DNA of 64,000 nt from positions 21,903 through 85,902 of the forward strand of contig CASHSZ010000030.1 in assembly GCA_949358305.1 (NCBI GenBank), given 5' to 3'. Shown piece after piece: positions 1 to 64,000 of this stretch; the stretch's first letter is position 1, and each line of letters starts with the position of its first letter. Origin of the DNA: Strigamia acuminata. Its lineage: Eukaryota; Arthropoda; Chilopoda; Geophilomorpha; Linotaeniidae. A model generated the notes under the pieces. It ran no database searches, was not told the DNA's origin, and saw only the letters and a program-made list of their open reading frames with translations. A program made the translations under genes and the position numbers.

Positions 1-1014
1 TTACGAATTTCAAGGTTGAATGGCATTGCATGTCACACTGCTTTGAAAAGAGTAGTACCAAAAGCTCTTATAGATCGAGCTGAGAAATGGTTTTATTCTA
101 AACAATTTCAAAACTGGAATCACTTTGTAGAGGAATTCATGACTGAATATGGGGAGTCAAGTGAAGACTTACTACAAATGTGGGATAATCTTTCTCAAAA
201 TAAAGGCGAAAGTCTTCGCTCTTATTTAAGAAGGACTGAGGATTTATTGGTCACTCTCCCTTATACAATGGGAGATGCAGCCATTGATCGTCAATTCCGA
301 CGTGGATTGACAGATTATTCAAAAAATGTTCTACTTTCAGTACGAGCACCTTATCCGGGTGGTTTCGCTGAATTAGCCAAATTTATGCGAGCCAATCAAA
401 TAAGGATTGACGAAAATTATAAAGCTTATCTACCAGCTGATGAAAAAGTTGCGTACGCTAAGCGACAGCAACGGAGAAAGGAATTAGCAAAAGACACACG
501 CTTTGCTAACACCCCTCTTTTGCAACCCCCAAAACGAGGAGATTTTTTGGCAGAGACTGCTAAGGAATCTAAAAAGGGATCGGATGGGAAAAATCCACAT
601 CCAACCCCTAAAGCTCACTTAGCCGAAGTGACTGAAATGGAAACTGCTTCTGAACCAGAGAAATCTGACTCGGAACCAGAAAGCGAGGCTGCAGCTGCTT
701 TATTAGCCCGTAATAACGCAGTAGCTCGAAAATTTGGACCAAAGATGGCGCCTAAAAACGTTACTTTTGGTTCACCAAAGACAGACGCGCTCAGTAGATC
801 GAAGTCGCCGACCCCTAAAAAGGACGAAGCCAAACGTTCAAGTTCGCCTTCGCCAAAAGTCGCGAAATCGCCTGCTACTGACCCGTGTAATATTTGTAAA
901 AAATTGGGACATTGGGCTAAAGAATGTCCTGATAGGAAATCGAGCAAAGACAAGATCATTGAGGAGTTCGAAAAATCGATGAAATCAATCGGCGAGCTTC
1001 TAAAAAACTTGTAA
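1..1014 (+). CDS. gag: Gag polyprotein of Ty3/Gypsy element (5' partial)
   Basis: The reading frame is open from base 1, so the true start lies upstream and the TTG near 16 is not a start. The first ~130 residues look like a retrotransposon Gag capsid, with a WxxL/YxxRTE-type region around 'SLRSYLRRTEDLL'. A charged Lys/Ser/Pro/Glu-rich linker follows. A single zinc knuckle (C-x2-C-x4-H-x4-C) sits at residues 296-309, counting from base 1. The protein packages element RNA into particles. The stop is the TAA at 1012-1014, three codons after a slippery heptamer. Gag and Pol therefore appear to be made from one message by -1 frameshifting. Confidence 0.85.
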   Translation, partial: LRISRLNGIACHTALKRVVPKALIDRAEKWFYSKQFQNWNHFVEEFMTEYGESSEDLLQMWDNLSQNKGESLRSYLRRTEDLLVTLPYTMGDAAIDRQFRRGLTDYSKNVLLSVRAPYPGGFAELAKFMRANQIRIDENYKAYLPADEKVAYAKRQQRRKELAKDTRFANTPLLQPPKRGDFLAETAKESKKGSDGKNPHPTPKAHLAEVTEMETASEPEKSDSEPESEAAAALLARNNAVARKFGPKMAPKNVTFGSPKTDALSRSKSPTPKKDEAKRSSSPSPKVAKSPATDPCNICKKLGHWAKECPDRKSSKDKIIEEFEKSMKSIGELLKNL

Positions 1015-1053
1015 GCGCGCATCCAGACGGTCTAGTGGATGCGACGCCTACCG
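1002..1053 (+). promoter_or_regulatory. Programmed -1 ribosomal frameshift signal (gag-pol)
   Basis: The heptamer A AAA AAC is at 1002-1008 in the correct gag phase (codons AAA at 1003, AAC at 1006). After a 9-nt spacer comes a perfect 7-bp stem, CGCATCC (1018-1024) with GGATGCG (1037-1043). Loop bases CGGT (1028-1031) can pair with ACCG (1050-1053), allowing an H-type pseudoknot. The pol frame is open from 963, so a -1 slip enters pol just before the gag stop. The arrangement matches known retroviral -1 sites; activity is inferred. Confidence 0.75.
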
Positions 1054-4000
1054 CCTCGGAAAATGAACTAACACCATCTCAGATTTTAGATGAATTTTTA
1101 AATACCCAGATTAAATTAGAATTAGAAAATAATTTAGTATTTCCAAAAATTGATGTTTCCAGTTTAAGGCTTGTGCTGCAAAATGAAAACATCACTGAAG
1201 AATTTTTTAAAGAAAAAGTTCAACAAATAAAAGTTGATTGGGAATCTAAAATAAAAGATGCTGTTACTTTACTAGATGGAAAAGCTAGGCCCACACCTGA
1301 AATTGTTGAAAGGTCAGGTAAAATTGATTTACCTGGTCTTGATGAATGCATTGAAAAATTAATGGCTACAACGCTAGTCACTAATGATTTATTGGACGAA
1401 TTACCATTGGATCCGCCAATAGAAATTAAGCCACCGCGACGTTTTAAATGCAAGTACGCGGACATACCAAACAGCAATGATTTGCCGACGATTCGATTGC
1501 AGACGGCAAACGGTATGATAACAGGGATGTTAGACTCTGGAGCTAATCGAAGCTTCATGGCCTACTCCGTAGTAATTTCGCTGAAACTGGAAGATGAAAT
1601 TCGACCAATAGGACCGGATGTGAGAGTTACGACTGCTTCAGAAGATGTAGTCCCTGAAGGGACTCTCCTACTTTCTTTTGCATGGACACACGGGATGTTA
1701 AGTCATCCATTCATAATTTTAAGAAATAAATATCCTATTATTTTATTAGGATGTGATTTCATGAATCGACTCAATATTCAACCAAATCCTAAGACCATGT
1801 CTTGGAATTTTGTCAAGTCTTTGAAAGAAGATTTACCTTTTGTTCCTCAAGCGATTCTTGATCGTTATCAAGAGTTTCTTGATCCACCCGAAGAAATCAT
1901 GAAACGCGACTTTATTAAAGCAAATCACATGAAAGCTGGTTCCGCCACTGCATGTCAAGCTAAAGTTGCCGATGAAGAAAATATAGTACAAAGACTTGTT
2001 AGCGACGCTAATTTGTCAATGGAAAATAATTTAATGCTTGAAAAAGTATTAAAGAAACATGAAAAGATTTTATCACGCCGACCAGGTAGAACACACCTCG
2101 TTAGGCATGAAATTAAACTGGACACTAAAGTTCCGATTAGAGTTCCGTTTAAAAGCGTAAATCCACAGAAACGTGAAATTATCCGTCAAATCTGTCAAGA
2201 TATGTTGGATAATGGGTACGTTGAACAAGCCACTGGAGACTATGGGATGCGAATAGTTCTAGTGATGCGTCCGGATTGTGATCCAAGACTCTGCATTGAT
2301 TTTAGACCACTCAATGCACATACATTATACGACCCTCCTCAAATGCCCAGCATTGAGGAAATCTTGCGAGAACTCGGAAGGTTTGAATGGGTCACAACAA
2401 TAGATTTGTCAAAAGGCTATTGGCAGATAGAGGTTCATCCGAACGACCGTGCTAAAACTGCATTTTGGAGCCCTTTGGGTCGACTACAATTTCGAGTCAT
2501 GCCCTTTGGTCTCGTAAATGCGCCGTCAACTTTCCAGAAGTTAATAGAAAAAATTTTGGGGGACGCCTATCGAAAATTTGCATGGGCATACCTCGATGAT
2601 ATAATCATTATATCTAAAAATTTTGAAGAACACATGATTCATCTGGAAGAAATTCTGAGTAAACTTGAAAATGCAAATCTTCATGTTCATCCAGAAAAAT
2701 CGAAATTTGGCAGAAAAGAATTAACTTTTCTTGGTTACAAGTTAAGTGTTCAAGGAGTTAGTGTCGACCCTAAAAAAGTCGCCGCCATTAAAGAAATGCC
2801 AGCTCCTTCAAATTTGAAAGAGTTGCAAAGGTTTTTGGGAATGGTGAACTTTTTTCACCGATTACTTAAAAATCTGGCAGTAATGACAGAACCTCTACGT
2901 CCTTTACTCAAAAAGGATGTGGAATTTATTTGGTCAGAAATTCATCAAGAAGCTTTTGATCAAATAAAAGATGCTTTAACGAATGCAGAAACAATGGCCA
3001 TGCCTGATTTGACAGAACCATTTATTGTGCATACCGACGCCAGCAGAAAAGGACTAGGCGCCGCGCTTATGCAAATGAGAGAAATCGATGATCAAAATAT
3101 CGAAGTGCCTTGTGTTTATGCCAGCAGAAGTTTACAACCTGCTGAGATAAATTACAGCGCCACAGAATTGGAGTGCCTAGCGGTAATCTGGGCATTACGT
3201 AAATTTCGACATTATTTGGAATTTACAACATTCATAGTAAGGACTGACCATCAAGCATTAAAATGGTTGATGCAGTTGGACGAACCTGCTGGAAGGTTAG
3301 CGCGTTGGCAAATGGAGCTAATGCGCTACTCTTTCGAAATACAATATATTAAAGGTCCACTAAATGTTTTAGCGGATGCTTTATCCAGATCACCGATTGA
3401 TAAACCAGAAAATCCTGAAGATGATGGAGATAATGACGAATTATTATCTTACTGTCCATCACCACAACGAAAATGGAAAATGGGAAAATTCCATGAGCTT
3501 CCTGTCTCCACATTAGAGGAAAAGGAAGATCATGAATTCGTCAACTATTGGACTAAAATTTATGACTCCTCTGAGGAATCAGATGACGTCATAAGAGCGC
3601 AAATTTCAAGGAAATTCCAAGTTCCTTCGTCAAATGTTTTAATAAAAGCATTTGTCGCCAAAATTGTAGAACGTCTTGATTGTGAACCTCCCACAAGGGA
3701 AGACATAATCAAGGCCCAAAAAGAAGATAAAGTTTGCCAATTGATGCGTAATTTTTTAAATTGTAATCAATTTCCGCCTGACGTCACAACGCGACTCCAG
3801 AGGAAACAATATAGAAAACACGCAACCACCTTCTTAATTGAAGATGACTTATTAATGCAATTTCATCCCACAATGTCTGATGAATTGGGGGAGGATGGGA
3901 GAGCACTCAAAGTTTTTGTACCTCAGACATTGAAGTATAAAATTATTTGGCTGATGCATGGCCACCCACTTTCTGGCCACCCAGGAATTGCAAGGACTCT

Positions 4001-4220
4001 TTATCGAGCACGCCGAATTTATACCTGGAAAGGCATGAAATCGGACATTACGAGATTCATTCGACATTGTGAGCGTTGTCAAGCTTGCAAACCTCGAACG
4101 AAAGGACAAATTGAAGCAGCGCAAATGGGTCCTTACAGCCCATTTGACTGTCTAAGTGTTGATTTGACCGGCCCAAAACCTCGGACGCGCAAAAACAACA
4201 CATATTTTAGTCATACTTGA
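1005..4220 (+). CDS. pol: Pol polyprotein: protease, reverse transcriptase, RNase H, N-terminal integrase
   Basis: Entered from gag by -1 frameshift; there is no ATG near the front. With residue 1 at 1035, an aspartic-protease LDSG motif has its Asp at 167. The reverse transcriptase YLDD motif is at 519-522, preceded by a conserved 'MPFGLVNAPSTFQ' block. RNase H follows with 'HTDAS' (Asp 668) and 'RTDHQAL'. The integrase zinc-binding H-H-C-C region and the first catalytic Asp ('SVDLTG') come last. The frame stops at 4218-4220 inside the integrase core, while the matching downstream integrase sequence continues in another frame from 4204. The encoded enzymes copy element RNA and insert the cDNA. 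Confidence 0.9.
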   Translation, partial: KLVSAHPDGLVDATPTASENELTPSQILDEFLNTQIKLELENNLVFPKIDVSSLRLVLQNENITEEFFKEKVQQIKVDWESKIKDAVTLLDGKARPTPEIVERSGKIDLPGLDECIEKLMATTLVTNDLLDELPLDPPIEIKPPRRFKCKYADIPNSNDLPTIRLQTANGMITGMLDSGANRSFMAYSVVISLKLEDEIRPIGPDVRVTTASEDVVPEGTLLLSFAWTHGMLSHPFIILRNKYPIILLGCDFMNRLNIQPNPKTMSWNFVKSLKEDLPFVPQAILDRYQEFLDPPEEIMKRDFIKANHMKAGSATACQAKVADEENIVQRLVSDANLSMENNLMLEKVLKKHEKILSRRPGRTHLVRHEIKLDTKVPIRVPFKSVNPQKREIIRQICQDMLDNGYVEQATGDYGMRIVLVMRPDCDPRLCIDFRPLNAHTLYDPPQMPSIEEILRELGRFEWVTTIDLSKGYWQIEVHPNDRAKTAFWSPLGRLQFRVMPFGLVNAPSTFQKLIEKILGDAYRKFAWAYLDDIIIISKNFEEHMIHLEEILSKLENANLHVHPEKSKFGRKELTFLGYKLSVQGVSVDPKKVAAIKEMPAPSNLKELQRFLGMVNFFHRLLKNLAVMTEPLRPLLKKDVEFIWSEIHQEAFDQIKDALTNAETMAMPDLTEPFIVHTDASRKGLGAALMQMREIDDQNIEVPCVYASRSLQPAEINYSATELECLAVIWALRKFRHYLEFTTFIVRTDHQALKWLMQLDEPAGRLARWQMELMRYSFEIQYIKGPLNVLADALSRSPIDKPENPEDDGDNDELLSYCPSPQRKWKMGKFHELPVSTLEEKEDHEFVNYWTKIYDSSEESDDVIRAQISRKFQVPSSNVLIKAFVAKIVERLDCEPPTREDIIKAQKEDKVCQLMRNFLNCNQFPPDVTTRLQRKQYRKHATTFLIEDDLLMQFHPTMSDELGEDGRALKVFVPQTLKYKIIWLMHGHPLSGHPGIARTLYRARRIYTWKGMKSDITRFIRHCERCQACKPRTKGQIEAAQMGPYSPFDCLSVDLTGPKPRTRKNNTYFSHT

Positions 4221-5481
4221 TGTGGCAACTCATTGGCCAGAATTATATCCAATGTGTAACCCCACTGCTGGAAAAGTAGCAAATTGCATTTATCACCTTT
4301 CCATGAGCATGGGATTCCCTCGTAAAATTATTTCTGACAACGGCCCGCAATTTCGTGCCCAAGTCTTTAAAAAATTTTGTGAAAAGTTCAAGATGGTTCC
4401 AACACCAACTTCAACGTATCACCCACAAGCTAACCCGGTTGAAAGGGTTAACCGTGACATCAAATATTTGGTTGCAATTTATTCATCTGTTCATTCCAAA
4501 TGGGACGAATATTTGCGTGAATTTGCATTTAGTTTGAGAACTACGGTGACGAGAGGAAGAGACTTCTCTCCCGCATTTCTTAACTTTTTTCGCGAACTCA
4601 GAGTACCTTGGGATCCAAGAATACCTGAAGGAATTTTGGTCGTAGATCCAAAAAACCCACATTTATACGTGCAAAAATTAGAAGCCGTTATCGCCGAAAC
4701 ATATCAGCACATGATGTCGCACGTGTTAGATTTGCGTAGACGAGTTAATCTTAAAAAAGAAGGTGAGAAGTTCTCCAATTTTAAATTAAACGATTTAGTT
4801 TGGAGAGATTCTCATGTTTTGTCGAGCGCTGCCCGCGGCATTGCAGCTGGCATCGCTGATAAAAGAACAGGACCTTATGTAATAACCAAAGTATTACAGG
4901 GAGGTTCAGTAGAATTGAGAAAGCTAGAAAATAACGAAATATTTCCAGCTGTCCATTCGTCTGAATTAACTCCGTATTTCCCGAGTTTCGACCAGGAAGT
5001 ATGGTTAGAAGGCGAAGAAGTCGGTCAAAAGACTGAAAATATAATTAATACGTTAGATGACGATGAATTAAAGAAAATACCTGTCGATAATTCATCCAAA
5101 CCACAAATGGAGTCAGACCTCGTGAATAACGACGTTGAACTTCGTGACAGTTTCAAAAAGCTTGAAATTGCTAAAAAAATAAATAAAAAGGTGTTTTTAG
5201 AAAAGAAACAAAAAACATCTGAAATAAAAGACTCATCTGACTCAGTCTCCGATGACAATGGAGACGGCGATTTAAATACAATAAATCCCTCGCCGACAAA
5301 GAGATATAATCTTCGGACTCGTAAACCGAGAGGAAAAAACAACATGTGTCTTCTCCCCTCGATAACCTCGAGATCCAGGGATCAGCCGTATGACGTAAGG
5401 AGCAATTCCTCAAGCCATACTCAAACCAATCAAACAGTAAGATTGGATGACGTCACTAACAGCGACGTTACCCAAACGTAA
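4204..5481 (+). CDS. Integrase core and C-terminal part of Pol, out of frame with upstream pol
   Basis: From 4204 this frame resumes the integrase core exactly where the upstream frame loses it. The second catalytic Asp lies in 'SDNGPQF' and the Glu in 'NPVERVNR', with the conserved 'YHPQ' between them. A chromodomain-less tail follows, ending in a charged Ser/Asp-rich stretch and a 'YNLRTRK' patch. A net +1 frame change (one extra base or two missing) near 4200-4204, in an AT-rich run, separates it from the DDE first Asp. A mutation in this copy is the simplest explanation. A sequencing error or a second recoding site is possible but unsupported. Confidence 0.85.
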   Translation: MLVILDVATHWPELYPMCNPTAGKVANCIYHLSMSMGFPRKIISDNGPQFRAQVFKKFCEKFKMVPTPTSTYHPQANPVERVNRDIKYLVAIYSSVHSKWDEYLREFAFSLRTTVTRGRDFSPAFLNFFRELRVPWDPRIPEGILVVDPKNPHLYVQKLEAVIAETYQHMMSHVLDLRRRVNLKKEGEKFSNFKLNDLVWRDSHVLSSAARGIAAGIADKRTGPYVITKVLQGGSVELRKLENNEIFPAVHSSELTPYFPSFDQEVWLEGEEVGQKTENIINTLDDDELKKIPVDNSSKPQMESDLVNNDVELRDSFKKLEIAKKINKKVFLEKKQKTSEIKDSSDSVSDDNGDGDLNTINPSPTKRYNLRTRKPRGKNNMCLLPSITSRSRDQPYDVRSNSSSHTQTNQTVRLDDVTNSDVTQT

Positions 5482-5691
5482 CTTCCGGTATTTGAACTGA
5501 TCACTTCGCGTCTGAGTTCACTTCGATCTCACACGTGTGCTAAGTGCTCATCCCCAAAAAACCAAAAGCGAAACAACTGGATTATTTCAACGGGATTCTT
5601 CAATTGTAAGTAGTTTTTTCTTTGGAATTTTCCAAGGAAAAACTAATAAATTAATTTTCGTTTTTCTTTTCCATTTGGATTAGTCGTTCAA
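5482..5691 (+). other. Leader of the third ORF with a small 5'-UTR intron
   Basis: There is no ORF here. A strong donor (GTAAGT) at 5606 and a pyrimidine-rich acceptor ending at 5683 define a 78-nt intron just before the ATG at 5692. The pol tail immediately upstream contains a TGACGTCA-type (CRE-like) site near 5448. Whether the leader is started locally or comes from an element-wide spliced RNA cannot be told from sequence. Confidence 0.5.
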
Positions 5692-8529
5692 ATGGAAGGA
5701 GAGGAACCGAAAGAAGGAAGCGAAGCCGGCGCCAACAGCCTCGAATTAGAAACAAATTCGACGCTGCTTGGTTCCGCAAACACTTCGAATGCATCCGTGG
5801 ATGTCACCGAAGAGTCCGCCGAAGCGTCCGCTGAAGCTCAAGCCGCTCTAGCCGACGCTGCTGCCCGTTTGCCAGTCACGCCGTCTCAGCCCCGACTTCG
5901 AGGAGGCCTATTCGCCGATCCAAACGGCGAAACTCGTGCACAGAGACACGACCGGGTAAATAATTTAAAATAAAATTACCTTTCAGTCATGAAAAGTAAT
6001 TAAAAGTGCATTTTCACTCCGAAAAAGCAAAAAGTTCGTTGGTAACGCCTTCGCAAGAAGACGCCGCCATTATTATCATCAGATGGCGCTGTGTCTCATT
6101 TTTGAGGCGTTGCTACGGTAACGCTCCAAACACTGAAACATAGCCGTCGGAAACAACGTTTTTTACGATTTTTCAAATATTTTGAAAAAATTTAATGAAT
6201 CTAAACTGTCGAATGAAATCTCACCCGTGATTTTATTCACTGAAAATTCGGAAATAATTATTTTACACGAAAAAATGGATTTTAATTATTTCTTCGAATA
6301 TTTTTACAGATTATCCAGCTTCGGGAGACGCATCTCGAACTACACCCCGATGTTCCGACCGCTCCTGGTGTCTGGCGACACGCATTGCCGCCAGAAATCA
6401 TAAAGTCGAAAGGACGACTGACGTTTTGGGCGGCCCGACACAAATTCTCCAAGGCCTTAAACAAGCGATGGGGAACGAAGTTTCGGATCGCCTATTTAAT
6501 CGATGGATTCGGTCATCGCGACGCCCTCGAGTGGGCAATGAAGCGCGACACCTTCGGACCACTGCGAAACGTGTTGCTCGACTTCGCCTTCACAGTGATC
6601 GCACAAGAAACGCGAGACCATCGCCGTTACTTCAACGCTCCTGCGTGGGAGCGTCGACAGATTTTGGAGGACATTTTCCAACGCTTGGATCAAACCAAGG
6701 CCGAGGTTGTACGCCTCTACAACGAATCTTTCCGTGTAACAACGGACGGAAAGAAACGTTGGGTGCCGACATGCCAGTCGGAGATGCATCAACTAGCCAT
6801 GGGCGGATGTTTCCATGCAGATTTCGTGCCGAACCCGTATCCAGAGCCTGAGCCCCGGGTACAGGTCGCTTCCACCATCCACGTGGTGCCACCGCGCTCC
6901 ACGTCGAGGTCACGATCATCGAGGTCGCCCTACAGTGGCCGTCGCTCCTCCCCAACACAGTCGTCGGGGGAAGGCGCCATTGGAGGGTTACCTCCACTCC
7001 AGAAGGCTCGTCATCGCTCACATCACCGACGCGAGCCGACGCCGCCGAAAAGACATTCGAAGTCCGTATCGAGACCCACATCCCGAAGCCGACCTCGAGT
7101 GCAATCGCGTCAATCTTCCACGAGGAGTTCACTCTCGTCGCGTGAAGAACGATCCAACGCTTCACAGCTTACCGCTTCCTCCTCCGGCCGGATTGACTGG
7201 TCGGACGAGATAGCGAAGGAAGATCAACGCATCGCCGCATTGCAAGCCGGTCAGGGAGACGTTAACACCTCTTTGCCGTTCGCTTGCCGTCCAGTCACCA
7301 GCGACATGCGACCAGATCCATCGGTGCCCGTGCCACAAGTGACATCGGTCATCCGTTTTGAGGGATACGTCTCTCACGAACCATTTCCCGCACAGGAGTG
7401 CGCTGATCTCTGGAGGCGATTCTCATCGTTTCCCGAGACAGCCCAAACGATGTACCTCGCGCATCTGGACGAATACCAACTCGCTCAGATCCGCGAAGGT
7501 GAGAAGGAATGGCAATGGCTTGCGCGAGAGCTTACGTCGTGCAAGTCCGACAAGCAACTGCAACGGACGCTGCAGAAGATGAACAGGAAGTTGTCGGAGG
7601 GACTTCTTCGAATCCTGTTCCAAGGAGTCTTTCCCGACCCACAGATTGCTCTGGCCGCCGCCACTCGATTGTGGACCGTGCCGCTAGGGCTTCCACGAGC
7701 CTTGCTGGACGATTGGGAGTCAGTTCGCCCCGATCCTCCAACGATGCTCGCCGAATTGACGCAACAAGCCGAGGCGACTGGCGAAACTCCGGCTGGATCC
7801 GCCATTCGACTACGGCAGGAATGGGCTGCGCTGAAGCAGCGACGCACAGCAGAACGAGCCACCGCCCGTCCCGCTGGCGCACCACCGTCATCCGCAGCTC
7901 CACTCCACGCTGCCATCACGGCAACGTCGAGTGTTTCCCGTGCGACCGAGGCACCGAGTTGCAACATCTCGTCTCCGATGGAATGGCTCGACAGCGACGA
8001 TCGCGAGTTCGTCGTGCCTGTGGCCTGCGGTGCCAGACCAAAGACGCGCACCCCGGCTTTACGCAGATCCAGATCCCTCTCGATCTGCAAGAAGTCGCCG
8101 CCACCGCCGCCTCCTCCAAAGGATTCGCCGCCAAGAGATAGGGGATCGAGTATGGCCACCCACCTCACCGCCTATCAACGTTTGCGCTCATTATACGCCT
8201 TTTGCTACATAACGAGCGCAACGAAAACGATTCTCCAGAACAGCGAGGATTTATGCAACCGAGTCCTCGCGTGGCTGGAAAACCACATCAAGGAACAGCA
8301 GCCGTGGATCCTGCATCAACGCCTGGTGTTCGCTCGAATTACGCCTCAAGACCCGCAGGAGTACTTCGAGATGGGTTTTGGACGAAGGGATGGTGTGGAC
8401 CGCATCAAGCAAGTGTGGCTCCACATCAACCCTGGCTTCCGGTCAGGACCAAACGCCGGCCGACCTTTGTGCACCGTCACCGAGCACAAAGATCCAAACG
8501 ATCATTCGACGGACATGTTGCCGAAATAA
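5692..8529 (+). CDS. Spliced third ORF of the element, unknown function
   Basis: Two exons, 5692-5955 and 6310-8529, join in phase 0 across an intron with GT at 5956 and TTTACAG at 6303-6309. The product is 827 aa. The N-terminus is acidic and Ala/Ser/Glu-rich. The middle (about residues 100-260) is folded-looking and Trp/Arg/Phe-rich. An Arg/Ser-rich stretch ('RSTSRSRSSRSPYS'), an alpha-helical domain with many Leu/Arg, a Pro-rich run and a final helical domain follow. No membrane segment or signal peptide is visible, so it does not look like an envelope protein. I recognise no family. GC content is far above that of pol, which suggests a different origin or different selection. AATAAA signals follow at 8583 and 8593. 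Confidence 0.65.
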
Positions 8530-8687
8530 TTAGGGAACACGCCCGTTTATTAAAAATGATTCCTTTTTTATTTTTATATTGTAATAAAAAAGAATAAATA
8601 TATATCCTGTTCCATTTTACTTTGAAACCTTGTGTATTTATTCCTATACTTACCTGTCTCTTTTTGGAAAAGAATAAGATTCTTTCT

Positions 8688-8703
8688 TAAAAGGGGGGGG
8701 AAG
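8688..8703 (+). other. Polypurine tract before the LTR
   Basis: A purine run ending in eight Gs and AAG directly precedes a TGTGGTG start. LTR retrotransposons prime plus-strand DNA synthesis from such a tract immediately upstream of the 3' LTR. Confidence 0.65.
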
Positions 8704-8805
8704 TGTGGTGACCTCAAATATTCCTATTTGAGTGCGCACCATATTTCCAAATTGTCTTATAAACATATTCAACAAACTTATATGTTTTGTTTCAATGTAA
8801 ATTGA

Positions 8806-8866
8806 AATAAAACATACATTAATAAAATATAAAACAAGACACAATATTACCCAAATAATATTGTGT
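8806..8866 (+). promoter_or_regulatory. Poly(A) signal plus hairpin in the LTR
   Basis: AATAAA at 8806-8811 is followed by a perfect 10-bp inverted repeat, ACACAATATT (8839-8848) with AATATTGTGT (8857-8866), and an 8-nt loop. This resembles the hairpin next to the polyadenylation site in some retroviral R regions. The role is inferred. Confidence 0.4.
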
Positions 8867-9241
8867 TTTGCAGCAAGTTTTGGCCCAGCAACAGCGTCAA
8901 CCAATCGCGCTGCAGCGTGCATTGCTTTGATGATGCTGCTAGGCGTGTGCCTGGGCGGAGCATCCCTTCCCCTCGCGCGTGCCCGGCTCGATTGTTGCAC
9001 ACGACCCGAAGGCGGCCGTGTGTGATCTTCATGCAACTCGTCATCTGCGCAGCTTTTCTGAGCAGATTTAGAAGTGAGCCAAACGGTTTTGGCCCACTCT
9101 TCCCGCACTCTTGATTCCACCTCCAAACTGTTCACAACCGTGTCAAACTTCTGCCAAAACTGCAAAGTGTGATCTGTGATTCTTGGACGAATTGAGTTTC
9201 ATCGCTGGTCTGTACCCACTGTACGGAATAGCAACTTTCTA

Positions 9242-9496
9242 GCTTGAATTACTACGAGTAATTTAAGCCATTTCTGTGTGTGAAACTAACATCGAGTTTA
9301 CTCTGTTAGTTTGAAGGCTTTGTGTCGAGTTTAACTCCACAAGGCGAATTGTGTTAAGACGGATTGTTACGTCGAGCTTGCTCCGTAATAATCAAATCGC
9401 TGTGTGCAAGACGTATTCTCGTGTTGAGCTTGCTCCGCGAGGATTTTTAGTATATTTTAGCAAAGTATTTTAGCGTCGAGTTTACTCCGCTAAAAT
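9242..9496 (+). promoter_or_regulatory. Array of six RNA stem-loops, five sharing a bulge and apical loop
   Basis: Five hairpins at 9283-9312, 9317-9345, 9362-9393, 9415-9444 and 9467-9496 each have an 8-10 bp stem. A 5'-side 2-nt bulge (TC, once TT), an apical GAG/CTC stem and a YTTR loop (TTTAA in the second) follow in every one. The five long stems differ in sequence but each pairs with itself, and the fifth is a perfect 9 bp. A sixth hairpin at 9242-9268 (12 bp, loop ACG) leads the array. All five non-Watson-Crick pairs in the six stems are G-U when read on the plus strand. That points to a structure selected in plus-strand RNA, probably the element's 5' leader. Confidence 0.7.
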
Positions 9497-9783
9497 CCCG
9501 CGCTCACACGACGCCATCGACGCCATTTTGGAGCCAACGGTCAACTGTGAGTGTCCAAGTACGAAGAGAAACCAGATCGACCCAGTCATTACACTTATTA
9601 TTTCGCATTATATTCGGGTGTATTTAAAACGATTAAAACAATCTAATTTTTCCTTTACTCTGTGTAAAATCATTCCCCTAGACAACCATTTGGCCACAGA
9701 GTAGAAGTCCTGTACGGCATCTCACCGACGATTGCTTATTAAATTTATATAATTTAATAAGTAAAAACCCGGATCGCCGCACA

Positions 9784-10258
9784 ATGGCGAATTGAGAGAA
9801 ATTTGCCATTGGGACTGCTTTTGGACGGAATAAGGTTGAAATTCGCCATTCGTCCGAATGGCCAGATTCGCCCTTGGAACGGCACCCCCTTTTCCTGCGT
9901 TGCGTCGCTTACTTCAACTTGGAGTTGAAGCAGGAATTGGCGTCAACGTCAAGAATTTTTGGACGCAACCAGCTTGCGTTGCGTCAGGGTAAACCTAGCT
10001 TTAGTAGTGAAATGGAGCAGTTGGAGGACTAGAAATCTTTGTCTGTCTGACTTCTTTGAGATTGATTCCATTCCTGGGGCAGGATACGGAACAGAACCTT
10101 TCCTGAAAAGTAAAATTCAGTTTTTCACTTTTGTAGAAACTTAATAATTGTAATAGCATTGTTCAGAAAAATATTGAAAAAAAAATATATATATACCTGT
10201 GTATTCTAAAATTTAGCACAAAAATTAAACAAAGACTTTTTCTCCTTGTTCACACCAG
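9784..10258 (+). other. Non-coding, several short hairpins; probable upstream intron of the DUF229 gene
   Basis: No convincing ORF. Short inverted repeats occur, for example CTTCAACT/AGTTGAAG near 9912 and GACGCAAC/GTTGCGTC near 9962. The 3' part (10200-10258) is pyrimidine-rich and ends in CACACCAG, the acceptor for the next exon. I could not find the preceding exon of the gene here. Confidence 0.4.
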
Positions 10259-11689
10259 ATAAAACCAGACGTGGAAAAACGCTGTGACGAGAAATTCGAA
10301 AAATGGAGCCAAAAAACCAAAAATCTAATACGAGAAAGACTAAGCGTGACAATTGTCGGAATAGACTCGACGTCACGTCTCAACTTGATCCGCCAAATGC
10401 CCAACACATACAACTTGCTAAAAAACAACACCAACACAATCGAGTTACAAGGCTTCGTTAAAGTGGCCGACAACACATTAGTTAACGTAATACCACTGCT
10501 AACAGGACTTTACGCCGAGGAATGTTGGAACGAAACATTGCAGTCACCATTTGACTACTTAAACATCATCTGGAAGAACTTCAGTGACAAAGGTTACCGA
10601 ACATTTTACGCGGAAGACTATCCATACATTACAGGATTCAACTACAAAAAGCGAGGTTTCTACAAACAACCAACAGATTACTACATGAGACCGTTCCACT
10701 TGGCAGTCGATGACTCAAATGTTAATAAGGTGGAGCCGAATTGCCACAATAACCGGCCGGAAGTAAACGTCACTCTGCAATGGTTGATGGATTTCTTAAC
10801 GACTTTTAAGACAAAGCCCACGTTTGCCTTTCTGTTCTTCTCACGCTTGACCCATGATGGTATTAACGATGGAAGCCAAGGCGATCATTTGTACCACGAT
10901 TTCCATCGAGAATACGGCAGAAGCCTTCTCGACCGCAACTCCATTCTGGTAACCTTCAGTGATCACAGAACCCGCTTCGGCGAAATCCGGAACACAATTA
11001 TAGGAAAGCTGGAAGAAAGGATGCCCTTTGTTTTCCTCACATTCCCTCCGTGGTTCCGGGAGAAATATCCCAAACTGTGGCGAAATCTTCGAGTCAACCA
11101 GAACAGATTGACCACTTTCTTCGACTTGCACGAAACGCTCAGACAAATCCTCGGCTTTACGGGCGTAGACGTAGAAGCGGACGTCCGCAATCGGGCATTA
11201 AGCCTCTTCTCGGAGATTCCCCCGGAACGAACTTGCGAGGATGCCACCATCTTGCCTCATTGGTGCACTTGCAACGAGAAGAAAGCGGTGGCGCTCACCG
11301 ATCCCCGAGTTCTAAATTCGGCGCAATTGATGGTCGCGGAAATCAATAAAGAGTTGTCCGGTCAGGAGAAATGTGCACGTTTGTCGGTGGACGAGATTCG
11401 GGATGCTCGAGCGAGCGGATTCAGAGAGGAAATCTTACGGTTTCAAAGCAGCGTGAATGATGTGATTGATCGCAAGGTGATATACGGCGACAAATTGCCA
11501 AGTGTGTGGGAATTTCTCGTGACAATTTTGGTGAAACCGAGCGGTGCAGTTTTCGAGGGCACGGTTACGTATTTTGAGGCTACGGACAAGTATGCGTTAT
11601 CCGGAGATGTCAGCAGAATTAACGTGTATGGAAATCAATCGCATTGTGTTACCGGTCCGCATTTGAAGAAATATTGTTACTGCATTTAG
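10259..11689 (+). CDS. DUF229 family protein, 3' exon (N-terminus missing)
   Basis: An exon starting after the acceptor at 10257-10258 stays open to the TAG at 11689, about 476 codons. The sequence matches the DUF229 family (alkaline-phosphatase superfamily fold). The motif 'IGIDSTSRLN' carries the presumed Ser/Thr nucleophile, and 'QMPNTYNLL', 'DNTLVNVIPLLTG', 'YAEDYPYITGFNY' and 'THDGINDG' follow. The usual metal-binding SDHG reads SDHR here. The C-terminus ends in a Cys-rich 'KKYCYCI'. The family is common in insects and nematodes, and its members are probably secreted or luminal. Upstream exons were not found; the retrotransposon occupies the upstream DNA. The gene may be 5' truncated or may have a very long first intron. 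Confidence 0.8.
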   Translation: MKPDVEKRCDEKFEKWSQKTKNLIRERLSVTIVGIDSTSRLNLIRQMPNTYNLLKNNTNTIELQGFVKVADNTLVNVIPLLTGLYAEECWNETLQSPFDYLNIIWKNFSDKGYRTFYAEDYPYITGFNYKKRGFYKQPTDYYMRPFHLAVDDSNVNKVEPNCHNNRPEVNVTLQWLMDFLTTFKTKPTFAFLFFSRLTHDGINDGSQGDHLYHDFHREYGRSLLDRNSILVTFSDHRTRFGEIRNTIIGKLEERMPFVFLTFPPWFREKYPKLWRNLRVNQNRLTTFFDLHETLRQILGFTGVDVEADVRNRALSLFSEIPPERTCEDATILPHWCTCNEKKAVALTDPRVLNSAQLMVAEINKELSGQEKCARLSVDEIRDARASGFREEILRFQSSVNDVIDRKVIYGDKLPSVWEFLVTILVKPSGAVFEGTVTYFEATDKYALSGDVSRINVYGNQSHCVTGPHLKKYCYCI

Positions 11690-11811
11690 TAAATCTACTG
11701 TAGATGACTGCAAAATGTTTTATGATTGAGCTAACAATGCGTGCCGATGCCGACTTTGCGTGGCGTGGCTTAAAGTGGGCATTTTGATTTATTGAGTGAG
11801 ATAAATGAAAG

Positions 11812-11817
11812 AATAAA
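11812..11817 (+). terminator. Polyadenylation signal of the DUF229 gene
   Basis: AATAAA lies 123 bases after the stop codon, a normal 3'-UTR distance. Confidence 0.6.
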
Positions 11818-11859
11818 GCAGAAAACTTACCTATATAATGTCGATGGAATTCATACACA

Positions 11860-12598
11860 TCTAGTCTGGGGCATGCGCATCAGTAACAGGCTTTGAAAAG
11901 TTTGAGGAATTGTTATTTTTCCGGTTAATGCGAATTCAACGAAATATAATGGCTGCCAAATTTTGGCTTCACTATTTCGTTGCTAAACTTATTTAATCGC
12001 TCACGATTGTTTCATTATGGGAGATCTCCATCTAGATGCACAGCAATGGCCGCACTAAACTTGGTAGGCTATGACATCATAAGTTCGAAAGTTGTAATGA
12101 CGTCATCTTAAAAACTCGAGGTTTTTGCTGTTCATTTTGATTTGCACCTTGCACGATGTGTTGTCGTGAAATAAATTGAAGACTAAATATTTTGTATTAT
12201 TAGCGGTTTGTACGTAATGACTAGCACCAGTATTGTTTGCAGTAAAAGCCAAAATGGCACTCAACAGCCAAAACATAAATTATTTTCCTTTTTGTGGCCG
12301 CACGACAATGGTACATGCTTGGTTTATTACTCTAGCAAAGCCTATAGAAACTCCTCTTGTCGTTGGAGTGCTGCTATAGCAATTCGTAACAATGCTTTGA
12401 ATATTTTGAAATTTTGTCCTATTGGGTGTTTTTTTTTTCCAAAATTATTTTAGTGATTTTTAACTTATTTTGAATACTATTTTTGTGTCTTCAGCCAGCC
12501 TTAAATTTTGGACTAAATTGACAGTGCTCTTCAACTTTGTAATTTTGCTGTGCGATAGCTACAATAGTTGTGTAAAAATATGCATAGAGTAAAGAAAG
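11860..12598. other. Intergenic, no gene seen
   Basis: AT-rich DNA with only short chance ORFs and no splice-supported coding exon or repeat I could define. Confidence 0.5.
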
Positions 12599-13032
12599 TA
12601 CCGTATTACCCCGCCTATAGCTGCATGCCGTTGGGCATGGGTTCATCACAGTTTTGAAATCGCACGTAAAAAATCTATACCGGCATGCCGGTATAGAGCG
12701 AAACATGCCGGTTTAAGTGAAAAAATTGGTTTTTTGTTTTTTTTTGTTTAAAAGAGCCCAGATGATAAATTATGTTAAAATTTAGGCCTGAAATTTAAGT
12801 TTTCTTGATATTCTGAAGATTACTACTAAATTTTGTGGAACCTTTATAGAAATTTTGGCCAATTTCCTACATTTTGGACATCTAAATATGCGTTTTAAGC
12901 ATGTTTTGGGCTCAAAATTAAAAAAAAATTCGTACTCACTTACACCGGCATGCCGTTAAAAAGGGGGTTTATCGGCATGCCGGTAATACTCGCACTACAC
13001 CGGCATGTGGCAATAAGCGGGGTAATACGGTA
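12599..13032. mobile_element. MITE, 434 bp, with 16-bp perfect terminal inverted repeats
   Basis: TACCGTATTACCCCGC at 12599-12614 is the exact reverse complement of 13017-13032. Weaker pairing (about 13 of 19) extends inward, giving roughly 35-bp ends. The interior has no ORF but repeats the palindromic core CCGGCATGCCGG several times. This is a non-autonomous DNA transposon; the superfamily was not identified. Confidence 0.75.
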
Positions 13033-13224
13033 AGAGTCGGCACTCTCCCGTTTTTGGCGCAATCAGGCCACGCCTCCAATCGACACTAGCGCTCGTAGTG
13101 GTGGGGATGCTACCAACAGTTCCAGATCATGATACCCGAAATAATTGAAATAATTGAAATAATTTGACAATGGCACCTCTAAACTGCAATGGACATTATT
13201 GTAGTACCTACAACTCACTAGTTT

Positions 13225-13600
13225 TTTAATAAAAAATTATTAATTTTGACCAATATGGATCGAAAATCATTAATTTTGACCAATATGGATCGAAAATAAT
13301 TAATTTTGACCAATATGGATAAAAAATAATCAGTTTTTAATCAGAATAGAGCAAAAATCAGCAGTTTTTGATCAGAATTGAGCAAAAATCAGCAGTTTTT
13401 GACAAATTTTGATCAAAATTCATCAGTTTTTGACCAATTTTGATCAAAATTCATTAGTTTTTTACCAATTTTGAGCAAAAATCATTATTTAATAACCAAT
13501 TTGGTCCAAAATTCATCATTTTACAACCAATTTGGTTCAAAATTCATCATTTTACAACCAATTTGGTTCAAAATTCATCATTTTATAACCAAAACAACTA
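13225..13600. repeat. Degenerate tandem repeat, period about 31 bp
   Basis: About a dozen units of the form TCATTAATTTTGACCAATAT... drift gradually from one end to the other. Neighbouring units are the most alike, as expected of a local satellite grown by slippage or unequal exchange. No coding potential. Confidence 0.75.
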
Positions 13601-14857
13601 AAATAAATTCATCAGACTTCGCTCCATTTTTAATGTAAATAATGCAAAATTACTCTGCTTGGATTCTGTTGTTGTACTTGTTTTAATTAAACATTACTCA
13701 CTACCTATTTTAACCTATTCAAACTAATTTAACTACATGTGTAAACAGATGACATTAAAACTTGAGCTTATTATATTCACCTTTCAATGTATTTCTGTTC
13801 TGGAATGAAATATAAATTTTTTTTTAATAAATATTGTTATGTGGATTCTGGGTCTCAAACAGATCTCCACACAACCGGTTTTCTTAGGTGAATGTGAGGA
13901 AAGAAAATAAGTGAAATCAGAATTTAGGTTTAATCTTAACTGGCCTTTTTATTAACCGGACAGTTGATAACTGTTCGATTTCTCATTCAATTTACAAATG
14001 TGGCTATTAACCATTACACTTTATTTATCATTGAATTATTCATGGATGAACTGGCATTTACACTCATAAGTTTACAAGCTTTATTAACACTTTTCAAACA
14101 ACTGTGTAACGAATTGTATTTGATCAACACTAAAGGCAGTCGTCAGCCGGTCCCTGTATTGGGCGACATCAGACTCCTTGCAAAGTAATGTGAGTGATCA
14201 TACCTGCAAAGTAACTTAAGATTAAGTGAGCTGTCTTAATGTGGGTGGACACTTTTAGACGAAATCTCCTATAACCCCCGTTATCTAATTGATCGGTCTA
14301 GTCACATGGCGATGACGGTTTCCATTCGTCAGCGCCATCTATGACCGAAATATAGCAACATTAAACGAATTATATTTCAAATCGAGCGCTACGGATCGCC
14401 CGCCAATCGGGACGGTCCGTACGCGTGACAATATATTAATAATAATATAAAATCTTAATTTATCTAATGAATATTTGGACATTTGCAGCTCCGATACATT
14501 GCTAGCTAGTAGCTGAGCCACACGATCAGCATCCCAACTACACGAGGGCGCCACCATCGATATGACGTTTATGACGCAACAATGATTGCACAAACTACAA
14601 AGGTTCCGACAAAGAGTGCCAGCTCTTTCTTTCTTTACTCTATGACCATATGGCTTGACACAGCAGATCACAACTTACGTCACTCCAACACACTGACCAA
14701 TGGTCTCGAGGTCAGCTCTGGAGTGGCACAGAGAAGATGATGAGAAAGTTGAGTTGTAGACACCAGCGAGAGCAGCCAAACAACATGCTATCCTGCCTGC
14801 ACATTTCAAACTGCAGGAGCTTCAGGAATCTTTGCAACCATGAGTGACTAATGCATC
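13601..14857. other. Intergenic, no gene seen
   Basis: There are small ORFs on both strands, the longest about 110 codons at 14339-14671 minus, but none has a recognisable motif or splice context. Confidence 0.45.
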
Positions 14858-15083
14858 TATACTCAAAACCACCACAACGTTGATCTATTTCACTGGTGTA
14901 GGGACACAAAAAAGTAACTCATAACACCAGAATTGTACTCGAACTCCAGACATTGTGATCGATTAACAACAGTTGTTTCATTGTCAAAGGAATAGAACTA
15001 CTTTTCCACGTAGTAGAACACAGCATACACAGTTAGGCGAAAACAGGCTGAAATAGATCAACGTTGTGGTGGTTTTGAGTATA
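14858..15083. repeat. Foldback element with 35-bp perfect inverted repeat
   Basis: Bases 14858-14892 are the exact reverse complement of 15049-15083, with 156 bases between. No ORF. This is likely a small non-autonomous transposon or foldback. Confidence 0.7.
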
Positions 15084-15946
15084 ACAGAATTAGGTATTTA
15101 CGCAGGACAGCAAGTTCTCTGTTCAGAATGCGCTCACCTCGCCTTAACCGGGTGAAACAAAGCAAAACAAATCAAACTAAAACCTACACAGACAATAAAT
15201 TCAAAATTTCAATGCTATTCGAACTATTGATGCAGTAGTCATTCCTGGCCACGGAATCAACACAGGGATTCCTTAAGCGCCTGCAGTTTGTAAATGTGCT
15301 TGAAGCTCATCTGCAGAATGAGCGTTTTTGGTTGTATCCACCAGGTAGTGCAAAAACTCACTGAAATGTTGTGACAAATTGACATTTAAATGATGTTATA
15401 CAATCGCCTTCACATCACAGCGCAGTTCAAACACCGCTGTAAAATCAAATTAAAAATGTAATTAAACAAAATAAAAATTTAGTTTGGCTTCAAACGAAAT
15501 TTAAATTTTATTCACATCTCACCTTATAATATGGAAAAACAATACTTAAGCTTATTTATAATGGATGGAAGTTGTTGGGCAGAAATAACATTTAATGATG
15601 ACATTAACGTAATTAGATACAATTTTAGATGTTACAACTACAATAAATCGGATAAACGTTAGTATTTTTTTCCAAAAATATTTCAATTAACAGATATGCA
15701 TTTGTAATTTTTCTTTTTCTTTTTTTTCACCTATTGAAACACAACAATACAAGTTATTTTTGTCTTGTCCTTTGGTTACACACATACACGTATATCATTA
15801 AATTCAGGTACACTCCCAGCACTTGGAAAATAAATAAAATAAAACTACGAGAGAAAAAAAGAGACTTAGCTGCCACGAAATGGAAAACTGAAAAATGGAA
15901 TGTTTCGACTAGAAAGTGTTTTTTTGTTTTTGTTTTTGTTTTTTTT
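15084..15946 (-). other. 3' flank of the guanylyl cyclase gene
   Basis: Downstream of the cyclase stop on the minus strand. Short AT-rich stretches could hold polyadenylation signals, and no other gene is visible. Confidence 0.4.
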
Positions 15947-18669
15947 TCATACAAAATTCTCGTTCTTAAAACTGATGGTAGGCGCAGACCTGTACCTATT
16001 GACAATGGTGTTTCCATTTCTTTTCAGCTCCTTAAGAATATTGATTTTACATTCCTGAAATACATTGGAGCAACTCAAATAATTGGCTTTGCTCGCACTT
16101 TCGTATTGGGTGGACGAGAAGTTCTTGAATCGGACGTTGGGTTTTGTTTTCAAATCGTTCAAGAGACATTTGTTGGCGGACGTGGTCGGACTGCTCGGCA
16201 AACTGTTGACGGGCGACGTGTTTTCCAGCTCGGCAAAGCCGTCGGTGGTGTCCGATTCGTACGATTCGGTTATGCGGGGCAGCGACGTGGACAGTTTACG
16301 CACGGGCGAAGGGATTGGAAATGGCAAGAAAGATCCGCTACGCACAGAGCTCATTTCAGTCTTGGGGAAACGTGACAGAGAATTCTCCACCCCTACTAGC
16401 CAGTATGTTCTCATTTCACCTTTCCCCTGAATAAAAACAAATTGATGTATTCAGTTCAAATAGAATAATTAGGTGTACAAGAAATACCTTGATTGGAATG
16501 AGTCCTCTGTCTTCGACATGAAAGCCTTTGATTTTATCCAAAATAGTCTTACAAGCGTGACTTACGTGAATCTTAAGTGCTGTAGAATGAAAAAGGCATG
16601 TTGTCAAGTTTGTTTGAAATTTGTTTTCATAGAAATGGATAAAATAGTGGCCTGTGTTTGAGGTGGATCTTTTGCTCCTGGTTCAAATCTGTCAACGTGC
16701 AAAAGGAGTTTTGGGTTGGATAAGAAAAGAAAATACACCACGTGTAAAATAATGCCATTTTTTTCTGTAAAAATTCAGTTTTCTTCGAAAAATAAATGCA
16801 TTTTTAGATAGAAAAGTGCTATTTCAGATGAAAAAGTGCTATTTCAGATGAAAAAGTGCTATTTCAGATGAAAAAGTGCTATTTCAGATGAAAAAGTGCT
16901 ATTTCAGATGAAAAAGTGCTATTTCAGATGAAAAAGTGCTATTTCAGATGGAAAAAGTGCTATTTCAGATGGAAAAAGTGCTATTTCAGATGGAAAAAGT
17001 GCTATTTCAGATGGGAAAAGTGCTATTTCAGATGGAAAAAGTGCTATTTCAGATGGGAAAAGTGCTATTCCAGGTGGAAAAAGTGCTATTTCAGATAGAA
17101 AAGGGCAATTTTAGATTTAAAAAAGGCATTTTTAAAGGGAAAAGTAAACTTTTAAGGTAAAAAAGGAAAATTTTTATATAGAAAAATTAAATATTTATTT
17201 AGGCCACTATTTTGTTCACATTTTCAAACATATATGCTCACGTTGTCCGGAAGACTCCATTCTGGATGCTGTGTTTACCGTATCCCCAAAAAGGCAGTAA
17301 CGAGGCATCATCATTCCAACTACACCCGCAGCGCAGGAACCAGAATGAATCCCAATCCTGAGTTTCAACAGTTCCTTAGGCCTGTCTCTGATCTCAAAGT
17401 TCTTTATAGCCTTAAGAAGATGCAGCGAAAGACGAGCGATTTCGCCCGCGTGCAAATCACCATTCCTAATTGGCAAACCGCTCACAACCATGTATGCGTC
17501 TCCGATAGTCTCCACTTTGTAAACATCGTAGTTGCCAATTATAGAATCGAACGTCGTGTACAGATCATTCAACAAATCAACCACCTGCAAACAAAACTCA
17601 TCAACCGACCGAATTAATTCGACAAAACACCGATATACCCACATGGTTCAAAAATACGTATACCCAAGGTACCTAAAATTGAGTCAAACCTCGTTATAAC
17701 GAATTTATTGTTATAACAAATCGTTAAAAATGGCTTGGCCGTAGAACACCAGATTAACAAATTTTGATATAACGAGCCGCCCTAAGGTCACCCCCTTTGT
17801 GGGTGGACTGACCCAGAGTAGGGAAGGAGGGAGCTAAGTGGTGTGGGGAGAAAAGATACAGACGCCAGCAAGGGCAACCATGCCCGGTGCTGACTCCGCT
17901 CTCCTCACCATTCACCATTGCGACGCTCAGTAGCATGGCGATGAGCCTGCTACAGCTTCCATGAGCGGCTGCATGGGTCGTATTCGGGTAAGTATGACAC
18001 GAATGTTATGTTTAACCGACCTCGTCATACATGGGGTTCACACCCTGTGTGTGACGGGTCGGTTGCCGGTGCGGCGTGCCATTACGGTACCCCTGCACCC
18101 GGGTGACGGGATTCTCCAACCCCTAGACAAACATATTAAAGGCCAACAACCAACAATATGGAGTCTCTTGTCATTATTTACATGAGTATGCGTCCCAAAC
18201 CAGGATAACCAGTCTTCAGGTTACCTTGGCGAAGACCATACCAGTCACAAACAAACCGATTTCTCAGATCTCTTGCGATTCATTATAACGAGGCTCGACT
18301 GTGTTGTAAAATATATTTTTGAACCGTATGGGGATAAACGTACTTGAAATGGGGTGCTCTTAGCCGAAAGACCAGTGAATCCCACAATGTCGCTGAAGTA
18401 AATGGTGACGGAGTCAAAACTTTCGGGAACCACCTGCTCGCCACGTTTTAACTGGTCCGCAACCGACCTTGACAAAGAGCGAAGATTTTGTATCTTGGTT
18501 GCACTGTTGAAAATACGTTTGACTTTACTTGGGTAACATTCGATGTAACAACGCATCCGTCTTCTTCTTCTCTTCCATGAGTTGGTGAGTTCTATCTTGG
18601 ACCAATCCTTCCAAATTGTACGCGTATTTTTCCATTATGTTCAGCATGTTGTCGAATATACACGGTTTC
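15947..18669 (-). CDS. Cyclase exons 16-20: linker coil, catalytic domain, C-terminal tail
   Basis: Exon 16 gives the dimerising coil ('[20 protein letters not shown]...LLHRMLP'). The catalytic domain follows, with metal-binding Asp 891 ('FSDIVGFT') and Asp 935 ('ETIGDAYMV'). Purine-recognition residues are Glu 931 and Cys 1003. Asn 1010 and Arg 1014 lie in '[11 protein letters not shown]'. All catalytic residues are present, as in active homodimeric cyclases. The cyclase ends at '[10 protein letters not shown]'. A further ~145-residue Ser/Asn/Thr-rich tail with no recognised domain is encoded in the last exon. Confidence 0.9.
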
Positions 18670-21600
18670 CTGTAAGAGCATGGAATGTGTCATCGGTCAA
18701 GCGCGGGACCAATCTACTTACAATCCAACTTGCATTTCCTTTAACTTGACCCTAACTAATCGGAAATCGGGTCTTTCGTCCGGATCCTCCTGCCAGCAAT
18801 CCTGCATGCACCACACTATATAATCGGGGCAACTCAACTCTTGCGTCGAAGGCCGGAACATCTTCACGTGGTATTGACCCGGATCAATCACTCTGTCTAG
18901 AATTTCTGGAATGAATGTACAATATTTATAAATATTTATAAATATTTATAAAAAAAATCAGACTGGGGACTTTAACCTTTGTATGATAATGGAATATTGC
19001 CCCATGGACCGTTTTTGCCAATAAGTTCGTGCAAAATAAAACCGAATGAATAAACGTCGCCTTTTTGACTTCCGCGAGCCGGTGCCGAAGGATTCCTTAA
19101 TAATTCTGGAGCTTTCCACAGAAACTCTAATAAAAAAAAATAAATAAATAAATAAATAAATAAATAAATACATAAATACATAAATAAAAATAAATAAATA
19201 AATAAATAAATATATAGCAACAAACAAATAAATTCACTATACTTCTTTGATATATGTTTGTATTTGACAAGCGGTTTTCGTGCGAGCCCTTGAATTCGTG
19301 AAGACCATAATCGGATATTTGAAGGACCCACCGACTGTCCACTAAACAATTTCTTGGATTTAAATTTCCGTGCGATATTATTTCGCTATCGTGAATATAA
19401 GTCATGCCCTGGATAGGAATTTTAATTTTATTTTTTTTAAAAATATTTTTAAGAAAAGAAACAAAAAAACTTTTCGCATACTTTGAGTAAATCGGCAACT
19501 AACGACGCTATGAACATATTATCTAAATGCATATCTTCGTTCTGCATCACATCCTGCGTTAACAAATCACGACATAAATAAATAAAAGTTTTTAAAATAC
19601 TCGAAATGGCACCTCTAAACTTCCTCTAGCGCAATACGGAGTGAAGATACAAACGTTAAACGGCTCAACGCATGCGCCAATAAATGGCACAAGATTGTCG
19701 TGTCGTAACTCGCGTACCTAAACAAAAAGAAATACAATCAATCAACCAATTTAAAACAAAATAACATTCTAACAATACTTGTTTAAGTTCCTTCCTGATA
19801 CTTCTCGTTAAATCTACACTTTTCTTATTAATGTGGCTTATTGCCAGTATGCTGCCGCGATACGCACCCACCTCCGTGTAGGCCCGTACGTAAACCGGTG
19901 GCTCGGACATGCTTTCCGCTATTAATGTACCGAAGATGCTGGACCGGCAAATTTGCACCTAAATTAAACGATTACGACTAATAAATGCAATAGAAAACAA
20001 CATCTCGCAATAAATAAATCAAAAATAATTGGCCCAAACACCAAAAACCTCATAAACAGAAACCATCAACTTTAATTCTTTTTATTTTCAATGTTACGCA
20101 ACGAGACTCGAAGCCGAAACTCTCTTATTCCATTCCCAGAAAGTGCTCATGTCATTGACTCAACCGAATCACGTACATTGCATCACAAGTGTTGTTTTTT
20201 TTTGTCAATTTCAAGGTTGCAGAGTTAAAACTCGAATGCCGTTAGATGGCGTAATGCACAGTGTTCAAATAAAAGCACGAACCAGTTGAAACCAAAAGCG
20301 ATGAACTCATTTAAACTGTACTATTCCTAACAAATTGCTAAGCCAAAAAGTTGACTTGATTCGAGAGGATTATTGGAGCAAGATCAAGAAGACACGTTTA
20401 ATAACCAAGGAGAAAGCAAGGTTAAATGGATCACCTTAATTGAATTAACCACACCTGAGAATTAACGTGTGGACATTTGACCGCAACACGTGGCAAAGGG
20501 AAAAAAATTCACCACGTTTAGGTATTACGCAACAATGTAATTGAATGGCATTCTAGTGTTAAAATTCCTCACCAGTCGCGCGTAAAGTGCTAACGGTTGT
20601 CGACTTTGAGGGTTTTTCTTTTGATTTATTGCTTTTCATTTAATCCTGTTGTAAAAATTATTTAATATTCAAAGGATGTTGATGCACTCGGAATGATTGC
20701 TCGCATACATATTGTTTCATCGCTCAACAGTTTACCCTCATGGGCCACGTGCCAAGGCCAAAGAGCGGAGTTTGGAGTTTGCGTCGCTGTCATTGAAGCG
20801 CATTTGATGTTGTAAAAATTTGATTTGTCTCGTTGTAAAAATGGAATTGCTTCCCATAGGAATAGCGTGATTGCTCGGCAGACAAAACGTGCGTTTACAA
20901 GTTTGCATTTCTACAAGTATTTTATTCTTTTGTTGTGCCGCCATCATGCGTGCTTGTGACGGAACTACTCACTAATTTGTAAATAAATGGTGGCATTATT
21001 GACGATTTTGGTTTGTCATTCTTGCTTTGTGTTTTGTTGTTTGAATTGTGTATTTAACTCTGAATGAAAGGAAGAAATTAAAGAAGCAGATCTAGAAACT
21101 GTTAGAAATATGAGATTTTCAAGATCCTGAACACTGATGCGGTAAAAAGGCATTTTAGTAACAAAAAATGGACCTTTTTGCACATAAGAAGGCATTTTTG
21201 TACATAAAAGTGGATTTTTTTTACATCAAGAAGACATTTTTGCAGATAAAAGGGCATTTTTGACATAAAAAGAACATTTTTGCACCAAAAATGCATTTTA
21301 CACGGTTAGAGGTCCATTAATGCGCCTAAAATGCATTTTGGAGAGACTTTTACGATTTTCTATCACAGTTAAAATTGAGAAAAAACCGAGACCTAAATCC
21401 TCCAAGATTTGAAAAAAATAAATTTTCAATTTAAATTTAAGAAGTTTGGAAATAAACATGGCGGCTCGGGCTCATTTAAATATGACTTACTGTGCTTTTG
21501 TTGGCCAGCATCTGATCGGAATCCGTAGGAATAATAGTAACATCCTTCATGTCTATCTTCCACAACAAACACGCCAACTCGTGCTCGTATCTGTAATGCC

Positions 21601-23408
21601 TGAAAATACACAATTGCATTTCTTGTAATCAAATTGAATAAACATCAGCCACGAGACCATTTGTCAACTCCGAGTGCAAACACTGCATACAAATTGCGTC
21701 GTTTTTTTCGTGCCGATAGATAAAATGAAGATTATGTTAATATTGTTAAAGCAAACAGCATTAAGCAAATCATGTGCATTTAGAGATTTTCTTGATCGAC
21801 CAAACGAGCTGGGAATATTTCATTACATCGCTGTGGAAAGCGGTGTCTTGTTCCGTGCTTGATTGGATCAACTTATATGAGCCTGAGAAAACCTCTTTAA
21901 AGAGAAATTTGCACCAAAAATCGTATATTAAATGGCGGGTTGGTAAAAAGGGGTAGGGAATTTAGTGGCTTGTGAATATTACACCACGGTACGTGGAGAA
22001 TTGCAAACTTAACGTCCTGGTGAAGAGTTTGAATGAGCTTTTGAGCTCGATTTGCAAGATTACAATTTTTGTGTGTTGGATTTGGAGAAGAGATGGACAT
22101 TTTGCTTTTTAGAAAATGAAAAAAAATGATATTTCAATTTTGTTTTGTTTTGTGTTAGTAGAGTTGGAATTGACGCAGACTGGTAGAGTAATGAGATTAA
22201 ATAATTGTGTTGCATTGCAGCAAAGCCAAAGATGAAATGGCAGGCGGAGAATTTTTTTTTTTTTTTTTTTGCTTGTAATTTTAGACGAATGGATATTGAG
22301 ATATTATGTTTAGAAAACTGTGCGTTTTATAAGACGTAGAAGAAAAAAATAGAAAGTTTTGAAGAATTAGAAAATAGGAATTTATATGAAACAAAAGAAA
22401 ATGAGAATTTCGTAAAATTGTAATATAGAAAATTGAAGAAAAATGAGAAAAATGGATCAAAATGAGAAAATTGAAGAAAAATGAGAAAAATGGATCAAAA
22501 TGAGAAAATTGAAGAAAAATGAGAAAAATGGATCAAAATGAGAAAATTAGAGCAAAATGGATCAAAATGAGAAAATTAAAGAAAAACGGATCAAAATGAG
22601 AAAATTAAAGAAAAATGGATCAAAATAAGAAAATTAGTGAAAAATTAAAGAAAAACGGATCAAAATGAGAAAATTAAAGAAAAATGGATCAAAATAAGAA
22701 AATTAGTGAAAAATTAGAGAAGTGAAAATTGGAGAAAAATGAAAAAACTGGAGAAAGATTAGAAAAGAGAAAATTAGAGAAATAATAGAAAATTGGAGAA
22801 ATTAGAAATTGAAAAGTTAGAGAAAAATTAGAAATTGGAAAGTTAGAGAAAAATTAGAAATTGAAAAGTTAGAGAAATATTAGAGAAGTGAAAATTGGAG
22901 AGAAATGAGAAAACTGGAGAAAAATTAGAAAAGAGAAATTTAGAGAAAAAATAGAAAATAGAAAATTGGAGAAATTAGAAATTGAAAAGTTAGAGAAAAA
23001 TTAGAACATAGAAAATTGAAGAAAGATGAGAAAATAGAAAATTGGAGAAAAATGAGAAAATAGAAAATTGGAGAAATTTGAAAATAGAAAATGTGAGAAA
23101 TTTGAAAATAGAATAAAATTTTGAAAATATTGAAAAATGGAAATTGATAACATCAAAATACTGATAAAAAAAATAAAATAAAAAAAACGATAAAAAATAA
23201 ATAAAAAAACAATAAAAATATTCAATTAATTTACCTGACAACAAAAATAGCAGCAATGATGACGATACAGCCGCAAACACTACAAATCGCTATAACTTTC
23301 CAATCAGGTTTCGAAATGCATATCTCCCCTTCAAATCCGCAAGGAGGAATGCTGGATGGCGGTTTGTCTCCAATCCAATGAATGGGAAAAGTTAAATCGA
23401 ATTCCTAA

Positions 23409-23445
<37 letters not shown>

Positions 23446-26400
23446 AATAAAAAAATAAAAAAAATTATAAAACTTTTCACTCGACCTCACATTGATTGAA
23501 AAGACTTGAGCAAATACCCCGAAATCTTAATAGACCTGCAACCCAACCTCTTTCTCTCACAGAAGGATTTTCAAAACTCAATTACTTTATTTCGCCTAAC
23601 GATCATCTCTCTGAGCCCCGCATTTTCGTCAACAGGAAATATTCACGACCAAAACCTATTATTTCCTACATTCGAACCGGAAAGGGCAATAAAAACTCAC
23701 TGGAATAGAAGAGTTTTCTCTATAGATAAATCCACCGACGGGTTTCATCCTTCGTTTAGCCGGCGAAGTTTCGTCCTCGACTAACGCCAACACAGTATAG
23801 TTTCCTTCCGAATCCCCATTTTCATCCACAAAAACTGTAGAGCCTTGAATACCTGCCAAACAAATCAAAAATAAAATAAAATAAAAAAATGAAAAAAATG
23901 TAAAAAAAAGTCAAAGTTTTGACATTTCTCATCAGAAAAATACATATATCATATTTTCAGAATACAAATTGACCTGCTTACTCTCAAAAGACCGTCCTCT
24001 GATGCGATTGAAGATGGCCGTTCCATTTCGAGGGTCATCTCCCTTCGCCAAAACTTCGCTCAATGCGCGCGCGTAAATCATGACAGCATCGTATGCGTGA
24101 GCGGCGTAAATGGGCACCTACAACAGATAATTCGGTTACTTTATGTGACAATTCAATAAATCTCCATTCCTTATTCAATTTGGAGCCCCGACAGAGGGGC
24201 TCGATACTGAGTTTCTACATTATAGTAACTAAACATTCTAAATAAATGGTCTATTTAATACATTTTAAAGAAAAGATGAAATTTTTGATTAGATTTGTTT
24301 CATTTTCTTCTAATAATGTTAGATTGATGCTAAACTTTAAAAAGAAAATCAATTGAAGCCGCATTCGATGCTTTTTTAAGCATTGGTCACTTTGTAGGTC
24401 AATGTTTTTTTCTCAAAAACTAATCACTTAAATTTAAGCCGCAATTACAATTTTACTGAAAAAATTGGCGGCATTCACCCCAGTTTACGATAAGGGGCCG
24501 TCCATAAATTACGTAACGCTAATTTTTGGATTTTTAGACCCCCTCCCCCCTGTAACAAAATCCTAACAAATCCACAAACCCCCTTAGAAAATTATGTAAC
24601 AAAACTAACCAACCCCCCCCCCCCCCCCCAATTTTGATATACAGTATATTAAATACAAATTTAGTACTTTTCAATTTTCTACATTTTCACACTTACATTT
24701 TTGTTAATAATTGTTAAAATGAATATTTCGACTTTAAACTTCATCTTCCCAAGGAAAAAAAAGAATAATAAATCAAGAAGCAATTATTTAAGTTAAATTT
24801 TCAAATTTTTAATAAGTAACTCCCCTTCCCCCCCTAAGACGTTACGTAATTTATGAACGACCCCTAAGTCTGTTGCTTCGTTGCCATGAACCAAAGATAA
24901 CATGGACACACATCCACTTGATCAGTGCGTTTTGCCACCGATGGCGCCACATAATGTATACCCGCACTGTATTCTGGGGTTACGACAGGTAACAAACATG
25001 CTTAGTTGGCAAGCAATGTCATCCAATCAGCGCACAGAACAACGAATCAATAGGAAATGACACACGGATACGTTTCCATGTTATCCTTGGTTCACGATTA
25101 AACTCTTCAACGAAAAGCACACTTTTAAGAGAAATTAAATTCGTTTTTGACGCTGTTAAGTGTTATGCGTTATGATTGCGGAGATGCGTTGCAATATTTA
25201 GGCAAATAGGATTATAAGCAGCAGGTTTGTGTTAAATGGGCAAACTTTAGCGATGATTGGAGGTAATTAAGGCTACTTAATTAGGAAAATGGGCACTCTT
25301 GCAGTGATTTCATGTTGGTTTTGAGCAATTAAGACTTAAAGCGAGTCGATTTCACCTGAACTGTGTCGAAGATCTTTTCATTGTAGGGGATTTGAATAAA
25401 TTTAGCCATTTCGATTTTCAGCTTCGCTTTGAAGTCGGCGTATTCAGAACTGGTTGCTGCGTACGGCGTCACTTTCAACACTGATCGAAAGGGTTCAGTG
25501 ATGGATGAAGTTGGGATGTCGCCATCGATTTCTACGAATTTGTAATCCGATGCTGGAAAAATAGAAAATGCAAAAAATATTCAAACCAAATATTTAAATA
25601 ATTTTAAAAAGTAATTAAAATCAAACTTACGCTGTAACATGTATTGATAGGGCATTGTGAGGTTGTAAACTTCATCGTCCACCGATATAATCACGTAATT
25701 GCCGTGCGACAACATGCCTGCATTGTACATCAGTCGAACGAAATCCACCAAAGCAATGCTGTCGCCGATGAACACATAAACTGAAAAATTAACAAAGTTC
25801 ACCCATTTTTTATTTATTTTTAATTATATAAGTATATTTATTTGACACGAACAATGGATGAGAAAAGGGCCCCATAAATCATAAATCCATCTCAGATGAT
25901 GCTGGGCAGTGTCCTCCGGTGACAAATGGAAAATTTCTTACTATTTTTTTTTATTTTATAATCCAATCAAACCATTTTTGTTACACACTGTTATTAAGCT
26001 CGCTAAAGAACTTGATACAGTGTTGACAGCATTAAAGAGCCTTGACTTTTGGCCACTGAATGCGAATCAATCATTTCTGAGAGCACGAATAATAAAAAAA
26101 AGTCATTCAACTCAGCACATTGTGAGGGCAGTAAAAGGGTCAGTTTACTTGAAAACAGTAACAAACATCTATCATACCTGTTTTTCTATCATTTTTGTTT
26201 TTAGAAAATTCGATTTTTGTGTGTTATTGAACAAGATAAAAGATAAATTGAAGCCTTGTTTTTGTTTACGAACTAAGCCTGTGGGCTAACAGATGCGCAG
26301 ACACCTCCTTCTCGCTCATTAGCGTCACGTGTTTACATAAACCACGAAACCAAAGTTGTTGACCTTCCTCAATGTCTGATTACATGCAAATTAAATGTCT

Positions 26401-29400
26401 CAAGTTATTTAATTAACATAGACAGTATTCATGTGAAAAATCTGCAACTTTTACAAAACATTGAGCTTGTTACTAACTCAGGGGTGAAAGTAAGCCGGAA
26501 CCCCCAAAAATGCCGTCGGAAGTGGATGTGAAGAAAAGGGACAACGTGTTAGCGTTAGCGTAAAACCAAAAGTGGTCCCGTTAAAGTTTGTTTACGGTGT
26601 AGGCACACTGCGCCAGGTAGTGCTCATACATTAATGACATCATAGAAACTCATAATAGTGCTCAACCAACTGCGTTCCATCGAGACATTTTAGACTTCTA
26701 AGTTAAACCTGATGTTTAGAAAGTCTAATGAAACGGTCATGTCTGTCTGTCCATCCGTCGTCATCGATTCCTCCAAAACTATAGCAGCTAGAGCCAAACG
26801 GGCAACTGCAATGAACTCAGCATACCTATATTACTATCCTAAGGTGTTTTCGTACTTCTCCGACCTCCAGTTTATTAAAAAAACCCGTTTTAGTACACTT
26901 TTAGCCTTTTTTTTTATGGAAATGACGTCACACGACGTCATTTCCGTAAACGAAGGAAGTACTTTTTTTTACGGAAATGACGTCATATGACAGGGTTTAG
27001 AAGTCTAATATGCAATGCTTCCCTGCATTACAGATGTTTACTTGCTTCTACTTTAACTCCTGTCTGAACTTGACAAAAGGTGCAGATTTAAAGAAAATGC
27101 GGAAGTAAAATTTGTTGTTTTATGTTAGTAAATTTGTGGAGAGATGTGTGGTTTTGATTGAGAAATCAGGTCTGATGATGCTATCATCATTTGCATGTCT
27201 GCAGGAAAACATGATACTGATCTCGTCCTGCAAAACAATGCCTATTTGTTTAATACCGTATACAACATTGCATGTAAATGTTGTTAATATACCCGTAGTG
27301 CGTGAGAACTATCACTGCTGCGAAGCTTTGTGCTGAAATGTAAACCCACCAAATTTATTTCCTTTCTTGCCTAATCAGGAAAGAAATAAATTTGTGGTTT
27401 CTAAAGGCTTTACATTTAAATTTATTTTAATCATATGCAAACACTAGAGCGATTTTTCAAACTGCTTGTGTTTGTATTGCCATTTTACTAGTTACTTTTA
27501 GAGTGTTTTCGTACAAAGTACCTGCAAAACTAGATTAACCAACCGCTCGTAAATCATTCCTAAGTCTGTGACATCGAGATTATATTATGTACACTATTTT
27601 CCCTTAGTTTTACACTAAAAATCCCTGGCTTTTACATTCACTGATTTTTTTTGTGATATCACAAAACCGAAACAGAAACATTTAAAACACGACTTTTAGA
27701 CTTCTAAACTCTATGTTTAGAAAGTCTAATAAAACGGTTCTGTCCGTCCGTCCGTCCGTCCGTCTGTCTGTCCGCATCAACTCCTCCCACTTATCTCAAC
27801 TTTAAGTTACTCGATTCAACTTTCTACGTTCTTTCTACTTTAAAAACATACACAATGAATAGCGCTTTAAAAAAAATAAAACTCACTTCTCGTCTTCCTG
27901 TATGTTTTCTCTATAGTCTCTTTGATTTCCTCCTGCAACGATGTTAGGTAATCAGGCAGAAAAAGAACAGATTGCACTGTCACCCCATTCTCTTTGGCTA
28001 AACCCTGTAGAAAGAAAAATTTGCATCATTTAACGAACACATAGGCCCATTAGGATTGTATTTAAATCGCTTTTCAATATTTATGAACCACTGGAGAGCT
28101 TAATTAGCCATTACTTAAATCTCATCTTGGAGAGTTTTCAAACATTTAAGACAAATCTTATCTCCACATGTATAGAGTGATTTATTGGCGCCGATTTTCA
28201 TAAATAGCGAAATTACCGATTTCATAAATCAAAAGACGTTTGGGATGAAAAAATTGAGTTTGCGGTAAAATGTGCAGTGCACGTTTTAATCTACAACTTA
28301 CTCGTAATGCTTCGGCAATCTCCAGCCAAACGGATCGATGTCCCACAATCATAGTTATGTGATTCCAATTATAGGTTTGCAATAAAGCCATTACAAATTT
28401 GGATACTTTGCTGCTCGGAGGCAAAGTTCGAGCAAATGTTGGAAATTGAGTTTTATCAGACACGCGTCTATCGGAGCATTTCTATAATTAAGAAACAAAC
28501 ACAAAAGTTAATTGCATAGAAATATAAGCAACAACCCTAGTGGTTAAGATAATATTAAAAAGTTTTACCGGTCTCATGTCAAAATGATGGATTGCATCAG
28601 CCGTATGTTGAATAAGAAAAAGTTAAATAGGAAAGTTGTGATGCATTAAAAAATGCTTAAAAGGAAGTAATTTGATGGATATTGTGATACAGTTCCTTTA
28701 AAGCATGTAATAACAACAAATTAATGTATTTTTTTCTATGTAAATATTTTCAAGGAAACAAAAAAGTTGACATTTATGCTTCCCAACTGTGAATTACAAT
28801 TGATTTCTACTCAGCAGGAAATCCATACTCCTAAATTCAACACAAGTCAGCTGAAGGGGAATGTGTTTTTCTCTATCCAATTCCACAGCAACTGTTTTAT
28901 AGTTATGGCTTGTGAGTTTTTTTTTTTGCTAAAACCTAAACCAGCAAAATGGTTTTCTATAAATTGTCATTGCTTCCATAAGAAAAAGCTCCATTAGATA
29001 AGGAAATTATGTTCCACACTTCTGTGAATACGAAAATTCCAAATCAAACTGCACAGAAAGAAATAAGCTAAAAATAACGTGCACATCTAGTTCTGGTTGA
29101 CTACTTTCTAACTCAGCTGTCAAACCTCCTGAAACACTCAAACAGCATCAGTAGTGGTGCAACAACCACAGCCATCCGGGTCAAATTCGTGTTAAATATT
29201 ATACATAAAGCAGCGGATCACCCAACAGGTGAATGAAGAGTCTCAAAAAATCAAAACGGAAACTAGATTTATTTTATTTTAATGTTTTTTTAATTAGTAC
29301 AAAAATGTAAAATAATAATAGCAAGAACAAAGAAAAATTCTGTTGTGTTCTACGCTGTTATTTTTATAATTGAAAACAGTTCCATTCGTAGCCCATCCAA

Positions 29401-32400
29401 CTAATTTCTATAGCGGTTGCACCACGGGCCTGAAAATCAGGTTGCGTCTGGGAATTCTAAATCAGATTGCACCTGGAGGCTTCAAAATCAGGTTGCACCT
29501 GGGGGCTTCAAAATCAGGTTGCACCTAGGGGCATTAAAATCAGGTTGCACTTGCAGCCTCAAAATCAAGTTGTGCCTGGGGACCTTGAAATAAGGTTGCA
29601 CATTGCACCTGAGGACTTCAAAACCAGATTCCGCCTAGGGCCTTGAAATCAGGTTGTCGTCATGTCCCTGCTCGCTTCTAATTGGCCTACGACATGTCCC
29701 TGCTCGGTTCTCATTGGCCTACGCATGCGAAATGCTGAAAAAGTTGACTTGAAGTCAACTGAGAAATTTCGCATGCGAACTGGCAAAATTTCGCGAGCGG
29801 TCGCTTTATTTCGAACGACACTTTGCGACATTGTAAACAAGCCTTAAAGTTGCACATTGCACCTCGGGGCCTCAAAATCAGGTTGGACTTAGAAGCCCCT
29901 AGAAGCAGAACTTCAACTTTTCAACCCCTCTGCTAAAATATATATGGGCCCCTCACCTTAAATTTAAACTTCGCGTCTGCTTAGTAGCAGAATTGCCAAC
30001 GTGTCTATGTTAAAAATATTTTAGTATCTTGCCCACAGATAATAAAAAAGACAAAGATTTAACCTAAAACATGGCTTCTCTTCCACTTACAATAACTATC
30101 AGAAGTAAAAATTCTTTATTGATCAAACCTGATCAACCGTTGCTAGGGGAAAATATGGAAGCTGCATGATGCCTTATATTGACAACAATACAATGAAAAT
30201 CTCTAATGTGCTCAAACCTGCACAATTCCTTATGGTACAAATATAACAGATGTTCTAATATTATAGTTGTAGGTGGGCCCGGTTTGTTTCCTGTCACCGC
30301 AATGCGGGGTTCTGTGTCCAGTAGTTCCGCCACTGGGGCCTCCGAAATGCTCACTTCACCACTAGCAGAAAATGCGTAAACGGATCACCAACGAATGCAC
30401 CAGATGTTTCAGATAGATCTTAAACTTTTCATTTCCGGAAAAATAATGTTCCAAAAAGTACCTTGGAACTTGAGCAGGGTGAAATGGCAAAGGATAATCT
30501 GCGCTACAAGATATAAAAGCCATTATGGGAGTTCCGCACGGGTAACCAGGGTCAAGATAATATTTTTTCTTGAGCACAAAAAGTAAAGTGGTCAATTAAA
30601 AAAATCAATTAGAAGACTCATTTCATTTCTACTGCCCCATTTCTTTTACTACTCAATCTGCAGTGGGAGATAACCTTTACACATGTATCCCATACATTTA
30701 ATTAAAAACTTTCCAATATCTCGAGTGTCGAGTTGGTTTTCTCGATAAACCGGGCCCATAGCGAAGAAATATTTAATGATGTATTTTTAGTCAAGTGATA
30801 AATTTTCTCTTCTGACTCATGGAAAATAGAATAATGGGTAATTATGTTGGTGTTTTTGCTACTTTTACAACTGTTGGGAACAGCTGAGTATTTTAAAATG
30901 ATATAAAAGGTGTTCCTTTATGTGTTGGTGGATTCCAACAGACTGCATGTCTGTTTGTTGGTTCTTTTTTTTATTATTATTCATCCTGTATGACGATTCC
31001 ACTTTATCCTTTCACCTTCCTGAAGAATGGAGTGTTGCTATTTATAATACACTTTATCAATGTGTGTATCACTAAAGGTGCAATCTGCAGTTTAATAGAT
31101 TATGGGATTAAAATGGATGTATTATGTAACTGAAATTTTATTTTTAAAATAAAAATAGAAATTAAATTAAATAAATAAGTCGATGCAAATAAGGTGTAAA
31201 AATAAATTCAGGTCTGGAACATGTTGCAATTGGCGTCCCACTGAGGTGTTTGAATTTGTCCACCCACACTTCTCCGAAAGCTAAGAAAAATAAGTTTCCG
31301 ATGTTTTTTTTTTCGGGATAAATTCATGACACAACTTTTGTTCACGATTTATAACATATTGGAACCCACGTCACGTTTTATGGCATTTACTTTATCTCGG
31401 TGGCAACGGCAACCAACCACCTGAGACACACAAATGTGCTCATCACAATTCATCGCAATAAACGTTGACACTTTATTACAACTACAATCCAGCAAAAAGC
31501 AGACAAAAATCAAAGTGACACTTGTTTTATTTATTTAATATTTTGTTATTAGTTTTTTTGTTTTTATTGTATTTTACGGAGTAATATTTTATTCTGTTTT
31601 TGAAATGGATTTCTCCTCATTTCACTTCATTTATTCCTACGCAGGTAATTTAAATTAGGTCAAAGCCAATATGTTTATTGCTTTTCAAGTTAATTAACAT
31701 TGGCAAACCAACATCCTTGTGGAATAAAAATTGAAAGTAAAAATTTAAAATTCTGATTATTTCATTCATTTTATTGCATAAAATTTGTTATTTATTTAAA
31801 CTAGAATCAGTCGTCAAAGGGTTATTCACAGAAGATTATGAGATAAACTGTTTTTGTTGATGTGTTATTTTTAACCATGAGTCATAGAATTTAATTTCAA
31901 TTTTTTTTATATATATATATATTTGAAACATAAAGCGCTTCACTAAATGATAAAATCTAGTTTCTATACACTTGACCTTGTAAACAACTCCTAAGCCTTG
32001 ACATTGAAAACAGATGAAACAGGTGTGTTTTCAAGCAGGAAAAACGTTTAAAAGAAATTTTTTCAATATAAAATATCTTTAAAAAATAAACAAATAAATA
32101 AATAAATAAATAAATAAATACATCCAATTCTGTTTTTACATGCTCTTTTTTTAACACAATTTTAATTCAAGTCTAGAAAAATAAATTGACAAGATTTCTT
32201 TTGATTCAACATGTTTTTTTTTATAAAAACCTTTTCAAAAAATCGTGCTTTAAGTATTTTTGGTGTTTGTATCTTTTAACATCACCAAACAAAACACAAG
32301 CACCTTATTACACGTTTTCCGGTAGATCCGTGTAAAAACAGAACGAGGCGTAAAATAAATAAATAAATAAAAAACAAAAATAAATTCCCAAATAGCGAAG

Positions 32401-32886
32401 TTGGTTAGTTTCCCGCACATGCACCTCCTTATCGCAATCGGCAAACCAAACACGACAAAAAAATCCCTCCCAATAAATTGAAGCAAACAGAGATATACTC
32501 ACATAAGTTATCATGGGCAGATTCCAGGCCGCAGCAACCAACGCTTCCGAATGACAACTTTCGTCCGGTCCTATAAAAGCCACCACACCGCTCTTCATCC
32601 AACTGGTCATGTGTCTGATGGACATGTAACTGCCCGAGCCGCCCGCATTCTCCAACGAATAATTGAGTGTGTGTGCCGGAAGCAGCCGGGCGTCGGAATT
32701 CACCTTATTCACCGCCAACGGAACCGCGCCGGCAATCAGTTTGCCCTCCGCGGCAAAAGGTTGCAAAAAGCCGATGACGAGTTGGTCGGGCGCAGGTGTG
32801 CACAAGGTGCCCGAGCACAGCAGAGCGAGGTGGACGATGGTGCTGGAAAGTGCACGCGCAGCAGTCGGGGGCTGACGGGATCCCAT
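15947..32886 (-). CDS. Receptor-type (membrane) guanylyl cyclase, natriuretic-peptide-receptor-like, 20 exons
   Basis: The enzyme makes cGMP from GTP at the plasma membrane in response to an extracellular ligand. Exons, 5' to 3' on the minus strand: 32886-32503, 28481-28302, 28004-27887, 25780-25631, 25552-25356, 24117-23982, 23852-23701, 23404-23235, 21599-21491, 19958-19779, 19717-19613, 19553-19482, 19408-19243, 19126-18977, 18905-18722, 18669-18529, 18467-18344, 17584-17242, 16579-16488, 16426-15947. All introns are GT-AG and all phases agree, giving 1210 aa. The start ATG at 32886 gives a good signal peptide; an in-frame ATG at 32958 is an alternative. Domain order is ANF-receptor ectodomain, membrane helix, kinase homology, linker coil, cyclase, tail. 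The ligand cannot be told from sequence. Confidence 0.92.
16812..17102. repeat. 20-21 bp tandem repeat (about 14 copies) in cyclase intron 18
   Basis: The unit is GTGCTATTTCAGATGAAAAA. The earlier copies are 20 bp and the later ones gain one A or G. It is a minisatellite inside an intron. Both plus-strand frames stay open across it, which produces spurious repetitive ORFs. Confidence 0.85.
17681..18302. mobile_element. Pogo/Tigger-type MITE in cyclase intron 17
   Basis: The left end (GAGTCAAACCTCGTTATAAC) and right end (reverse complement CAGTCGAGCCTCGTTATAAT) form inverted repeats of the type seen in Tigger/pogo elements. About 620 bp, with no transposase ORF. The interior is more GC-rich than the flanks, and a few motifs there could derive from another repeat. 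Confidence 0.6.
18722..21599 (-). CDS. Cyclase exons 9-15: kinase homology domain (pseudokinase)
   Basis: Begins with the family-typical '[17 protein letters not shown]' after the membrane. Kinase-like motifs follow in order: '[16 protein letters not shown]', '[13 protein letters not shown]', 'ISDYGL', 'LWKAPELL' and '[17 protein letters not shown]'. The catalytic HRD is HGN at 664-666 and DFG reads DYG at 684-686, as expected of the regulatory, catalytically dead domain of this family. The exon 13-14 join crosses a TAAA microsatellite. Confidence 0.88.
19134..19216. repeat. (TAAA)n microsatellite in cyclase intron 13
   Basis: A nearly pure TAAA run lies directly upstream (minus strand) of exon 14. 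On the minus strand it forms a T-rich tract next to the acceptor. Confidence 0.9.
22330..23160. repeat. Purine-rich degenerate tandem repeat in cyclase intron 8
   Basis: About 830 bases are almost only A and G on the plus strand. They are built from variants of GAGAAAATTGAAGAAAAATG and related 15-40 bp units. The strand bias is strong and continuous. Confidence 0.8.
23235..23404 (-). CDS. Cyclase exon 8: juxtamembrane Cys region and transmembrane helix
   Basis: The exon starts in phase 0 and ends in phase 2. It encodes the conserved 'PPCGFEGE' juxtamembrane stretch, then one hydrophobic helix at residues 476-495 ('[20 protein letters not shown]'). The single helix separates the ligand-binding part from the cytoplasmic part. 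Confidence 0.85.
23701..32886 (-). CDS. Cyclase exons 1-7: signal peptide and ligand-binding ectodomain
   Basis: Residues 1-439. The start '[15 protein letters not shown]' runs into a hydrophobic stretch ('[14 protein letters not shown]'), a typical signal peptide. The region then matches the ANF-receptor ligand-binding fold (periplasmic-binding-protein type I). Landmarks are 'VIGFLQPF', '[19 protein letters not shown]' in exon 1, '[14 protein letters not shown]' and 'WNHITMIVG' in exon 2, and '[15 protein letters not shown]' in exon 6. Intron 1 is about 4 kb. Introns here hold several MITEs and a 26-29 bp satellite. Confidence 0.85.
24492..24867. mobile_element. MITE with GGGGCCGTCCATAAATTACG-type ends, in cyclase intron 5
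   Basis: The ends are inverted repeats of about 28 bp with three mismatches (AGGGGCCGTCCATAAATTAC against the reverse complement of the right end). The interior has C-rich runs and no ORF. Ends of this kind are widespread in animal genomes; I did not assign the superfamily. Confidence 0.7.
26690..27008. mobile_element. MITE with TTAGACTTCTAA ends, in cyclase intron 3
   Basis: TTAGACTTCTAA (26690-26701) and TTAGAAGTCTAA (26997-27008) are an inverted pair. The interior has a GTCTGTCTGTCC run and three copies of GGAAATGACGTCA, two of them facing each other. No ORF. Confidence 0.6.
27577..27640 (+). repeat. Fragment related to the foldback at 35306-35563
   Basis: About 54 bases match, with few changes, the reverse complement of the right arm of the foldback at 35532-35585. 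It is a single arm only, so probably a truncated copy. Confidence 0.55.
27696..27790 (+). repeat. Second, partial copy of the TTAGACTTCTAA MITE
   Basis: The first ~60 bases repeat the left end of the element at 26690. The TCCG/TCTG microsatellite that follows is longer here, and no right end was found before the next exon. Confidence 0.55.
29427..29890. repeat. 26-29 bp satellite interrupted by a hairpin-bearing insert, in cyclase intron 1
   Basis: Units of TCAAAATCAGGTTGCACCTG fill 29427-29660 and resume at 29848-29890. The ~190 bp between them hold two near-identical copies of CATGTCCCTGCTCG and an inverted repeat around 29722-29777 (CGCATGCGAAAT / ATTTCGCATGCG). The insert probably landed inside an existing array. 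Confidence 0.65.
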
Positions 32887-33200
32887 GAGTGTGTCCTCGC
32901 TGTTCGGGACGCTTTTCAAGTGGGCAGGAAGAAGAGGAGGAGGACGAGAGCATCGCACCGCTCGCGTGCATCAATCAAGCAAGGAGTCGCGACGAGCAAA
33001 GGGGACGAACACCAACCTTCATCACAGCCCATTGCCTGCTCCTGACAAGCCGCAGCAAAGCCTGCACGCACTTATTATCAGTTCCAATCTTCTCCCAGCA
33101 TCCCGTGCGATGCGCGCGCTCTTTCACGCGGCCGGTGCAGCGCCACGTGCGGCCGGTGACAGAATGCGGCCAATGTTAGGAGGAAATAAAGTGCGGGCTT
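32887..33200 (-). promoter_or_regulatory. GC-rich 5' flank of the cyclase gene
   Basis: A local GC-rich island in AT-rich DNA lies directly upstream of exon 1 and is the expected position of promoter and 5' UTR. No TATA box is evident. Plus-strand ORFs here are shadows of the GC-rich composition. Confidence 0.4.
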
Positions 33201-33260
33201 AGTTTGAGGGTTTTTTTTATAGGAAAATTGGAATTACTGTACTCCCAATTCTGTTCGCTG

Positions 33261-33377
33261 TAGCTGCATTTAAAAAGACACGCTTTTAGTATTTTTCGTG
33301 TTTGTATCTTTTAACATCTGAAAACAAAAAACACAAACACGTTTAACACTTATAACACGACTGTTTGAATGCAGCTA
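33261..33377. mobile_element. Small MITE, 117 bp, upstream of the cyclase gene
   Basis: TAGCTGCATTTAAA (33261-33274) faces TTTGAATGCAGCTA (33364-33377), 13 of 14 paired. Inside, a 36-bp segment (33283-33318) is almost identical to 32248-32283 in intron 1, so exon 1 is flanked by direct copies. Confidence 0.5.
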
Positions 33378-33439
33378 GTTTATTTATTTACGTTTTTCTT
33401 TTCTATACCGTGTAAAAACAAAATTGGGTGTATTTATTC

Positions 33440-36400
33440 GATTCTAAGACACGTTTTTCCCCATATAAACGACTGATAATCGATGGGGTCTTAGAATGGA
33501 AGAAATATGATAAATGTAAATTGAATTTTTATTGGAAAATTGAGTTGATACACGTTTAATTTGGTTTCTTTGTTTGTTTGTTCGAGTTCGGCGTTTGCGG
33601 CGTTCGTTGATACGAAGTCTTACACCAATCTGGTAGTTTTCCACTATTTACGTCACACGAGCCGAAAAGCAAATGGCGATGACCTCAGATCTCAGAAACC
33701 AGATTGGCACTAAACTTCGCGGTTTGTTTGATTGGTTCTTTTTTTTGCTCCAAACGATCGAAGCAAACCATTTAAATTCGAATTAATACACTTGTACAAA
33801 TGTTCGAGGGCAATTAAGGCGGCAACTGCGTCCAATTCCTGAGAATTAGCGTCACGTGAGTTGAATATGCTTTTCTAACTGTAACGAAAAGAAGAAGCGA
33901 ATGATGTCGCAGCTGAATTTCCCAATGTGATTGATGCGTTTCGGGTGACTAAATCTCACCAATATTAGGATGTTCAGTCCATTATTTATACATGTATGAT
34001 TTGACAAGGTAAAGTGATAAGTGATAAATTTAAAAAATATATATATACACAAAAAACTATTTAGTTTATCTGATAAAATGTTTTTACTTTTAATTCTTGA
34101 CAATTTAATCGCTTTTTATCATTTTAATCTGGTTCTATCAGTTTAGATTGCACGATTACGGCCTAATGTGTATAAACGTTTATTATTTTAAATATAAAAT
34201 GATTATTTTTAGAAGAAGAGGAAGGAAAGGAATGTCATGTCTCGATTGAAAAAATAAATAAATAAAAAGTGAACTAGTTTGATTTCCTCGTTAAATTTTG
34301 TATGCAAACATAAAAAACTGATAAAATATGTTTTTGGATTCAGTCGGGTTGGATAGTGTCATAATAAAACATAGGAGCTGATGGAAACTTGATGATTTTG
34401 TTTTCAAACAAGTTTGTAATGTATGAGCAGAGATATGAGCCTTGCAGCACCAAAATCCACTACCCCCAACCCGTCTAATTCAATAAGGATGACCACATAC
34501 TGCAACTCATCTAAAATGACACTGAGTGCTCGCTCATAAACCATTAGTGGCTGGGACAATAGCAGATATACATTTTTGTGGAAGCCCTGAGCAGTGCATG
34601 ATTTTAATTCCTTCAAACAAGTTTTAAAAATGCATTGTTGCTGTGCAGCAAAATTTTACACTTTTTCAGTACACTGATTTAAATCTAGGCATGCTGCAAA
34701 CTCTGTATTTTGATATTCAGCTACAGCAAAAACTTAAAGCCAAATTATAAGTACCGGTAGGCAAAATGGGATTTAGGGATTTAGCAGAATGGGATTTGAC
34801 AAAACGGAAAATTACCCAAACTCTTGTTGGAAAAAGTTACTTATCACTCCAAAAAGCGGTGACCTATGAAGCTTTAGCATTCTATTCGCTTTATTTAATT
34901 TGAATTCACTCAATTCAGTGCATTTGAGTAAAAGCTGCCCCCTGCTAGTGAGCACAAATCGAAATCAAGAGGTGCTTTGAATTCTAAGAAGATAAGTGAC
35001 GGAAATTTCGGAATGACCTATAAACATCTTGCTCAGAAAGTGCATTTACTCAAGGCACCAATGGACCTCTTTATCTTCCTATAAAAGTGATTTAAGCATT
35101 GCAAATTCAGTTGAAATTGCTCAAAGTCATGGTACCGACGTGCATCGCATTTGGTTGACAATTTTATCTGTCAATATTTCAGAAATTAGCGTCAAAACCA
35201 AAAATTAGTGGTTTTTCACATACAATTGTAAATAAGCATCTGTGAAAATTGGCGTTATCGTTAACATTTGACTGAATAACCCGACAAAAAGATTTTGGAC
35301 TTCATTTATTTGTACACTATTTTCCCTTACTTTTACAGTAAAAAAACTAAATTTTACACCACTTTTTCATTGACGAGACACTATTTCTCTTATTTTTTAC
35401 GCTAAAAAATTTATTTTTACATCCATATTGCACTAAATTATTGCACTAAGAGAGCTTTCTTCGCCTTAGATGGTTGACCCTGCTTTCTTTTTTCTACCTA
35501 ACCTAACCTAAGTTAAGTCAGGGATTTTTAGTGTAAAAATAAGGGAAAACAGTGTACAAATAATATAATCTCAAAGGATTTCTGTAGCACAAAAATTTCA
35601 GAGCTTCTGCAATAAGCAATTTTCAGATGTGTTTCCGTGCTGCACTTGGAAATGAATTTACCGTTTGGATTTGGCATCAAGATACTTGGTAGATGGCACA
35701 AAGTCTAAGTGGTTTAAATGAAGCGATAAAACTTAAATTGCCACATTAAGATTCAAATTCTACAAGCTACAAATGTTTATCCCTTTTCCTGTCTACAAAT
35801 AATCCAATTAACTTGTCATAAACATTAAACAAACTGCAGTTTAAACAGTGCCTTCTCTGATGGATTCTCTCTGTTTGATTATATGATATAAATTTTTAAT
35901 GATAATTTATATCTTTATGTTTGTAATTAAGAAAAATTAATCTTGCGATTTATGATTTCATTAAAATATAAATTTTCAATCTGGACATAGAAAGGCTTCT
36001 TAGTAGAATCAATAGGAATTCAGTTAAATAGAAAATGAGTTAAGAAGTTCAAAAGAGGTGGATAAGTTGAATGCACTAGAAAGCATGTTACCGGATCAGT
36101 CCCCATGGCAACAAATTAGTGCTTCTCACCAGAATCAATGCTAAAACATAAAACAACCACCCCAAGAGAATAAAAGCCAAGCAAAGACACTTAAGATGTA
36201 ATATGGAAACAAATAGTCAATAATATCTAAAAGGGGCCTTCTGTATATATCAAAAATGGATTTTAAGATTAACTAATGACATTAATGGTGCTAAAATCTA
36301 ACAAAAGCAAAACAAATAGTTTATCTGTTTATCTACCAAAAATCTTTTGATCTTGCAATCATCGTCAATTTATTAGACCATATGGGATGGGTTATTTATT

Positions 36401-36790
36401 TATTACGCACTCCAATGGAGTAAAAAGATTATGGAACTACGACTAAGAAAACAATCCTCGAAACGGAAATGGAAACTAGCGTCACCTCTGGAAACGGATT
36501 AACAATTTTTCAACAACACACAACAAACAACTGTCTCCCCATGTAGTTCTACATTGTGACACAGTAATAACTGTGCTCCTTTAAATTTTTTCTTGTGGAA
36601 ATCTGCAGATCTCTTGCAAGATGTTTTTTGTCTACATATAACCTTTGACGAACACTAGTGTTCGTCCAAGATATACCTAATACGACAATCATTGCAGTGG
36701 AAATGGAAACCAGCGCTATCTCTTGGTGGAGATTTACAAAACAACTCTTCATGCAACAACAGACAACACTAACCAATCTAAACAGAAATA
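33440..36790. other. Intergenic, no gene; contains a foldback at 35306-35563
   Basis: No splice-supported ORF. The foldback has 32-bp arms (35306-35337 and 35532-35563, two mismatches) and resembles the fragment at 27577. The rest is AT-rich unique-looking DNA. Confidence 0.5.
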
Positions 36791-37983
36791 AGGTGCGGCA
36801 CAAAAAATTAGAAACACGTGAAATTTGTTTGTTTTGAAATAATCTTTTTATTTTATGGTTTTCTAACCTATTCCAATCGTTTTTTCACATCAAAATAAGC
36901 AAGAAACCTTGTTTTTTAACATAGAAACTTTTAATTTTCTCTTCTAATCAACTAAAATGAAAAAATACCTAGGTTCAAAAAATTTAGAACAGTTGGTTAA
37001 CAATGATTTATGACAATGTAGGCAATGATTTAGTAATTTAATACCAAATAAAGTTACCCTACTTAACTATGTACACCCTGTCTAACATGGAATTAATTAG
37101 TGATTTTAATGTGGAAACAACATAATCTGCGACGCATTTTCCATTTGGCTGTAAATAAAAATCAGTCTGCTCGAAAAATTGTTAATGAATTGAGTGTAAA
37201 TGTATAAAATGCCACATTTACTTAAGTTTTGAAAAATAATGACAATAGTAAGTAGATGAAAAAGGCGGCAAAACCATTCCTAAAAAAGAAGCACAAAGAA
37301 GACAGATTAAAGTGGGCAAAAAATATCAAACCTGGGATGCAGAATGGAGAAAAATAATTTTCTGTGATGAAAAAAGTTCAACCTTAATGATCCAGATGGC
37401 AATAAATACTATTGGCATAATTTAAATAAAGAAGAGGAGTATTTTTCAAAGGTGGAAGAATTGTGACGGTATGGAGTGGTTTTAGTTTTAAGAAAAAAAC
37501 ATCTTTAGCCTTAATTTCTGGAAGAATGCATGCAAATGCATATCAGGACATGCTAAAGAAACATTTACATCCCTACAAAACTAGACTCGACGGCAGAAAA
37601 GCCAACTTTCAGCAAGACAATGCCCCAGTCCACAAAGCTGCGGCTACTTTTCCACATTAAAATCACTAATTAATTCCATGTTAGACAGGGTGTACATAGT
37701 TATCCTAAAGTAGGGTAACTTTATTTGGTATTAAATGGTACTAAATCATTGCCTACATTGTCATAAATCATTGTTAACCAACTGTTCTTAATTTTTTGAA
37801 CGTAGGTATGTTTTCATTTTAGTTGATTACGAGAGAAAAATAAAAGTATCCATGTTAAAAATCAAGGTTTCTTGCTTATTTTGATGTGAAAAAACGATTG
37901 GAATAGGTTAGAAAACCATAAAATGAAAAGATCATTTCGAAACAAACAAATTTCACGTGTTTCTAATTTTTTGTGCCGCACCT
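36791..37983. mobile_element. Tc1/mariner-family element with ~330-bp terminal inverted repeats, defective
   Basis: Flanking TA dinucleotides at 36789-36790 and 37984-37985 match the Tc1/mariner target duplication. The left arm (36791-37117) and right arm (37648-37983) are inverted copies with a few differences, far longer than typical Tc1 ends. Only about 530 bp of interior remain, holding transposase debris. Confidence 0.85.
37118..37647 (+). pseudogene. Tc1-type transposase remnant
   Basis: Pieces of a Tc1 transposase lie in shifting frames. They are an HTH-like 'QSARKIVNELSVNV', then 'EWRKIIFCDE' (catalytic Asp), 'RIVTVWSGF' and 'NFQQDNAPVH' (second catalytic Asp). Several frame changes and stops break it, and the middle is short, so no enzyme can be made. 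Confidence 0.8.
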
Positions 37984-37985
37984 TA

Positions 37986-40900
37986 ACAATAAAAACACAA
38001 CAAACACTTAGTTCCACTGCCTTGTGGCAGTTACTACTGTCTCCATTTGAACTTTTCTTTATAATAAGCAAAAACTGACAAATCCGACAAAAAGCCATCA
38101 GTTACACGTTGTAAATCCCGGAATTCGAGTGCAGTTAAAACGAAAGTTTAAACGAGTTGTCGCGGTCAAATGTGTTTATCAATTTGTGCAAAAGAAGTAT
38201 TTCCAAATAGATATTTACACTTCAAACTTGCAGTGATTTTGCAACATTTAATCATTTTGATTAAGTTTGTAGGTTTTCTCATGTTTACATCAAGCAAGCT
38301 CCCTTGAGTATACACCATGAAGGCCGAAAACTGTAGCGAGAATTGAATTTTCACTCACATTGACACGAGTCAATGTTGATGTTTCGCCAAATCCAGGATA
38401 ACCGCCTGTGTCTCATTGATAATCCCAACTTCGATTATATCGGCACAAACCTTAAACCCCAGGGCAGAAAAAAAAATAGGCCAATTCGGTCTACGAAGTT
38501 CGAACTTTACTTCTAACCTAGAATATCTATGTGCATCTTTGCCCACTAATGTAAATCTCTGAACACATTGCTGTAAAATTGGTGTACAGGGTGAGGCACC
38601 TAAGGTGACATTTTTAAATAAAAGCAAAACAAAGCATTTGATTAAAAAATGATTCAGAGAAAAGTTGTTTGGTTTCCAGCAGGCAAAGAGTATTATCTAT
38701 TTTTCAATTGGTTGATGCCTTGAAGGTCATTCCAGGGTCAACTCCATATACCTCACCCTGTATATACCCTGTATTTATGCATACATAAATGTTGCGTCTT
38801 TAGACCTGCTGACTCGTTTCATGTGTTCAGTTTAACCTAAACTGAGCAGACTTTGCTATATTATGACCTTGTGTAGTTTAAGCGGGTCTGGTGCCGCCAT
38901 GTTAGTTTCAGTTGAGAGAGCACTTATAATCGGCCCAAGTCAGCAGAAAATCATGGTTTGGGGTGATTACTTGCTTAGTTGCTTATTTGATGAAATAATT
39001 ATTCTCGGGATTGGTTGAATCCAGTCACATGACACATCAAGTAATCGACCAATCAAAGTAATCAAAGTAATCAACTAATCGCTCATTTAATGAAACCCCT
39101 TAATCTCACGAACGATGAACGTACGCTTAGTTCATGACGTTCAGACTTTGTTTGTTACATTAAACAAATGTGAGAAATGAAAAACCGAAATTGTAATTGC
39201 TGACAAAAATGGCAGTTTTGAATGAGAGCCGCGGCTTTTAATCGATAAAATACAGTAATTTAACACAAACCCAACGCAACTTTTCAATTGATTTCTTCTG
39301 ATCTTGTGCCTGAAATCAAAAGCTGTATGTTATGTGAAGATTGTGAACACATTTCACTGCTTTTGCAGAAATATCTTCAAATCAAACAGATAAAAAATGA
39401 TAAAAGGTGTGATTCTCAAGTTGTTTTTTGTGTGCCAGTTTAAGATTTTAATGAGCCAAAAGTGCAATCGGGGAGTTCAGTGCCAAATGAATGACCTTTT
39501 TTATCACAATTTGTGCCTGCTAGAAAAAAGTTCCAACTGTTTCCAAGATCAAAGTTCAAGATAACATCACAGCCCAGGAAAGAATAAAAAAAAAAACTTT
39601 CTTCCACATTTAACTAATTAAACAGAAAGCCAGTCCAATTTACGTTTCTGGAAAAAAAGCTCAATTCTATTGGCTGGCATCAAATTAATAAAATTTTATC
39701 TCTTTTAGCATGCAAACATCAAGCGGTGATGAAGTTGGACGGGAAACATGCGTCATGTTTAATTCATACACTGAAATTAGATCAATATAAATCAATCTTA
39801 TGCAGGGCTGGATTAAGGCTACAGGGATCCTAAAGCACTTACGACAGGGGACCCAAGAATCAGAAATAGATTTATACGTTCTCACATCTCACAGTTCTTG
39901 AAGGAGAAGGGTCCTATGCCGCTCTGGGGGCCCCTTGATTCCAAAATAAAAGTTTTCGCTCAATAAAAATTAAAATTGGTTGAGAGATGCATTGAAATAC
40001 ATTGATGAAAATCTTCATTTCGTCAACTTTGCTAAAAACGGATAAGGTTAGGTCTGGAGGGTCAAAGGGGTCTACGACTCCCCCTTGTAAGAAAAAAAAA
40101 ACTAAAACCTCGAGAACATCAAATTTGAGAAAACTTACATCGAGGAAACGAATCGACATCAATAGATCTCAACCAATCACAGTGCGTCATTAAAATAGTA
40201 CGTTCATCTCAATACTTGTACAACATTTGGTGTCTTTAAATTGCAACAAAATTTCCAGAGGAGAGGAAAAGATGAGTTTGCAATGACCCTTCTTCGGCCC
40301 AATGCGCCCTCTCAAAGCCTTTAGCTGGCAGAGAAATCAATATATAATTAAGAGCAATACTCTTCCAATTCAATTTCAATATTTAGTCAGAGTAGTTCAG
40401 TGACACACTCCCAAGTGTTTATTTCATTAAAAAAATCCTACTAACTGATCATTTCTTAATTGCAAACCCAATGTTGATTCATGCAGATTATTAAATCGTG
40501 GAATTAATCATCCAGTTTTCTTCAAATAAGTGTCATCAACACTCCTCTCTCTCTTTCCCATTTTAACTTGTTGCAACAGGGAATGACTTTGACCTTACAA
40601 GACAAGATATTGATTGTTGTGTGCCCTTTCTTTTCAACAACAAACAGAATTTTTCAATTGTTGTCTTATTGGTAAATTTAAAAATCAAAAACTTTACAAA
40701 TTTTTTTATGACAATCTGTAGACGTAGGACTATGTCACTACTCTTTCTCCACACAAGGTAAAAGAAACCCAGGCGATGCACATAGGAAACAATGCAACGG
40801 AAACTCAAACAATGGTCGATCACAGCGCAATCCTTTGGAAGTAGTTCTGCGTTGCGGCACAGTTTTCTACACGATATCATTTTGGGTCACATTTTTTTAG

Positions 40901-43232
40901 GGTTTTCTTTTCGGTTTCTTTTGTGTTTTATTTCTATTCAATTTGCTCATTTTGGGTCAAAGTTTTTGGCAGCAAAAATGGCGTCTCACTTTGGCAATGC
41001 GCTCTAGTGACAGTTGACATAGTTCTATGTTGCAGCTCAGTTGCAACAGTGGCCGTATAAATTTGTTTTGACCAAAAAGCAATTTATTTCTTTTATTAAA
41101 ATTTTATGGTTCTTGTTCAACATTAATAACTCATATGTCAGTACATGTTCATTACGTATTAAATATCCACTTTAACTGTCAGTATAATTTTGCTTCAAAA
41201 CTGCAACAAAATAATCAGTTAAAGAATTTCCCTCAGTTAATATTAATGGCAATGTAAAAAATAATTCAATGTTGAGTTTTAAAATAAGTGTACATATTTC
41301 ATATCATCGATATCAAAACAGAAATTTGGTCTGCTTTAAAGCTTAGCACTCGGAAACAGTTTCCTATGTAGGAAACCAGTCTGCCCACAGAAATTTTGCC
41401 TACAAAAAAAACTGGTATTCACAAATTTCATTCCGGTCATGGAATGTCTGTGAGATATGTTCTGTGACACAAAAAATTAACTTTCTGGCATGTCTATGCA
41501 ACAGAAAGCTGATCTTCGTTTCCACGCACAGAAACTTCTGTGGCACAGAAAGTAGCAATTGCTCTTGACAATTTGTGACCGGTCATAATAGAAACACCTG
41601 TATATACAAACATCCTATGTATAAAAATAGATTATTAGTTTAGAAATAAAATTAAAAATTAAAAACAAACCACCAATCTTATTCATCCTAACTCCAAAAG
41701 TAGCATTAAAATTTTTTATTGGCATCCATCTTGTTTCTTTTTCATGGCCATTCACCATTTCTTTTCTGTTGCATAGAGCTGTGAGTACCACAAAAAGTCT
41801 TGTGTGACAGACTGGCACATGTTCTGCTACCAGATGATTCTGATAGGCTTTTCTGTCAAGTCTATGCACACAGAAAAGTCAGTGGGCATACACTTCTGTT
41901 AGCAGATGATCTTATGAGTACTAAGCTTATGATGGAAAATCAAGCTGTAATTACAAATAAAGAAAAGTTAAACTAACCACCAATTTTTAAGTTAGATCAA
42001 GACAACAACTCGGTTCAGCAGTTTAATTATATTATGTGCGTTCAAATTGGTTAAGCGAATACTTAGTTTTTGCTTAAATGAATGAAAATAAGTAAAAAAG
42101 TGAAATAAATGAATTGAATGCTCCTAAATTGAATAGTGTGAGCTGGTACACAGCACTGTATCGACAATTTTACCTTTATGAATACGCAAGAGGCTTTGTC
42201 TGAAAGCAAGATGGAGATCAGGCAGCCACCTTAATTAATCCATTTTTCTAGACACCAGATGGCTCCACAAAATATTCCTTTGTCATGACTGGCATCCTTT
42301 TGCAGACAAACCAGAAACCACAATTTTGTTTTTTAATTTGATTATTAAACAAAAACCACTTTGATGTACTCCGTATTTTTTTTGTTGAACTTGGCCTTGA
42401 ATTAACTCCAATATTTTTTTGACATTTAATAATGTAAGCTATTATTCTGCTTTTTAATTCAGTAATTCCCAGCATTGATTTTTGCCAAAAGACTTACCGG
42501 TATGTAAATCTAAAATCATGACCCCTTGCAAGCTGAAAGAAATGATGATGTTTCCCAGGAAACATGTTCCTCGCAGATAAGACATACATATTCTAACAAG
42601 ACAGACATACGGTAGTACAGCTGCAAGAATAGAGTTGTAAAAAGAGTCTGAATAATTCTGATGGCATCATCTAGTTTCATGAGTCTCACATTCTAACCAA
42701 AGGGCATAGATAAAAGATGTAGTCAAACATTAAAAACACTTTTAATACCAGACAACAAAGTAGAAGAGAAAAGTGTGTTTTCAACTTTCAAAACGATCCA
42801 ATATTGGTTGTAAAAACGACTCTAAATGACACACCAAAACTGATTCACTTCAAGTAAACAAATAATTCACTTAAGGTATTAAAAATATAAAAGAAAAAAA
42901 TTTAAAATATTTTTTTTCCTTCTTATTTTTAGATTTATATTCAGTCATTTCCTGTGACCATAATAACAACTTGATTTAGATTTAAAAGAGTCTCATTAAT
43001 TTTCATATGGACATTAAGTACATTGATTACTCTGATTGAACAAGACGATGCCAACTTGTAGAAAAATGTGTGAAAAATGTGCTCAATGCTTTCTGATGCC
43101 AATTCAGAAGCGGAAAATTAATCATCCTTGTAAAAGAAGCAATGGTACCTCAAAATAAAATGCTAAATAAATTGTGCGCTTTAAACGACAAAGTTAGAAG
43201 TGAAACTACTCGACTCATTCCAAATTAGGAAC
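37986..43232. other. Intergenic, no gene; contains a small MITE at 38584-38763
   Basis: TACAGGGTGAGG (38584-38595) and CCTCACCCTGTA (38752-38763) are perfect inverted ends of a ~180-bp element. Other short ORFs (up to 105 codons) show no motif or splice context. Nothing else is supportable. Confidence 0.5.
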
Positions 43233-43703
43233 AAATTTACTTTACCGGCCACCTCTCAGATCATCTCCAAATTTTGGATTAAGGGGTATTCAAGGGTGGG
43301 GAATCGAATAGCATTGACGATTTTAAGGGCAAAGAAAAACGAAAGTGAAAAAGAGAAGATTAACAACCAATTACACTACTTTTGATTGCCATCATATGGC
43401 TTATTATTTCAATTTTTTAATTTCATTGTTAGCTGTCAGCATTGTTATGCCCGTGCTTTTTCTTTTTTTATTCAAGGGGGGGCTCTGCCCCCCTAAACCC
43501 CCCTTCCCCAAATCCCTCCGACCCCCCTGCCCGCTAACACTGCAACAGCAACAACAACAACAACAATGGTCCATATGATTCCAGCCATTAATTTCCAGAT
43601 TTCTGCTTCCGTTTCCGTTTGCCCCCATTCGATTCCCCACACTTGAATACCCCTAAATCCAAAATTTAAAGATGATCTGAGAGGTGGTCGGTAAAGTAAA
43701 TTT
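43233..43703. mobile_element. MITE, 471 bp, with ~80-bp inverted repeats
   Basis: AAATTTACTTTACCG at 43233 begins an ~80-bp arm. Its reverse complement, about 90 % identical, ends at 43703. The interior has a GGGGGGCTCTGCCCCCC hairpin and a CAA repeat. No transposase. Confidence 0.7.
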
Positions 43704-45349
43704 ACACCCTAAAGGATCAAGTGTTCTGTGGTTGTATTGTTCTCTGTTTGAAAATATAGTTAGGCCCATAACCGACAAAATCAAGAATATGACATTAGTG
43801 TGGTGGCAACATCAATTCGAAAATGGATCGTTAACATCAAATAACAAACATAAAACTTGGTATATAACTTTATCAATTGTCCTGTATTGTTCTCCGCCCC
43901 TCTCCTCACTGTTATGTCGCTTCCGTCGCTCATTTGTCGGGAGAGGATTGTTTGTTGTTTTTTTTAGTGCCATCACTTGATGGGAAATTGGGAATTGCTT
44001 TCGATTGAAGCAGTGTTTATTCCTGGAATTGTTATTACTTCTGTCACATGAATAGTGTAAGTGGTGGTGTCCTTAGACGTAATCTTACAGCAGTCCTGTT
44101 TCTTGCACAACCTAAACACCCGGTTGTATAGCAAGCTGGCTAAGAGGAAAAGCACACTTACTTTTGAAAAGAAACAAATTTGGATGTAAAGTAAACTTCC
44201 TCTAGAGACAAAGCACCCCTTTGAGACCTATCTAACACCCAACAATGCAATCAACTCACTCTAAACTGGGCAACACTTTAGACCAGACACATGTGAATGC
44301 ACATGCACCTACGCCAGAGAGTACGACATTCAACCAAATCTCTGACATGAGCTTTCGAATCCTGTTCTGAATCTCCGAATCTCCAAATCCCGATCTTTTC
44401 ATTTTATAAAAATTTAGAATTTTTTTTCGAAAATTGGACAGAATTTAAAATATTTTCAACTTTTTTTTATTAAAATAATCATCTAAATCTTTCCGGATCC
44501 CAATTCCCAACCGAATCCCATCTGAATCATATGAAAGATTCGAATCTCTGTCACGCAGATTCTGATTGTCGTACTCCCTGACCTACGCCCAGACTAGAGC
44601 AGGGCTTCTGAAACTTTTTCTACTCGCCCGAGAAATTTTTACGCGACCTCGGGTGTACAGTCGAGCCTCGTTATAACAAAACACAAGGAACCCGAGAAAT
44701 CGGTTCGTTTTAACAAAAGTTCATTATCGGTATATCAAAATTTTTTAATATGGTGTTTTATGCAAACCAACAACCAACAAACCAATTTTTATCTATTTGG
44801 TGTAATAAAAAATTCAATACATTGTGGTTAACTGGTTATACTGTATATTACAAATGGCAGAAGTGTTGGGAAATCCTGATTTCCGGATGTGTTCAACTTA
44901 TTTGGCTTGTCCACCACCAAGTGTTTCCGGACGAACTTGGTGTAATGTTTGTAATTCCGTCATATTTGTGCTGATATGTATGTCCTCTGTATATTTTGTA
45001 ATGTCTGACATTTATCTAGTGTATATAAAATCATATCTAGATGTTATATATATTACCAATCATGTCTAGTTTATTCATTGCTTGTTTGTGGCAGTCGCCA
45101 AAGATTTGTCTTATCATTAATTAGGGAATTCTTGTACTTTATTTAGGCGACCAATTATTCCCCCATCTTTGGCTCACTTTACCCCCAATAATGATTTAAT
45201 TTGCCCCCATTCAAAACCCCCCAATTAAAGTACGGTACTCCCCTAACTTTAGATCCCCCTAATAAGTTTGTTCTCCCCCAACTAATTTTTCCCCAATTAT
45301 TATCCAACGTACACCAAGTATTTTCCAACGTACCCCCAACGTCTAATTG
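43704..45349. other. Intergenic, no gene; contains an orphan pogo/Tigger-type end
   Basis: ACAGTCGAGCCTCGTTATAA at about 44656 matches the right end (reverse complement) of the MITE at 17681-18302. I found no partner, so it is a truncated copy. At 45160-45340 short CCCC runs repeat in otherwise AT-rich DNA. A splice-acceptor-like TGTTCAG lies just before the next feature. Confidence 0.5.
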
Positions 45350-45659
45350 CGGGCTGTTCAGATGCAGACCGTGTCTTCCATCAAGTTTGCGTAGCTGTCT
45401 GCAAGCACGAGACCGCTGAAGACTTTGCATTCCTATTTCGAGCCTTGTCTAATGGCGGTGAATATAAGCCCGCAGCTGTTCTAGGTGATTGTGCAGTAGC
45501 AATCACTAATGCCAGCGATCTTGTCTTTGGCCCGGACACCGTACGAGTCTACTGCTGGGCCCACCTCATACGGAATGTTGACAAGAAGCTGCACTTGATA
45601 TCAAGTTTATGGGCTGGCACACGGGGCAGTTTAAAAGGGCACCTTGTACGAATAACGAA
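45350..45659 (+). pseudogene. MULE-type transposase fragment
   Basis: About 100 codons are open on the plus strand. They include 'DADRVFHQVCVAVCKHETAEDF', 'VLGDCAVAITNASDLVFG' and 'YCWAHLIRNVDKKL', resembling the MULE transposase domain with its D-Ai-nA and C-waH-v pattern. Both ends are missing. The CACTA element starts right after it. Confidence 0.55.
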
Positions 45660-45683
45660 CACTGCTTGAAATTTCATATTTAC
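45660..45683 (+). repeat. Left terminal inverted repeat of the CACTA element
   Basis: Twenty-four bases starting CACTGCTTGAAA pair with 63528-63551, with one mismatch. Confidence 0.8.
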
Positions 45684-45960
45684 AAAATTTAAATATAAGT
45701 AAATATGAAGTATAAATTTATATTTAACGTATTAAGTAAATATGATGTTAAATGTATGTTAAATATTAACGCGAAAGTTAAATTTAATTCATATTTACTT
45801 ATTATGGTTGAAATTTCATATTTACAAAATTTAAATTCAAGTAAATATGAAGTGTAAATTTATATGTAACGTGTTAAGTAAATATAATGTTAAATGTATG
45901 TTGAATATGAACGCGAAAGTTAAATTTAATTCATATTTACTTCAGTAAATTTAATTTTTA
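45667..45960. repeat. Subterminal tandem duplication, two ~150-bp units
   Basis: The sequence from TTGAAATTTCATATTTAC at 45667 repeats from about 45810 with a few substitutions. Each unit holds several TAAATATGA(A/T)GT motifs. Subterminal repeats of CACTA elements bind transposase-complex proteins; that role here is inferred. Confidence 0.75.
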
Positions 45961-46212
45961 TTTCTTTTATTTTTTTTTTTTTTTAGCTGTGTTTTTTATG
46001 TCCAAGGCTTTACGTTTGCCCGAAAGACCAAATTTAAGATTGATGGCGCTATTTACAATTTTTGGGCAGTTCGGCTGTTCGGTCCTACATTCGGACAGAT
46101 GTTCGGGCGTTTGGCCTACGTTTCGGACAGATGTTTGGGCGTTTGGCCGTGGCAAAAAAAAAACACAAAAAAACAACCCTGTTCCGCGTTAGGGCATTTG
46201 CAATAAATATGA

Positions 46213-46335
46213 CGAAAGTGTCGGGGATTGGGCCGCCTAGAAGGAAGTGTCGGCGATCGGGCGCGCTTGGACTGAAGTGTCGACGATCGGGCGCGCCTTG
46301 GCGAACGTGTTGGCAATCGGGCGCGTCTCGGCGCA
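46213..46335. repeat. GC-rich 30-bp tandem repeat, four units
   Basis: Units beginning GTGTCGGCGATCGGGCGCGC repeat every 30 bases. A related GACAGATGTTCGGGCGTTTG pair precedes it at about 46094-46150. It is strongly GC-rich inside AT-rich element DNA. Confidence 0.7.
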
Positions 46336-47421
46336 CCGAGGTTTTTGACATCATGCCTAAACTGACCGAGCCGTTTGGCAGCAGCACTAGTTTGTTCAGC
46401 ACCATGCAAATAATAAAATTTTTTTAAAAAATTATAAAAAAAATTAATACTTTTTTCAAATGGGTTTTCAATTAAATACAAAATTAAGTTGTTTTCCAGT
46501 TAAAAATATTATTTTTTTTCGACGGGGAATTGTGATTTACCGCTACCGCAATAATAATAATAATTTGTTTATTGATGCTACTTCAGTAATCCTGTCCCTC
46601 CCAACAGCCGTAGCCTACAAGGGGAGAGACAAGCAAAAAATCAGCAGCAAAGCTGTGCGCTTTTTACGTAAAAATGCTCTAACTTTATTCAACAATTTAT
46701 TAAACAACTAATACACAACTAACAAACAAAATATTTGCAAGAATTAAAACGTGGAATTATTTACGAGAAAGCAACGATGTTCGAAAAAGTGCTCAAAGTC
46801 TGCTCGATTCGATTTTTTCATTAGGCTGTAACGTCGGAACAGATTTCGTCTGTTTTTCCAATCGCCGCTATTTATCTTTTGAACTGTGGAAATTACCTAT
46901 CTGTGTGGAAGCGGCCATTCAACGGGATTCCTTGACGTTTTTGGAAGTTGGTTAATAAAATCCCAAGATTTTATCAAATTTTCTCAACAATTTTCAGGTA
47001 AAAGGCTCAATAAATCAAACACAGGCGATTACTTTGAATGCCCAAATTGAAGATAATTCGGACACCATGATATGCGTAGTTGGTTGCATGCTGTCGGATT
47101 TAATGATTTCATATTTTTTTGGCATAAAATGTTTTATTTCAAATTCATTTTATTAATTAAATAAACTTAAAAGTGTTATTAAACTTCATCATTGCCTTTC
47201 ATCGCCGGGAGAATGGGGGTGTTGATGATGGGACGTCTCTCGCACCGGAATTTATCATGATTGGAGTGATCAGCGCTCGGCCGGTCGTGAACTTCACAAA
47301 ACTTAACTTACGCACCGGTAGGAAATTCACTATCTGCATACGGTGGTCGCGAGCCGCTAAAGGAAACTGTATACTTTTCGTATTTATTGACTAACCAAAT
47401 TAATTAAATTTTTATATTCAG
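46336..47421. other. CACTA interior, no gene recognised
   Basis: Short ORFs only. A 73-codon ORF at 47173-47394 has no motif I can name. It could belong to the captured gene that follows, but no splice link was established. Confidence 0.35.
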
Positions 47422-48260
47422 TTACGTGCAGTTGACGAGAAGGCAAAGGAGTTGCTTGGATATTTCTTTTTCGATTTATTTCTTCAAGAATACGGGCACG
47501 CTGCCGTGTTTAGGTTTGTGTTCAGTGGTGTAACAATCTCGAAACGTTTGTAAAATCAAGTGGATTGTCTCAATCTGATGGCAAAAATATGTACAAGGAC
47601 ACGAATTTGTCAGCATTTATCCAAAATTTCTCAGATTGTGACGAAAATAAGTACGGTAATTCCACAAACTCTTGACATTTTGTCGAAATTTGTCACAAAT
47701 TTTATAGAAATTGTCAAATTGATCACAAATTTATACAAAATTTAACAACTTAATTGCGAATGCCAACCACTTAATCACTTTTATGTCATAAAATGTAACC
47801 AATTGATTTTCTTTCGGTACAGGTGTGTCGTTCCCGATAACCAAAGAATATTGCCGGTGCCGGCCATTTTGGCTAATTTTACAAAACCAACACAAGATAA
47901 ATCGGCCCTACTAGATCATAACGAGGTAGTATCAATTAAATTCCTTACACACGGATGATTTTCATTTGTTTGCCTTTAGGTGGAAACCTTTTTTCACGAA
48001 TTCGGCCTCATGATGCACCACATTTGTACCCGCGCCATCAAGTACTGCCTTTTTAGCGGGACCAAAGTGGAGAGGGACTTTGTCGAAGCGCCATCGCAAA
48101 TGCTAGAGAATTGGGTTTGGGAAATGGAACCGCTCATACGAATGTCGGCGCATTACAAGACCTTAACGAATCAATCCCCGACGAAATGATCCAAATGATC
48201 CAGAAATTGATCGAATCACAGAAAGCCAACGCCGGAATTTTTAATCTGCGGCAAATCTAA
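47422..48260 (+). pseudogene. Captured thimet-oligopeptidase-like (M3 metallopeptidase) gene fragment
   Basis: Three exons with intron remnants, about 47422-47537, 47823-47925 and 47980-48260, encode a contiguous part of an M3 zinc peptidase. Motifs are 'LGYFFFDLF...YGHAAVF', 'VPAILANFTKPTQDKSALL', '[13 protein letters not shown]', '[19 protein letters not shown]' and 'ANAGIFNLRQI'. The zinc motif HEFGH reads HEFGL, losing a ligand. A frameshift follows near 48165, and the flanking exons are absent. Introns show that genomic DNA, not mRNA, was captured. Normal family members are ~700-residue cytosolic peptidases; this fragment cannot work. Confidence 0.85.
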
Positions 48261-48432
48261 CTTAGCTGACCTGAAGAAGCCCATTTGTAGATAAATACAG
48301 TAAATACTAAATTTGCAAAACCTGTTTTAAGAATTTATAAAAATGTACACTAAATACTAGTACATCGAGAGTTTGGAATTAAAAACACAAATATGTTGTC
48401 AAAATTCTATTTCTTCCTCTTGTTGTTTGTGA

Positions 48433-48615
48433 TTATTGAATCTTCGACGTCGGCTTCACGAATCGGATGGTGATTTGCGACCACTCGACGGGATTTCTGA
48501 CGTCCATAACGTCGCCAAGTAATTCGTTCTCGCGTTTCCTCAGAACTGATATTTCGGCTGCTGATTTTCCATCTTCAAATTTAAATTTAAAACAAATAGA
48601 TGATAAATGGAGCAT
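48433..48615 (-). CDS. Short minus-strand ORF, unidentified (possible captured exon)
   Basis: Sixty codons ending '...GDVMDVRNPVEWSQITIRFVKPTSKIQ'. Composition looks protein-like (mixed charged and hydrophobic). It could be the last exon of a gene on the minus strand whose other part is the ORF at 50214-50579, but the join is not demonstrated. Confidence 0.3.
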   Translation of the reverse strand: MLHLSSICFKFKFEDGKSAAEISVLRKRENELLGDVMDVRNPVEWSQITIRFVKPTSKIQ

Positions 48616-48732
48616 ATTAGTTTTGGAAATTAAGAATGCAATTTTAATGTTTTTTAATGTTTTTAATAATTTTAGTTGGAAGATTTGGTCAGAAAAAGTA
48701 TTTTTGGAATTGAATAATAAAGAAATACATAT

Positions 48733-49013
48733 GTTTACTCTCGTACATCTAACCTAATACTTTTGTAGAAAGTAATTTTTTTTTCTCCCAAGTTTTTGGG
48801 GTCGATTTCGAGCTACGCACGGCGAAGCGGATGGCCGTCGATTCTACAATCGATCGGCATAGTGATCCGCTTCGCCATTCGTTGTGCAACAAATCAAATG
48901 CCGACTCCTTCCTAGAAATGATCCGTATTATTCCGATTGCTATAGCGACCGAGCTTTTTAAAATTTTTCCAAACAACAAACAAAATGAAATGAATAAAAA
49001 TCGTAAAAGCATT
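48733..49013. repeat. Duplicated segment, copy 1 (copy 2 at 50661-50886 plus 51226-51273)
   Basis: About 280 bases starting TTTACTCTCGTACATCTAAC recur 1.9 kb downstream at roughly 90 % identity. Each copy holds a large hairpin (GGCGAAGCGGAT / ATCCGCTTCGCC, with an inner GTCGATT / AATCGA pair). The second copy is interrupted by a ~340-bp insert at 50887-51225. Confidence 0.75.
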
Positions 49014-49463
49014 TGACGAAACGTTTTAACCAGAAAAATGACTTTCCCAAACTTTTTCGAAATTTCCGCCACAAAGATCGACCTTTTTGGATAAAAACAA
49101 CGTTACACCGATGAATTCACATTCACAACGAGTGCCAAACCACCACAAATCATTTCAGAACCTGAAAAAGTTCGAATATAAAACCATTTCTTACACGGAA
49201 AATGACGAGTTTTTCTCCGGCGAAGTCATTCGGAAAAAATCAAAATTACGGTTAAAATCATTTTTTGCGGCTAACATGATCTATTTTGCGCAGCTGGAAC
49301 CGTTTTTGATGCAATTTTTGGTCGACAAACGAGGAATACATTAAACAGCAATGAAAAATGAAATTGTTAATTCAAAAAAAAGCGTTTTAAAAGATTTAAT
49401 TATTTATTTCGTCATGTTGGTAAAATGGGGAAAATCTTGAAAACTAACATTTTTTTTCTTGTT

Positions 49464-49832
49464 TCATGGCCAGGGTTGATATCTTAAAAATTGTTGTTCC
49501 CTTCGGCGATAAACACGGTCATTTATTTTGTAATAAAATTGCTTTTGTTTACGAACGGCGATTTCAGTAGGCAACATTGATTTCTTAAAAGCTAAACTTG
49601 AATCACCTGAGATTTGGCGATTATTACAAAACATCACCACATTTATTCCATCCAAGTCTGAAAAATGTAAAGCATAAAGTGCTTCGAAACAACATTTGCA
49701 CAGTGGTTGATGTCGTTCACATTTAAGCATAGAAATGAAAGAATGATGAATATCATTCCAATGTAATAAGTTATCTAAAATTACGTCGCTGCAGTGATTG
49801 CACTGAAATACTGGAACTGCAATTAAAACCAT
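49464..49832 (-). CDS. Small Cys/His-rich ORF, unidentified
   Basis: 122 codons with an ATG start. The N-terminus has 'CNHCSDVILDNLLHWNDIHH', a C2H2-like spacing, then 'CERHQPLCKCCFEAL'. A basic C-terminus ('KINDRVYRRREQQF') follows. It may be a small zinc-binding, nucleic-acid-binding protein carried by the element. No splice evidence and no family recognised. Confidence 0.4.
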   Translation of the reverse strand: MVLIAVPVFQCNHCSDVILDNLLHWNDIHHSFISMLKCERHQPLCKCCFEALYALHFSDLDGINVVMFCNNRQISGDSSLAFKKSMLPTEIAVRKQKQFYYKINDRVYRRREQQFLRYQPWP

Positions 49833-49984
49833 CGTGATTGCCTTGCAGTTAGCTGTACAGTGATTATAATATTATGGTGTACATACGTATATATGCAATC
49901 ATTCGACGAATATATGCCACTAAAACGGAAACGCCAATTAACCAATCACGTCATTTAGTTTTGTTGCGGCGTTTCAAACTGATT

Positions 49985-50101
49985 TTGGATTCAAAAAAAA
50001 TAAATAATTTCGAAATTATTTTCTTTTTTTGAATCCAAAATCAAAAAAATTAAAAAATATATGAAAGAATTCTTTCATATATTTTTCAATTTTTTTGATT
50101 C
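49985..50101. repeat. Two adjacent long palindromes
   Basis: 49985-50036 (GGATTCAAAAAA ... TTTTTTGAATCC, centre TTTCGAAA) and 50039-50101 (AATCAAAAAAATT ... AATTTTTTTGATT, centre AAGAATTCTT) each fold on themselves almost completely. Both can form hairpins side by side. Confidence 0.7.
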
Positions 50102-50213
50102 CGCTTATGCGTTTATTAGTTATATTTTCAAGAACTTTTTGTGCTACGTAGATTTGTATATATTTTTTAAATTTGGCGTGGCAAAATCGGTCGTTTAATA
50201 TATAGCTATACAA

Positions 50214-50579
50214 TCAATTTCTGTTGGCGAATGGTGGAAAACGTGTAAAAAAAATTAGGAAATCTCTCGATTGACAAACTAGTCGTGTATACTGATAATT
50301 AATTAACTTTTCCAATAAATTTTGACCAAACCGTCGGGCGATGGGCACGAAAAATCGAAAAGTACCATGTGCTCGCCGTCCGAAAAATTCCAATTCGTAG
50401 CGTACAATATCAGAACGAGAGTCGGGACAATATGGGACGTCGTATAGTTTGAGGCAAAAGATTCGTGCGAACGGACTCGGCGAGCCTTTTAGCGAGGGTT
50501 CAGATGGAAAATCGAATTGCTTCTGTCGGTAATCAACAAAATTAAAATCCAGAAAAGTCAGTGTCTTTGAAAAAGACAA
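50214..50579 (-). CDS. Minus-strand ORF, unidentified (possible captured exon)
   Basis: 121 codons including 'DYRQKQFDFPSEPSLKGSPS' and 'RSDIVRYELEFFGRRAHG'. Composition is protein-like and the local GC content is higher than its surroundings, as for the captured peptidase exons. No family recognised. Confidence 0.35.
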   Translation of the reverse strand: MSFSKTLTFLDFNFVDYRQKQFDFPSEPSLKGSPSPFARIFCLKLYDVPYCPDSRSDIVRYELEFFGRRAHGTFRFFVPIARRFGQNLLEKLINYQYTRLVCQSRDFLIFFTRFPPFANRN

Positions 50580-50660
50580 TAAACATCAGACGGATGTTTA
50601 TTTATAATGACGACAATATGAAAACAAACAGATTGTATCCGTGGACGCAGCCCGTTTTCG

Positions 50661-51273
50661 TTTACTCTCGTACATCTAACCTAATACTTTTATTTTGTAG
50701 AAAGTAACTTTTTTTTCTCCCAAGTTTTTGAGGTCGATTTCGACGTACGCATGGCGAAGCGGTTCGCCGTCGATTCTACAATCGATCGGCGGTGATCCGC
50801 TTCGCCATTCGTTGTGCAACAAATCAAATGCCGACCCCTTCCTAGAAATGACCCGTATTATTCAGATTGCTATAGCGACCGAGCTAAAGTAACGAAAGCA
50901 AAAGAAGGCGAAAATACGACGAACCACGAGAGCCATCAGAATGCAGTTCGAGTGAGACGCGATAACAGGTGGTTATTTTGAATTCGCTTACACGTTTATT
51001 TATTACAAATAAAGTTATATGTTTTAAAAGTATTTTATTACAGCTAAGTAAAAACTTTCTGCCGCGTTTGATAGCTCAAACGCGGCCGAAATATCACGAT
51101 TTTCCCAATTGCAATTGCAATTTTCTCAATTGCAATTATTAAATTGCAAACCAAAATAACTGCTCTGATCGCTTTATGTACAATTCAAGATGGCTTGATA
51201 ACATTGAAATTAAAAAAATTCAACTTTTTTAAATTTTTCCAAACAACAAACAAAATGAAATGAATAAAAATCG
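50661..51273. repeat. Duplicated segment, copy 2, split by a ~340-bp insert
   Basis: 50661-50886 matches 48733-48952 and 51226-51273 matches the remainder. The insert (50887-51225) contains the arm at 50958-51047, which is inverted at 52079-52163, and a palindrome GCCGCGTTTGA/TCAAACGCGGC near 51060-51085. Confidence 0.65.
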
Positions 51274-52163
51274 ATCTTTATTTATACTTAATGACGAACA
51301 ACGAATCCAAACTTAATAATTATCCTCCGAAACCGGAATATCTTGCCTCTCGATGTTTATTTCTTGAAAATTTGGACTGGAAATATTAAAACAAATGCTG
51401 GAAGACGAGAAAGAAAAGATAAAAAAAAATTTGGTTTATGATCGGTTTTGATTTTTTGTTATTATTTGTATAAAGATTTCGAATAAATAAAATGAAACCA
51501 CAGAATAAATGTATTACTTCGCCTTTTTCAGTTTAAAAAAGCCACTAAAAGATTTTGTACGAATATGCCACTAAAACGTATAATGCCAATTAACCAATTA
51601 GTTTTGTTCAAATATGTGCAGTAGCGGAAACGTATTGATAACACAATTTTTCATGCAGCATTGCAAATTGTTGTGCATTTTAAAATGTCGCAAAATGCAC
51701 AAACTTATGATAGTGAGCTAAACTTTGATACTCAACTTTCTGAAGATATTGTGAGCGACACTTGCTTTTCCTCAACTGAATCAAAATTGGCGTATAAACA
51801 AAAATACGAATCATCATTATCCAAATGTGGCGACGTACGCGCGTCATTACCAGTGAAGAAGGCGCAAACAAATTCCAATCCATCTGCAGTAGCTACAATT
51901 TCAGATGACGATGCTGCCAGATATAGTGGTATTTTACAAAATATTTTTAGACGTTTAACACCAAAAGAATTCCTTGTAGCCCGGATGAAAATTGATCAAG
52001 TGTTGTTTGACTTACAACGTGAAGATCCTGAAAATTAGAAATCACTTCAAATCTTATTCGTCCGGGCAATTATTTACTTAGCTGTAATAAAATACTTTAA
52101 AAAATACAACTTTATTTATAATAAACGTGTGAGCGAATTCAAAACCACCTGCTATCGTGCCAA
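50958..52163. repeat. ~90-bp inverted repeats flanking the BESS-like ORF
   Basis: 50958-51047 and 52079-52163 are inverted copies (shared GCTGTAATAAAATACTTT, AAACGTGT and GCGAATTCAAAA blocks) with small indels. The pair could be the ends of a nested mobile unit or an old inverted duplication. Confidence 0.6.
51685..52038 (+). CDS. Small ORF with BESS-like C-terminus
   Basis: 117 aa from an ATG at 51685; an upstream TTG in frame is unlikely. The N-terminal half is polar, Ser/Glu/Asp-rich. The C-terminal ~40 residues ('YSGILQNIFRRLTPKEFLVARMKIDQVLFDL') resemble a BESS motif, a protein-protein interaction helix pair found in MADF-type DNA-binding proteins. The ORF lies between the inverted repeats at 50958-51047 and 52079-52163. 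A 50-bp segment just upstream (51561-51610) also occurs upstream of the minus ORF at 49464-49832. Confidence 0.4.
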   Translation: MSQNAQTYDSELNFDTQLSEDIVSDTCFSSTESKLAYKQKYESSLSKCGDVRASLPVKKAQTNSNPSAVATISDDDAARYSGILQNIFRRLTPKEFLVARMKIDQVLFDLQREDPEN

Positions 52164-52169
52164 ACGGCG

Positions 52170-53760
52170 ATAAAAGTTAGCCCTCAATTTGTTTTTTATG
52201 CAACAAAAGCACTTTCAAATTACGGTAACGACTGAATACAGTCCTTAATCACCAGTTCCGAGTTTGTACAGAATCCCTGGACATCGACTTTGCTTCACCA
52301 CGTTATTAAAGAAAAATCAAATGAATATACGGTACTACGGTCATAAATTGTTATTATTAGGTTTAGTGAAGTCGCAGCACGTACAGAAAGATTCGACACG
52401 CTCTTCTTAAATTGTTATAAAACAATAAGCACACACGCCATGAATTTTGGCACCTCGATGCCCGACATACACGCACTTATTCCATAAAGTCTTGATCTAC
52501 GTGACGGGCCCGGGGAAACGCAGCATCAATTCACGTCATCTGCTTACAACACCGCGTGTACGGAGCGCAGATTAATTTCGTCAAAAAACTTGTTGCGATA
52601 GTCTTAACGGGTGAACGGTACAAACAAACACCAAATTGTCTAGTCATAATTATTTGAATAAAATATGTTTTTTTAAACTTCGCTATTCTTTATTGTATAA
52701 ATAAAATGGGGACTGTGTACATCCCACGCTTCGTCTCCTTTTTTAATTAATTAATTTTAATTAAAGTTTGCGACTGGTCTTTGATTCGAGTCCCGGGACT
52801 GGCAGTAATGTCATGTTTAAGAAACGAGGCCACGACAACAAAACAAAAACTCAGTCCAACTCCAAGTCCAAGTCCAAAAATGCAATTTTACATCATTCAG
52901 CAGTGCTTTTCTTTGTTTTTTTTGATGTTTTAAAATAAAAACCTCCCAACTTGAATTAGATCTTTTCGGTTTGAAACTTCAATTCAAACAAGAATTATTT
53001 CAAGTCCAAACACAAAGTTTGGCGTCACAAAACTGCAAAACATCGTCGAAACAAAAATATCGTTATTTTCATGTTTAAAAAACTTTTTTACAAACTTTTC
53101 ACTAATTTCCAGCTGAAAATTAAAACCAAAAAATAAAACATTTCATTGCACTTTCGTAGTCCGTACATAACCGATCAATTTCCCCAAACACTTTAAACTC
53201 TGCAACTGCAATTTGTTCACAGAGGTCAAACTGTATGCGGTACTCGTGTTTTTATCGCTGATTTGCGCTTGTTTCCATAAAAATTGCATCATTTTCGGTC
53301 ATATTTGCTCCACCGTCCTCTTAAGAATGAAATCGCCGCAAACTTGAGCAAACCCTAGCCCCGATACAAGGCGCGCACGAGCGAGTGGGAATTGCGGTGA
53401 TTAAAACATAAAATAAAAATCGTCATTGCATCTCAACTATAATCCTTGATTCCATCCATCTTGCAAATTTCCGGCACTTCCGGTCTTCCATTTCACATGG
53501 TTCACGACTTGTTCACGACTTGTTCACGACTTGTTCACGACTTGTTCACGACTTGTTCAATTGTTTTTTTTTTTTTAAATTGGCAATTTTTCGTTGAAAA
53601 AGAATAGGTATAGTACAGTCTAATTGTTTTATGCGGGCAGCCGTGTTTAAATATTCCCCCGTGTTAATGCACGGCCAAATAGCAACCTTTCGTCCGCGTA
53701 ATTAATTTTTTTTGCTTTCTATTTCAGTTATCACACAAATAAGTTGTCCAAATCTGTGGT
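52170..53760. other. CACTA interior and 5' flank of the transposase gene
   Basis: 52170-52228 is inverted at 57945-58003. Five 11-bp units TTCACGACTTG lie at 53501-53555. No gene recognised; the last few hundred bases should contain the transposase promoter. Confidence 0.45.
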
Positions 53761-53778
53761 TCTTTTGAAATTTTTATA

Positions 53779-56716
53779 ATGACAAAGTACTATAAGAGAA
53801 AAAGATGTACTACTTGTGGCCAATCGTACGAGTCTAAATATTTAGAAAAACATATTTTAACATGTGAAGAACCATTGCAAATCAACGTGAATGCAGAAGA
53901 TAATGATGCCCACTTCCAACCTGACGAAAATGAAATTCCCGCTAGCAATGACGAATCATCTGGAAATGAAGATTCAAGTGGAATTGATTCTGAAAGTTCA
54001 TATTGGGAGAGTGATAATTTGGATGACAGTTCAGTGGATTCGAATAGTGACATGGAAACAAGTTTTCATCAATCAACATCCTTATCCTTAACCGTTAAAG
54101 TGAAACACTTGATTAGCCATTTCTTATTACTTTGGCAATCTGTTTTCAACGTTCCAAATTATGCCGTTGAAGTTCTTTTGAGATTTATATTGGCCATTAT
54201 TGCTTTGACTACTAACTTAACTGTTCCTTTGACTTCTTACAGACAAATTGTGAATTCTATATCGCCACAACTGAGTTTCACCAAATATGTAGTTTGCCCG
54301 AATTGTTTTTTCATTTACAAAAACCAAAATTGTACTGAAAAAATAGAAGGAACGATTTGTAGCAAAAAGTGCAGCAATGTGCTATTTCCAAATCATCCAC
54401 ATGCCACTAGACGAAAGTGTAATGCGACGTTGATGAAAACAATGAAAACGCATAACGGTAAGCAGAAATTTGTGGCTTCTAAAACCTTTTGTTACAGATC
54501 ATTACAGACAACACTTCAAGAATTTATGCTTCGACCAAATTTTCTGAATCGCTGCAATTCGTGGACTCAACGGGTTATTGATGAAGACTACATTGCAGAT
54601 GTGTACGATGGGGAATTGTGGAAAGAATTCATTTCAAATGGGCATTTCAAAAACAATTCTGACATTGGCGTTATGATCAACGTTGATTGGTTTCAGCCAT
54701 TCAAATTTGTAAATTACAGCATCGGAGCGATATATCTTGTAATTTTAAATTTGCCTCGAGAAGAAAGATTCCTTGCAGAGAATGTAATCCTAGTAGGATT
54801 AATTCCTCATTTTCGCAAAGAACCACCATTGAATACATTTTTAAAGCCATTGGTTGAAGAACTTCTTGAAGGATGTACCAATGGATTTCAATTTAAAATT
54901 CACAATCAAGTTTCTGCAACTGTAAGTGCATTTTTTAGAATATATTTACGTTTCCTAATAATCAAAATTCATTCTCTCTTTTTAGAATATTAAAGTTTGG
55001 CTCATGTGTGTTGCGTGTGATCTTCCAGCATGTCGTAAAACTTGTGGCTTTTTAAGTCACTCGGCAAGTCTAGGTTGCAGTAAATGCCTCAAGGTTTTTC
55101 CAGGTTCGAAAGTGCGTGGATTACATGTACCTCAGATTATAAATAATTTTTTTTTTTTAATTAGGATCAATTGGAGCAAAAGATTACTCTGGTTTTGATA
55201 GAAATTCCTGGAAGAAACGAAAAATGGAAGATCATAAAGAAAAAATCAGACATATACAAGCTGGCGGTACAACTTTAACAACGAAAAAGAAACTGGAATC
55301 AAAATATGGAATCAGATATTCTGTGTTGCTGGATTTGCCCTACATTGATATAATTCGTTATCATGTCATTGACCCAATGCATTGTCTCTTTTTAGGAATT
55401 TCCAAGAAAATGATACACGAATGGATCAAGTCAGAGGACTTGACAAAAAAAGACTGTGAAGAAATGCAAAATATACTGGAAGATTTTGTTGTTCCTTCTT
55501 CTGTGGGCAGAATACCTCATAAACTATGGAATAATTTTAGTTCATTTACAGCTGATCAATGGAGAATATGGACCATAGTATTTTCTAATGTTTTACTTTA
55601 TAAACGTTTGCCACAACAAGACATGGAATGCTGGAGAATCTTCGTTTTGGCTTGCTCAAAATTGTGCAAGAAGGTTCTTTCCAAGCAAGAAATTATATGC
55701 ATTGACAACTTGTTTTTAAAATTTTGTCACCGGTGTGAATCGCTGTATGGAAAAACATTTATAACACCAAATATGCACATGCTGTGTCACTTGTGTGAGT
55801 GCATTGTAGACTATGGACCAATTTACTCATTTTGGTTGTTTAGTTTTGAAAGGTAAATGTATTATGTAATAGTAACAAGTGATTTTTTTACTTATAAATA
55901 ATTTTATTTTTCAGGTATAACGGAATGCTCGGTTCACAAAAAACAAACAAAAGAGATGTGGAAGTGCAGTTTATGAAAAAGTTCCTGCAGACTGTTTACG
56001 TCAAGGGTGAAGAAGACCAACTCCAAGATTTAGATGAAAACTTTGATGGGATTTTTAAGGATCTGAAGAAGGGCACACATCAGAGAGGCACCCTATCATC
56101 AGTTCCAATTCAGCTATACAACGTTCTAAAGTTAAGTTTTCGTTCAAATCCAATTATAGGCAATGATTGGTCTGTTAACTTAACATCCTATACGCTTGCA
56201 AAAAAAGAATATTATACATTTTCAGAATCGGACTTACATCAGCTAAAGAATGTTTATCGTTTCATCTATAATCAACATGCATCTCTCTGTATTCCTCCAT
56301 CTGCAAAACGAGTAAAATATCTTAGACATGGGCAAAATTTATTTGGAACTCAAAAATCAAGAAGTCACCGATCATCATACATTCTTGCCAGTTGGTCTGC
56401 GTCTGATAACAACATTGAGATTATTTCAGATAATTTACGACCCGGGAAAATCATAGACATTTTGATACACACAATAACCATCGGCTTGGAAGTTAGAACA
56501 CACATCATGCTGCATGTGGAATGGTATAAATTATTTCAGGATAGTGTTCGATTCAAATATGGAAAACCAACTGAAATATTTCTAAACCATCCAGAAGATG
56601 AAAGCATTTGTAGCTTTATGCCAATTCAACGTGTTTCTTGCAAATTTGCCTGCACATTTTCGCAACATCGTGGACTTGATACGATTATTGTTTGTCCTCT
56701 AGAAAGATCAATATGA
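53779..56716 (+). CDS. CACTA transposase, Tnp2 family, 4 exons, intact
   Basis: Exons 53779-54921, 54986-55103, 55165-55852 and 55915-56716 join in consistent phases (GT-AG) to 916 aa. The N-terminus has a zinc motif C10-C13-H25-C29, then an acidic Ser/Asp stretch. The core contains 'VDWFQPFK' (Asp 303), 'CDLPACRKTCGFLSHSAS' with 'CSKCLK', 'VLLDLPYIDIIRYHVIDPMH' (Asp 490), and 'DVEVQFMKKF' (Glu 666). These are the landmarks of Tnp2-type EnSpm transposases. The three acidic residues are candidate DDE catalytic residues, by inference. The protein should cut the element ends and reinsert them. No stop or frameshift interrupts it. Confidence 0.9.
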
Positions 56717-58800
56717 TCAATCTATGTTTTGTAGTGCTAAAGAAAAAAATGCTCGAGCTTACTTCCACACAATTGACACATATTGCTGTGGGAAAGCCAA
56801 AGCAAACAGCAGTATAATAATACCAATTTGAATTACTGTATTTCAGATGAGAAAACTATTAATAATCTTTTCAGTCGGATATACTGTCCAGTTCTTCACG
56901 GTATGCGTGTGTACAAAGTTAAAAAATAAATAAATAAAATATAAATAAAAATAAAAATAAAAATTAATTTTGGTTTGATTTAAAAACCAAAACACGACAT
57001 TTACTGCTTCATTAAACAACTAACATCGTGTGTTTAAATTTAAAAAACGAAAAAAGAAAACATTTTGAAAATGGAAACGAATAAACAATTTCGTAAATAT
57101 TCTGAAATATACTACGGTATAATGAATAAGAAACATTGTTTTATTTATTTTAATAAATCACCGAGGAATTAAATTAAATTTTAAATTCCGACGTGATTAC
57201 TGCACGAATTAAACGAATTTCCAACGTGATTAATGTACGGATTAAACGAATTTCCGAAGAAAATGCTTTGAAATCGCGTCGAAATTACGTTAATAAAAAA
57301 AACAAAAACATATTCAGTCGTCACACCAAATTAACTTTGGATATTTGTCATATTTCTGCTCAATTGGGAAATGAAGTCGCGCGACCAACGAGAAAACAAA
57401 AGGAGACACGTTGTAATGGATTTGCTCACCACACGCATTTTGGAGAATATAACAGATAGACTATTCGCTCTGGCAGCTGTTATCAACTGGAATGGTTAAT
57501 AAATCACTTATTTTGCATAAGGCTTTATAAGCAAGCTATCCATGTCTAGGTGGTTGACTATTCTTCCGCGAGAAGTTCAAATTGGATGAAACACCAGCAC
57601 AGTACTAACATAGAGTAAAGAATGTATATATTCTTTACTCTATGGTACTAATAATACATATGGACGACGACGAAACACCCACCGAATATTTACCGACAGC
57701 TTCGAGCACGGGAAACTTATTTTATTTCAAATCATCTGACGAACATGTGCGGTTTAAATTTCACGAACGACAGGGGTGAGAAGTTCTTAAGTGCGGCGGA
57801 AACGAATATGAATTTGGATATTCTTCCGACATACGAAAGTCGCCAATTTGGTACAAAAGTTTATTAAAAATCGCCAATTTTGGACAATTTGGTCCCCGCC
57901 CAAATTATGTATTGTAGTAAAGATAAAAGAATAAATTCAGTCGTCAATTTGAAATTGCTTTTGTTTCTTAAAAAACTAATTGAGGGCTAACTTTTATCGC
58001 CGGTTACGATACGAACAACGAACACAACAAACAATATGGGTAATTAATAAAATCTCAGCTTTTTGCGATTTGACTCAAAAAAACGAGAATCGCTTTTAAT
58101 AATTAATGCCACCCAAGTGATCCAATTATTTAACAAAAAAATTATATTTTGGATAAAGTTTTGTTTATTAATAAACTAAATTTAATAATCATCATTATTG
58201 CACACAGCATATTTCGGAGAAAATTAGAGATCATTTGCGACTAGCTTTTGAGAAAATCATGTTGAGTTCCGAAAGATGAATGGTCACCATGGTTGAGTGG
58301 TGACCATTCGTCAATGCATTGTTCGACTATGGTATAGGGGGCGCATACCTTTGGGACCTTAAGAGTATTGGCCAATCCACATCAAGCATTGAAAGCTCAA
58401 TGACGTGATTGGTCATAAATTATGACTCATTATGACTCATAATTATGACTCATAATGGTCCCCAATTTTTATCCCCCCTAAACCAATAAGCAAGCAAGGT
58501 CACCTTTTCAATCTCCACGTGCTTTTTTCTGCAACGTGCTGAAATTCTGCAATCGTAGCCATCTTTTAATCAGGAACATTTTTGTTTACGTTACGCATAA
58601 AAGGTAAAATATGCGATATAATGTGGTTTTGTTAGTTTGGTTGAGCATCGTGCGTTAGCTTGCTCGCCGTAGCGGTACATTGACCAACGTGCATTGGAAC
58701 TTTGGGTGGCGGGCATTAAGTCCATTCATAAAGTCATTTAACTTGTTTGTATTTTTCGTATTAACTTTAATTTGTTCAATATTTAACACAGCAATTAGAA
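56717..58800. other. CACTA interior between transposase and second ORF
   Basis: A 35-bp near-duplicate lies at about 57191-57257. A 36-bp palindrome with 15-bp arms is at 57609-57644 and a perfect 11-bp-stem hairpin at 58278-58309. TTATGACTCATAA repeats near 58430. The inverted partner of 52170 is at 57945-58003. An 88-codon ORF (57193-57459) has no ATG and no recognised motif. Confidence 0.45.
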
Positions 58801-61800
58801 ATGGGCAAACACAGTAAATTGACAGATGAAGGTATTCGGGACATTTTTGATGAACGGAATACTTCTGGGAAGAAAAAAACAACCAATGTGAAAAAGGTAA
58901 ATATATAATTGTTTATTAAAATTTTGGATAACAAAAAATAAAAAGAATATAATTGTTTAGTAACGAAATCGATGTGAAATTAGTTAAAAAGAATATTTCC
59001 GGGGTCCGAATTTACTTATTAGGCAACATTGCAGAGATTCGAGCAAAAAAATACTTCCCAACCACCTTAAGTTGGAAAAAATGTCAAGGGAAGAGTGACC
59101 AATTGATTTCAAATGGCAAATAGCAAATGGCTGTCATAGAGCGCCGTTTTGAAAAATGTCCGACAGTGGGGAATTAGAAAAAGATTTCTTTTTCCTAACC
59201 GATTTAAGGACTTTAAAAACCACGCTTGTCAGTATTTAATTTTACATTGTGGTGAACCGAATTGGCTTTTTTATCTCTTTTAATCTCGGAAAAATTCTAA
59301 ATACGAAATATAACTTTTTTGAGAATTGTGAGAAACTCGAGTCTAGTGTTAATTATTTTAGGAAGTGAATGATATATAAATTAAAAGAGTGTAAGTTGCA
59401 ATTAAATCAGCACAGATTATCACGACATAATTAGGAAAAATCATTCATCAAGTTGCGACATCCGACTTGCGTGTTGAAAAGGGGAAATGTTAGCTGAATA
59501 TTCATGTATCCATTGCGATAAACAATTCATAACCAGTGACCATTGAATACAACAACCATCCCTTATGTAATATTCTGAATTTTTATCATCAAAATTAAAT
59601 TGACATTCAATAACGAGAAAAAATTGAATTTTTTCGCTTGTAATTTCCTTATGGTGGAAATTTCCTTATGGTGGAAATGTGTGAAAAATCAATAAAATCA
59701 ATAAACACATCAATGAAACAATAAAATAAACAATCTAAAAAAATAAAATAAACAAAGTTTACGGCCGCTTTCGAGAGCTCAAACGCGGCCAAAATGTCAC
59801 TATTTTCCCTTCAATTCAGTTCAAAAACAAGAATAAAAATTCTAAATAAATAATTACATTTTGCGATGTGTTCGAACAACCGAAACATTGCGAACACGAT
59901 TCAAAAATTTCCACCGATACGTTTTCGCGATGATTTGGTTTCGTGTTCGCGATGTTTTCAAATCGAATTGAAATTTGAAAACACGGCGAACACGAATTGA
60001 AATTTGAAAACACCGCGAACACGAAGCCAGATCATCGCGAAAACGTACGAAAAGCATTAAAATCCATTAACAAAGCATTAAAATCAATAAATAAAACATC
60101 AAAATCAATAAACAAATCAAATCAATCAATCCTAGACGCACCAGTTGATTAAAACTACAATTCGTTCCTACCGTCACAATGATCCTATTTTTCACATCTA
60201 TTTAATTTTCTTCCGGTTTCCAAATGTAGTCAGCTGTAGCCACAGTAATTCACCACAATTCACACAAATGTCACAGACGTACACATAATCCAGTTAGAAA
60301 AAACCACAGATGTAAACATTTAATGCATGGAAGCCATGTTGGGAGCAAACTTAACTTGTAGTTCCTAAAGTCATCAATAGACGCCAATGCTTACAATTAT
60401 GAGAGATTATGATGTCATTGGCGCAAAATTCGAATTTTACTCAGAATTGAAGTGTTAATATACGATTGATAATCAATAACTTTCCAATTTCAAATGTATA
60501 CTTCCGAAAAATTAAGAAATAACAGGAAATAAGTGATTAAACCATGAAATAAATATAAACCTAGATTAAACCAATCTTTAAATTAAAAATAAATAAAAAA
60601 GGAAGATAAAACAGGATTTCTTGTACCAAAAATGTCAAATTTCAATTTAACACGAAAATTACATATAACAAAATTTTGGTATTGATTTAAACAGTCCTAT
60701 CTCTGTTTAAAGTTAACTTTAGGCAGTTTTCACCGTTTTATCACATTTTAAAGGCAACTTTAGGTGGTCTTCATCGTTTTATCACTTTTTTTCACTGTTT
60801 AAACATGATTTTAAATGGCTTTCATAATTTCAAACTGTGTGTACCGTTTTTTAAACTGCTTAAACTAGATTACACATCATTTTTTCCTTTTTAAAAATAA
60901 TTGTTGACTATTTTTAAATGTATAATTTTATAAATTATAATTTTTCAGAGATCTATGCTACCTTTCTTATCCAGTGATGAAGATGAGTCGGACAACATTA
61001 CATCTTCTGTTAAAAAGGGAAACCCAGGAAAATTAAAAAAATACACACAACATCCGGTGGTAAGTAATATGTCTAAAACAAATAATAATAAAACTTATTT
61101 TCAGAAGAAGCAGACAACTGGGAAAGCTAAGCAAACATCAAAACAAACTGAAGTAATAGAAATAAAAAATTTGTTTACAAAAATTTTTAATGTTTTAAAT
61201 TTATAATTTTTCAGAGAAGTCAGCTATCTTTGGAATCAAGTGGAGAGGATTCGGATGAGCTAGAATACAATGTCTCGAAGTCAGGTGAAGAGGTAAAACA
61301 TCATTTTTTAGCATTAATTTTCACTACTTTTCATCATTTAAAGCCTACTTTAGATAATTTTCAATGTTATTTCACTGTTCGAACCCGGCTATAAACGCTT
61401 TAGACCATTTTTTCACTGCTTAAACTTGTTTATCGCTGTTTGTCGTTTTGAAACTGTTTAAAATAGATTGCACATCATTTCTTCCTTTTTAAACATAATT
61501 GTAAACTATTTTTAAATTTATAATTTTATAATTTTTCAGAATAAAGATGAGTTGTCTGAGCCAGATTGCAATGACTCATTGTCAGATGGACAGGTAAAAC
61601 ATCATATTTGAGCAGTTAATTATTTTCAATTATGTAAAAATCTTAATTTTATAAATTTACAGAAAAGTACGCTACTTTTGTCACAAAACAGTGAAGACTT
61701 GTTTCAACAATCACAGTCAGGAAAAGATTACGAAACAGAAGAACTAATGGTAAGTGATTATAATCAATATTCATCAGCACATTCAGTTTTAACTGATTAT

Positions 61801-63041
61801 ATTTTGAAATTTTAGCGACCATTTAATAAGTATAGCAATTTAGACAAAAGTCATTATTCAACTGTACAAAAAAGGGTAAGTATAATTGATTAAATGCAAT
61901 TGTAAATAATATTATTGATTTTTATATTTCCTCCTTTACTATGACAGAATGACAGAAAACAAGATAGATGCTTAATTGAGGTAGTAAGCAATGATGGTGG
62001 CTGTATAAAATTGGACGCTAAAACGTTTACAGTAAGAAAGTCTTTAAACTTATTAAAGGATACATGTAATATATCTACACTGTCAATTACTAATCTTACT
62101 TACTTCAATTAGACCATAATACAAAATCAGGAGAAGATAATGAATGCATTCAACCGAATGCAGGAAGAGAAAGATGACAACACAGAGCCGCCTAAGAAAG
62201 CAGTTCCCCCAGATGTTAGGGTAAGTCCTTTAATATTTATAATTGATGTATTATTTGGCTTATCTTGATTCTTTGCCATTTTTTTTTACAGTATCTAGTA
62301 AAATTAGGCTACCAGGAAAGCGGCAAGCAATGGAAGCTTAACTCCAAAAAAGGGTAATACTAGAGTATTTTTTTTATTGCTATCATATTTTTCTTCTTTT
62401 TCAGAATTCATGCCCCAGATAATGAACAACAAACGATGTTCATTAAACAACATGTGCGTGGGAATTTGCCTGAAATTAAGGAATCTGTCCTTGAAAGTAA
62501 GGCAGTTTATAAATATTCAGAAAAAAAACAGATGTTAACTCTTTACTATTTCAGCGGCTATAAAACGATACTACAAAAGCAAAAAAGAAGCTGAAACAAG
62601 AGCGAAACAACCTCATGGCCAAGAAACACACAGGAACAACCAAAAATTAAGACAAAGAAAGGTTTACAGTAAGTACAATAATTCTCTGGGTAGTAATTTA
62701 TTCTAATTTTGAGTATTTTTACAGAACAAAAACGACGACTTAAGGCATTGGAAGCCTTAAATCTAACCTCACAAGAAGAAGAAAAATTAAAATCTGCTCT
62801 GTTAATTGATGCCATGAGCAGCGAAGAAAGCGCCAACGAAAGCGACGATAATCGAGTAATTATTGTTAGCAAACCATCCTGGCGTTCCAACAAATTTTTG
62901 AGGGCGCTTAAACATTTAGATGATAAAGCCGCAATAATGGACTCGGGTAAAGCTCGCAGGATGCGAGCGAAGCGCCTACCAGGAAGTGAAAAGCACAAAT
63001 TACCACCGTCTGGTGCTCCAATTTGGACCCAGAAAAATTAG
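58801..63041 (+). CDS. Second CACTA protein, 13 exons, intact, 436 aa
   Basis: Exons: 58801-58896, 60949-61059, 61105-61152, 61215-61292, 61540-61593, 61663-61749, 61816-61875, 61948-62031, 62113-62220, 62292-62353, 62405-62496, 62555-62668, 62725-63041. All introns are GT-AG and all phases fit. The N-terminus is basic. Several short acidic Ser/Asp/Glu exons follow, then a middle with 'DRCLIEVVSNDGG' and 'YLVKLGYQESGKQWKL'. The basic C-terminus contains 'SKPSWRSNKFLRALKHLDD' and 'RRMRAKRLPGSEKHKLPPS'. As I recall, similar Trp-Arg / Leu-Asp / Arg-rich tails occur in second ORFs of other animal EnSpm elements. It may bind subterminal repeats, by analogy with plant TnpA. An AATAAA lies at 63156. 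Confidence 0.8.
59920..60045. repeat. Long imperfect hairpin in the first intron of the second CACTA gene
   Basis: Two 45-bp arms (59920-59964 and 60001-60045) match at about 41 positions and begin CGTTTTCGCGATGAT. A 29-bp direct duplication of GAATTGAAATTTGAAAACAC forms the loop side. Confidence 0.65.
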
Positions 63042-63527
63042 GAGAAGCAACAAAATTTACATAAACTGGGTTTTCTGTGGTTTTCCCCCAGTGTACATGT
63101 ACATCTGAAAAGTCGTTCCACAGAACGCAATTTTTTTTTGTAATAATTTTTTTTTAATAAATATATTTAAATCAAATCCGGTATTTCACTTTAATTATTG
63201 GTTAATTAAATCTACTGATAAATATAAAAAAAGCTGATCAAAAAGATAATTAAATCTGCTGTTAAATATAAAAAAGCTGATCAAAAAGATAATTAAATCT
63301 GCTGTTAAATATATAAAAACAAGAACAAAAATCTAATTAAATTCAATGATAAATATAACTGAAATTTAATTAAATTTGAAGTAAATGTGATGTTAAATAA
63401 AGAAGTAAATGTGTTTCTTTAATTCTGTAAATATGATGTGAAATATCATATTTAGCAAAGCAGTAAAGTTATATTTACAAACAGTAAAGACAATCTTTAC
63501 ATCATATTTACTTGACTTTCCGGTACA

Positions 63528-63551
63528 GTAAATATGGAATTTCAAGCAGTG
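63528..63551 (-). repeat. Right terminal inverted repeat of the CACTA element
   Basis: Reverse complement of 45660-45683 with one mismatch; ends in GCAGTG. Confidence 0.8.
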
Positions 63552-63552
63552 A

Positions 63553-64000
63553 AGCCTACTTGGATGTTTGGCATTCATCGCGTCGAGGACAAGGCCTGAC
63601 ATGACTTATGCAGTAAACATCCTAAGTCAATTTCAATCGAATCCAGGCTGGGATCACTGGATTGCATTACTGGACTTGCTCAGTTATCTGAGAACAACAA
63701 GAAACCACGGATTAATGTTGTTCCCGAATGATCGGATCGAAGTTATTGGGTACAGCGACTCCGATTATGCGAACAACAGAGACGACAGAATCTCTGTTGG
63801 AGGAACGTTAGTAACACTGGGCAGCACGCCCATTTATTGGAGGACGTTCAAACAACGGAATGTGACACTGTCTACGATGGAAGCAGAATACGTAGCCCTG
63901 ACGGAGACTGTTAAGGACTATATTTGGATTGTTCGTGTTTTGCACGAGGTTTCTCCTGAATTGGCAGATAGATTCTCTCATTACGTCATGTGCGATAACA
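63553..64000 (+). CDS. Ty1/Copia Pol fragment: end of RT and RNase H (3' partial)
   Basis: The frame is open from 63553 to the window edge, 149 codons without a stop. It starts at 'SLLGCLAFIASRTRPDMTYAVN', the conserved end of Copia reverse transcriptase. RNase H motifs 'GYSDSDYANNRDDRIS' and 'LSTMEAEYVAL' follow. The N-terminal part is missing because the CACTA right end abuts it directly. Without stops it may be a recently interrupted element. Confidence 0.85.

Follow-up and report, generated by a model that had tools for sequence, protein, structure and literature searches.

The 3′ long terminal repeat (LTR) of a Ty3/gypsy-type retrotransposon in the centipede Strigamia acuminata encodes a tandem array of five small hairpins, each of which presents the same core on a stem of its own. 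Comparison with diverged copies in the genome makes it near certain that the structure of this array is maintained in the sense RNA. The fixed and free positions of the core match, as far as sequence can tell, the published requirements of the arginine sandwich motifs in HIV TAR and 7SK, which is an agreement and not a proof. Positions given below refer to the window, i.e., the whole stretch of 64,000 nucleotides that was analyzed.

Five hairpins with one core

A sequence-only reading of the window had described five stem-loops inside an LTR. All five were found where it had placed them within 9283–9496 (Table 1), with the 5′ bulge TC (TT in the fourth hairpin), GAG, the loop, and CTC, and the array does lie in the 3′ LTR. 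The stated absence of A-C mismatches from the five window stems was also correct, as these contain four G-U pairs and no A-C. The loop had been written as YTTR; this sequence pattern is there, but its Y and R are paired and close a loop of two nucleotides.

Table 1. Coordinates of the retrotransposon and of the hairpins in its 3′ LTR
Feature	Position	Strand	Description
5′ LTR of same element	C41:18855–19931		beyond the left edge of the window
gag, C-terminal part	16–1014	+	Retrotrans_gag PF03732; CCHC zinc knuckle PF00098 (Pfam)
pol (RT, RNase H, integrase)	1035–5481	+	two open frames, 1035–4220 and 4222–5481; Pfam PF00078, PF17917, PF17921
ORF3	6385–8529	+	714 aa; env position; Arg/Ser-rich at about residues 170–260; no Pfam match
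3′ LTR	8704–9780	+	1,077 bp, TG...CA, flanking CAAT duplication; purine tract 8689–8703 immediately 5′ of the LTR
Hairpin 1	9283–9312	+	9 bp, UC bulge, UUUA loop; 39.6 bits (model R1)
Hairpin 2	9317–9345	+	8 bp, UC bulge, 5-nt UUUAA loop; 35.8 bits (model R1)
Hairpin 3	9362–9393	+	10 bp, UC bulge, CUUG loop; 41.2 bits (model R1)
Hairpin 4	9415–9444	+	9 bp, UU bulge, CUUG loop; 39.1 bits (model R1)
Hairpin 5	9467–9496	+	9 bp, UC bulge, UUUA loop; 42.8 bits (model R1)

A loose descriptor (stem of ≥6 bp, 5′ bulge of 0–4 nt, GAG-N3..6-CTC) had six matches on both strands of the 64 kb, namely the five array hairpins and a minus-strand stem-loop at 40362 whose bulge is AA and whose loop reads TATTG. 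The strict descriptor (TY bulge, GAG-Y..R-CTC) retrieved exactly the five array hairpins from the window and nothing from 100 Markov-1 simulated windows. Folded singly, each hairpin took the described shape (z-scores of −2.8 to −4.7 against shuffles). When 9240–9540 was folded as one RNA, hairpins 1, 3, 4, and 5 formed in the minimum-energy and centroid structures, and hairpin 2 was missing. For hairpin 5, the sole hairpin so compared, the minus strand folds well too (−11.5 kcal/mol vs. −10.2 kcal/mol for the plus strand), so that folding energy alone cannot pick the strand. No Rfam family matched the array at E ≤ 1 in a search over 8500–10300; the one match in this region, on the minus strand at 8586–8647, was far under the gathering score. 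The fold of 9240–9540 also contained an extra hairpin (12 bp, 3-nt loop) directly before the array at 9242–9268.

The host element

The array is hosted by a young, recently active LTR retrotransposon of the Ty3/gypsy type with multiple copies in the genome. Its LTRs, the gag CCHC motif, the order RT–RNase H–integrase, and the short target duplication are those of this group. The 5′ and 3′ LTR loci are 99.9% identical over 1,082 bp (blastn); the single mismatch lies, by our own reading, at the edge and outside TG...CA, and between TG and CA both LTRs are identical. In the integrase part of pol, H2C2 scored above its Pfam cut-off and the integrase core rve (E = 4e-5) under its own. The pol frame of the window copy is broken within the integrase region at 4220–4222. 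Of 8,000 candidates scored against pol, 498 were related at E ≤ 0.001; fish, bees, moths, and green algae are among the sources named in the 120 matches listed. For ORF3, none of 7,999 scored candidates was a homologue at E ≤ 0.001. ORF3 is probably joined via splicing to an upstream exon near 5700–5950; this layout of upstream exon plus intron (region 5700–6345) recalls Cer1 CERV. The gag ATG is located 94 nt downstream of the 5′ LTR, and the N part of Gag contains a basic stretch (residues 368–381).

Both TATAAA boxes of the LTR (8758 and 8828) are upstream of the array, and further signals are AATAAA at 8806 and 8821 and ATTAAA at 9632 and 9738. If the RNA is initiated close to the TATA boxes and terminated close to the last of these signals, the array would be present at both RNA ends. 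With a working AATAAA at 8806–8821 it would be confined to the 5′ leader, and it could also be part of U3 and hence occur at the 3′ end of the RNA only.

Copies across the genome

A 301-bp query yielded 263 candidates; all of the 40 that were scored matched, 25 of them at full score including the window copy. The bare core GAGYTTRCTC occurs 2,588 times in the genome, compared to 1,975 times for a reversed control. Two cores at set distances were found 34 times in one pattern set (control, 1) and 125 times in a wider set (control, 0), and cores 13–20 nt apart were not found in the search. Single cores are frequent by chance, whereas paired cores are not. At least five listed places among the 125 core pairs look unrelated by sequence, namely four entries at C1:50046851–50046935, a palindromic repeat, and one at C6:7920841. 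None of the 15 inspected places (L001–L008, L052–L058) out of 100 listed with a single core has an array-type hairpin; one of them (L006) contains an unrelated GAG-CATGT-CTC hairpin with a different bulge. In viral contigs, 109 stretches fit the two-core pattern, and since none of the 80 loci examined has a strict-descriptor hairpin, these matches were taken as chance. At one locus (L051, C1:1784238–1784283) two array hairpins stand alone and are followed by unrelated sequence; the LTR may be truncated here, or the motif may serve separately.

Compensatory changes in the stems

Base pairs were counted in 33 array rows (32 distinct) for 40 pairs defined on the window array; pairing was not demanded, and kinship among the copies was ignored. 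This count and the allele frequencies given below exclude the seven-hairpin locus L050, the truncated L051, a second family described below, and loci L059–L088 except L062 and L070, and 19 rows (L111–L129) were picked by hand from the core-pair lists as diverged. Standard pairs made up 96.3% of the 1,242 cells in the 32 distinct arrays, compared to 90.8% in shuffles and 38–49% with slid partners. Cells with a double change numbered 86, against 28 in shuffles (shuffle maximum 45). Changes on both sides affected 14 of the 40 pairs (shuffle mean 10.4, maximum 15), which is a weak measure because some shuffles reach 14. The proposal of the sequence-only reading that the stems are kept by compensation thus held: compensated changes are many, and only 3.7% of the 1,242 cells are non-standard. 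Of the contrary results it had named for other copies, uncompensated stem changes do occur but are few, and the core, instead of being lost, is nearly fixed. The 32 arrays contained 93 G-U and 14 A-C cells (133 and 62, respectively, in shuffles). This stronger avoidance of A-C indicates that it is the sense strand which acts as RNA.

An earlier set of 14 hairpins (13 distinct) from the first diverged copies had all 156 of 156 cells paired and 8 of 12 pairs changed on both sides between hairpins; it had been selected by a scan demanding pairing and is biased accordingly, and the 32-array count is the fairer one. Hairpin 1 exists across copies in two stem versions that are two compensated pairs apart, the loop changing alongside from UUUA to CUUG, and in hairpin 5 the inner pairs alternate.

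A near-fixed core

The core reads R-[UN]-GAG-Y-NU-R-CUC. Its mean minor-allele frequency is 0.019, compared to 0.128 in the stems and 0.213 in the spacers. The least biased count takes 19 arrays that were found through a core pair within hairpins 1–3 and considers their hairpins 4 and 5. In these, the first bulge base is U in 37/38 cases, U occupies the third loop position in 38/38, and each GAG base is kept in 18/19 or 19/19. The bulge-loop motif, which had been claimed to be conserved, is near-fixed even in these two hairpins that were not used to find the copies. The second bulge base is free (C, U, G, or A), both in the 19 arrays and in a wider catalogue of 77 distinct hairpins (158 instances, 35 loci). 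Most of this catalogue was found by patterns demanding the core, and its counts are therefore biased: a purine under the bulge, U as first bulge base, and GAG occur in 77/77 and CUC in 75/77. The pair under the bulge is G-C in 49, A-U in 20, and G-U in six hairpins and unpaired in two, and the base two below the bulge is a pyrimidine in 77/77. At the loop ends, Y and R combine as C-G (47), U-A (28), and U-G (2) but never as C-A. Because they covary, we regard Y-R as a fourth pair above GAG, closing over two loop bases.

Array size ranges from two to seven hairpins. Seven are carried by a subfamily of the first family, in which relatives of hairpins 1 and 2 appear twice, and loci with three or four hairpins are decayed or partly cut. 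Two such hairpins, on stems unrelated to those of the window, occur in a second repeat family (L083, L089, L091, L092, and fragments). This family is probably LTR-derived, as suggested by a weak match of L083 to the U5 end of the window LTR (nhmmer, E = 0.022). Apart from this, nhmmer matched the window LTR only to a minus-strand segment of L091 that does not include its hairpins (E = 1.5e-4), and the short matches given by blastn lay for the most part in the core; the two sequences appear to have little in common beyond the hairpin core. Searched with model R1 of the first family, second-family hairpins gave E-values of 8e-5 to 0.08; in L083 and L091, the match was limited to the core of a single hairpin. 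At E ≤ 1 the model found nothing in the relatives L095 and L102, and it had no match in the 15 single-core loci. As L083, L089, L091, and L092 had been found by their core, the match to R1 tests their stems only in part. Among 18 regions related to the second family, six hold the core with at most one mismatch and 12 lack it at that threshold; five of the six (L093, L095, L100, L102, L106) show pairing at 6 or more of 10 outward positions, and the sixth (L110) at three. At the fourth pair, the majority of second-family stems contain a C-A mismatch, and this counts against a perfect stem there. In L083, L089, L092, L093, L100, and L106, where this C-A is found, the opposite strand would read G-U. 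The occurrence of the core in this stem-distinct family shows that it has been conserved over a long time.

A candidate arginine sandwich site

In HIV TAR, A27-U38 is joined in a triple by U23, the first base of the bulge, and Tat binding is abrogated by U23C and U23A, whereas C24 and U25 play an ancillary part; binding is also abolished when either G26-C39 or G28-C37 is flipped, and in one co-crystal an extra arginine contacts G21, two bases under the bulge (these points are from excerpts of PMC11885821). In evolved TAR binders, arginines read G26, G28, and G36 (excerpt of PMC7864049). 7SK contains several sandwich sites, and the floor of the classical ones is the base of the Watson-Crick pair that precedes the bulge (excerpt of PMC6189040). 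In the array, the sequence places the bulge U under a G-C and an A-U available for a triple, and the pair under the bulge, with its 5′ purine in all 77 distinct hairpins, could provide the floor. An arginine sandwich site is a plausible interpretation of the core.

Like TAR of HIV-1 and HIV-2, the hairpins are encoded by an LTR and have a 5′ pyrimidine bulge starting with U, followed by G-C, A-U, and G-C; a bulge of two bases is the natural form in HIV-2 (excerpt of PMC11885821). Unlike TAR, the array is tandem, has a pyrimidine at the position of G21, and belongs to a Ty3/gypsy element instead of a lentivirus. Its loop Y-NU-R has two unpaired bases in place of the TAR hexaloop, and because the hexaloop is absent we do not file the array as TAR. 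No Tat family is among the Pfam matches of the five window ORFs, in which basic stretches occur only in Gag and ORF3. With stem-loop 1 of 7SK the array shares the presence of several sandwich-type sites in one RNA and the Watson-Crick floor pair (excerpt of PMC6189040). The 7SK sites are packed in one helical turn, whereas the array has one site per separate hairpin, and its sequence permits only the U.A-U form.

We infer the triple, the arginine binding, the partner protein, and the step that is served, and propose the following model. The LTR would supply one or both ends of the sense RNA of the element with tandem small hairpins, which display the same core (purine, U-first 2-nt bulge, G-C, A-U, G-C, Y-R, NU loop) on a swappable stem. 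The bulge U would make a major-groove U.A-U triple, and, as in TAR and 7SK, an arginine could stack there against the Hoogsteen edges of the G bases. Repetition of this site two to seven times would allow high-avidity docking of an arginine-rich protein, and the likeliest reader would be encoded by the element, either the basic stretch of Gag or ORF3, and would mark unspliced genomic RNA for export or packaging. Such a role of the tandem array as multivalent docking site for an arginine-rich, most likely element-encoded protein in the export or packaging of genomic RNA is quite possible, if somewhat short of probable. That a gypsy element has evolved both a TAR-type arginine sandwich array and its own arginine-rich reader independently of lentiviruses, as a system like Tat/TAR or Rev/RRE, is a more doubtful proposition. 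Two points count against the sandwich interpretation in particular: the likeness of the upper helix is that of a short motif spotted after the fact, and the G21 contact of TAR would have no counterpart in hairpins with a pyrimidine at this position in 77/77 cases. Moreover, the fixed loop U is not required by arginine binding at the bulge and implies a further contact.

Alternative explanations

This loop U, which is as fixed as the bulge U, would fit a packaging or nucleation signal that is read through loop and bulge by the zinc knuckle of Gag (NC) without any arginine sandwich. Gag does possess a CCHC knuckle, and retroviral leaders commonly contain several Gag-binding hairpins in a row. 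However, NC usually reads an exposed loop G, whereas the loops of the array are NU and their purine is paired, and we regard this explanation as unlikely.

The hairpins might instead mimic 7SK and bring HEXIM/P-TEFb or another arginine-rich host protein to nascent LTR transcripts, thereby controlling elongation without a reader from the element. The logic of the core is common to the sandwich motifs of TAR and 7SK, HEXIM-like sequence is present at two places in the host genome (E = 1.6e-42 and 7e-15, both above cut-off), and a conserved host reader would explain why two distant repeat families have kept the core. Yet five to seven copies are more than one elongation factor seems to need, and the apical loop has two bases instead of the TAR hexaloop. 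Capture of a host elongation factor therefore seems improbable to us.

A repeated near-fixed motif within a non-coding stretch could also be the site of some other host RNA-binding protein that steers the stability, localization, or translation of a long LTR leader. We know of no host reader for this motif, the array matched no Rfam family in the search described above, and we rate this option as distinctly improbable. Even less can be said for repeated palindromes that are bound as DNA by a transcription factor. GAGYTTRCTC itself is near-palindromic, and LTR elements can carry arrays of DNA sites, the gypsy insulator being one example, but a DNA site accounts neither for the maintenance of unrelated stem sequences by compensation nor for the stronger avoidance of A-C than of G-U or the one-sided bulge, and this reading is highly improbable. 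Repeated copying of a single hairpin by chance or duplication, without selection, has next to no probability: the hairpins are probably of common ancestry, as the doubled relatives of hairpins 1 and 2 in the seven-hairpin subfamily illustrate, but the low minor-allele frequency of the core relative to stems and spacers argues against it, and so does compensation, unless relatedness of the copies explains the covariation.

Relation to known systems

For docking of an element-encoded protein in RNA export or packaging, a similar layout is that of Cer1, a gypsy/Ty3 element of C. elegans. Its spliced env-position ORF is unlike env, and CERV is needed for the export of unspliced genomic RNA (excerpt of PMC10309623). 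Both elements have an ORF in env position that does not resemble env; in contrast to the element described here, no hairpin array is mentioned for Cer1 in that excerpt, and ORF3 is without a detectable homologue. Cer1 shows that such a division of labor exists in gypsy elements, the likeness seen here being one of layout.

Retroviral constitutive transport elements and packaging signals are also structured protein sites on genomic RNA, with motifs that differ from that of the array. To our knowledge, little has been described on structured regulatory RNAs of LTR retrotransposons, and we judge natural covariation sets with a near-fixed core to be rare. In the open-licence literature we found no paper that links the arginine sandwich motif to retrotransposons, and judging from titles and opening abstract lines, the array is not described in the open-licence papers listed on TAR- or Tat-like retrotransposons, LTR and leader hairpins, centipede elements, and Metaviridae with TAR terms. 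It is likewise not mentioned in the excerpts of the Strigamia genome paper (PMC4244043) and of a review-like LTR study (PMC3601003).

A single genome thus offers several hundred core copies above control and a sharply defined core, for which the TAR literature predicts the effects of point mutations. If the arginine interpretation is true, the mode of recognition seen in HIV TAR and 7SK would have arisen anew in an invertebrate element, and the copies would represent a natural library for arginine-RNA recognition. If, in addition, the reader is encoded by the element, cis-trans control like that of Tat/TAR or Rev/RRE would exist outside vertebrate retroviruses. The array is a concrete way into the question of how such elements export or package their unspliced RNA.

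Further features of the window

A DUF229 (sulfatase-like) gene at 10271–11689 adjoins the insertion. DUF229 had at first suggested a nematode host, but the gene product shares 70% identity with a protein of Strigamia maritima, which makes a geophilomorph centipede the probable host. At 22692–23136 there are two blocks of a 26-bp tandem repeat in diverged form.
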